A stretch of 64,000 bases of DNA, taken from contig BCGN01000009.1 of NCBI GenBank assembly GCA_001599295.1, forward strand, positions 558,001 through 622,000. Direction: 5' to 3'. Under the pieces are notes generated by a model, which was not told where the DNA came from, did no database searches, and saw only the letters and a list, made by a program, of their open reading frames with translations. A program made the position numbers and the translations under genes. The DNA comes from Sporopachydermia quercuum. Taxonomy: Eukaryota > Ascomycota > Sporopachydermiomycetes > Sporopachydermiales > Sporopachydermiaceae. This document shows, piece by piece, positions 1-64,000 of the stretch; the first letter of the stretch is position 1; the number at the start of each line of letters is the position of its first letter.

Positions 1-664
1 GAAACGCTAAACTCCCGGAACGTAACGGAAGCTTCCGCCTTCAGCATATGGCGTTTAATAATGATACCATACTAAAGTTTGATGTTGTATAGAATTCCAA
101 TCCGCTACGTAACTTTCCTCCACTGTTTTCTTATTCAATATCATTCTCACGATTATTCACATATTATGATCATTACCATCAGAATTATTATTCTCATTCT
201 CTTTGTCTTTGTCTTTCTCGTCACTATTCTATTCTATTCTAATCTAATTCAATTTTTGAATGCTACACAAGTATCACCATCACCGTCTCACTGACCTGAA
301 CGTGTCCTAAGATCTTAACCCTTTCTTGTTCATAGAACAATCCAATCCAATACGACCTCTAAGATAAATGACTTCTCATGCGCACGATCTAATGAATAAA
401 AGGACTAAAAAGATTAGCTGGACCATAATAAATTACATAGCTTAGGGTTGGAAATTGTTGAGTATACAAGACCAACAAGGATTCATCTGTGGACTTTATT
501 CTTGTAAGCAAAGTCTGATTATGTAGGTGACATCTAAATCGTTAAATCGTCTAGATCAACAAATGCTCTTGATTTACCATTTATTATCTTNATCTTTATC
601 TCCATCTTCATAATTAATCCATCTATAAATTTCATTCTTACCCATCTCATCACCATGTGCTTCC
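1..664. other. Intergenic region at the left edge
   Basis: AT-rich sequence downstream of LST8. The only open stretch, a 71-codon frame near 79-294, is a run of Ile, Leu and Phe from pyrimidine-rich DNA and resembles no protein I know. No tRNA, splice-site pair or mobile element was recognised. Confidence 0.6.
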
Positions 665-1582
665 TCAGACATCATTTAAAGCAACACACACAACGCTCTT
701 GGAATGGCCAGAATATTGCCGGACAATCTCGCTGTTATTCAAATCCCACAACCGTAGAAAATGATCAGACGACGCAGTGATTATATACGCAGAATCCGCA
801 CTGAACGCACAGTCCCACACCCAACGCTCGTGCGACTGCAGTGAGTTCTCTAAATTGAAGTCATTCTCCGTAGACCATATACGACATGTATGGTCAGCTG
901 AACAGGTAGCCAAATGGCGCACGTCACTCGATAACATGACTCTTGTAATGTATTTGGAATGGGCTCTCAGTCTGGTGGCAGGAAATAGAGATGTCGCATC
1001 CTTAGAATTAACCATTCTCCATATATAGCAGTTGCCTCTGTTGTTTCCAACGATTAGGATGCTGCCATCGCTGGCAACAGTCAGGGAATTAATAGGAACA
1101 TCGTCCTCCGGATCTGCTTTCACCGTGCAAACATTTTTGCTTAAATCCCATATTCTCACGTGTCCCGATTGGTCGCATGATATCAGCTCTCCTTGGTTTG
1201 GATGGATCACCACTTCGTTGACAGCACAGCCATGTTTATAGTTGCGCTGGGGTTTATTCGTTCGCACGTCCCAGACTTTCACCGTGCCGTCTTCTGACGA
1301 GCTCACCATCCACCTTCTGTCGGGTTCAAATGCTATAGATGTCACGTTGTCTGTATGGCCATCGAATTCAATTGTAGGGGTCGGCGAGGAGGACCGAATA
1401 TCATAAAAGCGGATTTTTGGGTTCCCGGCAGCGACAAGGTACTGTTTGTCGGAGGTGATTTCCAGTCTGTTTACTTGGGAGTCTTGATGCTGGATGTTTC
1501 TGGTGGAGACTCCCGATAGGGCGTCCCAGAATCTGATGGTTCTGTCGTAGGAGGCAGACGCCAGTATGACTGAGTTTGACAT
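665..1582 (-). CDS. LST8: TOR complex subunit Lst8 (WD40 protein)
   Basis: A 305-residue protein made almost entirely of WD40 repeats, the usual length for Lst8. Repeats end in RFWDAL, KVWDVR, RIWDLS, CYIWRM, RIWSTE and RLWDLN, which predicts a seven-bladed propeller. Motifs highly characteristic of Lst8 are present, including SQVNRLEIT, WMVSSSEDGT, HPNQGELISCDQ, HLATCSADHT and RWVWDCAFSADSAY. In the family, Lst8 binds the kinase domain of Tor in TORC1 and TORC2 and stabilises it at vacuolar and plasma membranes; in yeast it also affects amino-acid permease sorting. The ATG at 1582 gives the family N-terminus directly (MSNSVILASAS), and there is no intron. It shares a 1.8 kb upstream region with the divergent SIS1. 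Confidence 0.97.
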   Translation of the reverse strand: MSNSVILASASYDRTIRFWDALSGVSTRNIQHQDSQVNRLEITSDKQYLVAAGNPKIRFYDIRSSSPTPTIEFDGHTDNVTSIAFEPDRRWMVSSSEDGTVKVWDVRTNKPQRNYKHGCAVNEVVIHPNQGELISCDQSGHVRIWDLSKNVCTVKADPEDDVPINSLTVASDGSILIVGNNRGNCYIWRMVNSKDATSLFPATRLRAHSKYITRVMLSSDVRHLATCSADHTCRIWSTENDFNLENSLQSHERWVWDCAFSADSAYIITASSDHFLRLWDLNNSEIVRQYSGHSKSVVCVALNDV

Positions 1583-3390
1583 TTCAAGAGTAATGAGCCG
1601 CTGGTAATTCTGGTGATGGTGCTAGAGGTACTGGTGACTAGAGGTGTTGACGTTTGATAGCCGTAGCTTGCAGGGATCAAGTAAAACTGCGTTGATGTGT
1701 TGATGCTGTGTTGAGCAATGGGAATTGCTATGTGCAAGAGCGACAGATAGAAGTATCACAGCAAACAGTTGATTAGCAATAATAGTAATAGTGGAAATGA
1801 GATTCGTTTGTAAAGGCTGGATGGAATATAAGGTTTGAATAGTCTGCATTTAATATGTATGATACTGTATCAATATGCAAGCGATAGAAGAGTATTTCTA
1901 CATGTGATTTTGTTCAATTTCGATGTAACTATTTACATGAAGAAGAAATAAAGAGAGGGATTGTTGATATTACAATGTAATAATAGTAGACAATGTATAA
2001 ACGATGTTTTCTTGCACTGGGNGTTTGGCAGAAATATAATGCTTTTTTGCATATTATTCCATAAATTGTACAGGAAAGAAGTATGGTAATGGTAAAGCTA
2101 CATGAATGTGGGAATTCCTGTTATCATATGCAGCGAAAACCAGAGTCGTTGGGTTGCATATGTATGAATGCTTAAGAATCAAGTATTAAAGCAAAGAAAC
2201 TACTCAACCTAAGAATTTTAAAATCAGAAGCTCAAAATTATACAACTCGATTGAAATAAATAGTAAATATATACAACTAGTTCCAGTGGTTTATTAGGAG
2301 AATCATCGGCATTTAAATCAACTATAACCAGGAGTATTAAACATACGTATGATTATGCATCAAAATTAATAGCGCAAAATCATACATAGACAAATAGTCA
2401 TTCTCAACTCATCAAAACATCCTTTCAGGTATCGTCAATAGAACAGTTTCAACCTAAACGTATCATCCATATAAACAACATAGTAATAACCCACTGACAA
2501 ATAAAATCTCCTTTACTTTTCCCCCTTTCCTTTTCCTTCTTTTCCCTTCTTTTCACACGCTCATCTCATATTAATCCACTACCTCTTATTAGACAGTCTC
2601 AAGTACTCCCCCATAATACAAAAGTCTTGTGACACAATCCCTGGGGGCCATCACAAGACTATCCCACCTTCCGGCAAATTCAGGAACATTCTAGCAAAAC
2701 CTAACTGTAGCTTCATTGCATGCACGTCATCAAGCTTATACATAATTATTACATCAACTATTTGATCATGTACGCTCATAATACCTTCAGACTACAACCC
2801 CCAACTTACCCCGTAAGAAAAACAAAAATTGCTGCTAAAATAATCTCTCTGTTTTCGAGTTAATTTTCCTTTTTCGGCGCTTTTCTATCATGTTTCATCT
2901 CATTTTATGATGTACCCTAGCGTACACTAATCGCCCATCTCTTCCTGTACCTTTATGTACATTTTATGTGCGTTTCATGCACATTGCATGACCTTCTAAC
3001 CGGCAACTCATTCTCTCCTCATATAAGTAGTAAAGGCATTCCATTCAATACTTTTCTTTATCTTAATGTTCCTTTAAGGTGCATATATATGAATAAATGA
3101 ACATATCGTAGTGTTCTGGATATCATTTCAAGTGCTATAAAGTTAATTGATACATACCACAAGAACTAGAGATTATATTTCAACATACAGTTCATATCAC
3201 GCTGTATCATTGAATCAATTGTCTGAACAAGACATTCTATTTCGATTCATTACATTACATTGAACATATTCAATACGTGACATCGTGATAGAATCTTAAG
3301 AAATATCATATATATAAACATCACAGCATTTACATTTAAAACCATTCATACATCCAATTTTCCCATTCTAATACACACAATAAAGTCAAG
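1583..3390. other. LST8/SIS1 divergent intergenic region
   Basis: A 1.8 kb region between divergent genes. Frames near 1471-1849 on the minus strand overlap the LST8 start and look non-coding. It holds a perfect heat-shock element at 2679-2691 and a TATA-like TATATATAAA near 3309, about 80 bp before the SIS1 ATG. I see no further gene. Confidence 0.6.
2679..2691 (+). promoter_or_regulatory. Heat-shock element upstream of SIS1
   Basis: TTCAGGAACATTC matches the three-unit consensus TTCnnGAAnnTTC exactly. A further TTC at 2669 is in the same 5-bp phase, with the intervening unit degenerate. SIS1 is an Hsf1 target in S. cerevisiae, so the element is plausible, but it lies about 700 bp from the ATG. 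A long 5' leader or a distal element must be assumed. Confidence 0.55.
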
Positions 3391-4479
3391 ATGGTGAAAG
3401 AAAGAAAACTATACGACCTACTGGGGGTAGCTACCAGCGCCTCCGATGACGAAATCAAAAAAGCATACAGAAAAATGGCTTTGAAATATCATCCTGATAA
3501 GCCAGGTGGAGATGCCGAAAAGTTCAAGGAGATCTCAGAGGCTTTTGATATTCTTTCTGATAAAAACAAACGAGAAATCTATGATTCATATGGTTTGGAA
3601 GCAGCCAGACATGGGGGACCAATGTTTGACGGCTCTGCTCCTAGTGGTGCTGGTGCTGGTGGAGGCCCAGGAGGGTTTCCAGCAGGTGGGTTTCCCGGTG
3701 GAGGATTTTCTGGGTACCCAGGCGGCGGTGCGAAAACCTCATTCAGTTTCGGTGGACCTGGTGGGGGAGGAACATACTTCAGCTCTGGTGGTGGTGGCCC
3801 TGATGTGGATAACATATTCAGTCAAATGTTTGGTGATGGCGGTGGATTTGGTGGCTTTGGTGGCATGCCAGGCGGTATGGGAGGAGGTTCTAGACAAAGA
3901 TCAACTCCTGCCGGTTTCCCTGACATGGAGTCTGGAAGCTCTAAACCAGTGGGCCATGATAAAGTAGATGTTGGCCGATTACCTCTATCTTTAGAAGATC
4001 TATACAATGGTGGAACCAAAAAGATGCAAATCACAAGAAAAGGTCTCAACGGTCAAGAAAAGGTAATTGTGTCTATTCCTATTACTCCTGGCTGGAAAGC
4101 AGGTACTAAGATCACATTTGATAACTATGGTGATATGTTGTCGGACGGTTCAAGACGGAAGTTCCAATTTATTGTTGAAGAGAAACCTCATAGCACTTTC
4201 ACAAGAGAAGGCAATGATCTTCGGGCGAAATTGAACTTGACATTCAAGGAATCTTTACTAGGGTTCCAGAAGACTGTTAGAACGTTGGATGGTAAAGATC
4301 TTAGAGTCAGTTCGACGTTGCCAGTACAATCTGGTGAGACAGTGAAGTATCCAGAACTAGGTATGCCAATTACTAAGGAGAAAGGAAAGAAGAAGGGCGA
4401 TTTGATAGTTGAGTATAAAGTGACGAAACCAGGTCGTTTGACGCCTCAACAAAGAACTGCTATTGAACAGAATTTCTGA
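3391..4479 (+). CDS. SIS1: Class B J-domain co-chaperone Sis1
   Basis: A 362-residue Hsp40, close to the 352 of S. cerevisiae Sis1. An N-terminal J domain (residues 1-70) carries the HPD motif at 34-36 that stimulates Hsp70 ATPase. A Gly/Phe-rich linker follows (about 75-175, with many GGFGG and GGPGG units), then two beta-rich substrate-binding domains and a C-terminal dimerisation segment. There is no zinc finger, so it is class B. The protein works with cytosolic and nuclear Hsp70 (Ssa) in folding, translation initiation and protein quality control, and is essential in yeast. Codon 11, the second Leu of YDLLGV, is CTG, which supports CUG = Leu. The ATG gives the exact family start (MVKE.KLYD). 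A perfect heat-shock element lies upstream. Confidence 0.96.
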
Positions 4480-6093
4480 GAACGGTTCAATAGATGAGAA
4501 GATAGATGAGAGAGAGAAGATAAAGTGAAACTAAGGAGCTTATGATGATAGGATAAGAATATGATTATTTTACTGGTATTGTAATAATGCCAGCAGATAA
4601 GGAGTATTGTTCCTTGTTTCTTATTCTGTTTCTGTGTCAATATAACGACAGATAAATTACTATGAATAGGAAACTGTTATTATTTTGTACTGTTTCCTTT
4701 TTATTGAGTTAGCAGTTCCATAAGCTTCATAGTTTGATCTAATGTGTATATAACAATAATACAGACGCTAATAATAAGCATTAACTAATAATAGTAGCAA
4801 TACAATAACAACTAATGCAAGTAAGCAAAACAACTCTACTAATAACTATATTAACAATATTAAATTTCAACTGTTGATTTTGGAACATAAGAGATAAGGT
4901 AGAAGATGAGGAGAGAAGGATAAGCGTTTATAGTATTCATTATAAAATCCTAGAAAACAATAAGCATGCATATTGATATGTATGTTACTACGTATTTATA
5001 AGAAGAGTTGATATTATAAAAACAACGAATAGTAACAATAACAACAATATAACATCATACACAACAAATAGAAGTTAATTAGTGTATCATATAGTGTNAT
5101 TATGATTGTTATGACCATTTGGGTGGGCATATTTACTGATATGAAGATATATCATTATGTGGATAATTATTAAAACAATATCAGTTATACGCTTATTACC
5201 AGTAATCAATAAATCAATAAATCATACGATTATTATAATAGAACTATTGACATAAGTAATGTACCACCAGTGTTCCAATTGTAAAATTCCAGCTAATATC
5301 TCCATAACCAATGTAAATCAATAAAACAATATCATATTACTGTTTATTATGAACCATTGATGCTATGGATTTGTTTGAAGAAATGATGAAGAGATGATGA
5401 AGAAATGATGAAATGGTGAGGAAATGTGTCGATGAACTTGTACTTGTACTTTTTTCATGATTTGTGGTGATATGGTAACGAATTAGTTTATGTACATTTT
5501 CATAGTAACATTTGTAAAATCTGCTGCCATAACTTGATTCTTTTAGATCTCCTGGATATTCCTTTGGTGAAACCCATTGGGATTTGGTGTGTTTATTTTG
5601 GCTTACGGTTTTTAGTCTTTGATTATTGGGTATTATAAACGGCTTGAATTTCAGGTTATTGATTGTATTGTACTTGCTTAGCTTCATATCTTCCTAAACG
5701 ATCTTCCTCACTTCTATTCTGTTAATCATAACGAGCAATCAGCAGGAATCAACAGGAATATTAATGTATCTACATATTCTGGAACATTTACAGTAATTCT
5801 TCCCTAAACACAAATTCAGCTCATTTCTCATCTTCTACACTCAAATCTATCTACAGACTGGCGAACGCATCATCCATTCGATCGAATAGCCTCAGTCTCA
5901 ATTGTATACCAAAACTACAATAACCCAACTAATCCCGACTTATCAATTAATACTAACACTATTAATTACAAAATATATACATCATACTATACGATATGGT
6001 ATATTCTAAGGAAATACATTCAAATCTCCTCTTTATGCTCTATTTTCTAAGCAACAACTATCAAATCCATCACCATCACCAAAACCTGTTAAT
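4480..6093. other. SIS1/CBF5 convergent intergenic region
   Basis: AT-rich region between the 3' ends of SIS1 and CBF5, with low-complexity AATA/ACAAT tracts around 4740-5070. It contains one minus-strand ORF of 116 codons (5337-5687, listed separately). No RNA gene was recognised. Confidence 0.55.
5337..5687 (-). CDS. Hypothetical 116-residue ORF
   Basis: ATG-initiated frame of 116 codons. The first 75 residues are basic and mixed in composition, with a QWVSPKEYPGDLKESSYGS stretch that looks protein-like. The last 40 are Ser/Thr/His-rich low complexity from simple DNA. I recognise no domain, signal peptide or clear membrane segment, and no splice signals extend it. It could be a small species-specific gene or a chance frame; conservation in a relative would decide. 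Confidence 0.25.
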   Translation of the reverse strand: MKLSKYNTINNLKFKPFIIPNNQRLKTVSQNKHTKSQWVSPKEYPGDLKESSYGSRFYKCYYENVHKLIRYHITTNHEKSTSTSSSTHFLTISSFLHHLFIISSNKSIASMVHNKQ

Positions 6094-7533
6094 TTATTTC
6101 TTCTTCTTCTTTTTCTTTTCTCCATCGTCATCGTCATCAGCTTTTCTCTTCTTTTCCTTCTTTTCTTTCTTTTCCTTCTTCTCTTTCTTCTCTTTCTTGT
6201 CCTTCTTGTCCTTCTTTTCCTTCTTAGATGGAGTTTCTGGTTCAGCACTTGCTTTAGAAGGAGAAGAATCAACAGACTTCATTTCAACTTCTTGAATCAA
6301 AGGAGAACCAGTAGCGGCAGGAGCAGGAGTAGAAGGAGCAGCACCATTATCATTCTCAACAGGTCCAGTATAGTCCTTATAGTAGTTCTTCCAGAAATCA
6401 GGGGTATTATCATTGATTCTGCCATGAGTATCTAATTTACCATTTGCTTTCAATTGCTTCTTCTTCTGAGCAACAGGTCCCAAACCCCATCTTCTAGGAT
6501 AAGTGTCTCTCTCCATAATACATCTCTTGACCTTAGCAACAACTCCATGGTCGCAACTAGCTAAATCAACAGTAGACATTTGAGCAATAGCAAGAGCAAT
6601 AGCCTCACCTTTAGTAGTGATCAGAACAACTTCATCATATAATTCAATGCCTTCTTCATATCTTAATAAACCAGGAATCATTAATTTAGCACCATAGCAT
6701 ACTGAATTCACAGCAGAGTCTTTCACGACAATTCTCTTATAACCCAACAGCAAAGTTTCCAAAGGTTTGATCACTCTTCTCAAATATGACTCATCTCTGG
6801 TGTTATCATATACCCACTGGGCATCTAAGACATCATGCAGAGTAACCATATCATCGTTTTCTGATAGAGCTCCAGATCTCACACGCCTCAGTTCTTGCAT
6901 ATGCCCTCCAACACCTAATAACATACCTAAATGAACACATAATGTTCTCATATAGGTACCGGCTTCACAGCTGGCCCAGAACACGCCTAAGCCTCGGTCG
7001 TTATCAAATTCAATCAGTTTGGATTCATAGATAGTTCTAATACGTAACTGTCTCTTGACAGCAGAAATCAAAGGAGGTCTCTGGAACAGAGCTCCAGTTA
7101 GGTTTTCTAGTCCTCTTGCTAATTCTTTTTCATCTTTTAAAGCATCATGCAATCTAACAATGCAAACGTATTCCTTACCGGCACCTTGCTGGGATTTGAC
7201 TAATCTAGTAGCACGGTCGATACAGACAATAAGACAACCGGTGACTTTAGGATCTAAAGTACCTGAATGGCCGGTTTTCTCAACTCTAAGAATTCTCTTA
7301 ATCCAAGCCACAACTTCGTGCGACGAAGGATTTGATGGTTTGTCCAAATTGATAACTCCTGATGCTATGTATTGCTTCAAGTCTCTTTTCAATGGTGAAC
7401 TACCGGTAGGGATAGGTGTGTAATGACCTGATCTTACCAGTAGTTTATCATAGTTTTTAAGTAATAAAGGCCAATCAGAAGTATCGTTGGAAGGTCCAAC
7501 GTTTTCCGGCTTGATGAATTGTTCTTCTCCCAT
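6094..7533 (-). CDS. CBF5: H/ACA snoRNP pseudouridine synthase Cbf5 (dyskerin)
   Basis: A 479-residue protein nearly collinear with yeast Cbf5. It contains the dyskerin-like N-terminal domain, the TruB catalytic domain with the [12 protein letters not shown] motif (catalytic Asp near residue 94), a PUA RNA-binding domain (about 270-350) and a C-terminal KKE/KKD repeat tail (about 425-479) typical of nucleolar Cbf5. In complex with Nop10, Nhp2, Gar1 and H/ACA guide RNAs it isomerises uridines in rRNA and snRNA. The open frame continues to 7608, but the Met at 7533 ([13 protein letters not shown]) matches the family start and the upstream 25 codons do not. The tail is coded by purine-rich repeats that give simple sequence at 6100-6220. 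A PAC-like GATGAGCT sits about 195 bp upstream. Confidence 0.98.
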
Positions 7534-7727
7534 TGTTTTGCTTGTCGTCCTGTTGGTTATGATGGCTTTTCTTTTTGATTCTATGCAAATGCTCTCACCG
7601 CTATTCAATGTGAGATTCTACTAGATATTTCCTCTATGCTTTACACTTGGTTTCCTTTTATCAGCAAAAGCAAAGTCCTGCAATTTATTTCTAGCAAAAC
7701 TAACCGTTATATACAATCTCTTGTGCT

Positions 7728-7735
7728 GATGAGCT
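7728..7735. promoter_or_regulatory. PAC-like motif upstream of CBF5
   Basis: GATGAGCT, embedded in GCTGATGAGCTTC, is close to the PAC element (GCGATGAGCT) found before yeast ribosome-biogenesis genes and bound by Dot6/Tod6. It lies about 195 bp from the CBF5 ATG. The match is imperfect at the 5' GCG. Confidence 0.3.
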
Positions 7736-7942
7736 TCGGCTGATAAACTTACACCTTGTCTGTGCTTGTAAGCTATCCTATCCTTTCTTTTCTTCTATAG
7801 ATGCCTTATAACAAACACCTGAACAATTGGAAATAATCTCAGAAAGCAGATAAAACCACAGCTATCAACAACTCAATTTAACACTTGAAAACGGTTGTAC
7901 TAAACGCTAGCAAATTTTGTATTGGATTGCTAATGATTGTTT

Positions 7943-8194
7943 ATAGTAGCTGATAACAAACAGGTACAGATGGTTTTCCTGCTGCTAAGAAAGAAATTTT
8001 CATTATGGGAACCACTTAATTTTTCACTTGGAATAAATTTTTTAGCTGAAGAGGGAATTGTTAGTGCTGAATGTTACGCTGGAGGGATATGTAAGCATGT
8101 ACTAGAGAACACTGGGTCTCACTACAACTTTTTGGGTAGGTGTTCTGGAGATGATNCAGATATGAGAGCTATACGAGGTGAACGAGAAAGATGA
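7943..8194 (+). CDS. Unidentified open stretch, possibly a terminal exon
   Basis: A plus-strand frame reading VFLLLRKKFSLWEPL, then NFLAEEGIVSAECYAGG, then ICKHVLENTGSHYNFLG. It looks like a globular protein rather than random sequence, but has no convincing ATG context. It is preceded by TGCTAAT and TTTATAG, a branch-point and acceptor pair like those of verified introns here, so it could be the last exon of a spliced gene whose 5' exons I could not find. A GTAAGC at 8091 and a GTAGGT at 8136 are possible further donors. The frame contains one ambiguous base. I do not recognise the family. Boundaries are approximate. Confidence 0.25.
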   Translation: MVADNKQVQMVFLLLRKKFSLWEPLNFSLGINFLAEEGIVSAECYAGGICKHVLENTGSHYNFLGRCSGDDXDMRAIRGERER

Positions 8195-8679
8195 GATGAA
8201 GGAATTGGAAATAACGAATGGAGACGAAGGAATTGGATGATTTCCAAGCCATTTACTCCGAATATTAATGGATTTTTAGAAGGTAGAAAGTAAGCTGCAG
8301 AAGGTTGAATGTCGCAAGCGTTAGAAATACTGAGAAGTTGGGATATGTGTGATTTTAAGGGAAAGTAGTGCAAAGGATGAATAGTATAGCATGGGAGTAT
8401 GTGTCAATCATTGAGAATGCTAATGTAGCTTGAAATATGTGATTTGTATGACATAATTATATATCACCCTGTATAGATGTATTTGTATAAATATACCGGA
8501 TAGTATATGTAATGGTATATTNATCTGTCTGTCATATTGCTGGGAACATCCTCTATTATACCAATTGCCATACATACGTGCTATACAGAACATGTATGCT
8601 TGCTACTGTCAAAATTCCATATCCACACGCTCATACGCTCCTCTCTTATACTTATTCCATATCCATCAACCAGCATAGT

Positions 8680-10725
8680 TTATTGCTGAAGGCCACTCAA
8701 GTTAGCAATCTTTATACTGAGAGCTCTTTTCATGAACTGTTCTCTTGCAAGCATGCGTGTATGCTAATAAAGAGTGAATCTATGTTAGTATCAATAAATA
8801 GCAAGGCAAATAGCAAATAACAATAACAAATTACTTCGTCCTGCATCTATGCTTACCTTCATAAACTGACTGAGAGAAATCTTTCCACTATCCAAACCTT
8901 TACTAAGGTAGTAAATAGTATCCCCAATAGCATGATCTTCTGCTACCACGTCGTGTAATCTGATTGTTAACACTGTTAGTATTTGTTTGAGTTCAAAAAG
9001 CAGAAAATCCTTATGCTTCCACATTCCATCTATCAACAAAACACGAGACATCATAACTTACTGGTTATATACAACTGTCTCAGCACAGAGAATATCATCT
9101 ACAGATGGCTCTTCTCTACTATTAGCATCAGTTATCACTTTCCTAGCATTACTGATCCTTTCTTCTAATATGCCCATATTACATTCAATTACCTCCATCA
9201 GCTTTTCCCCGTTGTCTTCTTCAATCTTCGCGGTACTTTCTAGTTGAGCCACTGACGATTTCAACGTCTTTATCCGATTCTCAGTGCTATGAATCTCTGG
9301 CTCAATCTCTGTAGAAAGTAAATTAATTAATCCTGACTCGATTTCCACTATTATGTTGTTTCTTTTCTCTTCATTCTCTAACTGGGATTTGATCTGTCCA
9401 GTTCCCATGTCCATGATATCTGGTGCTTCAGGCTTTGGTGGCTGGTGTTTCAAGCTTGGTTGCATAGACGGAAGCGTAGAACTGATATTGTTGATNCTGG
9501 TGCTACCACCAGGATAGTTATAGTTGGTGGAGATGCCATGCGCCTGGTCTACTATAGGCACAGCGGGGGATCTCAATGGGCTCCGTATAGGGCTTCTAAC
9601 AGGGCTTCTCATGCCGGGAAGTTGCGGCTGAGGTTTGAAATAAGCAGGCTTGGAACTATCACCCCCTGTAGGACTACTGATTTGAGCCGATATTGTTGAT
9701 ATAGGACTTGCGTTAGGACCAAGGTTTACGGGAGATTGGGCTCTATTGGGTTTTGGAGGTAACGGTGGTACTTTTGGTGCCTCGGCAAAGGTCTGAAAGC
9801 CTGGTTTAGAAATGGCCTGAGAATACTGTTGTGGTTGTTGTTGTTGTTGCTGTTGCTGTTGATTGGAGCTCTGACTATTATAGGATTCTAAGGGTGGTCT
9901 ATTAGGTTGCTGATACAGCTGAACATTATGGAACTGTGAATAACTAGGCGATGCTGTAAATGCCGATTTGCTGATTAAAGGAGGCTCCTGCGAGAAAGCA
10001 ATTGTCAATTGCTTGATAAGCTCTGTTATTGAGGATTGCTGCTGGATTCGTTAGTATGAATTATTGCTATCATTGCTTTTACCGCCTTTATGCCTTTATG
10101 TTCCTCTCTATCATCAGCCATAAACTTGACCCAACGCTTGCATGTATACTTACAGGGTTATCTCTCCAGAAGGAAATAAAAGGATGAAATATTTTGCTGT
10201 TGGTATCGACATAATTTCCCGGCAAAACAAGCAGCGAGTTATCGGGTGTAATGTATCCAAAAGGTGCTAATTGAGGGTACTCCTTGGGTATCCATATCTC
10301 AACAGGTACTCTTGGGATTGATCCTTCTTGCACAGGAATCGTTCCATAAATGCATAGTAAAAGCTGAGAGTAACCAGTTTCCGAGGCTAGACTATGTTAG
10401 TAAAATAAAGGATTTTGATAACCAGCAAGAATAAAAAAGCAATAAACTGTTGAAATTATATCAATCGCTAGAACAGAGATACATAGGCATAGATACTTAC
10501 TGTAAACACGAGTTCTAGGACGTAAAGTAGGAAACGTCTGCAGACAATGAGCAACATGTTGATATGTTGTTTGGACGTCTTTATACTCCTAAATTTTTGG
10601 TGATGTTAGCAATTCATGCAGTAGGAATTCAATTGACAACGATGATGTATCGCCTAACGGATACTTACAGGTGTCAGTACTTTGTAGAGCCAGTCAAGAA
10701 GCTCGGGGGGTAAATTAGGAGCCAT
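8680..10725 (-). CDS. STP22: ESCRT-I subunit Vps23/Stp22 (TSG101), six exons
   Basis: Spliced by hand, from the 5' end: 10725-10669, 10588-10501, 10386-10154, 10041-9062, 8959-8857, 8763-8680; 514 residues. The joins preserve frame and yield the family sequence: an N-terminal UEV domain (about 1-145; TTYQHV, LRPRTRVYT, IWIPKEYP, GNYVD), a Pro/Gln-rich linker with a poly-Gln run and PPLPPKP, a coiled coil (about 315-425) and a C-terminal steadiness box (VVAEDHAIGDTIYYL, then LAREQFMKRAL). Donors are GTAAGT four times and GTAAGC once; branch points are GCTAAC or TACTAAC 8-25 nt before the acceptors. In the family it binds ubiquitinated cargo and Vps27 at endosomes for multivesicular-body sorting. 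Five introns are many for a budding-yeast gene. The exon-4 acceptor is a CAGCAG tandem, so one Gln is optional. Confidence 0.94.
9834..9862. repeat. CAA/CAG trinucleotide repeat in STP22
   Basis: Coding-strand CAA/CAG repeat giving nine consecutive Gln in the linker between the UEV domain and the coiled coil. Mixed codons suggest it is fairly stable, but length variation between isolates is likely. Confidence 0.8.
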
Positions 10726-11835
10726 TACAATGGAATTAGGCAGAATCTAACGATAGATTCTGGAAATTTGAAGAAAAAAGGTGATTTTATGCTAGAAAAC
10801 AATTTGAAATTACGTTTTCACTGAAACGGAGACAGATCTAATAGATTTTTAGTCCTATCGACAGATAGTCAAATGGTGATGGAACAATGTTATGATGTCG
10901 CAGATACCGCTAATGATCTTTGATGTTTTCAGGTATATTTTCAGGTTCCGATAGTAGAGTTATGAGCAGAAATCAACCACCTTATCTGGCATTTATATAT
11001 TTTGCTCAGATATACTCAAACTCTATCAACAATTGATCCAATCGCCTAATCCATTCCAATTGCCATCAATAGAGGTTCGCAGACGACACTTCCTGTACTT
11101 ATCAGCCAGCGACCGTTCAGGAAAACATGCAAATGAAGTCAGTAGAAATTCTTCAATTATACCACTGAATACAACCAACTGATTTACGTAAACAGATATA
11201 TTTAATTCCTATGATTTCGTCAATAATTCTAACCAAATTGTTGGTTACTTCGTCATTATACATTATTCCTCCCGTCTACCTGTAGATTAATTTATTACCT
11301 ACCGATAGAACCCCAAATAAATGGTTGACCCGAGATGACCCGAACCAGTCAGATAAGTCACGTGACATAGCTTACCTTTTCTGAAGTCTCATAGCCCACT
11401 AACTGTTGTCTCATAACAGGCACCATATTCACTAGAGAATCCATGCAGTCAAGGAGCCAGCACAAATTACTATGGTTGTTGTTACTATGTGAACTGGCTC
11501 ACGGGTTCGTGCCAGAGAACTGAATAATGAACGAATGTATAATTGATGCTGTTTGAACAGAGACATTAGCTTAATCATCACAACGTACATGAAACTAGAT
11601 TGTGCTAACTCTTGGTTGATTGTTGCTGGTTGATTGAGTTTGATTGGATACTTAGAGCAGCACAATTGGCACTGTAAAGGTGATAGCATTGTGTAGAAGG
11701 AAGCAAACGCAACCACGATTACCATTTGTTTATTATTTATTCATAGGAACTCCTGGTAGATTAAACAGAAGAGATTTAAAGAGGCTTGGAACTAGTTGCT
11801 AAAGACAAGAAGAGTTTACAAAATATCTGGTAATA
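10726..11835. other. Divergent promoter of STP22 and VMA9
   Basis: A 1.1 kb non-coding region between two divergent endomembrane genes. It has an E-box palindrome at 11357-11366. The 97-codon minus-strand frame at 11432-11725 overlaps the VMA9 upstream region and shows no family resemblance. Confidence 0.6.
11357..11366. promoter_or_regulatory. GTCACGTGAC palindromic E-box
   Basis: A perfect 10-bp palindrome containing CACGTG with TCA/TGA flanks, the binding preference of Cbf1-type bHLH-ZIP factors and identical to the animal CLEAR motif. It lies about 470 bp before VMA9 and 630 bp before STP22. Function here is inferred from sequence only. Confidence 0.5.
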
Positions 11836-12502
11836 ATGAGTGGGTAAGTAAAGATGAGTTACAGAAGTGAGACTGTGATGTGGTCAATTCAAACTGGTTA
11901 CGAGAGCATAATGTAGTGAAACCCTGATAGTATTTGCTAGGAGAAAGTAGAAATAGGCCAGAGAACTAACAACAACTAGATGGACTGTGATTGCTGTTTT
12001 GATTGTAACAGCAGTTATTTCAACTGTATTTTGGTACACAGCTCCTAAGGAGAATCAAACGTATGTTATAATGAAAGGGGATATGAAATATTGGATGAGG
12101 GATTACAGGGGAACTTATATTTGGGTTGATGTACTAATATGCCATTACTAGTGTTTGGAGGAGCAGTGTCATTTTGACGTTATCAATGTGCTATTTAATG
12201 TATGTTTAATATATTATCAGAAGATGATAGGCTGATGGACGGTTCTATTGCATTTAGATGATGATCTATCTTTACATCATCAAGATTACATTGAGGGAAT
12301 AAAGTACTAACAGAATCTTCTAGGTGGGCCATTACTTATCTATGTATGTTTTAGTGAGGAGTCCTCACGGATTAGACATTAGTATTAATGTTCTGCAGGT
12401 GAACATGAAGTCGATGTATACTAACATTAGGTTTTAATAGGTCAACTGCACCCACTTGTTGTGCCACGACGAAGTGACTTGAGACCAGAATACGCAGAAT
12501 AA
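11836..12502 (+). CDS. VMA9: V-ATPase Vo subunit e (Vma9), five exons
   Basis: Reconstructed exons: 11836-11843, 11980-12060, 12152-12199, 12324-12343, 12441-12502. They encode 72 residues starting MSGWTVIAVLIV, with APKENQTVWRSSVILTLS in the middle and ending QLHPLVVPRRSDLRPEYAE. This closely matches yeast Vma9 (73 residues) along its whole length, including both membrane helices and the conserved C-terminus. Subunit e is a small membrane component of the Vo sector of the vacuolar proton pump and is needed for its assembly. All four introns are 91-136 nt. The first has GTAAGT, the others GTATGT; branch points are AACTAAC, TACTAAT, TACTAAC and TACTAAC. Exon 1 is 8 nt and exon 4 is 20 nt, so the gene is invisible to ORF scans. 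The Leu of QLHP is CTG. Confidence 0.95.
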
Positions 12503-13624
12503 AAAGCATTAACTATCATAGAAGTGAACAATTAATATAAGAAATATAATGGAGAATTAGGTGTGAAGTATTATCCGTTTTAATGTAATGTAGTCAGCAG
12601 AAAAGTAAATATTCGAATCCCCTATAATCCTCGATTACTTCTACAATCTTGCTTCTACAGTTAAATCCACGTAAACGAAAGTTCGATGAATCAAACAAAA
12701 CATATATTCGACAATTTATATACAGGAAATGTAGTAGACCACGACCACTAAGATTTCAACTCTCGAAAACCTAATGCTATTCTCAAAGATCCACACGATC
12801 CACACAATGAAAGAACTCACGAGGTAATGTAAGGGTACATTCTGTGGCTTAATCTTCTCCATAACCAGAACCCAAGAGCTATTGATAATATTTCAGTCAA
12901 TTGGGGCAGAAACAGGAGTTTTGATAAGAAGAAAATAGATGTTAAAATAATGTAAAAAGTAATCCAGTGAAGGGAACATGATGTTGAAACAAAAACACTC
13001 GATGATGAGCTTCGCTGTATTCGTGCTATATAATTAGTCGACTCATTTAGTTTGGTTAGTACACAATTTGATGTGAATTCAAAGGTCAGGAAAGGCCAAT
13101 AACATCTAGAATGATGAATTGGAGTAACTAGAATATTGATAGCAATTGGAAATGAACTAATAGTAAAAGGGACTTTGATGGAAAAGAAGAAACTTGCATG
13201 AAAATTTGTAATTTATAGTGGAACTCTGATTTAACGAGGTTCGCAGGTATGATATATACAACAGTATGTAATATTGGACACGGTCATGGTGATGAAGGAA
13301 TTACAAGGATATTGAGAAGTTATGACTGGAGGCCCACACAAAAAGTTCTAACAGCCACTTAGCTTGTTCTGACTTGTACTTGCTGAGATTAAATCCTGTA
13401 CCAAAAACGTGACCTGAAGGTTCTTCTCCTGCTCGCTGGCCTAGATTACGAATCTCATCGCTAATATCGCATTCCCGTTATAGTCATAGTGGATAAACGG
13501 TAGCTTAACCATTTTACTAAATAGCAGAATCCCAATTGACACGTACAACTATCTACAAAACTGGCACAGGGTTTAGTCTTACACAAGAAAGCATCTCTCT
13601 TTCACAGCCACAACAGAAATTATC
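12503..13624. other. Intergenic region between VMA9 and the membrane-protein gene
   Basis: AT-rich, with frequent stops in all frames. I found no tRNA, splice-site pair or repeat of note. Confidence 0.6.
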
Positions 13625-14710
13625 ATGGGAGTTGTATCAGCCTCAGTGACTATTGGGCTACTTGGGATTGGCATCAGTTTATACAGCTACTATACGCCTG
13701 GAACTTTAGAACCCTCAATTAATATTTTTCAGGAAAGATTTCTATCCATCTATAGAATATTTATCGACAATGTTCCACTGATATTATCTTTGTTTACAAA
13801 AATCTTTAGCTTTTGTAGGGTTATGTCTACCTGGGCTAGTTGCAGTATTCTCCAATTCAGCAGCTATGCCTTAAACAAAGGATATAAAGGATTCAACATA
13901 ATGTTGAAATGTTGGGTAATTATTTTATCGCCAGTTTGGGTCTGGGGTTACATCATGTTTTATACAACAATATATCCTTTGACATATCCTATATTGCTGG
14001 TTTATTATTGGCTTACAGCTGATAATTTTACGGGCTTATGGTTCCTTTATACCTTTTTCGGGGTAGCAATTATTATGGGGATGGTGATGGGAATGNTTTC
14101 TGGCGTTGTGATATTATTGGTAGGAAATATAGTAAAGGTAAGCTGGGAGAATAAGAATAAACACAATACATTACAAACTTCATGGAAATTGACCGAAGAC
14201 ACCTTGAAGAAAAATCTATCTGGTGAGATTGAATTAGAAGTGGAGCATCTGAATGCCCTTTGGAAGCGGGCTGAAGAGAAAGAAACGTCTATATCAAGAA
14301 AAGGAAAACGACGCTATCCACTATCACCAGAACCTGAAGCAGATTCAACCACAGACACTGCCAGCACTTATAAGTTATTTGATTCGTCGTTGACGCCGTC
14401 CAGAAGTTCTAATGATGAACATACATTGATCAGTAGTAACAGGACAATCACTCTTACTGATGATACCNATTTAACTGTTCCTTCGACATCTACTCAAAGT
14501 CCTGTCATTTTACAGAGGAAATTCAGCGACTCTAACCTACACACGAAATCTCATAGAAACCAGAAGATTACTTCGACAATAAATCTAGAGAACTATTTGG
14601 ACAATGTTGTGTATCGGAATGGTGGGAGATTGATAACCAGTCCAGTGCTGAAACGACCACTGAGTAAAGAGGAACTGATACAGTACTTGGATAAAACTGA
14701 GGAAGAATGA
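13625..14710 (+). CDS. Multi-pass membrane protein, possibly Ldb16-like
   Basis: A 361-residue protein. The N-terminal half (about 1-180) is hydrophobic, with roughly four to five predicted membrane segments, the last being the Gly/Met-rich FFGVAIIMGMVMGM followed by SGVVILLVGNIV. The C-terminal half is polar, Ser/Thr-rich and basic with KRAEEKETS and KGKRR stretches, so probably a cytosolic tail. The layout (tandem hairpins, a short Gly-rich segment after a YPLTYP-type loop, long hydrophilic tail) reminds me of fungal Ldb16, the seipin partner in lipid-droplet formation, or of the promethin/Ldo group. I see no diagnostic motif, so this is a guess. Two ambiguous bases fall in the frame. The first ATG is at 13625, with no signal-peptide cleavage pattern. 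Confidence 0.75.
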   Translation: MGVVSASVTIGLLGIGISLYSYYTPGTLEPSINIFQERFLSIYRIFIDNVPLILSLFTKIFSFCRVMSTWASCSILQFSSYALNKGYKGFNIMLKCWVIILSPVWVWGYIMFYTTIYPLTYPILLVYYWLTADNFTGLWFLYTFFGVAIIMGMVMGMXSGVVILLVGNIVKVSWENKNKHNTLQTSWKLTEDTLKKNLSGEIELEVEHLNALWKRAEEKETSISRKGKRRYPLSPEPEADSTTDTASTYKLFDSSLTPSRSSNDEHTLISSNRTITLTDDTXLTVPSTSTQSPVILQRKFSDSNLHTKSHRNQKITSTINLENYLDNVVYRNGGRLITSPVLKRPLSKEELIQYLDKTEEE

Positions 14711-17302
14711 TGTACTCTTGTTATGAACAGTGTGTATTGTAATTTTTAATGAATTGGGCAGCTTTAATGATTGTTAACCGTTATTTGTAGATACTTTTTT
14801 TGTTGATATACGCCTCATTCAAGTAAGGTTTCGTATAAAGATAGGGTTTAGAAGTTGATGTTCTTTCAAACTCTATTTATAAAATAGGAAACTATGTCTC
14901 ACGTGAAATTTACTTGTAGATGAGGTGCATGTGTCTACCCAAACTCTGACAGCAGCCAACAAGAAGACCCAAACCGACCTCTAGCAGTATCGACCTATTG
15001 ATAGTGGCAATGCCTCCAGCTAGAAGACTACATTAATTAATCTCAACAATTAAATAAGAGAAATACTATCAAATAGGATATTTAATGATGGCACTGTCAG
15101 TTGAATCTTCGTCTAATACCGCAACCCAGACGGGCCTTGATCTAATCTCAGGTACTTACTGGTGAAAGTAAACTCCATTATTGTGGTTTGCCTGACGGCT
15201 GCTAGCCGTTCAAATAACTTACATATTCTTCCAACCAACGGCTTAATTATAAATGAAAAATAACAATTGACGTATAGATTTCTCTACATGATAACTGAAA
15301 GCAAATACCAGGTTTTTTCTGGAGATGAACAATGTATAAATGACTTCCGCAGTCCTCAGGAGTTATCAGAAGCGTACGCTCTGACAGCAGTATTAACTGC
15401 CTTGTTTTATTACATATGATCTTATCTTCCATATTGCTTTTTTGAATTTTCGGGCAAAAATTCTAGCTTGGAAATGCCCTTGTTCATTTTCATTGAAATT
15501 TCGCTGAATAGAACTCGTCGTATTCCCCATCTTTCAATACAATACATTCAACCCTTCCCTGGCACAGTCTTACAATACGTCCGAATCGGACACACTGCAA
15601 ATTACCTGACAGATTTTTTTGTTCTTCTCTACGACCTAATAATTGAAGAACATCTGACTCGATCCTTGAAATATAATTGATATGTTGGGTGGAATCTACA
15701 GTCAATATACTACAGAGGACTACAACTAAATAACTGAGCAGTTTTGGTTAATCATTCAGAAAATTTTCAGTCTTCGAACCAAACACAAGTTGTAGGAGTG
15801 TGTGTACGTAGAGTAAAAGCCGTGTTTGTGCTTATGAACATTGAATCGTGAACCCGATTTGACTTTTTCTATTGATATTACGTAACTTTTAAAATAAAAG
15901 CTTCTACATTGTTATATATGATATGTATTTATTTATTTAAGCGGGTATCAAGTTCGTGATTGAGCCGAATACCAAATTTCCCATTTTGAGCATGTACAAC
16001 TGAATATTCACTCAAGCTTTTGTTAATCGGCATTTCGTCCATTTGTTCTGTCAACAAACTCCTCATCGTTTAGTGTGACATTGAAATTTCTATTATTTAC
16101 ATTATTCATGATTATCAAGCTAAGAGTCAGACAAAGCTCTTAAACCTTGACATTGTTTTTCCACATTGTTTAAGAAACAGACACGCTGCACATGATCGGC
16201 CAGAGTTAATATTCGAAGTTCCGAAGTAGTACTAACTAAATTTACATAAAAACTCCCCAATATAGATTTATCAATCTTTTAACTGCCAGGTTTCGTTATC
16301 AATCTGTATCAATTTATTACCATTTAACACTACCTCGTGCCTACGCATTTAAACTACATTATCAATATAAAGTTTAAACCTTAATTTAATGACCATTTAA
16401 ACCTTAAACGTTATTCTGATTCTAGTGTTTCTGTCACATTTGTCTCACTTCTTTCTTCCACACAGATTTATTCCTCACCTTCTAAAAATCCTCTTCATCA
16501 CCTCAACCCATCAACCGGGCACCCAGCATCCAAGTAATTGCTTTCATATAGAATAACCAATACACCCCGAAAATACACCAATAAGACCATTCAATAATCG
16601 CCATTTCACTTGGTGCTCAAACATACCAGTCCAAGTAGTTTCTGCTTGAGAACCTCCTGACATTTGCTTGTTTCTCAGCTTTTACTCCTTGTGAGTAAAC
16701 CCTTCCTTGGATTGATAGGGTCCACACATTCATTCGATCAACAGCTGAACAACTGAACGAAAATCTGAGCTGTATTATAGTACTATCACCAAATTGTTGT
16801 TTTTTTCTCAATAAAGCACAGGAACAGGTTTTTATATCCACTTTATTCTCATTTAGTTGTCTTAGCGCCCAGTGGCTGTTCACCTCTAAGTGATCCCAAT
16901 AGCCACTATCTGCCATAGCAAACATAGTAAGTCTAGCAAGCATAACATACCATAGAAGTGTTGAATCTGGCCGAGCTTTGGATACAACTTTGTGTTAGAG
17001 ATCAAGCAATCAACAGTGTGAGATCACAGCTGCATATATTGATTGGATTCTTTCATAGATACCCGCAGTTAATTCAATCGAGTACCACAAACAACTAACC
17101 NTGTTAAAGAACTCAAAGGATCCAACCGCTTCTTTACGTTGATAATTAGTTGTGGACATTGAACTCAAATAGAACGTTTTAGAATCGCAGTAAATAAAGA
17201 AACAAACAATCCGTCACTGTAATTTATCTCACCGTCAAAATACCANTATCAACGTATTATCGGGAGATTCTCATACAGCCATCACTATACAACCAACATT
17301 TG
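14711..17302. other. Long intergenic region upstream of SAT4
   Basis: A 2.6 kb stretch. Short frames at 15247-15432, 15490-15705 and 16617-16943 (minus) and 15468-15680 (plus) have no recognisable family. The last minus frame (108 codons, ATG at 16943) is the longest but overlaps the likely SAT4 leader. A TCACGTGA occurs at 14899-14906. Two good donor-like GTAAGT sequences on the minus strand (about 15157 and 15223) lack a matching branch point and acceptor. Confidence 0.45.
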
Positions 17303-19510
17303 ATGCCATTGAACTCCCTAGTATATGATCCAGCATTTGACGCCCCTGGAACCGGTATTAAATCACTGAGCATTAACGACGAAACGATTACTTCCAGTAT
17401 GCAGGCACCAAACTCTCCTAACGGCAACTCTCCCATGTCAACTGCATCTATTTATATGAATGCTGACATTTCACGATCTACGTCAAATCTACTGGGAATG
17501 AGAAAGAAGGCCCAGAGGAGCACAATATCAGGCCTGGCTGCTAATGATGATTCTCTACCAGTCTCTCCTGTGAAATCATCATCTTCAGCTGCCAATCCAC
17601 AATCTTTGACTTCATCAACCAGAGACTCTGAAGAACCTGTGAAGAAGACCAAAGAAAGATCATCAACAGTGAGCAGATTATCCCGTTTTATCCCTGGGGC
17701 TTCTAAAGTGCATTTACGGTTAAACCATCAAGACGAACGAGAAAAGGAAAAAGAGAAGGAAGAGGAGAATGAAAAGGAGAAAGAGAGAAGTAAAACAGCA
17801 CATGTAAAGCAAGGAAGAGCATACGGCCGAAGGAGCAATTCTGTCTCCACCGCTGATCTTCCAGGACATATTTACCTTAGCGATAGACCAGTTTATGATG
17901 CGAGCTCGAGCTTGTCTCCTCATGGTACAGGAGCCAAAATAAGGGCTACTGGTGGTTCCTCTGCTTCATCTATCTCTTCGTTATCCTCAGGAACGAGTTC
18001 TGTTACTGCCCTAACAGCTTCGGATACTGCATCCACAACGAAGCACCAAAAAGTCTCCGGGGTGCATCATTCAGCAACCATTTCAGCTTCTAGTAAAGAG
18101 AAATACTTTGCCAGAAGGAACTCCGACGAGAAATCCCCTTCTTTAACTCCAACAGGATCCATTGCAACTTCTTCTTCTGGCGCAACTGCCACCTCCCGCA
18201 ACGGTTCTGACGTGCATAGAAGCGCCTCCATTTCGTCCTCAGGGTTAAGCAAAAACCATCATCAGTCGCGATTTATTGTCCTGGATAATGGCTCGCATAT
18301 CCACAACCTGAAAAACACAAAACGGCAAGAAAAGCTGAGCCATTTGATCAAAGACCTCATTGGCGGGAAACGAGCGCGAGACGAAGCAGTGTCCGCCGTG
18401 CCAGAGCTTCTCAAAGAAATCATGCCCCAAACCATAGGGAAGAGCCCCCAGGAGCCACAGAGTCCGCTTGGCACACCGCTTGGTACACCCATTGGCACAC
18501 AGGAGTCTTCAGGATCTGGTAGACCGGGGTCCAAACAACCACCACTCCTGATCTCCAATTTGATCAACAACGTGGAGTCTGGCAGCGAGCTCTTCTATGG
18601 GTCCTCCAACGTGAATCCTGCTACAGACGTCCGGCCTTTTTTTGAGAAATACGGCCGGTGCCAAGAAGTAGTTGGCCGGGGTGCCTTTGGCGTAGTACGC
18701 ATCTCCCATAAAATCGACCCAGCGTCCAACAAGGAAACTCTGTATGCTGTGAAAGAGTTCAAGAAGAGACCGCACGAGGACGAAAAGCTTTACTCCCGCA
18801 GACTTACCAGCGAGTTTTGTATCAGCTCAGGCCTCAAGCACGTCAATATCATCAACTGTTTAGACCTTTTGAAGGACGTGAAAGGCGAATACTGTGAAGT
18901 CATGGAGTTCTGCGACGGTGGGGACCTTTACTCTCTTGTTATATCCTATGGCAAACTGGAATATCTGGAGGCGGACTGTTTTTTTAAACAGATTATGACG
19001 GGGGTCAATTTCATGCATGAAATGGGCGTGAGTCATNGAGATCTAAAGCCGGAAAACCTGCTTCTGACGTCAAACGGAACTATCAAAATAACAGATTTCG
19101 GCAGTGCCGAATGCTTTAAAATGGCATGGGAACGGGAAGTACATTTGAGCCAAGGTCTGTGCGGGAGCTCGCCTTATATTGCGCCCGAGGAGTACGTGAG
19201 TAAAACGTTTGATCCCCGGCCATTGGATGTCTGGGCGTGCGGTATAATTTATATGGCCATGCGAACGGGGAGACAACTGTGGGAAACGGCAAACAGCAAC
19301 GACGAATTCTATCAGCATTATTTGAAGGGCCGGAAGAAGGAAAGTGGCTATGAGCCTATTGAGAGTCTGAAACGGGCGCGCTGTCGTAATGTGATTTATT
19401 CCATATTGGATCCTGTGCCAGAACGGAGGCTGACGGCAAAGCAGGTGTTGAACAGTGAATGGGGGCGAGAAATTAGAGTATGTGAAGCGGGATTGCATGG
19501 TTGTTATTAG
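17303..19510 (+). CDS. SAT4: Ser/Thr kinase Sat4/Hal4 (NPR1/HAL5 family)
   Basis: A 735-residue protein with a long Ser-rich N-terminal region (about 1-440) and a C-terminal kinase domain (about 450-728). Visible kinase elements are the glycine loop GRGAFGVV, the VAIK-type Lys in YAVKEFK, the catalytic loop HxDLKPENLLL (the middle residue is obscured by one ambiguous base; A or C would give Arg), DFG at about 598 and APEEY. Signature strings of the Hal4/Hal5 group are present: RRLTSEFCIS, YCEVMEFC.GGDLY, GSSPYIAPEE, IYMAMRTGRQLW and VLNSEWGR. In yeast, Sat4/Hal4 stabilises plasma-membrane transporters, notably the potassium transporters Trk1/Trk2, and aids salt tolerance. The in-frame TTG just upstream is ignored in favour of the ATG at 17303. 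The last third is visibly more GC-rich than the surroundings. Confidence 0.93.
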   Translation: MPLNSLVYDPAFDAPGTGIKSLSINDETITSSMQAPNSPNGNSPMSTASIYMNADISRSTSNLLGMRKKAQRSTISGLAANDDSLPVSPVKSSSSAANPQSLTSSTRDSEEPVKKTKERSSTVSRLSRFIPGASKVHLRLNHQDEREKEKEKEEENEKEKERSKTAHVKQGRAYGRRSNSVSTADLPGHIYLSDRPVYDASSSLSPHGTGAKIRATGGSSASSISSLSSGTSSVTALTASDTASTTKHQKVSGVHHSATISASSKEKYFARRNSDEKSPSLTPTGSIATSSSGATATSRNGSDVHRSASISSSGLSKNHHQSRFIVLDNGSHIHNLKNTKRQEKLSHLIKDLIGGKRARDEAVSAVPELLKEIMPQTIGKSPQEPQSPLGTPLGTPIGTQESSGSGRPGSKQPPLLISNLINNVESGSELFYGSSNVNPATDVRPFFEKYGRCQEVVGRGAFGVVRISHKIDPASNKETLYAVKEFKKRPHEDEKLYSRRLTSEFCISSGLKHVNIINCLDLLKDVKGEYCEVMEFCDGGDLYSLVISYGKLEYLEADCFFKQIMTGVNFMHEMGVSHXDLKPENLLLTSNGTIKITDFGSAECFKMAWEREVHLSQGLCGSSPYIAPEEYVSKTFDPRPLDVWACGIIYMAMRTGRQLWETANSNDEFYQHYLKGRKKESGYEPIESLKRARCRNVIYSILDPVPERRLTAKQVLNSEWGREIRVCEAGLHGCY

Positions 19511-20233
19511 AGAAGGTGGCTTATAGTAACGGAAAGTTGTAGATTAGCTTAGGTGCTGGGAACTGGAAGAAGAAGAGTGTAGATGTAATGTACATCAAAG
19601 GAAAGGATTTAACGGTGTAGCGGTGGTGGAGATGAATTAATTTACTGAGTTTTGACTGAGTGAATTTCTGGGAGGTATAGTAACTATGAATGTAATTGGT
19701 GTTGAGAGTCTTTTGGCTAATGTTATAGATGATGATGATGATGATGATGATGTATTGATATGTATTTTATCATAGGCGAATACCATTTATCCATACATTT
19801 ATATCTAATAGAGTAAAAAGCAAAGCAGAGAATGGCATAGTGGAGCCTAGCATAAAGAAAGAATCTACTTAGTAGTTTATGCTTTAATCCTTCTAAGACT
19901 AAAGGAGAATGTCATTAAATGAAAGTACATCTTTGCGTCTGCTAATATATCATATACATCAGATTATTACGGAGAACCTCACTTTGTCCAAACCTTCAGC
20001 TAGAATGTGTATAATCATGGAAGTTTCTCATCATTTCCAACAATATTTAGATCATGTTCTTTTTATCGTTTATCCATATTGATTATTATCATCAGTATTT
20101 TATTCAAAATATCCTCTAAATACCTTTATACTTTTCCATCAGCGCTAAGCAGTTAATGAATTAGCTCACTTAGCTCAATNTCAAAAGTTCATATTAAACT
20201 CGTATATCATAAATTCGGAAAATTCCGAAGTAC
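19511..20233. other. Intergenic region between SAT4 and tRNA-Leu
   Basis: Non-coding and AT-rich. It contains a (GAT)8 microsatellite at 19728-19751. Nothing else was recognised. Confidence 0.65.
19728..19751. repeat. (GAT)8 microsatellite
   Basis: Eight uninterrupted GAT units in the 3' flank of SAT4, outside any gene. Confidence 0.9.
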
Positions 20234-20330
20234 GGGAGTGTGGCCGAGTGGTCTAAGGCGCCAGCTTCAGGTTTTGTTCTTGAGTTTGCTGGTCTCGAAA
20301 GAGGCGTGAGTTCGAACCTCACCGCTCTCA
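20234..20330 (+). tRNA. tRNA-Leu (CAG anticodon) with a 15-nt intron
   Basis: A 97-nt gene that folds as a class II tRNA. The acceptor stem GGGAGTG pairs with CGCTCTC (two wobbles). A leucine-type D arm has a GCC/GGC stem and GTGGTCTAAG loop. Anticodon stem CCAGC (20261-20265) pairs with GCTGG (20288-20292); there is a long variable arm TCTC-GAAA-GAG and a T arm GTGAG-TTCGAAC-CTCAC. Anticodon CAG is at 20268-20270, T33 precedes it, and the discriminator is A, all leucine features (serine CUG-reassigned tRNAs carry G73 and often G33). The loop has 22 nt, implying a 15-nt intron (20272-20286) after position 37. Intron CTTGA (20279-20283) can pair with the TCAGG of the anticodon region, the canonical pre-tRNA pairing. 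Confidence 0.93.
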
Positions 20331-21307
20331 ATATTATTTTTGAGAAAAATGTAAAGCCAACTTTTTCTTTTTGAGGGAGTGACAAGAGAGCTTGTGGTCG
20401 ACTTTTCATGCTTTGAGAAAGTGAAAGAATAAATTTATTATATTTGAAGAGCTTTTTCATGGTTTGAGAGTAGGGGTTGATGTAAATGTGTTGAAAGGTA
20501 GTGGTGAACGGTGTATAAAGTTTGAAGTAAAATTGAGAGTATATGCATGTATGAAATAAGGTTTGAGAATTTAAGATGAAGATCAATCTAGATTAGAATA
20601 GTGAATATGATTTAAGCGGATATTTGCCATAATAGAGTGGCTAGATAGCATTGTTTAGTCTAGCCGAGGATAATTTAATAAAATAGTTTCAGATTGAACT
20701 GTGAGTATCTTTGCTAAAGATCCCATTCAACAAATCCATTGCAAAGAGGGACCTGAAAGTAAACATATGAAAGTATCCATAACGGGCAAGAAATATCTGA
20801 ACTGTAAATATAAAGTCATGAACGTTATTCCGATCTTTGTCTACGTACTTCAATCTATCTTAAATACCACTATTAAACTTATATATCTCTACTGAAGTTA
20901 TTATGTTCCTCCTTATATAAGCAGCAGAGATGTTTTCATTACTTCCAAATATTTGTTGCTTATCGCATAGCGCTTACCTACAACTCAATCACACTCAAAC
21001 AACACTGATCATAAAGTTATAGTTCAAAATAAGCTCAAATTTAATACCTCTTTCTTTCAGCAAACAAAAAATTAGTTACTATGTAAAACTTTCTTTCTGT
21101 AGTGATAAAACGGAAAATCCTTTCAAGCACATAGAAATGCAAGTGGTTTACTTGTCAGATAAGGTATTCAAAGTGCCATACTGCTGAATAGTTAACTAAA
21201 CAGTAGATAATTTGAAGATAAGATAGTTAGTTTTTTTCAGTTCTCATTGATTATAGTTTCAGGATTTCTACTGTTTTATATTCTCCATAGATATCGTATA
21301 GTTAACT
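20331..21307. other. Intergenic region upstream of ECM1
   Basis: No ORF or RNA gene recognised. A T-rich tract follows the tRNA within about 40 bp and may serve Pol III termination. The remainder is presumably the ECM1 promoter. Confidence 0.6.
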
Positions 21308-22605
21308 ATGGTGAAGAAAGGTATGCAGAATAAGTGTGTGATGGGAACTGAGGCTGTAACACAGCATTGATTAGCTGGCTGATGATAATGATTGATAAGA
21401 ATGTTTTCTTTCATTGCTGTTTGATAGCTGATGATTGCAAGAGTATTATCATATTGATTAAAAACTCAAAATAGGCGCTTACTACAAAGCAGCAGCCAGT
21501 TGTAATCACTTGCTATCTTGTTAATATCCCATGCCAGTAGCATATTATTTCTAATCATCAACTTCAAACAGGTATACTAACACCTTCTATCTTTACAGTA
21601 TCATATAGAAGTCGAGCAGCACGAAGAGGTGAAGTTCCTGATCTTGAAAAAGATTTAAAAGCAGTTCCCAGAGCAACTGATACTGAATGTAAGTATTTAC
21701 GTCCCTAGGAGAAAGTTCTTTGTTTTTGATTCAATTATGGGTATGAAGATGATTTGATAGCATTTATGCTTTCCATTACTTATCATGAGCCATATCTTCA
21801 AATATAAGATATGAGCTGTACTATATTCAACAGTCTGTAACTGCCGGTAAATGGTTGAAATACAGCAAATAATTCGTTACTTTCATCATTTATACGTATC
21901 AAGTCAGATTGAATCAGCTATATAACTACTGATTTCTTTTCATACTCTCCCAATAGAAAACATCAATGATCTATTTATCAAATACTTTATCTCTCTACAA
22001 TCTAAACTTTCAGTTTATTATCACTTTTACTGGCTTTCCTTTACTAACAGAGCATATTTTCAGCTCTTGATGGTAAAACAAGAGTCCAAGCACATATTGC
22101 CTCGTTATCAGCAAGAGGTGTCTTGAACGATAACGGCAATAAAATCCAGAAACCAAGCAAAGGCAAAGCTAATAANTTATCATTATTGCTGTCGAACGAT
22201 GCTAACAAAAAGAAGAGGAAACTGAAATTGAAATCGAGCAAAGAAAAAATTGAAAAGCAGGTGAAAGCTTATAGGAACACTGATATTCTACAGAGTAAAA
22301 TTGAGAAAAGTATCGAAAGATATAAACTTGTGCAGAACAATTCTAGAAGGAAAAACTGGGATAATATTAATGAAGAAATTAGGAAAGATATAACTGTTGT
22401 TACTACTCAAGCTCCCGTTTTATTAGGAGACAACCCAGAAGATGATGGAAATAAAGAGAAGAGTATTGATGGTGATGATTGGGAAGATATGGTAGACGAA
22501 GATGAAGAAGAGGAAGAAGAGGACGAGAAAAATGGCCATAGGGGCTGGAATTCGATGAAGAATAGGAACGCTTTTTCTTTGTTGGAATCAGATATTGAAA
22601 TATAG
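21308..22605 (+). CDS. ECM1: Pre-60S export factor Ecm1, three exons
   Basis: Exons 21308-21320, 21599-21688 and 22064-22605 join to a 214-residue protein; yeast Ecm1 has 212. The spliced start MVKKVSYRSRAARRGE and the following PDLEKDLKAVPRA match the Ecm1 N-terminus, and ERYKLVQNNSRRKNWDNINE matches the conserved Arg/Trp-containing middle. An acidic DEDEEEEEEDE stretch lies near residues 180-190. Donors are GTATGC (278-nt intron) and GTAAGT (375-nt intron), each with TACTAAC about 17 nt before the acceptor. Ecm1 is a nucleolar and nuclear shuttling protein linked to export of pre-60S ribosomal subunits. The gene would be read as a 160-codon fragment without splicing. One ambiguous base lies in exon 3. 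Confidence 0.9.
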
Positions 22606-24033
22606 CGATAAGTTGGGGGAAAAGTGAAGAATGCTGAAGACGGAAACATATTGATTGGATTGCGAGTTAATGGGCTGACGATGGTGCTACCGTTGATATA
22701 ATCGATCATGATACACTTATGAGTAAAGCAATGAAATACAATGCAATACAATTTAAGATATTCATATGCTTTTCAAAAGCTCTAATTGTTAAGCACAATT
22801 AATAAAAGGATGTCCAGACTGTAGAATTTGGTTCCCGTAGAACCAGCGTGAATTCATGACATATTTTCCTTACTGAAAAGATGACTCATCAAAAAGTACT
22901 AAAATAATAATCCTTCAAACAGGGATAATACAGTGACAATCATTGCAAAACATTGAATGATCTCTTTGTTTTTACTCAAACTGAAAAGCAGGGTCTGTGA
23001 TAATTGAATCCTTTCAGTTACTAAGCCCTTATAAGCTCAATTATTATTTTATAGATACTGTTTTTTGTTTTATTCCTTAAGTGCTATTGAACAATTTTTA
23101 ATAAGTAAACAAAAATCTAAAACCCATCGGCGTAAATAAATTTTGCGAATCAATAAATAAATAAAGTAAGAAGAAAGAAATAACAAAATTATAGATGAGT
23201 AAAAGTAGAAAGCAAGTAAGAAAAAATGTAAGAAATTTCGTATCAGTCAAGCTAATACAAAGAACGAGTAAAAAGACAACGAAATAAATGTAAATAAAAA
23301 GGAAGAAAAAAGAGTCAATGAGAAGAAAAGAAATAATGAACTGGATTGTTAATAAATGCAAGAATCCCCATAACCAAATGCATAATAATAAACAACAAGG
23401 AAATAAGAAGAAAAGATGGGAAGATAAACAGTAAATAATGATTGAAACGTGACTAAGAAAGAAAAAAATGAACTGTTGAATGAATTTACGATGGATTATC
23501 TGCCAATCGTTTTATCCTCACAATTTATGTCGATAATTACCAGCTTGACTGACTTCTTCTACTAGAAATCCAAAAGAGGCATTATGGTTAAAGAAGAAAA
23601 TTAAGCAATGTGCAGTAGCAGGAAGCTTGAAATACGGAAAACATTGTCACAGGAAATATCTCAAAGAAGAATCAGCGAGCATCAAATAGTTAAGTCAGGA
23701 CAATAAACCAGAAACAATAAACCATCAAAGCAATTTCAAATAAAGCAACTTATCATAAATCATACTGCAAATAATTGACAGTATCTTTATAATCATTACA
23801 ATAATTGATTAAATGCTCCCAACATCATTTATTGTGATTTATGCAATTTTTTTAATTATTGCGCTGCTTTCCCCTTCCATATTTGATTTGCAAAAACTAA
23901 TTTTTGTCATTCATTCTGTTCCGTCACAAAATTTCAATCTTATTAATTATTGCATGAAAAGCTCATAGAACCCTTCATTTGCTGCCGTTACTTTTCTATC
24001 AACAAATACTCAACGAATGATCNGCCAACCAAA
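22606..24033. other. ECM1/PUB1 convergent intergenic region
   Basis: Very A-rich on the plus strand around 23090-23480 (long AAGAAA/AAATAA runs). The minus-strand frame in it encodes only Phe/Leu/Ile-rich low complexity. No gene recognised. Confidence 0.6.
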
Positions 24034-25560
24034 TTAATAAGTATAATCATTTCTAGCGTTAGGATTATTGTTCATTGAAATACCATTATTCACAGTATTA
24101 TTGATCAGTTGATTCTCACCATACTTTCCTATGGGCATTCCAACATTTTGAATCATGCCAATATTGCCATCGCCAATATTAATCAAATGGCCAGTAGCTG
24201 CAGGCACTCCAGTTGGACCACCATTTAATCCATTCATAGGCTCATTCCCTTGATCTTCATTTCCAGCACCAACAACTCCTTGTGGCGGTTGCTGTGACTG
24301 CTGTTGATGCTGATGCCGTTGCTGATATCTATAATGATTAGTACGATCTCTTCCCCAGCCACATTTCAAGAATTTACCATTAATAGCATATCCACTCAAT
24401 TGAACAATGGCCAGGGCAGCTCTTTCATGACTATCGTACTTTACGAAAGCAAACCCTCTATCTGGTTGATACTTAAAATCAACGATGTAACCAAAATTTG
24501 ATAATAATGGTAATAGATCATTCTGACTAGTGTAAGGAGTTAAATTACCAATATAAACAGTTGTCTGCCAATTTGGTGACTGTCTGAGAACCATTTCAAA
24601 CGATTGAGGGGTCATTAAATTAACTCCCATAGGTATTGATGGCACTGTAGGTCCCATCAATGATCTATTACCATGAGGATGATGATTCTGGTGAGGATTA
24701 TTATGTTGATGGTGATGATGTTGTTGATTAGGAGCAACCTTTTGATTAGCCCAGTTACAACGGATTTGTCTTGATCCAATCCAAGCTCGATCCATAGTTG
24801 CCAAAGCATTTTCAGCATCATTTATTTGTTTGAAAGAAACAAATCCGTATCCTCTTGATCTACCAGTTGACATGTCCCACATGACATGAGCTTCAATTAT
24901 AGAAGGGAACTTAGCAAACGATTTATATAGTAACTCGTCGTTAACATCAACAGAAAGATCACCTACAAATACATTGAACACATCAACTTCGTATTTAGTT
25001 TGCTGGGTTTGATAGGCATAATTGATCACTATTTCTGTTTGATTCAAATGTCTTTTATTGAGGGTATGGAGAGCCAATTCTGCTCCATTCATATCTCCAT
25101 ATTCAATGAATGCATAGTTAAATCCAATTCTGTTCTTATCGGGAAAGATTTTAATAGAAAGTACTTCACCAGTAACTGAGAATAAATCCCTGAGCATTTG
25201 TTCAGTTACGTTATGATCAATACCTCCGACGTAAAGGATTTTCCTGTTCAGTTCTCTGCCGCCTTTTGTCGCTGAGATTGGAGTTGCTGGACGAGCATTT
25301 GGATTCGACGAAACATTACTAGGTGTGTTATTCGTTGTAGTACTAGAAGCAGTATTAGAGGTATTATCTGTATTAGAAGCGGTATTATTACCTGTTGTGC
25401 TTGAACTGGCAGTACTGTCATCTACTGTATCATTTGATTCAATATTCGATTGAGCTGATATTGCGTTCGCTACTGCATCATTAGATTCAAGTACATGGTC
25501 TAATCCTTTATTTGACTCGCCAATATTGATGATTGGCTCACCCAAATTTTCCTCAGTCAT
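24034..25560 (-). CDS. PUB1: Poly(A)/U-rich RNA-binding protein Pub1 (TIA-1 family)
   Basis: A 508-residue protein with three RRM domains. RRM1 (about 105-185) has RNP motifs ILYVGG and NYAFIEY. RRM2 (about 195-275) has VFVGDL and RGYGFVSF, with the HVMWDMSTGRSRGYGFVSF signature typical of Pub1/TIA-1. RRM3 (about 335-410) has VYIGNL and RGFAFVKY. A Ser/Thr/Asn-rich N-terminus, a His/Asn-rich linker between RRM2 and RRM3, and a Gln/Gly-rich tail fit a stress-granule protein. In yeast Pub1 binds AU- and U-rich mRNA elements, stabilises transcripts and enters stress granules with eIF4G. The ATG at 25560 opens the frame cleanly and there is no intron. Nam8/Ngr1 also have three RRMs, but the spacing and RRM2 signature favour Pub1. 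Confidence 0.92.
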   Translation of the reverse strand: MTEENLGEPIINIGESNKGLDHVLESNDAVANAISAQSNIESNDTVDDSTASSSTTGNNTASNTDNTSNTASSTTTNNTPSNVSSNPNARPATPISATKGGRELNRKILYVGGIDHNVTEQMLRDLFSVTGEVLSIKIFPDKNRIGFNYAFIEYGDMNGAELALHTLNKRHLNQTEIVINYAYQTQQTKYEVDVFNVFVGDLSVDVNDELLYKSFAKFPSIIEAHVMWDMSTGRSRGYGFVSFKQINDAENALATMDRAWIGSRQIRCNWANQKVAPNQQHHHHQHNNPHQNHHPHGNRSLMGPTVPSIPMGVNLMTPQSFEMVLRQSPNWQTTVYIGNLTPYTSQNDLLPLLSNFGYIVDFKYQPDRGFAFVKYDSHERAALAIVQLSGYAINGKFLKCGWGRDRTNHYRYQQRHQHQQQSQQPPQGVVGAGNEDQGNEPMNGLNGGPTGVPAATGHLINIGDGNIGMIQNVGMPIGKYGENQLINNTVNNGISMNNNPNARNDYTY

Positions 25561-28500
25561 TATTCACTAAAAATATGAAATAAAAGTGCAGATCAGTACT
25601 AGTTATAGAATCAGCCGATCAATCAAGGATAAGCTATTACTTGCCAAAAAAGAATATTTCTTGTTTTTTGTGATAATTAATGCAGAGCAAGCAGCAAAAA
25701 TACCAATAATTATTGCAATAAATCAGTAATCACTTAATACAAAAATCAAATCAGGAAGTCTTCTGATTTTATTGTCGATAGTTCTAAAAGGTTATAAAAT
25801 TGTTCAGTCAATGAACTTCATTAATCTAGCTCTTTTTTGCAGTATAATCCGATACAAGCGAAATGAAAAACAGGAACAATATATAAATAACTAATATTTA
25901 TATTTAATTGTTTTTCCAAAATTCAGTTATTATTTTAGAATAATAAGAACTGGNAATAAAGAAATTTATTATGATGGTAAAGAAGAAAAGAAAGTTGCAA
26001 GGATGGAAGGAAGAAAGTATGGAAAATGAAAAGTTTCATTATGTAAATGAATGAGAATATGGAGACGAAGATGAGAAGAATGGATGAACATACGTTGGAC
26101 AAAAGTATGAGAATACAAGATAAAAATGTAAAGGAAAACGAGAAGAATGAATATATGAATTTTAAATACTATAGGGGATTTATTTTTATTGATCTGAACC
26201 TACTTTTTTAGAACTGTTTAGTTGAAATGTACTATTGGAAATGATTTTTCAAAGGGCCTAAGAAAATATGTTACATGATGAAGGATGAAAGGAAATTGGT
26301 TTAAAAAATCTAGGCAAACTCGGACTGGAACGAAAAAACAAAAATGAGAATGGCTATGTTGAATACAGGCGAGTTGAATGCTCGGATTATTTAAATTTGC
26401 CTACCGTGATTGTTCATTTATGAATGTATGAAAACGAGAATAGAACTGAGAGAGAAAATGAATCATTGAAAGAGAATCAAAAGGAAGAGGCTTGAGAAAA
26501 GTCACGACAAAATGAATAGTATGATGAGATTGTATCGATTCTTAGGCTTAGAAAAAAACCAGTAAAAATAATGTAAGGTAGTATCGGAATAAGAAGGAAA
26601 ATACTTGTATAAAAAACGGCTCCGGATATCCTGTTAAGTAGAAAGTTTGAGAGTACTGGCCAGGCTATGGAAATTATGCTGTGGGACAATTAGAAGACAA
26701 ACAATCAAAACAGTTGAAAAATAAAATAAGATTCAAAATGTCAGAAAATTATTTCTGACGTTAATACGTGGGAAATCGGTAAGTAATAAAGAAAGGAACG
26801 TAAGAGTCAACAAATCTTCGTAATACGGTAGTCTAGATGATGAGACTTGCTATTCTCGTTTGCAATTGACTACCTGTTGACTTTATTTCAGATTTGTAGA
26901 CCAACTGAGCCTGATTGCACATCCGTAGATCCTTACAACTTGCGATTTCACTTGATCTGTCAATACGACGATCAATTCCTCTGTTTTACCAAAAAAAACT
27001 AGTGATTCAAGTAATCAGTAACTCCGATCTCCCAACCATCGGAACTGTAAAAACCAAGTAAATTTAAATTTCTTAATACATTAAGGAATAAGCTTTTTCC
27101 CTAACGTATTTCAATTAATGAGAAGTAAAATGAGAGACTGTTCATTGGTTGGATGTCATGGATATGTCATGAATGTCGGGGATGAGATTGCTGGCCAGGT
27201 AGAACAAAGCGTGCCCATAGAGAAGACAAGCGAGATGTGTGGGAAGCAATAGAAGGGATGAAATAAAACTACAGTGGGTAGAAACAAAAAATCCATATAC
27301 TTGGTTCAAGTTGATAGAATTGCCTACTGTTGTTTGATATTCATTCATTTTGGATATATCTTTTCGCAAAGAGTTAATCCCCAGGTCATACATCTGCCAG
27401 TAGTATGATTCCGGCACCCTTTTCTCATCAACACTTTTTGACATTGTCTTGTCTAAATCAGACTCATATAACCGTTATAGTAATCTTTCATAGTCCCATT
27501 ACCCATACATAACCGACATGCGATGGAAACGGAAACGATATTTTTGCATATGGCAAACCGGAAATAATATCTTGTCACTGTTTAGCTTTAAATGTTCAAG
27601 TAATCACTATTATGACTGAAGCTTTAACATGAACTTACTCAGATATATGACTATTTCGTTCCCTATAAATAACAAGCTACCAAATATAAGAAACAATAAT
27701 TGACATATTTTTGGCTACAATTTCAAGATTATACAAGTAAAAAAAAAGTGCGTTGTGTTTTTATGATACTAGTAAATCTTTTGTTTGCTTACAAAGCCAT
27801 CACGGTGGAAAGAACAAAGTATACAAAGAAGAGTCAATTGTGAGGATCAACCGGTAGGCTGATTGGTATGCAATCGATATACTATATGTTCATTGCCTGA
27901 TATTGAAGACAGACTTGTTCTTCCTGGTAATAAGATAGGATAGCTTCTCCTGGTGATTTTTCAATTTTTCATCAGATTTTGTATAACTTTTCAGCTGGGA
28001 AATCCTATTCATTCTGCCATATTTTTTTTTATTGAGGTATCGTTCTGCTACCTTATCATATGGGCAATACAAATCGTGCACAGTTCGTTGTACAAATATC
28101 AACATCAACTCCAAAAATAGATCTAAAGGAAAACTAGTCACACAATAGTAACTTCTTGTCTGCTTCCAAGGGAAAGAAGAACCTGGATTAACAATTCAAC
28201 TCGATCATTTGAAGCTTTATCATACTTTTGCTCTCATCAGTGCAATACATTATAGTTCATAGTACTACAACTACTGCAATCCCTTGATGCACCAATTAAA
28301 AGGACCTTTGGAGCTTTACCGGACGAAAAGTCTGCTATTTATTTTATTGATTCATTATTTGGTGAACAGCAACCGAAGATACTTTGTCTTATCCACAACA
28401 CCGATTGTTGCATAGGAAGTGGAACCCATTGCTTGTAATTTAGACGATAACAGATCTTTGGCTTACAGCATAAAACTATAGCACATCAACAGGTAAAGAA

Positions 28501-28718
28501 TCAAATTTTCTTTTTGATTTATTTGATTGCAGATCATAAAATTGATAATTCCTATCATCGCTTAATCTAACTTAATGCTCTTGATTTGCGGAATTCAACC
28601 ATATTCAATAGCGAGTGCAATTCTGTTATCTTTGTTCCATAGCATGAGATCACTATTATTTTCACCTTCTTTTTTCTTCAACTCATGCTAATGTTTGCTA
28701 CCATTAGAATCTATCACA
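25561..28718. other. Long divergent intergenic region, PUB1 to the CENP-B-like gene
   Basis: A 3.2 kb AT-rich region. The only ATG-initiated frame of note is the 100-codon minus-strand ORF at 27142-27444 (listed). Frames at 26477-26689 and 27890-28141 (the latter begins with GTG) look spurious. No RNA gene, repeat or intron pair was recognised. Confidence 0.5.
27142..27444 (-). CDS. Hypothetical 100-residue protein with C-terminal hydrophobic segment
   Basis: ATG-initiated frame. Residues 1-48 are polar and helical in character, with YYWQMYDLGINSLRKDIS followed by KMNEYQTT. Residues 52-85 are hydrophobic (FISSLLLLPTHLACLLYGH) and could be one membrane segment, so the frame could encode a small tail-anchored protein. 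I recognise no family, and no branch point lies downstream to suggest a further exon. It may be a chance ORF. Confidence 0.25.
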   Translation of the reverse strand: MSKSVDEKRVPESYYWQMYDLGINSLRKDISKMNEYQTTVGNSINLNQVYGFFVSTHCSFISSLLLLPTHLACLLYGHALFYLASNLIPDIHDISMTSNQ

Positions 28719-30908
28719 ATGAATGCTCACACACCTAGCAACATAGCAGGCAGTAATACACTGCATTCAATCAACTTCACACCTAACAATGAATCACCGA
28801 ATACGCCTGCAACATTACCATTGATAAATTCCTCAGCATCAACGTCAGTATCAAATGCTGTTTTATCTCCTACTACTTCTGGTATCAATGCATCGATTGC
28901 AATATCACCAGAATTTGCAGCAGTGGACTCCACACTAATTGCCCAGCAGATGATATCAGCTAATCATACAGAACAAAAACGACCCCTAGCATCAGAACGA
29001 CATTTCCAGACAACAAAACAGAAAAGTAAACGTTTGAAAAGAAATTCAGCTGAATATCAGGAGAAAGAAAGGAAAATCCTATTAGCTAAGAAGGAATTCG
29101 AGGAATCTGGTAGGAAAATACCAGTAAGGCATCTTTCAGCGAAATATTCAATAGCAAAATCTTCATTGTATGATAGGCTGAAGCTGAAGAATCCATCAAA
29201 GAGCTATTTGGAAGCTCATGAGAAACAACAGAAGCTAAGAAAAGTAGAAGAAGAATTGCTGATGTATTATATAGAGTGCCAGCTATGTGTGTCTATGAGA
29301 CCTACTAAGGCTGTTCTGGAGAGTTTAGCAGAAGATATCCTGCTTATTAGAAACAGACGTTATGGGCAGTGCAAGGAACATAGAGAGAATGAAGAACATA
29401 CTGAAAATGAGGATGCTATAAGAAAGATATATGATGCTAGTAGCAAAGAAAACATCGACGAACTGAATAATATCGAAAATGCTGAAAATGACAAAGGTAG
29501 CATTGATTCCAATGGTTATACAGCCAGGACAAAAGTAGNCGTTGATAGTGAATTACTGGATATTTCTAATAGTCTGAATGATGTTGGTGCAATGACGTCG
29601 CCATCTAATTCCAACGATCAAATTGATAACGCTGGTAGTGCCAATGACAAGAATATTACTAATACAAATGGCTCAGGTGATGTCAGCATGAATATCAACC
29701 CAGAATTAACATCACTTCCCCATTCTTCCTTCTATATCCCAAGTGCTCCTGTTAGCGAACGAATTGAGCAGGAATCACAAAATGCTGCACTACCCACAAC
29801 AACACACAATCGCTCTTACAATATCTCCAATCAAAGCCCAAACGTCATCACTAATATCAACACCATATCTAACACGCCTACCGCTTGTTCTACCAGTTTC
29901 AACCCTCTGACTCAAATAGGTAAGAATTGGTTCATAAGATTCAAAGAACGGTATCAACGAAGACAATTTGGCCCTGGTTATTTAATGGACTTCCTTTCCA
30001 TGGATACGTACAACGTAACTTGCAAATTAACACCAGAATTGTATATATATTCATGGCTTGAAAGAACAATCAATATGTTTTACATAACTCCGGATCACGT
30101 GATCTGTGTTTATGAAACTTGTGACCTGACCTCAAAGACAAATCAATGTTCCATAATTGAATCTGTGACATTGGAACAAAAATATCTGACACCTTTGTTT
30201 GTGTTCAAAAAGGAAACCAAACGTCAGGACAAAGACGACAATTTCATTAATACTAGAATCTATAGTGAGAATGATGATAATATTAGAGATCAGAACACAT
30301 CAGCAAGTACTGCCTTGACAAACGGTGAGAACACTTCAAATGTCCCTATTATTTACACAGACAGTGGATTTATTTCACCATTACAATCAATCCACTGGTT
30401 AGAAACGGTTATTACACCATACATTACCGATGGGCAACCTACTGTCATTAGTACAGCCAAAAGTAAGAGTACGGTGAATACATCAGCTCCATCAAAGAAG
30501 TATTCGTTATTACTAATAGAAAACTCAATGATAAATATTCTCTCTTCAGAATTTATAGCCAAGTGCAAGGAGTCCAAGATAATACTTTTCTTTGTCTCTT
30601 CGTTCGATCGGTACTTCAAGAAGAATGGTAAAGCAATAGAAAACTTTTGGGACAAGCAACAATCAAAGCAAGTTGGAACAAGCAGTACAAGTATGGATCG
30701 CTCTTCTAGCATAAAGGTTCCTATTCTTTGGAAGTTTTCTTATGGCTTACTTGCAAAGCTCAAGCAAAAGCAGATTCAGCTGTTACTGAATAATGAACAT
30801 GACTATGTGAAGCATTATCTGAGTATACGACGAGCTATTATTGATCGGCAGGACAACATGAGCAAAACCGAATCATCAAGAACTTCTGGTGATTTCCCAA
30901 TTGAATAG
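28719..30908 (+). CDS. CENP-B/pogo transposase-derived protein
   Basis: A 729-residue intact frame. A psq-type helix-turn-helix (about 105-165; ILLAKKEFEESGRKIPVRHL followed by AKSSLYDRL) leads into a CENP-B-type HTH (EEELLMYYIECQL). That HTH is interrupted by an acidic, Asn/Ser-rich insertion of about 180 residues and resumes at IGKNWFIRFKERY (about 400-415). A DDE_1-like region follows (about 420-680). Where active pogo/Fot enzymes have the DETG and LLLDN motifs, this protein has VYETC and LLLIEN, so the catalytic acids look lost. Intact length, absence of terminal inverted repeats that I could see, and single copy in the window suggest a domesticated DNA-binding protein, in the manner of yeast Pdc2 or fission-yeast Abp1/Cbh. 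The in-frame TTG at 28695 is ignored; the start is the ATG at 28719. Confidence 0.8.
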   Translation: MNAHTPSNIAGSNTLHSINFTPNNESPNTPATLPLINSSASTSVSNAVLSPTTSGINASIAISPEFAAVDSTLIAQQMISANHTEQKRPLASERHFQTTKQKSKRLKRNSAEYQEKERKILLAKKEFEESGRKIPVRHLSAKYSIAKSSLYDRLKLKNPSKSYLEAHEKQQKLRKVEEELLMYYIECQLCVSMRPTKAVLESLAEDILLIRNRRYGQCKEHRENEEHTENEDAIRKIYDASSKENIDELNNIENAENDKGSIDSNGYTARTKVXVDSELLDISNSLNDVGAMTSPSNSNDQIDNAGSANDKNITNTNGSGDVSMNINPELTSLPHSSFYIPSAPVSERIEQESQNAALPTTTHNRSYNISNQSPNVITNINTISNTPTACSTSFNPLTQIGKNWFIRFKERYQRRQFGPGYLMDFLSMDTYNVTCKLTPELYIYSWLERTINMFYITPDHVICVYETCDLTSKTNQCSIIESVTLEQKYLTPLFVFKKETKRQDKDDNFINTRIYSENDDNIRDQNTSASTALTNGENTSNVPIIYTDSGFISPLQSIHWLETVITPYITDGQPTVISTAKSKSTVNTSAPSKKYSLLLIENSMINILSSEFIAKCKESKIILFFVSSFDRYFKKNGKAIENFWDKQQSKQVGTSSTSMDRSSSIKVPILWKFSYGLLAKLKQKQIQLLLNNEHDYVKHYLSIRRAIIDRQDNMSKTESSRTSGDFPIE

Positions 30909-31389
30909 TAGTGCTGGTTTCTGATGTACTACTAAGAATTCTGCCGGTACTTATCCATTCCAGAACTTGAATTGGACAGTCACAAGCTTCATCAGGCTGT
31001 ATCAAATGATTCCACTCATAGTGCAGAGTGAACGAAGACGATCTTAATTAACAGCCAATTGAGAGATATTCAGTGAGTTGTATTATAGGATAAAATCTAA
31101 TTAATTGTAAATGTATGATTGCAGGTAAAAGAAGCATATTCCACCTGGGGTATAATACAATCCCCTAATGTATAAGACGAAAGATGAATTCAAAGATAAA
31201 AAGTAGATACATTTACATTCAAATGAACTATTAAGACCTTTCATATAAACAAGAGCCATGTTGAAAACATGAATATATTCTACCAATACATTATGCTATA
31301 CTATAAGCTGTGTAACTACAGTATACATATTCTTTCTCTATACATCATATGTCACATATTCCTCACCACATCAACCATCTTCTACCTTT
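30909..31389. other. Short convergent intergenic region before CNE1
   Basis: Convergent 3' flanks of the CENP-B-like gene and CNE1. AT-rich; nothing recognised. Confidence 0.7.
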
Positions 31390-33162
31390 TTATGCTTTTC
31401 TCTTTCTTGCCTTAGTAGCTCCCTTAGAAGATCCACTGGTTTTACTTTCAGCTTCCTCAGCAGCTTCCTTTTTCTTTTTTAACTCAGCAAATTCTTCTGG
31501 TGAAACCTTGATGGGATTCTCCTCAGTACCTTCTTCGTTAGAGCCAAATACTGAAACAGCAGCACTAAGAATAGCACCCCAGGTGGCAAAAAATAAAGCA
31601 AAAACAATAAGGAAGACCAAAGTGTTGATAGTTGACTCGATTGGCCTTCCAGCAACGACGCCAATAGGGTCAGCACTAAAGTCAACAACCCAATCACAGA
31701 ACTCTCCAAAGAACTTTCCATATACTGGAGAAATTGAATTCAACCAGTTAGTAATCAAACCAAATATAGAATCTCCACTTCCTTCAGAGTTGAATAACTC
31801 GCCAGCAGATTCTGGTGGTGTAATTGGTTCTTCAACAGGTGTTTTAGATTGTCTCTTTTCTTCCGCTTTTTCTAGTTTGAACTTCGGAACAAATGTTTCG
31901 TTTCCAATAAATTCTGCTTGTTCAACTGAATGGCCAAGGTATATATTATCAAAGAGGATATCTGGTTGCATAGTCCATAGTTCGAATCCAATGGCTCCAA
32001 TAGGTTCTAAATTGGAGGGAGTCGTATCTTCGTAGTAATCAGGGTTAGGGATCAACCTTGGAGTCCATTCACCTTTATAATCAGGGTTAGGAATCAATGG
32101 GGGAGTATATTTACCTTTATATTCAGGGTTAATAATCATTGGTTGTTCCCAAACACCACAACCATGATTTTCGCATTCAGGGTTGGGAATATAAGGAGCG
32201 ACCCATTCTCCATCTTCTTCGTCGTCCCAATCCTCTGGTTTCTCAGCTTCAGGATCGATAATATATTCCGGAGCCTCATCATCCCAATCATCAGGTTTAA
32301 CAGCATCTGGATCAGGAATTTCTAGTGGTGCATCTTCATCCCAACCTNCGGGCTTTTCTAGTTTCTCCGGATCAGGAATCATCTCATCATCGACCCAATC
32401 CTCAGGCTTGGTATCATTTATATCTTCAACCTCCTTTGGAGGGTTCAATGAAGGCTTCAAAACACCCTCAACAAGTAAATTTCCAGCTTTCACAACATCA
32501 CCGTTGATTCTGATTTCAAAATCTTGATTTGGCTTGATTATGAGTGTATAAAGTGTAGAAGTATTCACAATACGAGCTGTTGGTGGTGATGATAAATGTT
32601 TTTCTTCATATTCTCCAGTCTTTTCATTCTTACGCTTAACAATGAAATGGACTTTGTTGGTGTAGCCACATTTATCAGGACCAAACATCAATTGGTATGG
32701 AGTATCTCCACTGAATTCCTCTTCATTGTCTATTGAAGACAAAAGTTTGAGATAAGCACCACCACATTCAATACCTTGTTGAAGCTTGACTTCGTATTGC
32801 AATACTAATGTGCCATTAGTATTGTCAAAAGGTTCATCAAGCTTTGCAGAAATAGCATGACGAGCAGCAGGTGTCTTCACAACAAGGCCTAGATCATTCT
32901 TGAATCCTGGCAACACCTTGCTCTCTTCAAATGCCCATTTTCCTCTATATGATAACTCTTCTGGACCATCAGTTGTCATATGATGAGAAGGCTTCCAACG
33001 AGTTTCATATCCTTCGTAGAACTGTTCAAAGAAAGGAGCATCAGGTACTGACAGTGGCTTGAACTCTGGATGCTCTTCCGAACTACCAGCTTCTGCAACA
33101 ACTGTGAAAGCATTATAAGTAGCTGCTAAGATAGCATAAAGCAATGATTGACTTAACTTCAT
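31390..33162 (-). CDS. CNE1: Calnexin, ER lectin chaperone
   Basis: A 590-residue type I membrane protein. It has a signal peptide (about 1-23), a lumenal lectin domain, an arm-like P-domain (about 255-390) with KPEDW-type and NPxYKG-type repeats ([44 protein letters not shown]), the rest of the lectin domain, one membrane segment (about 515-540; [19 protein letters not shown]) and a short cytosolic tail ending KARKRKA. Calnexin binds monoglucosylated N-glycans on nascent glycoproteins and assists folding in the ER. The lectin-domain cysteine pair is visible near KCGY and ECGG. The ATG at 33162 is directly followed by the signal peptide. A UPRE-like CAGCGTG lies about 500 bp upstream. One ambiguous base lies in the P-domain. 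Confidence 0.97.
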
Positions 33163-33667
33163 GGTGTATGATAAACAACTCGCAAACTAAGTAAGACTCA
33201 AAGCAATTGCCGATTCACCAATTAACACAACGCAATTGAATACCTTAATGGATGTATGCAAATACTTGACTTAAATTATCTGTAAAATGTTATATTCTTA
33301 CACTAATACAATAGTTGTATCATATATGATCATAAATTATGATGAGCATAACTGTCAGTAATAGATGCTACTAGTTGATCTGGTTTATTATTCAATTCTT
33401 ATTGATTAATTCCTTTTCTGTAGGGTTTTCTTTTATGTTCTTTAACTACGTGTCAATTTACGATAAGAGAAGTGACATTATTTCCGAAATTTGGACTGGG
33501 GGTGTACGGGATATATTACTGTTTGGTAGATATATAGAACATGATGATATGTGACTTATATAGAATAAGAAAGACAAGTGATGGATATTATGGTCAAGCC
33601 TGGATTATTTAAGTAAGATAAAAATCTAAAAATTTAAATCTGATCTATTTGTTCGATCGTTTATTAT

Positions 33668-33674
33668 CAGCGTG
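33668..33674. promoter_or_regulatory. UPRE-like CAGCGTG upstream of CNE1
   Basis: CAGCGTG followed by TG matches the core of the yeast unfolded-protein-response element bound by Hac1. It is in the CNE1 upstream region, about 506 bp from the ATG, on the plus strand. A seven-base match can occur by chance; the location upstream of an ER chaperone gene makes it credible. Confidence 0.35.
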
Positions 33675-34209
33675 TGAATCAGTTGATGAACCTTGTCATC
33701 ATATGGAAAAAATGAGTAACACATTTTCGGAAAACATAAGATGCTTCTCCGACGTAATTTTCAGTTGAAGAAACATATCCAGAGAAAAAGATAAGTGACA
33801 TGTGATATAATTAGCTACTATTATCAACTTGACAAGATGATGCCTCTTCTAGTTTAATGCCAACAGTCCAAATTTTCTTTTTCTTTCTGCCGTCAGCTTA
33901 CGTTTTCTGTTTGCAGCCTAGTAAATCTCTTTTAACATACTTATTGAATTACTTCCACCCGCAAGAGCTCATGCCAGAAAAGGCAAAAAAGGGATATTTC
34001 CTTTTTAGGTCATTTTTTTCTACCCCACAAAACAAGTTCGAGTTCATCGGTTTGCTTGATAAAAGAACAAGAAAGGATTCTGATTATAAAAGAATGAGTT
34101 GATAAATTGTAGGTAATAAACCATGAATAATTAGACATAAAGCAGTTGAGCTTATATAGTTTAAATATATATGAACTGACCTAAATTAGCTGTTTTAGAG
34201 AACATCCTG

Positions 34210-34407
34210 TTAGCACTTCTCTCCATTTGGGGACAACTGGAGTAGAAACGAGAGATAGTTCTCTAACATCAAGAGCAAATAGTTAAGCATTTTTCTTAAA
34301 TAATGGAATCCAGTAAGAGTAGGAGACGTGATCATCAATTGGGTGGCAGCTTCTAACGGTTGCAGCACTGTCTTCTCGTTATTTAAATAGAAGTTAGCAA
34401 TAGTCAT
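34210..34407 (-). CDS. Hypothetical 65-residue ORF
   Basis: ATG-initiated frame with a non-repetitive, helix-prone sequence (LQPLEAATQLMI, then FHYLRKMLNYLLLMLENYL). It lies between DOT5 and CNE1 on the same strand. No family recognised. A GCTAAC at its 3' end could be a branch point, but I could not build a longer spliced product. It may be spurious. Confidence 0.2.
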   Translation of the reverse strand: MTIANFYLNNEKTVLQPLEAATQLMITSPTLTGFHYLRKMLNYLLLMLENYLSFLLQLSPNGEKC

Positions 34408-34813
34408 AACTGAGTAGTACCGAATAGTACGTATAATACAATGGGCCGGAGATAGAATTACATATCTTGCTTTTATTGCTATATAATATAAACGATAAAT
34501 AGATACACATACTTTTATAACCTAATGTGAAATGAAGACATTCGAAACAAATCAATATGAACAAGGATGATTATCAAAATCAAAATCCAGCCAACACCAA
34601 AATCTTTCGATAAAATACCGTCAAAATGTAATCAAAACATCACTATCTGCACACTCAGAAGAGAAATAACAGATAAATTTGCCAATCAACAGGATCTATA
34701 GATAAACACCCCGAATTGTCTTCCGATATGAACAATCAATATACTATATAAATGGTAATCACCGCTAACTCAATATATCTATTCTTCTTCACTTCTTTGA
34801 GTTCAACATCGTC

Positions 34814-35581
34814 TTACTTGTCTTCCTTCTTTTCTTCTTCTTTCGTTTCCTCCTCGACTTTTCCCTTAAGTTCTTCTTTTAATCCTTCTGCTTCTTCAGG
34901 TTCATCTTCTTCATTCACAAAATAATCAAGAGCACTAGTGAATGATTCTAAAGGTGAAATACCGACCTTACTAACAGCAATCTTACCATCTTTGATAATC
35001 CAGTGTGATCTCACAATACCTTTAGGATTTTTTTTTGCTCCAAGAGGGCCGATCAAATTGTAGTTAGGATCAGATAACAGAGAGTATGGCAACTTTTGCT
35101 TAGTTTGGAAGTTCTTTTGAGCTTTTGGCGAATCAGCAGATAATCCAAATACCTTTACATTCTTCTGTTCAAACTTCGGATAACTATCCCTAAATCCACA
35201 AGCTTGCTATATTAATTGTTAGTTAGTACATTAATCATTCTATATCAACATACTATCCAATCAATTGAGTTAGCAACATACCTTAGTACAACCAGGAGTA
35301 CTTGCTTTTGGATAAGCAAAAATTACAACTAACGGATTCTCCTTAACAACTTCAGTTAAGTTGACTTCATTCTCATCTTCATCTAACAATACCAAATCAG
35401 GTAAACTGTCACCTACAACCAATTTCGTTGTCTTCTTTCCAGCTCCAGTGTTTGAAGAGGAAGCTGAAGCTGAAGGTTTGGCTTTCTTAGCCGGTTTCGA
35501 TGGTTCGACATCTTCAACAGGTTCATCTGTTGTTTTCTTAGCTTGAGCGCTTATTCTTGTTGATCTTCGTAGTGTAGTCAT
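34814..35581 (-). CDS. DOT5: Nuclear peroxiredoxin Dot5 (BCP/PrxQ type), two exons
   Basis: Exons 35581-35282 and 35206-34814 join in frame to 230 residues. The N-terminus is basic (LRRSTRIS, then KPAKKAKP), fitting a nuclear protein. The peroxiredoxin domain (about 55-205) carries KASTPGCT with the peroxidatic Cys98, and QACGFRD with Cys103. This five-residue spacing is the atypical 2-Cys arrangement of Dot5/PrxQ. The C-terminal 25 residues are a Lys/Glu tail. Dot5 is a nuclear thiol peroxidase acting on alkyl hydroperoxides and was also found as a disruptor of telomeric silencing. The 74-nt intron (GTATGT, TACTAACTAAC, ATAG) falls exactly between the codons for Lys100 and Gln101, between the two active cysteines. 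Confidence 0.94.
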
Positions 35582-37335
35582 TTTTGCTGATGATGCAAGG
35601 TTTTGTCTTTATGCTTTTGTTTGCGATGTGTTTCGTTCAGCCTCAACGGCAATTTTTCATCTATTCTCCTCTAGTTCGGTAATCAGTCAATTTATCAATT
35701 TATCAATAAATTAATCAGCAAAATCAGTTACTTTATAACATTTGTTAGTATTTATAATATGCATTCTCTGAAAAGATACACAACACGATATTTCATCTTC
35801 AACCTGTGGTCTTTGCTTTTATCAGTCGAAGTATCACATACATTGATTGTACTTATCGTCTTCTTTATAACGCAGAAACGATTAGCAATAATATCAATTG
35901 ATAGAAACTACTTCCTTTATCAATATTATATTTTGTTTTTTATTTAATGGTTTTCAACCTATAATATATATTTCTTACTGGAATTATTGTTCAATCATAT
36001 AATAATTATGAAATAATTGAGTGAATTAATAAATAAGTGAAAAAAAAGAAGAAAAAATCAGGAGAAAGCTAACAATTGGCACCCTTCAAGGAGCAAGTAT
36101 CGAGTACCCTCATACAAGTTCACTAACAACTATTCTTACATCCATCCATCACAGACTCTTTTTTTTAACCACAAGGACACTTCCTGTTTCTTCTTTCTCG
36201 TTTTCTTATTTTTGTGTATTATACGAATTACGCAATTTGAGGGTAAAAACACTTCTGCTATTTCATCATAACCGAACAAGGGCCTCTTTTCCTGTTTATT
36301 TTCAGCCAATCAGCAAACCAGTTAGCCGACCTATCAATCTATTTTTTTTATGATAACAGACTTTCTTACTTACCATTATGATCAATTTCTTTTTAATTGT
36401 ATTGACTTGAATATTTTATTTCTTCAAGGCCCAGCTTACGAAGAGACCTAATTATCGTAATGTACTAATACACTACAGAGTTCATAGTTCAAATAAGCTT
36501 CGTAAACGTTTTGCATTGGGAACAAGGAGATGTAGATAGTTTAGAGAGCATTTTACAAAGAGATTCAGCTCACTTTTAATATAATTGACTTGATAATGTT
36601 ATATTACACTGAGGAGTTAATGTAAGATTTATGTAGTTAAAAGGATCGTAAACTGAAGATATTTGTTGGCCCGTTAGACCTGGTGAGAGTGAAAACTCAA
36701 AAGGCGGGGAAGGGAACGAACCATACATGAGTTCTCACTACTATCAAAAGAGTTGCTTTTTCCGAGACTTTTCCTGTGCTTTACAAATCAACATCAGATT
36801 CATCTTACTACTTGATTCCTAAACAATAGTAGCTTTTGACTACGGCTTTCGACTATGGCTTTCAACTGGAGGTTTCAAATTTGGCTACTCTGACTGATTA
36901 AGTGAAAAGAAAGGAAAGAAAGGGCAGCTACTGTTTGGTTCTGTATGTCCAGTTGATTTGAAAAACAAACGCCAACAGAAATCAGCATTTCGGTAGCTGA
37001 TAATACCACTGCCTTTGCTTAATTGTTGGAAGATAATGCCATTTACCGAAGAATATTATTTGTTGATTATAATATCTATCCTGTTCTATTTAGTTCTGGG
37101 GTACGCCCCTCAGTTGTCTTGCTTCATCTCTTCAACAACCACCATTAGCAATATCTTTAAAATTTATCTACCACCTACTATCACTGATCACATATTATAC
37201 ATTCATTAGCTTAAATACTGTAGTATATTCTATCCAGAGAATATTATCTTGCCCTAATCCTAAAAGTTACCATTACATTTTTCCGTCATAATCTCATGCT
37301 AATGATTAAACTATCACTACAGTTCTCATCAACTC
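35582..37335. other. Intergenic region between DOT5 and OAZ1
   Basis: Non-coding and AT-rich, with a pyrimidine-rich tract near 36150-36220 and a short imperfect tandem repeat near 36837-36865 (GACTACGGCTTTC and GACTATGGCTTTC). Small frames at 35759-35947 and 37015-37209 have no family resemblance. Confidence 0.55.
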
Positions 37336-38278
37336 CTATAAATCTATTCGCAACGCAACCCAGAAATCCGATACTATCTTCCTCTTAGAATTCATCACAA
37401 CAGGGTTAAACCCAATCCAATGAAAATCGTTCATTATTCTTTTTAACTGGCTTACATTACGATCAACAAATACTAAAATACTTTCACAATGAAGAGAATC
37501 AATGGCAAGATCCAACAACGCGATAATCCTTTGCTTGAACCCGAACTTCCAATTAACTTTTGGTGTCTTATTCGATTTACCTGATATCTTCTCTTCCCCT
37601 TCAATCATTCCTTTAGTCAAGAATAGGTGAAGAACATCGTGTTCAATAAATCCTATCCATTCTTCATCACCATTATAATCAAACAGCTTGAAATAGCTCC
37701 TCAGCTCAAAGTTTGATGATCCGTGAATTCTCCTACAAAGAGAACTTGTTGATGTACTTGATTCCATTGAATATGATCTTACTTTTGATGATACTACCTC
37801 CTCTTTCTCTAGTCGATCAAAAAATGCATTTGATTCACTGAATATGCTAGTTTCAGCACTATAGCCAATGCTACTATAACTATTCTGTCGATACTCATTT
37901 ATGAATCCTTGCGTTGATTGACTTTCATAGCTGGAGATAACTTCCTCGCTATACTTAATACCTGTAATCGATATCCCTTGACTACAAAACCTCTCACATT
38001 TTATTGCCAGGTCTCTCGATGCCCTTTTTATATCGTCGATGTTGAGATGTGAATCTTTATGCATCATCGAAAAGGGTCTTTCAAGTTTCGTTTCAGGAGC
38101 GCCAATCTGCTGTTTGACCATCGCAACTGATATATTTGAACTCCTGAAAGGAGTCACTGTTATATGTGAAGCATGATGCTAATGTAGTCGATGAGGGTGA
38201 ATATTGTTTTACAGGATAGTTGTTGGTGAAATCTTCAACGTTATCATCACCGGTATTGTTTAGAAGTAAATCAGCCAT
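37336..38278 (-). CDS. OAZ1: Ornithine decarboxylase antizyme, +1 programmed frameshift
   Basis: Two overlapping frames. ORF1 runs from the ATG at 38278 for 61 codons and ends ...TGG CGC TCC TGA AAC, with the TGA at 38095-38093. ORF2, in the +1 frame, is open to 37336. Reading TCC, skipping one T and continuing with GAA (38094) gives a 313-residue protein; S. cerevisiae Oaz1 has 292. The C-terminal domain (about 175-313) has antizyme hallmarks: WIGFIEHDVLHLFL, an LLDLAIDSL helix, and VFVDRN followed by the WIGFNPV strand. The slip site TCC-TGA is the one used by mammalian and fission-yeast antizymes (S. cerevisiae uses GCG-TGA). In the family, polyamines promote the shift, and antizyme binds ornithine decarboxylase monomers and delivers them to the proteasome. 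The target gene SPE1 is at 44479. Confidence 0.92.
38093..38098 (-). promoter_or_regulatory. Recoding site TCC-TGA of OAZ1
   Basis: The last sense codon TCC (Ser61) and the ORF1 stop TGA. Skipping the T of TGA places the ribosome in ORF2, whose continuation ETKLERPFS leads to the conserved antizyme domain. The base after TGA is A. Stimulatory elements are expected in flanking mRNA but cannot be seen by eye. Confidence 0.88.
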
Positions 38279-41200
38279 TTTGATCTAGTTTTATAAAAAT
38301 ATTCTCTTTTTTCTTATTTCCCTATTATTNACTGCTGAGTGAGCTGCCGATATACGTCTTATTATGTGTTGTAAAACTCGATTGGATTGGAATTTACTAA
38401 CTTGATGATACAGTTTTGCTTTTGAGCAAAATATGATCTAGGTATTCAATTTTTCTTATGATTTCTTCATACGATCTATTTTGATATTTACTAGTTCACT
38501 ATTATCTATGCGAGTTGACTATCGTGCTTATCAATTCACTTACCGTTCATATCAGATTCTCCTGTTCTCGTTCACTGGTTTGTTGATGTAGAGAAGAAAA
38601 GAAACAAATGCCCACGAAGGTCTCGTGCGACCGAAAAGGATAAGGGTATTTTTCCCTTCTTTGGCGAGCGTTTTGTGTGAAGTTGGCGATGGGAAAGTAA
38701 GAGATTTAATAATGATTAGAGGTTAATTGAGTCAGATAACACAATTTGTTTTTTCTTTAATAAAAACACACCTTTCATCATAAATATATTAAATATAATA
38801 GGAAATGTTCCTATTTAAACAGCTATATTCGATGCAAAGATGAATAAATTGAGCTGAAATATGATAAGGTTTGGATAATATGCAATAAGATGTAGTTTAC
38901 GGCCATATTATTGCTCCTGCATGCTATCCTAGAATCTCTCATCTATTTGACATTTTAACAATCTTCATACGGAAAATACATCATAGCTTCTATAGCTAGT
39001 CAAATATGGGTAGTTTATCTCTTCTTATAGGTAAGTCGGCAAAACTAGAATAAATGAGACTTTTAGAAGTATGTCCTAGAATTTGAAAACTAAACCAAAA
39101 TGTGGTCCAATTGAAGCAAAAAGTCATTATGCAGCAATAATGCAAGATCTATACAGCTCTAAATAACTTTATTATGATAAGCATTATAAATGAGTTGAGT
39201 AGAAGAAGAGGAAGAAATGGCGATCTGATACATCCAGAATTGTAATCAAAAGGTTATATTGATGAATAATATCCAGATATTGATCTATCTATTGAGTGGA
39301 ATCATAAATGAGAATAACTGCTAGTTGATTTGGTTGATAGTTTGAGCGCGAAACCATTTAGTTAGCAGGAACTCAATCGATAAGAGTCGTTCATATAAAA
39401 GATAGATTTCTCATGAATTCATAAATTGAAAAGAAAACCTTCTGAGAACAAATACTAATAAATATAATCCGGTGTTAAATACTTTTTAAAAGGATTTATA
39501 TTAACATAGTCCGATTCTATATAATCCTTCCTCTACTCGATCTGGTCTCGCTACTTGCATACTGAGATGAGAAAGCTCAGTTTTTCATCTGCGTTCACCA
39601 TTTGGTGTAGATGCTTCAACTAACAACAGCACTCACAGCTTAAACTAGTATTTGATCCAACCAAATCGGCAGATCGTCATAGCATTTTCGAAATTCTTTG
39701 TTTTAATTCCCTATAACCGTCAGTCTACGAGCTCAGATTGCCTTGTGTTTTTGATGGTTGGCGATTTCTTCCAGCCACTTCATTTGGCTAATTATTGCTG
39801 AATCTTAAGGCAGCAGCAGTAACGATGGTAACCACAGGCGCAAATGGAGTCATATAAATTTATTCCAAATTAAGATGCGCAGTTTGCAAGTAAATTTATC
39901 GAACAGTTATTGTTCAAATGATATCTAGTGACAATCAAACAGCAGATCAGCTCAAGAAGAATTCTGCTTAGTGTGTATCCACCTTTGCATCAACTTACAT
40001 ACTACAACTTCTACCAAATATAGCAATTCATATGGCTCGTCGTATTCAACTAAACAATTATCTGATTTAATACCAATATTCTCCAAAATCTAACAGGAGT
40101 CCCTTAATTTCTCCTCGTACTCTTCCATCAATAAAACTAGCCAATTATCTCACTATTATACATCAACAACCCAACTCTTCTCATAAGTTTCCCATTTCAT
40201 ATTCAATTTACAATTTACAACCTACAGTCTCATTATAAGATACCTGTTCTATCCTGTATTTTTCTGTATTTTATAAATATTATCTGATACTACTGAAGGC
40301 CATCTCTATTTATTCAATTTTTACTATTCCATCGTAATCTCGATCTCGATCTCGATCTCGATCTCAATCTCTATATCTCCGCCCACCAATATCATCGTAT
40401 CATTCCTTCTTCTTCTATCATCATGAAACAAGAAGCCATCGGATAATTATCTAGAATAAAGCTTATTTCTATTATGCACACACTAGCATACATTATCCTG
40501 TCCTGATTTGTTCAGATCAAAGCTCTTTGAGGAAATTATCCATTAAACCTCAGAAAGGTAATGGCTGGTCATCCGATTGGGAACTTTTCTCTAAACTCTA
40601 TTAGCTTGTACTAACTCAATCAATCATCAAAACTTAATTCAGTCATTTTTTAACTTGATTGATCTCACCTGCCATCTTTAATTATGAGATGATTGAATTG
40701 GCCAGAAAACCAGCTAAATGGATCAAATAAGTATTGAATTGAATAAATAGAAAGATGGTTCTTGATTTCATTTTGAATTGGTTTTTACTTCTTTCTTTCA
40801 TTCTTTCTACTTGAAAGTTGTTTTGCTTTTTCTTTGTCTTGTTGGAATGAAGTATTTACTCGGGATCACATCATAGTAAAGTGAAGAGCAACAGGTTTGC
40901 ATAGCATTCTCAATCAAAGGAAGAAGAAATCGTATCAGATCAAATCAAACTAAGTCTAGCAACGGATAAAAGGCTCTCTGGCTTTCAAACAACAAAACAG
41001 ATTTCTACTTACACTGTTTTCAAATTCGCATTTAAGGAAATTCCAACTCATTGTCTTTCGTTTACTTCTCATCACCATTTCAAACAAGAAAGCAAGATCA
41101 ACGATTCGATCAAGCTTTGTTAGAAATTCCTAGTTCAGTCAATCAACTTACTTCATTCATTAATTGAACTAAGATATTCCAGTAAAATATTATCGGTGAC

Positions 41201-41416
41201 GTTCATACAACTTACAGAGCTCAGGGCCAAACCAACGTTAATTCACATAATTATACAAGAACTCACAACTGTTCTGGTTGAGTTATAGTTACCATTACTG
41301 AATTTTCTTCAGCTTAATAGATATCGTGGGGAGACGACTGGTGATTGAAATACTAATCACAAACATTTCCACTCGGTTCAATAAAGTTCTGTTCTACTGT
41401 TCCTATTTCTCATATT
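38279..41416. other. 3.1 kb divergent non-coding region between OAZ1 and the ASH1-like gene
   Basis: No frame of 60 codons or more with protein character on either strand. It holds an (ATCTCG)n microsatellite at 40337-40372 and pyrimidine-rich tracts approaching the ASH1-like ATG. The length suggests a long leader and complex promoter for the downstream regulator, or an unrecognised non-coding RNA. Confidence 0.5.
40337..40372. repeat. (ATCTCG)4 hexanucleotide repeat with degenerate end
   Basis: Four perfect ATCTCG units, then ATCTCA and ATCTCT, in non-coding DNA about 1 kb before the ASH1-like ATG. Confidence 0.85.
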
Positions 41417-42949
41417 ATGTTCAGTTCTGAGAACGATAAGGCCCTTAACAAAACGAAATCAATGGCAACTGTATCTCTTCCTGCTTTGGCAACATCATTT
41501 ATGCCTTCATCTATGATCCTGTCAAGATCTAACCAACGTCATAATCAACATCATAATCATAATCATAACTATTCGCACACTGAGCAACGAAATCACCATC
41601 AAATAAATCAGTCTCATCCTGGATATAGCTTGAAGAAAAGTAATTCAGAGTCTCAATCTCAATCAACTAATTCTTCCCCACGTTTGATACCTTCTGAAGA
41701 AATGACCTCGATAGTCTCTTCGAATAAACAGCTAGCAACGTCTTTATTAGACGAAGACGCAGCTATTAATACCACAACCACTAAACCTGCTGTTATCTAT
41801 AATGAAAATGGGATTGTATCAACAAAGAAAAATTCCGAAATGGTAGAAGAACATGCAGTCGTTTCTGATAACGAACAAGATCCTAAACCGTTGGACGAAA
41901 AGCAGCAAAAATTGGAAAGTACCAAGTTATTCTGGCAAAACTGGACTTACATTTCAACTGTGAATCAAACTCGTCGTCCTATAAATAGGAATTTTGTTCC
42001 CCGTGAATCTAATACAAGATCCACTCCAAGCACATCTCCTTCTCCTAGTTCCTTACCAGGATCAGAAGATGCAGAGCTGGCACCTTTTTCAATGCTTTAC
42101 CCTGATACAGCTCCTGGTGATATATGGAGGCCAGAACTTGAAGCCTGGGCAATGAGATCTCATCCTGCCACTTTCAAGACTATCAAAGCTATTCCGGGAT
42201 CAACAGAAGACAAACCCGATCTTGGGAACTTCAAGAACTTGAAACGAAGAAGAACTGAAGAAACCAACAGTGAATATAGCTTTTCTCCTAGTGCCAAGAG
42301 ACAAGCATTGGGTTTGATAGATCCACTGAGAAGAAAGTCATGGACGGCTCATGACAAGAATAATACATCCAAGGTTATGTTTTTGCTTAATGAAGAAGAC
42401 AAGCAATCTGTAGGTAGCAATGGAGGTTCAAGCACTGTTAATATAGCGAATTCTGCAATAGATATGGGCAATTCTGGTAGCACTCCTCCTCATTCACCAA
42501 AGAGCAACGATGTTGATGTACACTATACACCTGGTAAGAACTATACGTATTACATTCCTTACCGGGCAAAGATCAATCGTCCTGGTAAAGCAGAAGAAGA
42601 CGGTTCAACGGAGACAACATCACCAAAGATGAAAACACCCAAATCTCCTAAATCTCCCAAATGTCCAAAATCTCCTTCAGGAAGAAAGTGTGCTTCTTGT
42701 GGTTCTGACCAATCGCCTTGTTGGAGACCATCTTGGTCCATAGCTGCTGGACAGTTATGTAACAGCTGTGGTCTTCGTTATAAGAAAACTGGTGCCAGAT
42801 GTATGAATGAGAAATGCTTAAAGATTCCCGCTAAAGGTGAATGGAGCCTAATGAATACAAGGGGGAAGGTGCTAATCAGAGATAATCATTATGGTTTGGT
42901 GTGCCTGCATTGTGGAAGTGAAGTTGAAGTTCAGCAGCGGAAACAATGA
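41417..42949 (+). CDS. ASH1: GATA-type zinc-finger regulator, Ash1-like
   Basis: A 510-residue protein with a long low-complexity N-terminus rich in Ser, Asn, His and Pro. Near the C-terminus (about 424-500) is an atypical GATA finger: [16 protein letters not shown] followed by [13 protein letters not shown]. The CWRPSW core with a [11 protein letters not shown] second half is what I recall for Ash1 proteins, and the trailing [15 protein letters not shown] segment with a later CLHCG pair also fits. [13 protein letters not shown] stretch precedes the finger. Ash1 in S. cerevisiae is a daughter-cell repressor of HO, and in other yeasts it controls filamentous or pseudohyphal growth. The exact orthology is my judgement from the finger; another member of the GATA family is possible. 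It lies between OAZ1 and SPE1. Confidence 0.78.
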
Positions 42950-44478
42950 TAGGCACCAGTACCGCGTACAGCTTTGATAGGATATGATAAGTACAATGAA
43001 TATTCGGGTGATGATGAATTATATCAGGGATACTCTTCTTGGTATTAAGATGGTGATATGAAGATTAATAGTGGGTTCTAAGTGATATAAAGTTTTGGTA
43101 TTGGATAGGATTGCTGGTTGGTATTAACGACAAGGATAAATGGTTGGTTTTACTATTGGTTTTTTTCGAATGTTTTTTTTTTCTTTTTATTTCTTTTTAT
43201 TTCTTGTATAACTTTTAGTCTATAGTAAACTCAAACGAATAGTTTGAAGAAATTTCAATATAATTCGATATTTTCTAATTTACGACGAGTTTTTATCTCA
43301 AGTAGTTGACGAATGGATGAGCCGAAGGTATGATGGATGTTTTATGATAGCTTCTTTTGTTTGCTAAGTGGCCATATGGTGATAGGAAATTTACATGGCA
43401 TCTAACCGATTCACTTAGACATAACATGGATCGTGACCTAGCTATTTTTCACTTGCCTATTGAAGAAAACCATATATAGATCTCGTTTATCTAAATAAAG
43501 TGTCAACTACGAATGTACTATATGATGCAAACTTCCATCGTCCAGAGCCTTTCCATTTCTTCATATGGTTACAATGAAAGTGATAGTCATCAGAATGTAC
43601 CTGCCATAGCGAGAGCGCTGAGCAATTGGCAAAAACGTAGTCAACGTCAAACACTAGCTACCCCGTCCAAACAACAAAATATGATTCAAATCAACATCTT
43701 CAATTTGAAAATATTTTCATTCCGGTTTCCTTCTGTTNCTTTATCCTCCTTTTCTTTCGATTATATCGTTTCTATTCGTTTGATGAATCATGTCACAGTC
43801 GAGTAACGATAAGCGTGCATAAACATATACATATGTATGATGTAATCATCTAAATCCTATCTTGCATATTCCCCCTATATTTTGTTCTGGGCTCTCAACT
43901 TTCCTTAGCATTCTATTCCTGATACGGCAGTTTCTCTCTGTAACAAGCAATAGATACCTGATATGGAAATAAAAAAGGTTTTCTTGTATGGAGTTTCCTT
44001 TTACAGAGTGAAAAATTCAATCATTTTCTGCTAGCAAAAAATGAGAGGATGAAAAGAATAATGAAAAGAAGAAAAGTTCTTTATGTCATAGGATCAAAAC
44101 CAGAGGGGACTTCTCTTTTCTTCCTTTTGTTCATGAATACACAAGAGAACACTGACATTTTTGATTTAGAGAATCATAATACAGATCGAATAATTCACGG
44201 AGTACAAGATTCATTTTAAGTCTTTCAACTTGAAGGTTTGACATTTAGTACGAGAGCTGCCGCTTGAAGTCCGCTATATTCTTGCTTTCCTCTGGGGTTA
44301 GGGGAAAACAAGAGCAATAGGTTGAAATTGCCAAGTTTCGATAGATTATTGAACTGTAGATTAACTGTTGAAGAATTGAATCATTTTGATCGGTGAAAAA
44401 CTGCTTGAATTAAGCTAGAAAAAGGATTGGTTACAATTGATAGACTTCGTCTATAAAGAGGACCAACAAGAAACTAGA
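42950..44478. other. Intergenic region between the ASH1-like gene and SPE1
   Basis: Non-coding and AT-rich, with T-rich runs near 43140-43210. A 97-codon frame at 43513-43806 contains an ambiguous base and low-complexity residues; I do not consider it a gene. Confidence 0.55.
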
Positions 44479-45915
44479 ATGGCTCCTCATATATCAGAAA
44501 TTAATAATGAAGTAGAATCATTTGATCATGGATCTCGATTTGATTATTTGATTAATGAGAAAGAGTTATCCTTAGGGCAAAAATCTCTGTTACCCTTACT
44601 TGAGAAATTTACTGTTGATCATAGCAGAATACAAGCTAAATCAAATGAAGAGATTGCCAAGGAGAATTATGCTAAGTTATTAATTGGAAATGCATTAGAA
44701 AATCACATTAAATGTATTGATGCAGAAACTTGCGACGCTTCTGAAGAAGATTCCTTTTTCGTTGCCGATTTGGGTGAAGTATACCGTCTTTTTCTTCGAT
44801 GGAAAAAGTTGTTACCAAGAGTTCAACCATTCTATGCAGTGAAATGCAACCCTGACCCAGTTGTATTGTCCTTACTTAGTTCTTTAGGTACTGGATTCGA
44901 TTGTGCTTCAAAGAACGAAATCGATCGCGTATTGAAACTTGGTGTGGATCCTACGAGAATCGTTTATGCCAACCCCTGTAAAGTTGCCAGTTATATCAGA
45001 TATGCTGCTTCAAAGCAAGTGTCATTAATGACCTTTGACAATGCTGATGAATTATACAAACTTAGAAAGTATTATCCTGATGCAAGATTATTGCTCAGAA
45101 TCTCAACCGATGACTCTGAAGCTCAATGTCAATTGTCTAACAAGTATGGTGCTTCTTTATATGCTGGTAGTCAACTTTTGGAACTTGCTAAAGCTCTTGA
45201 CTTATCAGTTGTTGGTTGCTCTTTCCATGTCGGCTCAGGAGCTACTTCTTTGGAACCATGGCAAAAAGCTATTCGCGATTGTCACGAGATCTTCGAATTA
45301 GGAAAGAGACTTGGTTTTGATATGAACCTATTGGATATTGGTGGAGGATTTGTTGCTTCCAGCTTTTCAGAGGTTGCACAGTTTGTAAGCCCCTTCCTTG
45401 ATCATTATTTCCCTGAAGAGTCCAATGTTTCTATTATTGCCGAGCCTGGTCGTTATTTTGTTGCTGATGGTTTCACAATGGCTTCTCATGTCATTGCTAA
45501 GCGTGACGTTGACGATGCGTCCAACAGAAGCATGATCTATCTCAACGATGGTGTGTATAAGAACTTGAATTGTATCTTATTTGATCATCAAGTTCCTGTA
45601 CCAAAAGTTCTAACCTACAACGGTGAATTCAAATACTTTGAATCTGAATCACTTCATGAACAAAACATGAATTCCACTGATGGCGTTGGCTCTTATACCT
45701 GTTCTATCTGGGGTCCAACCTGTGACGGTTTGGATTGTATTTCAAAATCTTGTAAATTGACTTATTCCTTACAAGCTGGAGATTGGATGTATTTCTCTAA
45801 TTTGGGTGCTTATACTTGTGCTGCTACCACACAGTTTAATGGTTTTGAAGGTGAATGTGGTATCATTTATGTCTGTTCTGAACCAGGCATTGCGAAAGAT
45901 TTGAATTTGAATTGA
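44479..45915 (+). CDS. SPE1: Ornithine decarboxylase
   Basis: A 478-residue fold-III PLP decarboxylase. The PLP-binding Lys is in PFYAVKCNPDP (about residue 122). FHVGSGA, the Gly-rich LLDIGGGF and AEPGRY contact the cofactor phosphate, and WGPTCDGLD carries the catalytic Cys near residue 415 with the substrate-binding Asp next to it. It decarboxylates ornithine to putrescine, the first committed step of polyamine synthesis, as a cytosolic homodimer. The N-terminal extension of about 90 residues before the barrel fits yeast enzymes. The frame opens upstream with a TTG at 44437; the first ATG is at 44479. Its regulator OAZ1 is about 6 kb away on the opposite strand. Codon choice looks biased to favoured codons, as for a well-expressed gene. 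Confidence 0.97.
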   Translation: MAPHISEINNEVESFDHGSRFDYLINEKELSLGQKSLLPLLEKFTVDHSRIQAKSNEEIAKENYAKLLIGNALENHIKCIDAETCDASEEDSFFVADLGEVYRLFLRWKKLLPRVQPFYAVKCNPDPVVLSLLSSLGTGFDCASKNEIDRVLKLGVDPTRIVYANPCKVASYIRYAASKQVSLMTFDNADELYKLRKYYPDARLLLRISTDDSEAQCQLSNKYGASLYAGSQLLELAKALDLSVVGCSFHVGSGATSLEPWQKAIRDCHEIFELGKRLGFDMNLLDIGGGFVASSFSEVAQFVSPFLDHYFPEESNVSIIAEPGRYFVADGFTMASHVIAKRDVDDASNRSMIYLNDGVYKNLNCILFDHQVPVPKVLTYNGEFKYFESESLHEQNMNSTDGVGSYTCSIWGPTCDGLDCISKSCKLTYSLQAGDWMYFSNLGAYTCAATTQFNGFEGECGIIYVCSEPGIAKDLNLN

Positions 45916-47177
45916 TTGTTCTTGTCAGTTATCATGAGTCTTTCATTTTGTCTTCCGTCACTTACTCTTCAATTATTTCTAGTGGATCTAAAACTAGAAA
46001 TTTTGATATAATATTATTTGTCTTAATGTAATTTTGAATTTGGTTCTTAAACCTGAGTTTTTCCTGTCGTATTTCGTAGCTATAACATAGACATTCGTTT
46101 TGAGGATTTGATGATAATATAAAGACATCTACGCATTGTAGCATAGGCTCTTTGATAGTAGAAGTTTTTGTTCTTAAACGCAGAATAAGCAACGCAAAAA
46201 CTATATAACATCGGTGATAAACAGGTATGCAAACGTTCGAGATTATCAGATCAAAGGTTCCTTGGTGCTTGTATGTATGTTGACGCTTCTTATTAAAGCA
46301 TGGCAACCAATGCCTAGGACTATAGAATTCCCAGTTATTTTCCTTATTTTCCATAAATCAGACAATACATNATCAAATGGAATAGTAACTACCTTGCTCT
46401 AAGACCACAGATACAATCAACATTGTGAAGGTAAATATGTGCCCACTATGGGCTATCAAATTATAGTTATAACATCTTTGTCTCAGATCATTAACTTCTC
46501 CCTTCTATCGTGATTATCAATTGTTCAATAAGCAGAAGCCTTATCAAGCATCTCAGCAGAATATCTCTACGTTTAGTATCTCCTTTTCGGCTGCGGNCAT
46601 TCAATCATTGTTGCCTATCAAAATACATTCAAGTACCATTTTATTCAATACCAGCATATTAAATAATGGCTTCCCAGCTTTTGTTTCTATACTTTCAATT
46701 AATGCTAGTGTAACAGCGGTGGATCAACACTTTCTTCGTTTTACGTTTTGTGTTAGCTCCAAGATTTATTTGTAACACCTACTTTAGATGAATCATAATC
46801 AAAAAAAANNTTCTTTTTTTTTCTTCTTTGGATCCACAAATTAACACACNTTGCAACGGACTAATATATGTGCTTACAAGCGTATCACAATGTATGATGA
46901 AAGAAAAAAGACATTTNGTAATATACATAACGCAAGTAGTTATAGGACAAAGGAATGAGAGAAGAAAGGAAAACTATCAGTAGGGAATAACCAAATATAC
47001 AGTATCTGCTCGGTCAATTTCTTTCTATTCAAGCTTTAATCGATTCATTGTAATTGATGGTAAGGAAACACAACTTGCGAAGGTCAATTTTAATCGTTTC
47101 AGCCAGCTCTTTGAAGACTCGTAATACGAAGTTAAAAGAGCACTCACTATTAGCTGTTTGCTAATAAGAATACGGCC
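45916..47177. other. Region between SPE1 and the LOT5-like gene
   Basis: Contains a 130-codon minus-strand ORF (listed). The rest is AT-rich, with a cluster of ambiguous bases at 46809-46850 near an A-run and T-run, probably a homopolymer assembly problem. The frame at 46521-46775 looks spurious. Confidence 0.5.
45962..46354 (-). CDS. Hypothetical 130-residue protein
   Basis: ATG-initiated frame ending 46 bp from the SPE1 stop, convergent with it. Composition is balanced and protein-like, with an aromatic and Cys-containing N-terminal half (WEFYSPRHWLPCFN), a hydrophobic stretch (YHRCYIVFALLILRL) and a helical C-terminus (EIRQEKLRFKNQIQNYI) ending FLVLDPLEIIEE. I do not recognise the family. 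It lacks low complexity, so it is the best of the unknown small frames here, but it could be a 3' exon of a larger gene or chance. Confidence 0.35.
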   Translation of the reverse strand: MENKENNWEFYSPRHWLPCFNKKRQHTYKHQGTFDLIISNVCIPVYHRCYIVFALLILRLRTKTSTIKEPMLQCVDVFILSSNPQNECLCYSYEIRQEKLRFKNQIQNYIKTNNIISKFLVLDPLEIIEE

Positions 47178-48425
47178 ATGAACTTACCTTCTTTGATCAA
47201 AACCGACCCTTTACTGCATGAAAGNATTAACCAAGATGTGGCAAAAACAGAAGCATTGTTTCCAAGCGCGGAAACCGTAAGAACGTCTTCCCCTTCAAAC
47301 AGCAGAATCAACACTAGTACTACAACAGCTATAGCTACCACATCTACTGATACTGATAAATCGGTATCAGCTGCGACAACTGATACGCAGATTACGCCTA
47401 TAGATTCTGCATGTTATGAAATAGACGAGGACCAGATAGTTGAATCAATAAGCGGCAAAGCATGTTTTTCTAGTCTACTCGCAACAAGGATAGCAACCAA
47501 GCTCAAATCCCATATAGGATCAAGCTATCAACCGGATATCAACTCAACAGTGCTATCAGTGACATTATGTATCTATAGACAGCACTTTTCATTATGGCTA
47601 TCTGATCTCAATATAGGGTTTTCTATTCCTTACAAATATTTACTTATGAGCGGAGTTGGAAGAACCGTTGATGACAACTCTATAGTTTCCTCTTGTATCT
47701 GCTTGCAATTGAAACCTGAGGGTATCTTACAGATGCTGCTACTTGACGATGAGGAACTCGAAGAAGATAAGTTTGCGTTACAACAAGCAAGTANGAATGA
47801 GCCAAANATACAAAAAGAGCTGGCAATCCCGAGTGCATTGAATAAACCAAAAGAAAGAATCAGGGATACCAGTGTTAGTGAAGGTGATCCCATTGAAAAG
47901 AACTTAATTCAAGAAGCTAGCATACTGACTACATTATCATATGAATCGAGTCTAAACGGAGAATCTTCTGGTGACTATCACGATGAGGATGATGAAACAG
48001 ATTTTCCATATGAAGAGAACCTCGATGTTGAGATTGACGAACTAGAAGCCTTTCTACAAGTATTGATTATTTCTGATGTTTATGGAACCGACAAAAGAGA
48101 GAACCCAGTTGATAATGACAATACGAAAGAGAAGGTATTGAAGGCTAATAGAAAGCTGAAACACCTCTATGAAACATTATCTAGATATTCTGCTCAAATA
48201 CCAGATTCTGGTAGTGACAGTGACTATGATGATGATTTTTTATGTGCAGACGACAGTGGTTTCAATTCTGGGGAAGCTGAGATCGAAATGAATGATGATT
48301 GCACTAAATTGGATGTACCAAAAGAACATGATCATTATACTTCTAGGAAAAGAATGNACCGGAGTAGTATTTCAGCTGAATTATACGAATACAAACCTTT
48401 CCAGAAATACTATAAAGGTGTCTGA
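47178..48425 (+). CDS. LOT5: pICln/Lot5-like PH-domain protein
   Basis: A 415-residue protein. After a Ser/Thr-rich N-terminus, a PH-like core (about 110-195) contains LCIYRQHFSLWLSD, NIGFSIPYKYLLMSGVG and SCICLQL. These correspond to the pICln/Lot5 pattern of strand, Trp, GFSIPYxxI loop and CxxLQL. The rest is strongly acidic (DDEELEEDK, DEDDETDFPYEEN, SDSDYDDD), also typical of pICln. Animal pICln chaperones Sm proteins with the PRMT5 methylosome; yeast Lot5 is cytosolic and nuclear, low-temperature-induced, and of unclear role. It is longer than yeast Lot5 (306), mainly through acidic insertions. Four ambiguous bases lie in the frame. I am confident of the fold, less so of orthology. Confidence 0.72.
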   Translation: MNLPSLIKTDPLLHEXINQDVAKTEALFPSAETVRTSSPSNSRINTSTTTAIATTSTDTDKSVSAATTDTQITPIDSACYEIDEDQIVESISGKACFSSLLATRIATKLKSHIGSSYQPDINSTVLSVTLCIYRQHFSLWLSDLNIGFSIPYKYLLMSGVGRTVDDNSIVSSCICLQLKPEGILQMLLLDDEELEEDKFALQQASXNEPXIQKELAIPSALNKPKERIRDTSVSEGDPIEKNLIQEASILTTLSYESSLNGESSGDYHDEDDETDFPYEENLDVEIDELEAFLQVLIISDVYGTDKRENPVDNDNTKEKVLKANRKLKHLYETLSRYSAQIPDSGSDSDYDDDFLCADDSGFNSGEAEIEMNDDCTKLDVPKEHDHYTSRKRMXRSSISAELYEYKPFQKYYKGV

Positions 48426-48628
48426 CGTGAATCAAAATCATTATTATATTAATATATACATATATTATGGTTACACAACAGATACNTCTTCATCTACAAG
48501 CAAATCGTCTTGACAAATCCATGCTATTACACGTCTCGTCATCTCCTGGAATTAACACAACAGTATTTATTACCCAATTATAACCATATTATAACATAAT
48601 ATATTACTAGCCTTAGAACCATTAGTCT

Positions 48629-50419
48629 CTAATTACCAAACTCACTTAATCTTCTAGCAATATGTTGAATAGTATGATCATGATCAGCTTCTTCTACTGC
48701 CTTCTTAAATCTACTCTTGATTCTCTCTTTTTCTTGTTCCTCAAACTGACCCATTACGGGTGGCATACTTTCATTAGCCATATCCATAGTCTTGGCTTCT
48801 TCGAAAGAGTGAATGGCATTCTTGATACCTTCTGATCCCAACATCAGCGTACCAGAAGGTAGCTTTCCACCAAGTTTGGCCTTCAATTCGCTAACTTGTT
48901 CAGATTCACCACGCAAAACTTGAAACATCCTAGACATTCTGCCAATTGCGAGGACCTTGTTTCTTAGTGCTTTCCTTTTAGCTGCTGATAATCTTCCACT
49001 TGCCCCTCCTTTATCTGTCTCATCAGTTTCAGCGGTTTCATCAGCATTTTCACTAACATCTGTAGGTCCAACACTTTCATCACGTTTTAGTTTAGAAGCT
49101 TCTGATGGCANTTGTGACGCTTCAGCTGATAGTACACGTTCCAAAGGAATTACTTCATCCAGCTCTTCCTGCGTGCACACGTTCAAAATTGCCATAAGCA
49201 TTTGAGTGACTTTCTCACCAATGAAAGGCAATGACCATGAAAATACATCCATATACTTAGGCAAACGATAAGGGTGTGGAGAACAGTTGAATTGTCTGAC
49301 GTTCATAATATTATTCTCATATTTCAAAATAGCTGCCCTATTATCAAAACTATCAACGTAATTAGGAGCAGAAAATAGCGTAAGCAATGATGGAAATCCC
49401 ATTTTCTCTGTAGCTTTATACATTCTATAGCCTTGTGATTGGACCTCATGAGCTCTGATAACTGACAGTAAGTTATTACGTTCCAAAAACTTACAAACAC
49501 CGCGATACGAGTAAGCATAAGAACAACCTCTTAGGTTATTTACACTGAAATCTCGGGCACTCAAATTGCGATCATAGTCTTCTAGAGGATCAGACCATAA
49601 GATATCACACATCATACCTTTAGTTGGAGGTTCTCTAAATCTATCAATCTTTCTTACGTCATCAATGGTTTGAGCTTCAGGTGATAGCCCACCGTGACAA
49701 CAGAAGAACTGCTTGTTGACATGGGCGGCTAATGGTAAACAATCAAAAGAATCACAGAATACTTCGTAAGTGCCCAGATTGTACTTATAGTTACATTCTG
49801 CCTTAAATGTAAAGTATTCAGTTAAATGTCTACATTCATGATTACCTCTTAACAGGAAGAACGAATCAGGATAAGTGATCTTCAAAGAATAAAGGTATAG
49901 CACACATTCACATGAATAATCACCACGGTCAACATAATCACCAAGAAACAAATACCTGCAATCAGCAGGATCGCCACCAACCTCTAACAGCTTGAGCAAA
50001 TCATAATATTGACCATGAATATCACCACATATAGTTATGGGAGCAGGAAGGGTCAATACAGTTTCTTCAGCACGAAATATACTTTCTGCTGCCGATACAA
50101 TCTTGGTTACTTGGCTTTCTGATAATCTTCCTTCATGAAAAAAATGATCTCGCAGAAATTCAAGATTGGGTTTACCGTCTTCTTGAAAGACTTCACTGTC
50201 TTCAGGTATCTTAGAAGCAGGATATGGTACCGATGTTACTATACGATTTTTTGTTGATACTTCAGTTCCATCTTCTCTTATGAATACACTGAAATCACGT
50301 TGCACTTCATTATGTTTCTTTGCATGGACCGCTTTGATGGTCTTCTCCACACGATCACCTACATCTAAAGTACTATGGTCAGGCACCACAAATGAAGGAG
50401 TAGAGCTTCGGTCTTCCAT
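48629..50419 (-). CDS. CNA1: Calcineurin A catalytic subunit
   Basis: A 596-residue PP2B phosphatase. Metallophosphatase motifs occur in order: GDIHGQ (about 131), GDYVDRG (about 160), GNHECR (about 195), then HGGLSPE and SAPNY. A calcineurin B-binding helix follows, then an acidic linker, the basic calmodulin-binding segment [20 protein letters not shown] (about 475-495) and an autoinhibitory helix ([16 protein letters not shown]). The enzyme is activated by Ca2+/calmodulin and calcineurin B and dephosphorylates Crz1 and other targets in ion stress, cell-wall stress and mating survival. The ATG at 50419 gives a normal N-terminus, with no intron seen. One ambiguous base lies in the linker. 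Yeasts with a genome duplication have two copies (CNA1, CMP2); only one appears here. Confidence 0.97.
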
Positions 50420-51439
50420 GATGTGTTGATTTACTGGTTATGAGTAATCCCTGTTCAATTTGATGTTAGTAAATTACATCCAAATGCTATTATCTTGACA
50501 CTCTTTTGAATAAAGGGTATTGNAATTATTCCATTTACACAANGGACACTTTACAGTATCTTCAATTGCCAAGAACAGAACAATACCACTCATACTAACC
50601 TTTCAATTATATTCCTTTCTTGAATGCAACACTAGCAATTGTTAATATAACTACTCTACAAAGTCATTTAATATATGTCATTCACTGATTATTGTTTTAA
50701 CTGGCCACTCAAGCTTTCGTTTCTTCTCAAACAATGAACGGAAGCAATCAATTGTTTTAGTGGTGACACAAGGTAAAACTGGCTGCAGTTTAATGCAGTT
50801 ATCGGTCAAGTGATGTGTCTTAAAATAGGAAGCAACTACTGTGTTAGTAGCATTTTATGCATGAGTATGCAGAGTCAAAAATGGTGGAACTTTACGTCTA
50901 CCCCAACAGTTGATGGATATAATCTGGAATTCTAAGCAAAGGCCAGGTTAATACTGAAAAATTTCAGATTATTATTGGTGGTTCTGGTCCAAGAATAATT
51001 TGCCCTCAAACTTGGTTCTCTATAAAAAAATACATAGAACACCTTGTCAATTCAATACGCTCATTACCGCATCTGCCCTAATTAACACCGGTCGTTTATG
51101 TAACCTTTCCAACCTTATTTTATCTCCGCAATTTTACGATTACATACACGAATGTTAGGGATATTATTATATCTTCACATAATCTCCGAAATTTTATCTC
51201 TATTTTCCTTTAACCAAAAAAATTTTAATTACTATGCAAAACAATCAGCTATCAGATTTCATGAGAAATAACAGCTGCTTCAGCGTTTAATCCTTAGGGA
51301 ATCATCAAAACTTTTATTCCTCGTCAAGCATTGGAAGAACTGTTCTTTATTCGTCAGTTCATGACCTTCAGTACTACGCTTATTGCATTCCATTTCAACT
51401 ATCACCATTCATCATAAATCCTTTATTTACCACATAAAC
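50420..51439. other. Divergent CNA1/TSR2 intergenic region
   Basis: 1 kb of AT-rich DNA between divergent genes. It carries an RRPE-like AAAAATTTT at 51218-51226, on the TSR2 side. No other gene recognised. Confidence 0.6.
51218..51226. promoter_or_regulatory. RRPE-like motif upstream of TSR2
   Basis: AAAAATTTT, the core of the ribosomal RNA processing element bound by Stb3, about 214 bp before the TSR2 ATG. In AT-rich DNA such a string is not rare, so the support comes mostly from its position before a ribosome-biogenesis gene. Confidence 0.3.
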
Positions 51440-52078
51440 ATGGCTGACAGTTTTGTTGAAACGAACAAGAAAACACTTGCCTTCGAAGGCAAAGTTCAGA
51501 AGCGATTTGAGTTGGGTGTCTGTATGGCATTGTACAATTGGAATGAGCTGACTATAGCTGTTGAAAATCAATGGGGTGGTGCTGATTCTAGTGATAAGCG
51601 TGATTGGCTTATTGGTACAGTTATTGACTTATTCCTTGAGAATAACGTCATGGATGCAGCCTCTATTGAAGATAGACTATTGGATATTATGGATGTTGAA
51701 TTTGGTGTTGGTTTGGAAGACGATTCTGCCTGGGAAGTTGGTTTGAAGGTGATTGAAATATATAAGCAATGTGCTCTTGAGAATTTCGTCATGGTCGATG
51801 AAATGTATGAAAAGTACCAAACAAAGCAGGCCAAGAATAGCAGTGCGAATGTTGTAGTTGTAGACGAAAATGGTGCACCTGCTAGTGATGATGATGAGGA
51901 TGAAGATGGGGATTATAACAAGGAAGAAAACGGTCAGGAAAGAGTATCTAATGACAATTACAATAATGATAAGGAGAACATTGAAATGATGGATGTCGAA
52001 CCAGAAGTTCAAGGTCCAATAATAGATGATGATGGGTTTGAATTGGTTCAAAAGAAAGGCAAAGGAAGAAGAAGGTGA
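51440..52078 (+). CDS. TSR2: Ribosomal protein eS26 escortin Tsr2
   Basis: A 212-residue protein. The conserved domain (about 12-125) has the family WNELTIAVENQWGG (WGG at 45-47), DWLIGTVIDLF and DVEFGVGLEDDSAWEVG, typical of Tsr2 helices. The C-terminus is strongly acidic (DDDEDEDGD) and closes with DDDGFELVQKKGKGRRR, also a family feature. In yeast, Tsr2 releases Rps26 from its importin in the nucleus and hands it to pre-40S particles; it is needed for 20S pre-rRNA processing. The frame is open upstream from a TTG at 51383, but the first ATG is at 51440 and matches the family start (MADS). Confidence 0.94.
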   Translation: MADSFVETNKKTLAFEGKVQKRFELGVCMALYNWNELTIAVENQWGGADSSDKRDWLIGTVIDLFLENNVMDAASIEDRLLDIMDVEFGVGLEDDSAWEVGLKVIEIYKQCALENFVMVDEMYEKYQTKQAKNSSANVVVVDENGAPASDDDEDEDGDYNKEENGQERVSNDNYNNDKENIEMMDVEPEVQGPIIDDDGFELVQKKGKGRRR

Positions 52079-53131
52079 AGGTGAAGATGAAAAGAGTTGG
52101 TGGTTGGTTGTTAATTGCTATTAGTTTGTAGATATAGGATAAGGCATAGGATAGTAAGAGAGAATGATAGAAACAGTAGGATTATTATATGTACGTACAT
52201 GAGAAGAATAAAAGATAGATGTATGGCGATAACATATTGAAGTAAACGATTAAACGGAAGTTCGTGTTAATTCAACGATAGAGCGCTTTGAATTTAAACC
52301 AAGAGAACAAGGTGCTGAAGCGTCAGACAGAGTCAATTATAGTAATCAAATGGTTACTCATCAGCCACTGGTGAGTTTGATCCTAATAAGAAATGTTTTA
52401 TGATACATGAGCCAGAGTGCAATGTAGTTGTAACAATAATCTGAAATATTGCCAAAGAGACAAGGAGATACTCTTCACTGTAAAAGATTGCAATAATGAT
52501 CAATGTGATTATTATCAATTACGGTAAATGTTGTATAAATTGCAAGTTGAGCTGAAGTCAACTAGATAATGATGCAACAAGAATGCACCATTGTCTTCTT
52601 CGGCTATTTTTGATCAAAGCCTTGTTCCGTCTCTTCCTTCTGTTTTCAGTTGATGGAAACTCATNGACAAATTGTTTACAATTATTTCGTGAACTACTCG
52701 ATATAATTCGGTACTCTTTCATGTAATAGCATCTCATACATTATTATATATTCTATGACTTTCCATTAAACCATTCAAAGTAGTTTCACTTGTCGAACAA
52801 CTCTTCCACTTCTTTCTACGTCGTAAATCGTCATGTAAATGTAATAAAGCACTGAATCCTTCGTATTCTTCTGTTTATTGTTGTCCTTACTACTATTGTG
52901 CTCACTCTACGCCATGCCATTATTCTTTGAGTTAATACTCATGCGTAGCATAGTTATTAAATGAAATTGATCCATTCGATGTACCAGGGCCACTAGGCTA
53001 AGAGATAGGTCAAATCCTAGCGGTACCCTTGGCTTGTTAGATATTAGCTAATCAGATATTACAGCAATTAACAACTATATTTCTCTCTTTTCACTCGCTT
53101 ATCCTCTGTGGCATATCAACGTTTTAGGTCC
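52079..53131. other. TSR2/HID1-like convergent intergenic region
   Basis: Non-coding. A short interrupted inverted repeat lies at 52981-53026: GTACC pairs with GGTAC outside, CTAGG with CCTAG inside, around an 18-nt loop. No tRNA or snoRNA was recognised; the loop superficially resembles a T arm but lacks the rest of a tRNA. Confidence 0.5.
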
Positions 53132-55858
53132 TCATCTTCGTTCAAAACCTTTCAGGACTTTGTCGGCAATTGCATCTACAGCCCCCTGAGGTTGTAGCAA
53201 ACTGACATTTCTTTTCCCCGTTGCTNGCACTCTGAACATCCTGATCTTGGTTCCAGAGAATATCTTGACATTGATAATGTCTTTAATACTGGTAGTAGTG
53301 CTAGCATTGTCACCACTATTAGTACTACTGCTCGTGTTATTCCCGNGAAATCCAAATTTAAACCCAGATATAGAAATTGGTAGATTGAAAGAGAAATCAG
53401 TGATTCCATCAACTGATTTCAACTCATTTTCAAATATTGATATCCAAATAATTGACTTGTACCATTTAAACAACTGACTAGTCCATTTGAATTGAATACA
53501 ATTAGTATGCTGATAAGTAGATATAACGGTTTCTGGCAGTAACACAGTTAACGGTAGTTCTCGGATCTTTTCGATATATTCGAATGAGTAAGGAGCATTA
53601 ATTGCTGCTGCAGGGTTCTTAGTAGAATCAGTACTTCTAGCAGTATCTCTTGTTGTAGATGCTGGAAGAATATTGCTATTCGCTTGAGAATTAACATACA
53701 AATTCTGCTTTATGCTGGCAATGAGTTTTAATAGGATTGGTACATTTTTAGGCATAGAAACCGTATCATTAGTGATTTTCTGTTTCCCGAGTGAGTTTCT
53801 GCTTGGAATACTTGAGGATTGGTTATTCTTACCGGAATTTGAAGTGGACGAATAAGAAGATTCAATTGAATTTCTTTCGTTGTTTCCATGATTTATTGAG
53901 CTTTCAGGATCAACAAACCCTCTTCTTCTTTCATTCTCTTCAAAGAAGCTTTCCTCGATTTCAAGGTTCTTGTATTCTCCATTGTATTTATCTAAACATC
54001 TTGTCAAAGAGTCATATAGATATTCCAATGTTTTTTCATTGTTCATTATAGTGAACGTAACAATTACGTTGTCGTGATAGTTATTGATTATCATTAGGCA
54101 AACAGCTTCGAATAAATACTCAACCAGTTTGAATCTGCTACTGCTGATAGCAAGATCGTTAGTAATAGCAGTCGTGCTATTGCCATTAGCAGAATTAATG
54201 GTAGAAACACTATTCGATCTAGCTTTATTACTGTTGCTAATCCTTCTGACCAAATGGCCTTCTTTACAAAACTCCTGTAGGAGATTGAGTATGGACTGAA
54301 TTGAGGTAATTGTATATAATTTACCATTGATTGATAAATTATAAATACATTTAATCAAGTCTGGTACTAATAAATATAAATTATTGCTATTATTGTTGAT
54401 TCCAGCTTTAATCAATGAATAAACCACGGTAATAAGCAAATCGTAGTATGAGCCATTGAACGAATTGATATTGAATTCAATTGGCGATAAATATGTCAGG
54501 GAAGGTGACTTGCCATAATAAGCACGCAAATCGTCCTGAGTGACTGCCGTTGAAACTGCTTGAATAACAGTTGGAAATGTTGATAAATAAACTAGAATAC
54601 TAGCAGATATCCTTGATAGATTTATATCAATAGCTGGTGAATTGCCATTGGCAGCACTACTTGCAGTATCAATAAACGTCCTGAGATAGGACTTGTTANT
54701 ACTATTGTAGTCTGTTGATTTACCAATAATAGCTAACAAACTATTGAATAAACTAATGATATCTTCACGGCTGCTCAGAACGTAATTCCTTAACTTTTTG
54801 TTGCATTGAATTAACTCCCAAACCAGTATCACTGTATCTTTTGCCGCCTTGGACGAGATTAGCCCTTTAAGTCCGTCCCACAGATACTCCAGTTCAGGCT
54901 GTTTATGAATTTTGCTTGTATAATAACGAACCATGTTCTGCTGCTCATCATTCGTATATACTAGTAGAATATTCAGAATCTCTTGACAGTGTATTACTAG
55001 CTGGTTGTACGGTAAAGTTGTAGTACTGTTAAAGGTAGAAATACCATTACTACCATCGACAGTTAAGCCTTGGAATTTAAGAATAGTATTAAGCAGTGAA
55101 CAAGAGAGTAAAAGCAGCTTTACTTTATTGAGATTCATTAATATCCTCAAATAGTTGGATTCTTCTTCTTTATACATTCTCCTACTACTAATTACCAGAA
55201 TCAGACGCAAAGCCTCAATTCTATTCAAAAGTATTGCTTGAGATGTAGAGGAGACTGCTGATGCAGTTGCCAGAGAGTCTCCTGACCCGATTCCTTGTTC
55301 CCATAGACGATATTCAATTGCTGGCCTTCCGTCAGGCTCGCCGTGTTCCCCGCTTGGTGCAAGCTCATTGTCAATAGTAAATCCTTTGATGAATAGTAGA
55401 TCAATCGTAGCACTAACAAATGACTCGGCAAACGAAGAATCGTCTTTAATCCCTACAACTGTTTCTTCCCATCGTCTCAAATCGGAACCTTCTTCCTCGT
55501 ATATAAATGGAAATAGCCTTGTAAGAAGTCGTACGCAATTAAGCAGTTGGCTGTGGAGCTGACCAGAAGGAAGGGTATTGCTGGATGCACTCAGTGCAGG
55601 AGTTGTAGATGTTTCAGTATCTAGTGTGCTTAGTAGATATATCAGTCTTTTGATTAAAACTTCAATTAGAAGCTTGAAATTGCCGATATTTCGCGATCGC
55701 AGAAGGCGAATATCGTTATTTGTTAATGCTGAGAAAATATCTTGACATGATAGGTCAGCGGAGTAGAATCTGGCCCAATCGATCGAATTAGATGTCTTCG
55801 TGTTAATCAGCGTCGAGATATTCTCTTTAAGCAGAAGTTTGGACCCTTCAGCTCCCAT
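53132..55858 (-). CDS. HID1/Ecm30 family Golgi trafficking protein
   Basis: A 908-residue protein, largely helical. The N-terminus MGAEGSKLLLKENIS fits the HID1 start (MGxxxSKL.F) and is a good N-myristoylation signal (Gly2, Ser6). SCQDIFSALTNNDIRLLR and LLNCVRLLTRLFPFIYEE match the conserved N-terminal part of HID1, and VTVVYSLIKAGIN-like repeats and a C-terminal WFKSIIWISIFENEL-type segment fit the middle and end. HID1 proteins sit on the medial- and trans-Golgi and act in secretory or dense-core granule traffic; fission yeast Hid1/Ftp105 anchors a ubiquitin protease at the Golgi. The S. cerevisiae relative is Ecm30 (longer). Low-complexity Ser/Asn insertions near 600-720 are lineage-specific. 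Three ambiguous bases lie in the frame. Confidence 0.82.
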   Translation of the reverse strand: MGAEGSKLLLKENISTLINTKTSNSIDWARFYSADLSCQDIFSALTNNDIRLLRSRNIGNFKLLIEVLIKRLIYLLSTLDTETSTTPALSASSNTLPSGQLHSQLLNCVRLLTRLFPFIYEEEGSDLRRWEETVVGIKDDSSFAESFVSATIDLLFIKGFTIDNELAPSGEHGEPDGRPAIEYRLWEQGIGSGDSLATASAVSSTSQAILLNRIEALRLILVISSRRMYKEEESNYLRILMNLNKVKLLLLSCSLLNTILKFQGLTVDGSNGISTFNSTTTLPYNQLVIHCQEILNILLVYTNDEQQNMVRYYTSKIHKQPELEYLWDGLKGLISSKAAKDTVILVWELIQCNKKLRNYVLSSREDIISLFNSLLAIIGKSTDYNSXNKSYLRTFIDTASSAANGNSPAIDINLSRISASILVYLSTFPTVIQAVSTAVTQDDLRAYYGKSPSLTYLSPIEFNINSFNGSYYDLLITVVYSLIKAGINNNSNNLYLLVPDLIKCIYNLSINGKLYTITSIQSILNLLQEFCKEGHLVRRISNSNKARSNSVSTINSANGNSTTAITNDLAISSSRFKLVEYLFEAVCLMIINNYHDNVIVTFTIMNNEKTLEYLYDSLTRCLDKYNGEYKNLEIEESFFEENERRRGFVDPESSINHGNNERNSIESSYSSTSNSGKNNQSSSIPSRNSLGKQKITNDTVSMPKNVPILLKLIASIKQNLYVNSQANSNILPASTTRDTARSTDSTKNPAAAINAPYSFEYIEKIRELPLTVLLPETVISTYQHTNCIQFKWTSQLFKWYKSIIWISIFENELKSVDGITDFSFNLPISISGFKFGFXGNNTSSSTNSGDNASTTTSIKDIINVKIFSGTKIRMFRVXATGKRNVSLLQPQGAVDAIADKVLKGFERR

Positions 55859-57654
55859 TGTAAGGACTAGGATTTCCAGTGATCAGAATTATACCAAGCT
55901 GATGGTAGTGGTTATTATAGAGATGATAAGGATTATGCAGATGATACTAATGGAAACAGATCGCGTGGATGCAGAAGGGTACTGAGAAGAACTGGCAGAA
56001 CAACAAAGCTATCACTCGTCAGAGCAAATATATAAGCGACTGTATGTAGAAAAATAACACTTTTCCAATGCAAGTTTTGTTGATTATTGTATGCAAAACA
56101 GTGGATATGTAATAAAATGATATAGAAACAATTATAATAGATAAACGAAAGGAAGAAAGCAATTAAAAAGAGTTCATGTCGGGTAGCTTTAAGGTTTGAG
56201 CTGTACTTAAAGTTTTGCTTGGAGTTAAAGATTAGGTGAACTCAATTAAGAGAAGAGGATAAATTAGTTGGGAGGTACAGATGAACAAACGTTTTGTAAG
56301 GTGATAAGAAGAGGTAGTTGAGAGGATCTTCGTTGTTGGTATTGATTGTGTTGTACGAAGTTTGCCTTTTCCAACTATAGTAACTATTCAAATATTCAAA
56401 TGTAAGCAAGGTGATGGAACTAAGACTCAAGGCAAAATTGCTTGAGGTTCTGGTTTACGTTATAGGTTTTGAGTTTGGAACTTTGTTTGCACTGTTCGTT
56501 ACTTGTAACCATAAATCCAAACCTTATTTGTGTTGCATTGTTCATGCGTAAATCCCAAACTTTAAATCGAATATTCATTCTTTCAACTGAAAGCAGGCAC
56601 TATTTGATGTCTTCTTATCAATGATACATGAACCAATTTTCTCTGCAAGCCATATATTTGTTTCCTAATATCGAATGTAATAATCAATTCGACTACTTTT
56701 CAGTGATTTTTTCTCCCTTCTTATCTTTTCATTCTTCAATCTGCAAGTCAGTCAATAAAATGGGTGGAATAGGCCACGGACCATCTACAATTATTCTATA
56801 ATCACCACCGTGGCATAACATCTATTAGAAATAGAAGATAATATAATTTGGTGTAAAAAAATTAAAAAATTAATGTCAATTCTTGTTTGAAGTCCATTAC
56901 ATTTTCGTACGAGTTCTAAGAATCAGGCAGAACATTCTATCTGCTTCTTTTTGACGGATAAGTCTTCTGCTTAGAGAAGGTTGTGACTCATTATTTCGTA
57001 CCACCTATCCCCTTCCATTGCCATTCTGTTCCTTCTATTAACAGTTGATTATACTTATAATGACTATAAAAGCAGGAAAACATTTTGAATCGAAATTCGT
57101 TTATATATTATATATTATGCACATATTTATCAGCAGCTAATATTAATTCAAGCAGCTGGTTGGTAATTTCCCTGTTACCGTTCACCTACTCCATCCAACT
57201 TCCTAGCAATTGGAACTGGCACCCTTTCCACTTCTCTCATTGAAGCGAACTCGTCAACCGATTTGTAGAAATAACAAGTGGATTCTACAGAAAAGACGTC
57301 AGTTTCCGAATATCCCTTCTAATTGTATTGAGCTGTCGTTTTGATTCAATTTTCTATAGATTTGATTGAACTGTGCTGTTGTTGCTTCATTCGGTTCTTT
57401 GGTTGATCTGCTAGTGCATTTGTCCGCTCGTTCGGTTGTGCAACGGCAGAAAAGAAGGAATCAAACACCTGCGAAAAGGACATCAGGAATTCCGCCAAAC
57501 CAGAAATTTACAGAATACTACTTTCATTTCAAGTTCTTTTTCATTGTTTTACACCGTCGTTCCTAGGTGAACTATTCCGTATCTTGAGCACTGCATTACC
57601 ACTGATCATCTCCCCATAGCCGCCTACATCGTACGACCGTATAGCCTAATAAAA
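55859..57654. other. Divergent HID1-like/EFM1-like intergenic region
   Basis: 1.8 kb of AT-rich DNA. Frames at 56242-56430 (minus) and 57366-57566 (plus) have no family resemblance; the latter lies in the leader of the SET-domain gene. No RNA gene recognised. Confidence 0.55.
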
Positions 57655-59571
57655 ATGGAAATCATGGTGGAATCAGCCTACAATCCTATTGGAAACGTGT
57701 CAATAGCCACCAATTCACCTTCTACGAATATCACCAAAAAACCTGCCTATTCCACCAGTTCTGCGAATACCAGCAGCTCTACAGGCTCTGTTTCTTCGGA
57801 CGATGTATCGTCCCCATTCAAATCTCTTCTGTCATGGATCCACAACACCGGAGGCAAATCCACGGCTTTTGTTTCTGCCAAAATCAATGTTGAGGAAACA
57901 AGAGATTCAAGAGGTATTGTCACCAAAAAGCCATTGAAGAAAAACGAGTTGTTGTTCAAAATTCCCCATTCTCATCTGTTCAACAAGGTCACCATCCTTG
58001 ACGAAATCGTTTACTATAAGAATGTACGACAGTATGGAGAGAAGAAAGCAAAAGAATTATTCAGAATCACTGACAAGAATAGCAATAATTCCTTAAACAA
58101 TAAAATCAACTTTTTGGCATATTCGGATTCAGTTTATACCGAATTATATTCGCTATTTGATGTTAAAGACTTGAATAATCTATCATCGTTTCAGTTACTG
58201 TCTTTCTATCTAACAGTTGAGAAGAAAAGGGGAGGCGAGTCATTTTGGGCTCCGTTTATTGAGATTTTACCTGAAGATACAGATTTCGACAATATGCCTT
58301 TAATTTGGATATTGGAAGAAAGAGAGAAGGAAAGGGGGAAGGAAAAAGAGAAGGAAAGACTAAAACAGAAACAGAAACATAAGCAGGAATCTGGTGATAG
58401 TAGCTCGGATGAGAAAAATACAAGAAGTAAAAGGAATAAGAAGGAAGCAGAGGAAGGAAGAGAAGCTCTATTGATTGATAATAAGCTGAAAGCGATTGAA
58501 CATGAGAATGAGAGTGAGAAAAGCATTATCAACATTAGCAGCAGTAGTAATATACAAGAAAGAGAATCTAAGAATACCGCTAATGGAATAAAAACTGTCC
58601 TTGCCACAGGAAACTCACCTGTAAAACAGCAACATCAACAAAATGGCTCGTCAACAAAAATAATCAATATCAAAGGAAACTCCACCAAATCTACAAATCC
58701 TAGCGACTCCTTATCGTCCTCTATTTTTGACTTGCTTCCCTTTAGCACTAAACAACATGCTAGGAAAGTTCTCTCACGATTTGAAGCGGACTACAGTGCT
58801 ATTTCTTCTCTCATCGCCAAATCATCACCAAATCCGTCCTCCTTCTATTTTTCTAAATCTGAATTCCTTTATTCTTGGATATGTGTGAATTCTCGTTGTC
58901 TCTACATGGATTTAAACCTATCAACTGAAAATAACTTCACAATGGCACCGTTTGTTGATTTCCTAAATCATTCAGAAACGCAAGAATGCAATATCGAAAT
59001 AAATTCTCTGGGCTTCAACGTTTCTACTAATAAGCCTTTTCCTATCAACCAGCAAATATTCTTCTCCTATGGTCCACACTCAAATGACTTCCTTCTGAAT
59101 GAATATGGATTCGTTCTCATGAAGAACAAATGGAATTACATTGATTTGAGTCCTGAGATCATTGCTATGATGGATCGGGTTCAGATTGAATATTTGAAGT
59201 CAATAGGTTATTATGGAGAGTATACACTTAATAAGCAGAGTGTTTCCTTTAGGACAGAAGTCGCGATGGCAGTCTTGCAACAAGAATTCAGAGGAAATGA
59301 TTATGATGATGGCAGAAATGATGCTATCAAAAGAAGGATTAATGCGTTTATTCAGGGAATTGGTGACGGAGACTTTTTCAATAGAAACAGCTATTTGATG
59401 CTGAAGAGCCTGTTGAAAGAAGTTATAATTGAGTGTGAGAGTAGACTTTACTTGGAATATGATGAGAAATGCATGAGGAGGAGAATCATTGGTCAACTAT
59501 ATAGAGAACGGATGGAGTTAGCTAAATGGTACGTTGATCATATTAACGATAAGGGTATTTTGGAAGAATGA
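57655..59571 (+). CDS. EFM1: SET-domain protein lysine methyltransferase, Efm1-like
   Basis: A 638-residue protein of the Rubisco-LSMT-like SET class. The split SET domain starts near residue 55 (SWIHNTGGKSTAFVSAKI) and closes with FVDFLNHSETQECN (about 431-444, the NHS motif that binds S-adenosylmethionine) and FFSYGPHSNDFLL (about 468-480, with the catalytic Tyr). A C-terminal helical substrate-binding domain follows. Between the two halves is a charged, Lys/Glu/Ser-rich insertion of about 150 residues (225-375), longer than usual. The PFVDFLNH and NEYGFVL context is closest to yeast Efm1 (YHL039W, 585 residues), which monomethylates Lys30 of elongation factor 1A. Rkm-type ribosomal methyltransferases are the alternative. 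Start at the first ATG (57655); a second Met is three codons on. Confidence 0.75.
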   Translation: MEIMVESAYNPIGNVSIATNSPSTNITKKPAYSTSSANTSSSTGSVSSDDVSSPFKSLLSWIHNTGGKSTAFVSAKINVEETRDSRGIVTKKPLKKNELLFKIPHSHLFNKVTILDEIVYYKNVRQYGEKKAKELFRITDKNSNNSLNNKINFLAYSDSVYTELYSLFDVKDLNNLSSFQLLSFYLTVEKKRGGESFWAPFIEILPEDTDFDNMPLIWILEEREKERGKEKEKERLKQKQKHKQESGDSSSDEKNTRSKRNKKEAEEGREALLIDNKLKAIEHENESEKSIINISSSSNIQERESKNTANGIKTVLATGNSPVKQQHQQNGSSTKIINIKGNSTKSTNPSDSLSSSIFDLLPFSTKQHARKVLSRFEADYSAISSLIAKSSPNPSSFYFSKSEFLYSWICVNSRCLYMDLNLSTENNFTMAPFVDFLNHSETQECNIEINSLGFNVSTNKPFPINQQIFFSYGPHSNDFLLNEYGFVLMKNKWNYIDLSPEIIAMMDRVQIEYLKSIGYYGEYTLNKQSVSFRTEVAMAVLQQEFRGNDYDDGRNDAIKRRINAFIQGIGDGDFFNRNSYLMLKSLLKEVIIECESRLYLEYDEKCMRRRIIGQLYRERMELAKWYVDHINDKGILEE

Positions 59572-60375
59572 AATGTACATAAATAATTGAGTAAATAGTT
59601 AATGATATGATTTTTAATTTGAAGAAACAGTGAATTAGTTGAAGGCATTCTAATGATCAAATGAATGAATAAAAATGTAATATTCAATATGGTAGGAAAC
59701 AGGAATGGTGGTTATGTTAGGCACTGAATATTCCCCCTGGGTGTAGTACTCTCAGCTGTTCTCACAGAACTGGCACCAATAGTTATACTGGAATAACTTC
59801 TAATGCAGTAGATGGATGATGCCTCAAGAACTTGTTACAGTTAGTTATTAGATCTAATATTTGTTCATTGCCCATTATTCTATATTGCTAGTCTTACAGA
59901 AGCTTTGTTGGTAGGATGACTACTATTGGTATTCATGAGAGCAGAATGTATGGTAGTTAACAGGAAAGTAGTGCTATTGATTTGCTTTTCAGGTTGAATA
60001 GTCGCTGTTTGATCGTTAGGATGCCAGTTGTATATATTTGCTCAAAGTTCGATGACTAGTTACTGGATAGATTATTCATACTTCTGCTATCGAACAGATG
60101 TTTTCAGTGTGTAGTTGGTCTATAAATGCTAATATTTTACTAAAAGCGTTGGCAATGAGCTTTGCAGACGGTAGTAATAGTGCTAGTAGCAAGAGTACCA
60201 AATCAATGGTATTACTAAAGATGCTGAGAGCAGCAATANTATCCATAAGGTTCATAATAACAATCAACTGCTATCAGCTACCAGTGTTAGTAGTGCTGAT
60301 AGAATAATACTAATCATCTATAGTGCCTGTCGCATGACTCATGCCATTAAGCATTATCTATTAATTCAATCATCC
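59572..60375. other. Convergent intergenic region before PAN5
   Basis: AT-rich 3' flanks. Overlapping frames around 60076-60307 on both strands contain an ambiguous base and are probably chance. Nothing else seen. Confidence 0.6.
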
Positions 60376-61674
60376 TCATATCCTATTTCCTCCATTATCT
60401 TCAGTTCCTTCAGTTCCTTCAACTTCATTACTATAATCGTAGAAACTCATTCGATCNCGAACCAACTCTAGCTTAGCTAACACCATTTGACTAACTAAAG
60501 CATTCGTTGGACAATACACTCCATACATTTTCCCCAGTCTAACCAAGTACCCATTTATATAATTGATCTCAATATCATCAGCTCCATTATTTACATCTTG
60601 TCTCATTGACGATGAGTTCTCGCTAGTTAGCTCTATAACTTTTATTACAACATCATATAGTCGTTTAGGATCACAGTATCCGTGAGTTAATAATGTAGAT
60701 GGTATTATTGGTGCATGATGTATGACGGATTTCGTATTATTTGATCTATCGAAAACTGTCTCTACTCCAGNTTTAGAAGCAGCTTCAAAGACTTTCACTG
60801 CTTCTTTGATGATATTTTTAGCTATAAAGTGGAATTGAGAGGATTTTAGTAGTTCACCATTATAACAATCAAGGATACTTGTGAGAGGATTAACGCAAGC
60901 GTTGACTACTAATTTTTCCACTAGAGCAAACAGCAATTTATTGAAATCTGTTTCGACCACATTTAGCATTGGGCATTTTTCAAGCAGAGAAATGAGTGTT
61001 GTTGATGCTGATGATGAGGGAGTTTCTGATGTTGATTCTGGTGCTGATTCTGACGTCGAGTCCATTGATGATTCGATAGGTTTACTATTACTACTATCAT
61101 CCTTGACAGCCCTGCTGTCAAAATATCCATCAGGGACCTTCGAAAGGGAAATACTACCATTTCCAACATGATTAAAGTGAAATGGCGAGTCTGAATAAAC
61201 ACCATGCGTGGTAGTTGCCAATATCATCGCTGGTCTCTGATCATCGACAGCGCCTGTTTTATCTCTCCAGTATTTATCTACCACTTCATCAATAACTCCC
61301 ATGCCATTCTGAAGAAACATAACTGTTGACGTCTTCTGTAGTAAAGGCACATAATTTCTTAATGCAGCCACNGTATGTTGAGCTTTGGTTGTTACTATTA
61401 GATAATCTATTGGTGTGGATGAATTGAGGTTGAATTGAGAAGCACTTGCTGCTGAAATGGCTACAGATGGTTTTACGTGGTTTCCCGGAAACATGTTGCC
61501 CTTTCGATTAACGGTAATTTGTCCACCTTGTGCTAAGTACCGCTTGACTTTTTCCTGGTTTCTGAGTAATAAAACAACATTTGGTGACGATGGAGATAGA
61601 TTTACCAATGAATGAGCTAGAAGGCCACCAATGTTCCCTGCTCCAAGGATATGGATTTTAGGAGCCAGCGACAT
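60376..61674 (-). CDS. PAN5: 2-dehydropantoate 2-reductase (ketopantoate reductase)
   Basis: A 432-residue protein. The N-terminal Rossmann fold has GAGNIG (residues 11-16) for NADPH, then VVLLLRN with Arg at the phosphate-binding position. DYLIVTTKAQ carries the conserved Lys region and FLQNGMGVIDEV the NGxG motif. The C-terminal helical domain has KLVVNACVNPLTSIL, with the conserved Lys and Asn that bind ketopantoate, and INYINGYLVRLGK near the end. The enzyme reduces 2-dehydropantoate to pantoate for pantothenate and CoA. It is longer than S. cerevisiae Pan5 (379) because of a Ser-rich insertion of about 40 residues near 195-235. The frame extends to 61827, but the Met at 61674 (MSLAPKIHILGAG) places the Rossmann strand at the right distance. 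A TCACGTGA lies 213 bp upstream. Confidence 0.9.
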   Translation of the reverse strand: MSLAPKIHILGAGNIGGLLAHSLVNLSPSSPNVVLLLRNQEKVKRYLAQGGQITVNRKGNMFPGNHVKPSVAISAASASQFNLNSSTPIDYLIVTTKAQHXVAALRNYVPLLQKTSTVMFLQNGMGVIDEVVDKYWRDKTGAVDDQRPAMILATTTHGVYSDSPFHFNHVGNGSISLSKVPDGYFDSRAVKDDSSNSKPIESSMDSTSESAPESTSETPSSSASTTLISLLEKCPMLNVVETDFNKLLFALVEKLVVNACVNPLTSILDCYNGELLKSSQFHFIAKNIIKEAVKVFEAASKXGVETVFDRSNNTKSVIHHAPIIPSTLLTHGYCDPKRLYDVVIKVIELTSENSSSMRQDVNNGADDIEINYINGYLVRLGKMYGVYCPTNALVSQMVLAKLELVXDRMSFYDYSNEVEGTEGTEDNGGNRI

Positions 61675-62581
61675 AATGAGAAAACAGATAAAATCTATAG
61701 GTAGTTCACAGTGGTTGGAATATGAATTTTTGGTTTCTGATAGTTCGAGATGCAGGTAAATTATCAGTCTAAAAGGATTTATAGTATGAATGATAGGAGC
61801 GATAGATGAATGATCGAAATGTTTCACTTCTGGAGNAAGATTAGGTTTGATCTTAATGCATCCTCATGTAGGTTAATGTCATAGAATCACGTGAGAAGAA
61901 CTTGTTACACTGACGTATTCTGTTGGAGGGTATGAAGGTTGATATTGATTAGAAACAAAAGGATATATCTTCCACAAGTCATATAGATAGCTGACATTTC
62001 CTTCCCTATTTTTTCGTACTATCAATGTATGTCATATAAACATGTCTACTATCTTTACACCCCCNAAACCTCCATCGTTCATCATAATATATACATTTGG
62101 AACCTTAATTTGCGTTTCTTGATCGTTTGGTCGTCCTATTTCTGATCGCGTAATCCTCCTTTTACTTTCGGATCATTTCGGATCCGAACTTCTTCCAGAA
62201 TCGGTTCGATTATCGGGTCATTATTAGGATTACCATCTGAGTCTTCAATTTATTCCTTTCTCAATTAACTGATGAATTATTATTAGTAGTATATGATAAT
62301 TGCTGCCGGAAAGATTGTAACATTATCAGCAAAGACGTTTGATCCACTGTTATTCTTGCTGATTAACTTTTATTGAGCTTACGTTAATGATTATGCTGAA
62401 TTGCAGTTATACCATCTATCGATCAATAGCTTCNTTCAGATCACATTGCCTACATTGATATTACAGTAAACAGTTGAAGTGCTATCAGCAGGACCAAATA
62501 AATTAATCGTTCTATCCAGCAAAAACTCTGTTTCTTATTGCTCGGTGATTTTAGTTCAGTACTGCTAAACAAATTGTCATA
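61675..62581. other. Divergent PAN5/APS2 intergenic region
   Basis: About 900 bp between divergent genes, with a TCACGTGA E-box at 61887-61894 on the PAN5 side. Otherwise AT-rich with no gene recognised. Confidence 0.6.
61887..61894. promoter_or_regulatory. TCACGTGA E-box upstream of PAN5
   Basis: Palindromic CACGTG core with T/A flanks, 213 bp before the PAN5 ATG. It fits a Cbf1-type bHLH site. Function is inferred only. Confidence 0.35.
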
Positions 62582-63737
62582 ATGGCTATACAGTTTATTC
62601 TTGTTCAGAATCGTCAAGGCAAAACAAGACTAGCAAAATGGTACACTGCTTACAGTGTAAGTAATTCTAATTATCTATTTTTTTTCTTCAATTGTTGATA
62701 GTTAAAGACCTTACAGATTAGATAAAATCTTTGATGGATCCTTTAAATAGGATGCTTATTGATGTCTTGATTGATTATGATAGCAATTGATATGATCAAT
62801 CATTCAATATTGATAGATTCTCAAGAGGAAGTTGGCAATAGGAGTTGAGACGAATGATGATACAATTATCTGATAATGGCAACAGACGATAGAAATATAG
62901 GATGTGAACCAAGCAGGACTTGAGCAAAACAGGACCAAACTACTTTCAGTATTTTATTGTTATTCATTTCAATTTCATAAAACAGATCAACGCTCGATTC
63001 AGCTTGACATCCTTTAGCCTGTCTTTTTTTATCTTTCAATTCATCTTACATTTCCAAGTTTACAATTTACAATTTCATGTACTAATATCTGCATTCATAG
63101 GATGAAGAAAAATTCAAACTGAAGAACGACGTTTTCAAGATCATTGCTACAAGAGATCAAAAGAATCAAAGCAATTTCGTTGAAGTAAGTATTGAGTTAG
63201 TTGTTGATCGATTGATTGGTGTATTCATTTATAGATGATACTATTTCAGAGTACGAATTAAGACTATGAGATGCTGCGAAGTGTAAAATATGATGAACAG
63301 TTGGTATGAATAGTAGAATGTTTTGATGTTTTTATTTATATGCTATCAGATTAATGTTCATTGTTAATCCGATCTACAGTTACTCTGTCTTTACATACAT
63401 GTAGTCATGTTTCCAGTTCTCCTATAATCATCTTCTATTATCNATACTAACAACTCGCTAGTTTCGATCAAATAAAATAGTCTATCGGCGTTATGCAGGA
63501 TTGTTCTTCTGTGCCTGTATTGAAACAATTGATAATGAATTAAGTCATTTGGAAGCACTGCATCTTTTCGTTGAAACATTGGATACATTTTTTGGAAATG
63601 TATGTGAGTTAGATATCGTATTCAATTTTTATAAAGTATATGCTTTACTAGATGAGATGTATTTGGCTGGTGAGATTGAAGAAACTGCTAAGAAGGTATT
63701 GTTGCAAAGAATTGAAGCTATTGATGAAATGGAATAA
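62582..63737 (+). CDS. APS2: AP-2 clathrin adaptor sigma subunit, three exons
   Basis: Exons 62582-62656, 63101-63184 and 63462-63737 join in frame to 144 residues, the normal size of a sigma adaptin. The longin-like fold is clear: MAIQFILVQNRQGKTRLAKW, then NVFKII-type helix with IATRDQKNQSNFVE, then KIVYRRYAGLFF and LFVETLDTFFGNVCELDIVF, which is nearly invariant in the family. YRRYAGLFF and the GEIEETAKKVLLQRI C-terminus favour sigma-2 (Aps2) over sigma-1. It is the small subunit of the AP-2 complex, binding dileucine signals in endocytosis. Introns are 444 nt (GTAAGT, TACTAAT, CATAG) and 277 nt (GTAAGT, TACTAAC, CTAG). Both lie between codons (phase 0). Confidence 0.94.
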
Positions 63738-64000
63738 ATCGTAATTACTTGCTTCGTCGCTTTGTAATTTGATGATCTGACGATTATATGTGACTCAAGG
63801 AGTTGATTCTGAGGTTAGTATGAGACAGTTGGGTTGGTACTATCGCCCTGTAATGTAAGAATATTGCATTATGGTACTGTTATGAAGGAATTGCGAGCAT
63901 ATACCTATGTTTAACTACTTGGAGATTAATTATAACCGCTATTGGTAGTATTGTCATATAATGCAATCGATCATGCGACATTTTAGTTATTCTCATTCTG
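63738..64000. other. Right edge, 3' flank of APS2
   Basis: AT-rich non-coding sequence to the window end; nothing recognised. Confidence 0.6.

Follow-up and report, generated by a model that had tools for sequence, protein, structure and literature searches.

A probable UCC_UGA +1 frameshift antizyme gene near the ornithine decarboxylase gene of the yeast Sporopachydermia quercuum

A 64,000-nucleotide stretch of Sporopachydermia quercuum DNA (the window) contains a minus-strand locus that, judged from its sequence, we consider to encode the one ornithine decarboxylase antizyme of this budding yeast, made through a UCC_UGA +1 frameshift, with a probability of about 0.9. A UCC_UGA antizyme in this species is not new in kind; the new point is the linkage of the gene to that of its expected target, ornithine decarboxylase (ODC).

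Antizyme identity and the two reading frames

Two overlapping frames, a shift site, an antizyme domain and a target gene are observed in the window (Table 1). ORF1 ends with the codons GAT TGG CGC TCC, followed by TGA and then A. The frame of ORF2 is +1 relative to ORF1, and joining the 61 residues of ORF1 to 252 residues from ORF2 gives a product of 313 residues. This joined product matched the Pfam ODC_AZ profile with an E value of 6e-13 and 49.1 bits, relative to a cut-off of 24.2. A six-frame search of the genome (16,393,282 bases in 12 contigs) returned the same part of the ORF2 frame as the sole ODC_AZ match (E 1e-12). These results bear out a preliminary description of this DNA, which had proposed an antizyme gene and would have been contradicted by a lack of profile-search similarity between ORF2 and antizymes; it was also right about the 61-codon ORF that ends in TCC-TGA-A and overlaps a +1 frame, coordinates included. 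An AlphaFold2 model of the 142-residue domain, run without an alignment, had a mean pLDDT of 41. The top Foldseek match of this low-confidence model in the PDB was a human antizyme fragment with ODC (4zgy_B; probability 0.89), at a non-significant E value of 0.16, and we therefore treat it as a weak hint. Searching the PDB with the ORF2 sequence gave two matches (best E 0.59), neither of them an antizyme, and no antizyme relatives were confirmed in viral and prokaryotic contig collections, where yeasts are not expected.

Table 1 Features of the antizyme locus and its surroundings, in window positions.
Feature	Position	Strand	Details and evidence
ORF1, 61 codons	38093..38278	-	ATG context ATCAAAATGGCT; end TGG CGC TCC TGA; coding score and direct reading
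Module-A-like 5' element plus site	38093..38104	-	TGGCGCTCCTGA; Trp codon two codons upstream of TCC
Shift site TCC-TGA-A	38092..38098	-	TCC 38098-38096, TGA 38095-38093, A 38092; P-site UCC, stop UGA, +1 codon GAA; read directly
ORF2 frame (+1), 280 open codons	37336..38178	-	without stops from 38178 to 37339, then TAG 37338-37336; post-shift antizyme coding 38094-37336
ORF2 in-frame ATG, upstream of shift site	38119..38121	-	possible internal start
ODC_AZ domain, product residues 194-312	37342..37698	-	Pfam PF02100 on joined product; six-frame genome search
Gene with intron 35281-35207	35581 to about 34814 (lower end by hand)	-	splicing reconstruction
GATA zinc-finger protein, encoded in the antizyme-ODC interval	41417..42949	+	PF00320 E 5e-8
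ODC, 478 aa, expected antizyme target	44479..45915	+	PF02784 E 7e-83; PF00278 E 4e-23; human ODC (1d7k) E 8e-113

Coding potential was scored after training and calibration on 16 other ORFs of the window, the same ORFs being used for both rather than a held-out set. On this reference the 5-95% range of true frames was 0.7 to 21.8, and the 95th percentile of wrong frames was 6.6. The first 33 codons of ORF1 scored 15.7 bits in their own frame, compared with -4.0 and -4.8 in the other frames. The 28-codon overlap is ambiguous, with a slight lean to ORF2 (6.1, against 1.6 for ORF1). For three stretches past the site, the +1 frame and frame 0 scored 7.1 and 6.5, 15.3 and 6.8, and 17.5 and 17.2 when stops were ignored, a clear +1 lead in one of the three; only the +1 frame stays open past the shift site. 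The preliminary description had expected a gene predictor to report two broken fragments, which we consider improbable. ORF2 has its own ATG (38121), and the usual gene-finding programs would probably annotate ORF2 alone, as a single plausible gene of 261 aa, and miss ORF1.

The shift site and other routes to the product

With its TGG-CGC-UCC-UGA end, ORF1 seems to belong to the widespread UCC type, in which a weak site is boosted by stimulatory elements, and not to the S. cerevisiae type. The 12-mer TGGYGYTCCTGA represents a vertebrate-like 5' element plus site. It occurs once in the window, at the end of ORF1, and in none of 100 shuffles. Genome-wide it occurs 10 times, versus 2 for the reversed pattern, and thus the 12-mer by itself proves nothing; what matters is its location at the antizyme frame junction. 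According to a 2016 review, a substantial majority of antizymes have a UCC_UGA site, and a Trp codon is conserved two codons before the shift site (PMC5009743). Both are present in the window gene, which therefore belongs with the majority type.

We infer frameshifting at this site, its control by polyamines and destruction of ODC brought about by the product. Most ribosomes on ORF1 would be expected to terminate at UGA after Ser61. A fraction would shift +1, with tRNA-Ser on UCC and the A site occupied by the stop codon, and would then read GAA as Glu62; this fraction would be expected to increase with the polyamine level. The resulting 313-residue antizyme would bind ODC, the product of the gene at 6.2 kb distance, and deliver it to the proteasome. 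A tRNA census found at least three gene copies of tRNA-Ser(AGA) and a gene for tRNA-Ala(CGC); it scored 63 of 959 candidates, so that a tRNA missing from it may still be encoded. The inosine form of tRNA-Ser(AGA) would read UCC. S. cerevisiae is described as being without tRNA-Ala(CGC) in the review (PMC5009743), and GCG would therefore be expected to be less shifty in S. quercuum than there. RNA folding around the site was scanned at 28 offsets with three window lengths, giving 84 overlapping folding windows, nine of which had z <= -2. One of the nine begins upstream of the site and has the lowest value of all 84 (-2.75), and the other eight begin at distances of 15 to 210 bases 3' of the first TCC base, with a minimum of -2.56 at a distance of 15. 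These values give a hint of 3' structure downstream of the shift site, with no convincing strong stem.

A -2 shift instead of +1 would add one residue to the product (Ser-Pro-Glu versus Ser-Glu). A tRNA-Ser with anticodon IGA can retain two of its three pairs whether it moves to GCU (-2) or to CCU (+1), as worked out by hand, and a mammalian antizyme cassette placed in S. cerevisiae shifts predominantly -2 (PMC5009743). The native S. cerevisiae antizyme, however, shifts +1 despite its potential for -2 re-pairing, according to the same review (PMC5009743), and +1 is the stated rule for the antizyme family in PMC2375905. We thus consider a -2 shift very unlikely.

The product could also arise through an intron that removes ORF1 or joins the frames. 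Such an intron can be drawn by hand from the sequence, with a GTAAGT donor directly after ATGAACG (ATG 38550), the sole candidate donor noticed, and an acceptor TATCAG near 38130; the resulting short exon would read into the ORF2 frame, so that no frameshift would be needed. GTAAGT stands 80 to 98 bases ahead of TACTAAC at 8981, 10056 and 10402 (minus strand), and therefore looks like a donor used by the species. However, no 7-mer between 38560 and 38120 that keeps the branch A matches TACTAAC at six or more positions, and none of 10 donor or branch patterns was found from 60 bases before to 300 bases after the ORF1 ATG. The neighbouring gene at 35581 downwards, which appears to encode a DOT5-like thiol peroxidase, shows by comparison a 75-base GTATGT/TACTAAC/TAG intron on the minus strand, which served as a positive control; its removal gives 230 residues, and use of a second acceptor gives 216. 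ORF1 would be intronic in the spliced reading. This fits poorly with the coding score that its first 33 codons reach in the ORF1 frame, and with its termination in a canonical antizyme site. Splicing in place of recoding is highly improbable on this evidence. The preliminary description had held that an intron joining the frames would overturn it; canonical intron signals were not found at the junction, and the clear intron lies 2.8 kb away. The GTAAGT after ATGAACG at 38550 could mark a leader intron, one that would have no good branch site. Two 4-codon upstream ORFs are present in the possible antizyme leader, at 38550-38536 and 38470-38456 (minus strand), and the first of them contains the GTAAGT.

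Leaky scanning to the ATG at 38121 would give a 261-aa antizyme, again with no frameshift. This start codon is in the ORF2 frame and is flanked by G at both -3 and +4. At the ORF1 start codon, however, the corresponding bases are A (-3) and G (+4), and between the two starts lie another two ATGs (38247 and 38174), closed by stops after 12 and 4 codons. Leaky scanning would also offer no reason for the presence of a UCC_UGA site with its 5' element, and we give it scant credence. Gene death or an error in sequencing has a negligible probability as the cause of the frame break: 45 Ns are scattered over the window and the base sequence may be imperfect, but the break sits exactly on a canonical antizyme shift site, neither frame is interrupted, and no other antizyme was found in the genome.

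Genomic setting and the ornithine decarboxylase gene

The single PF00278 match in the genome lies inside the window, in the ODC gene. This gene is divergent from antizyme ORF1, with the two starts 6.2 kb apart. Residue 83 of the ODC query aligns to residue 24 of 1d7k, indicating an N-terminal extension. ODC is followed by a gene with a weak pICln-like match (Voldacs), whose 21.9 bits fall marginally short of the 22.1 cut-off. In S. cerevisiae ASH1, SPE1 and LOT5 are neighbours, and the GATA gene is placed like ASH1 beside SPE1. The arrangement around ODC may thus be old, with the antizyme possibly a newcomer beside it. Genes of the spermidine/spermine synthase family (contigs C3 and C1) and for SAM decarboxylase (contig C7) are all off the antizyme contig. 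A post hoc calculation by hand puts the chance of two random genes lying this close in 16.4 Mb at about 0.08%. Nothing on antizyme-ODC linkage was found in the literature searched, which was covered partly by title and with most subscription journals outside coverage. The linkage is the most unusual point of the locus; it is seen in one genome and may be due to chance. We regard as unlikely the stronger proposal that antizyme and ODC form a linked polyamine-control locus held by selection, with an ancestral-type UCC sensor and not the nascent-peptide sensor of S. cerevisiae. Conservation of the linkage in relatives would make it an interesting pairing of regulator and target.

The assignment to budding yeasts made in the preliminary description is backed indirectly by the TACTAAC intron and by RPB2 similarity. 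A 976-residue part of RPB2 scored 1767 bits with 5x4z, above S. cerevisiae 1i3q (1684) and 3h0g (1655); 5x4z is from Komagataella and 3h0g from S. pombe. CTG makes up 105 of the 694 Leu codons in 16 ORFs. Reassignment of CTG was considered and rejected on this usage and on the calcineurin gene, where six of seven CTG codons fall, by eye, on Leu of the aligned PDB chains; the standard code therefore applies. Calcineurin A, TSR2 and HID1-family genes are consecutive at 48629-55858, a run that suggests conserved gene order, the S. cerevisiae order being CNA1-TSR2-ECM30. Rfam identified an snR43 H/ACA snoRNA (12727-12920, minus strand) and a 97-base tRNA match (20234-20330, plus strand); ARAGORN gave no tRNA in the window. 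The ORF at 28719-30908 (plus strand, 729 aa) has no Pfam match at E 0.001. The Ns in the window are nearly all single and are possibly heterozygous or masked bases.

Comparison with known antizymes

The S. quercuum gene shares with the UCC_UGA majority the ODC_AZ domain, two overlapping ORFs in a +1 relation, the UCC_UGA site and the Trp codon in the second position before it. It differs in the A after the stop, where mammals and fission yeast, according to the preliminary description, have T (TCC-TGA-T). UCC may be the ancestral slip codon, as that description proposed; the proposal fits the UCC_UGA majority described in PMC5009743.

Similarity to S. cerevisiae OAZ1 extends to the presence of one antizyme gene in a yeast. 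ORF1 of OAZ1 has 68 codons, similar to the 61 found here, and S. cerevisiae ODC is also N-terminally extended. The antizyme and ODC genes are on different chromosomes in S. cerevisiae, whereas they are near each other here. The OAZ1 type has GCG in the P site without a cognate tRNA-Ala(CGC); in S. quercuum the P-site codon is TCC and a tRNA-Ala(CGC) gene was found. The contrast between UCC_UGA_A here and GCG_UGA_C in S. cerevisiae, drawn in the preliminary description, agrees with the review, which describes regulation at GCG_UGA_C by the lowering of a high intrinsic shift rate (PMC5009743). In the S. cerevisiae type, a very shifty GCG site is restrained in a polyamine-dependent manner via the nascent peptide. 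The antizyme of Kluyveromyces (Lachancea) waltii has in common with that of S. quercuum a non-GCG site in a yeast with tRNA-Ala(CGC). Its site is CCG_UGA_C (PMC5009743). A budding yeast with the common UCC_UGA site would help to date when the S. cerevisiae line adopted GCG_UGA_C, along with a sensor acting by restraint of frameshifting.
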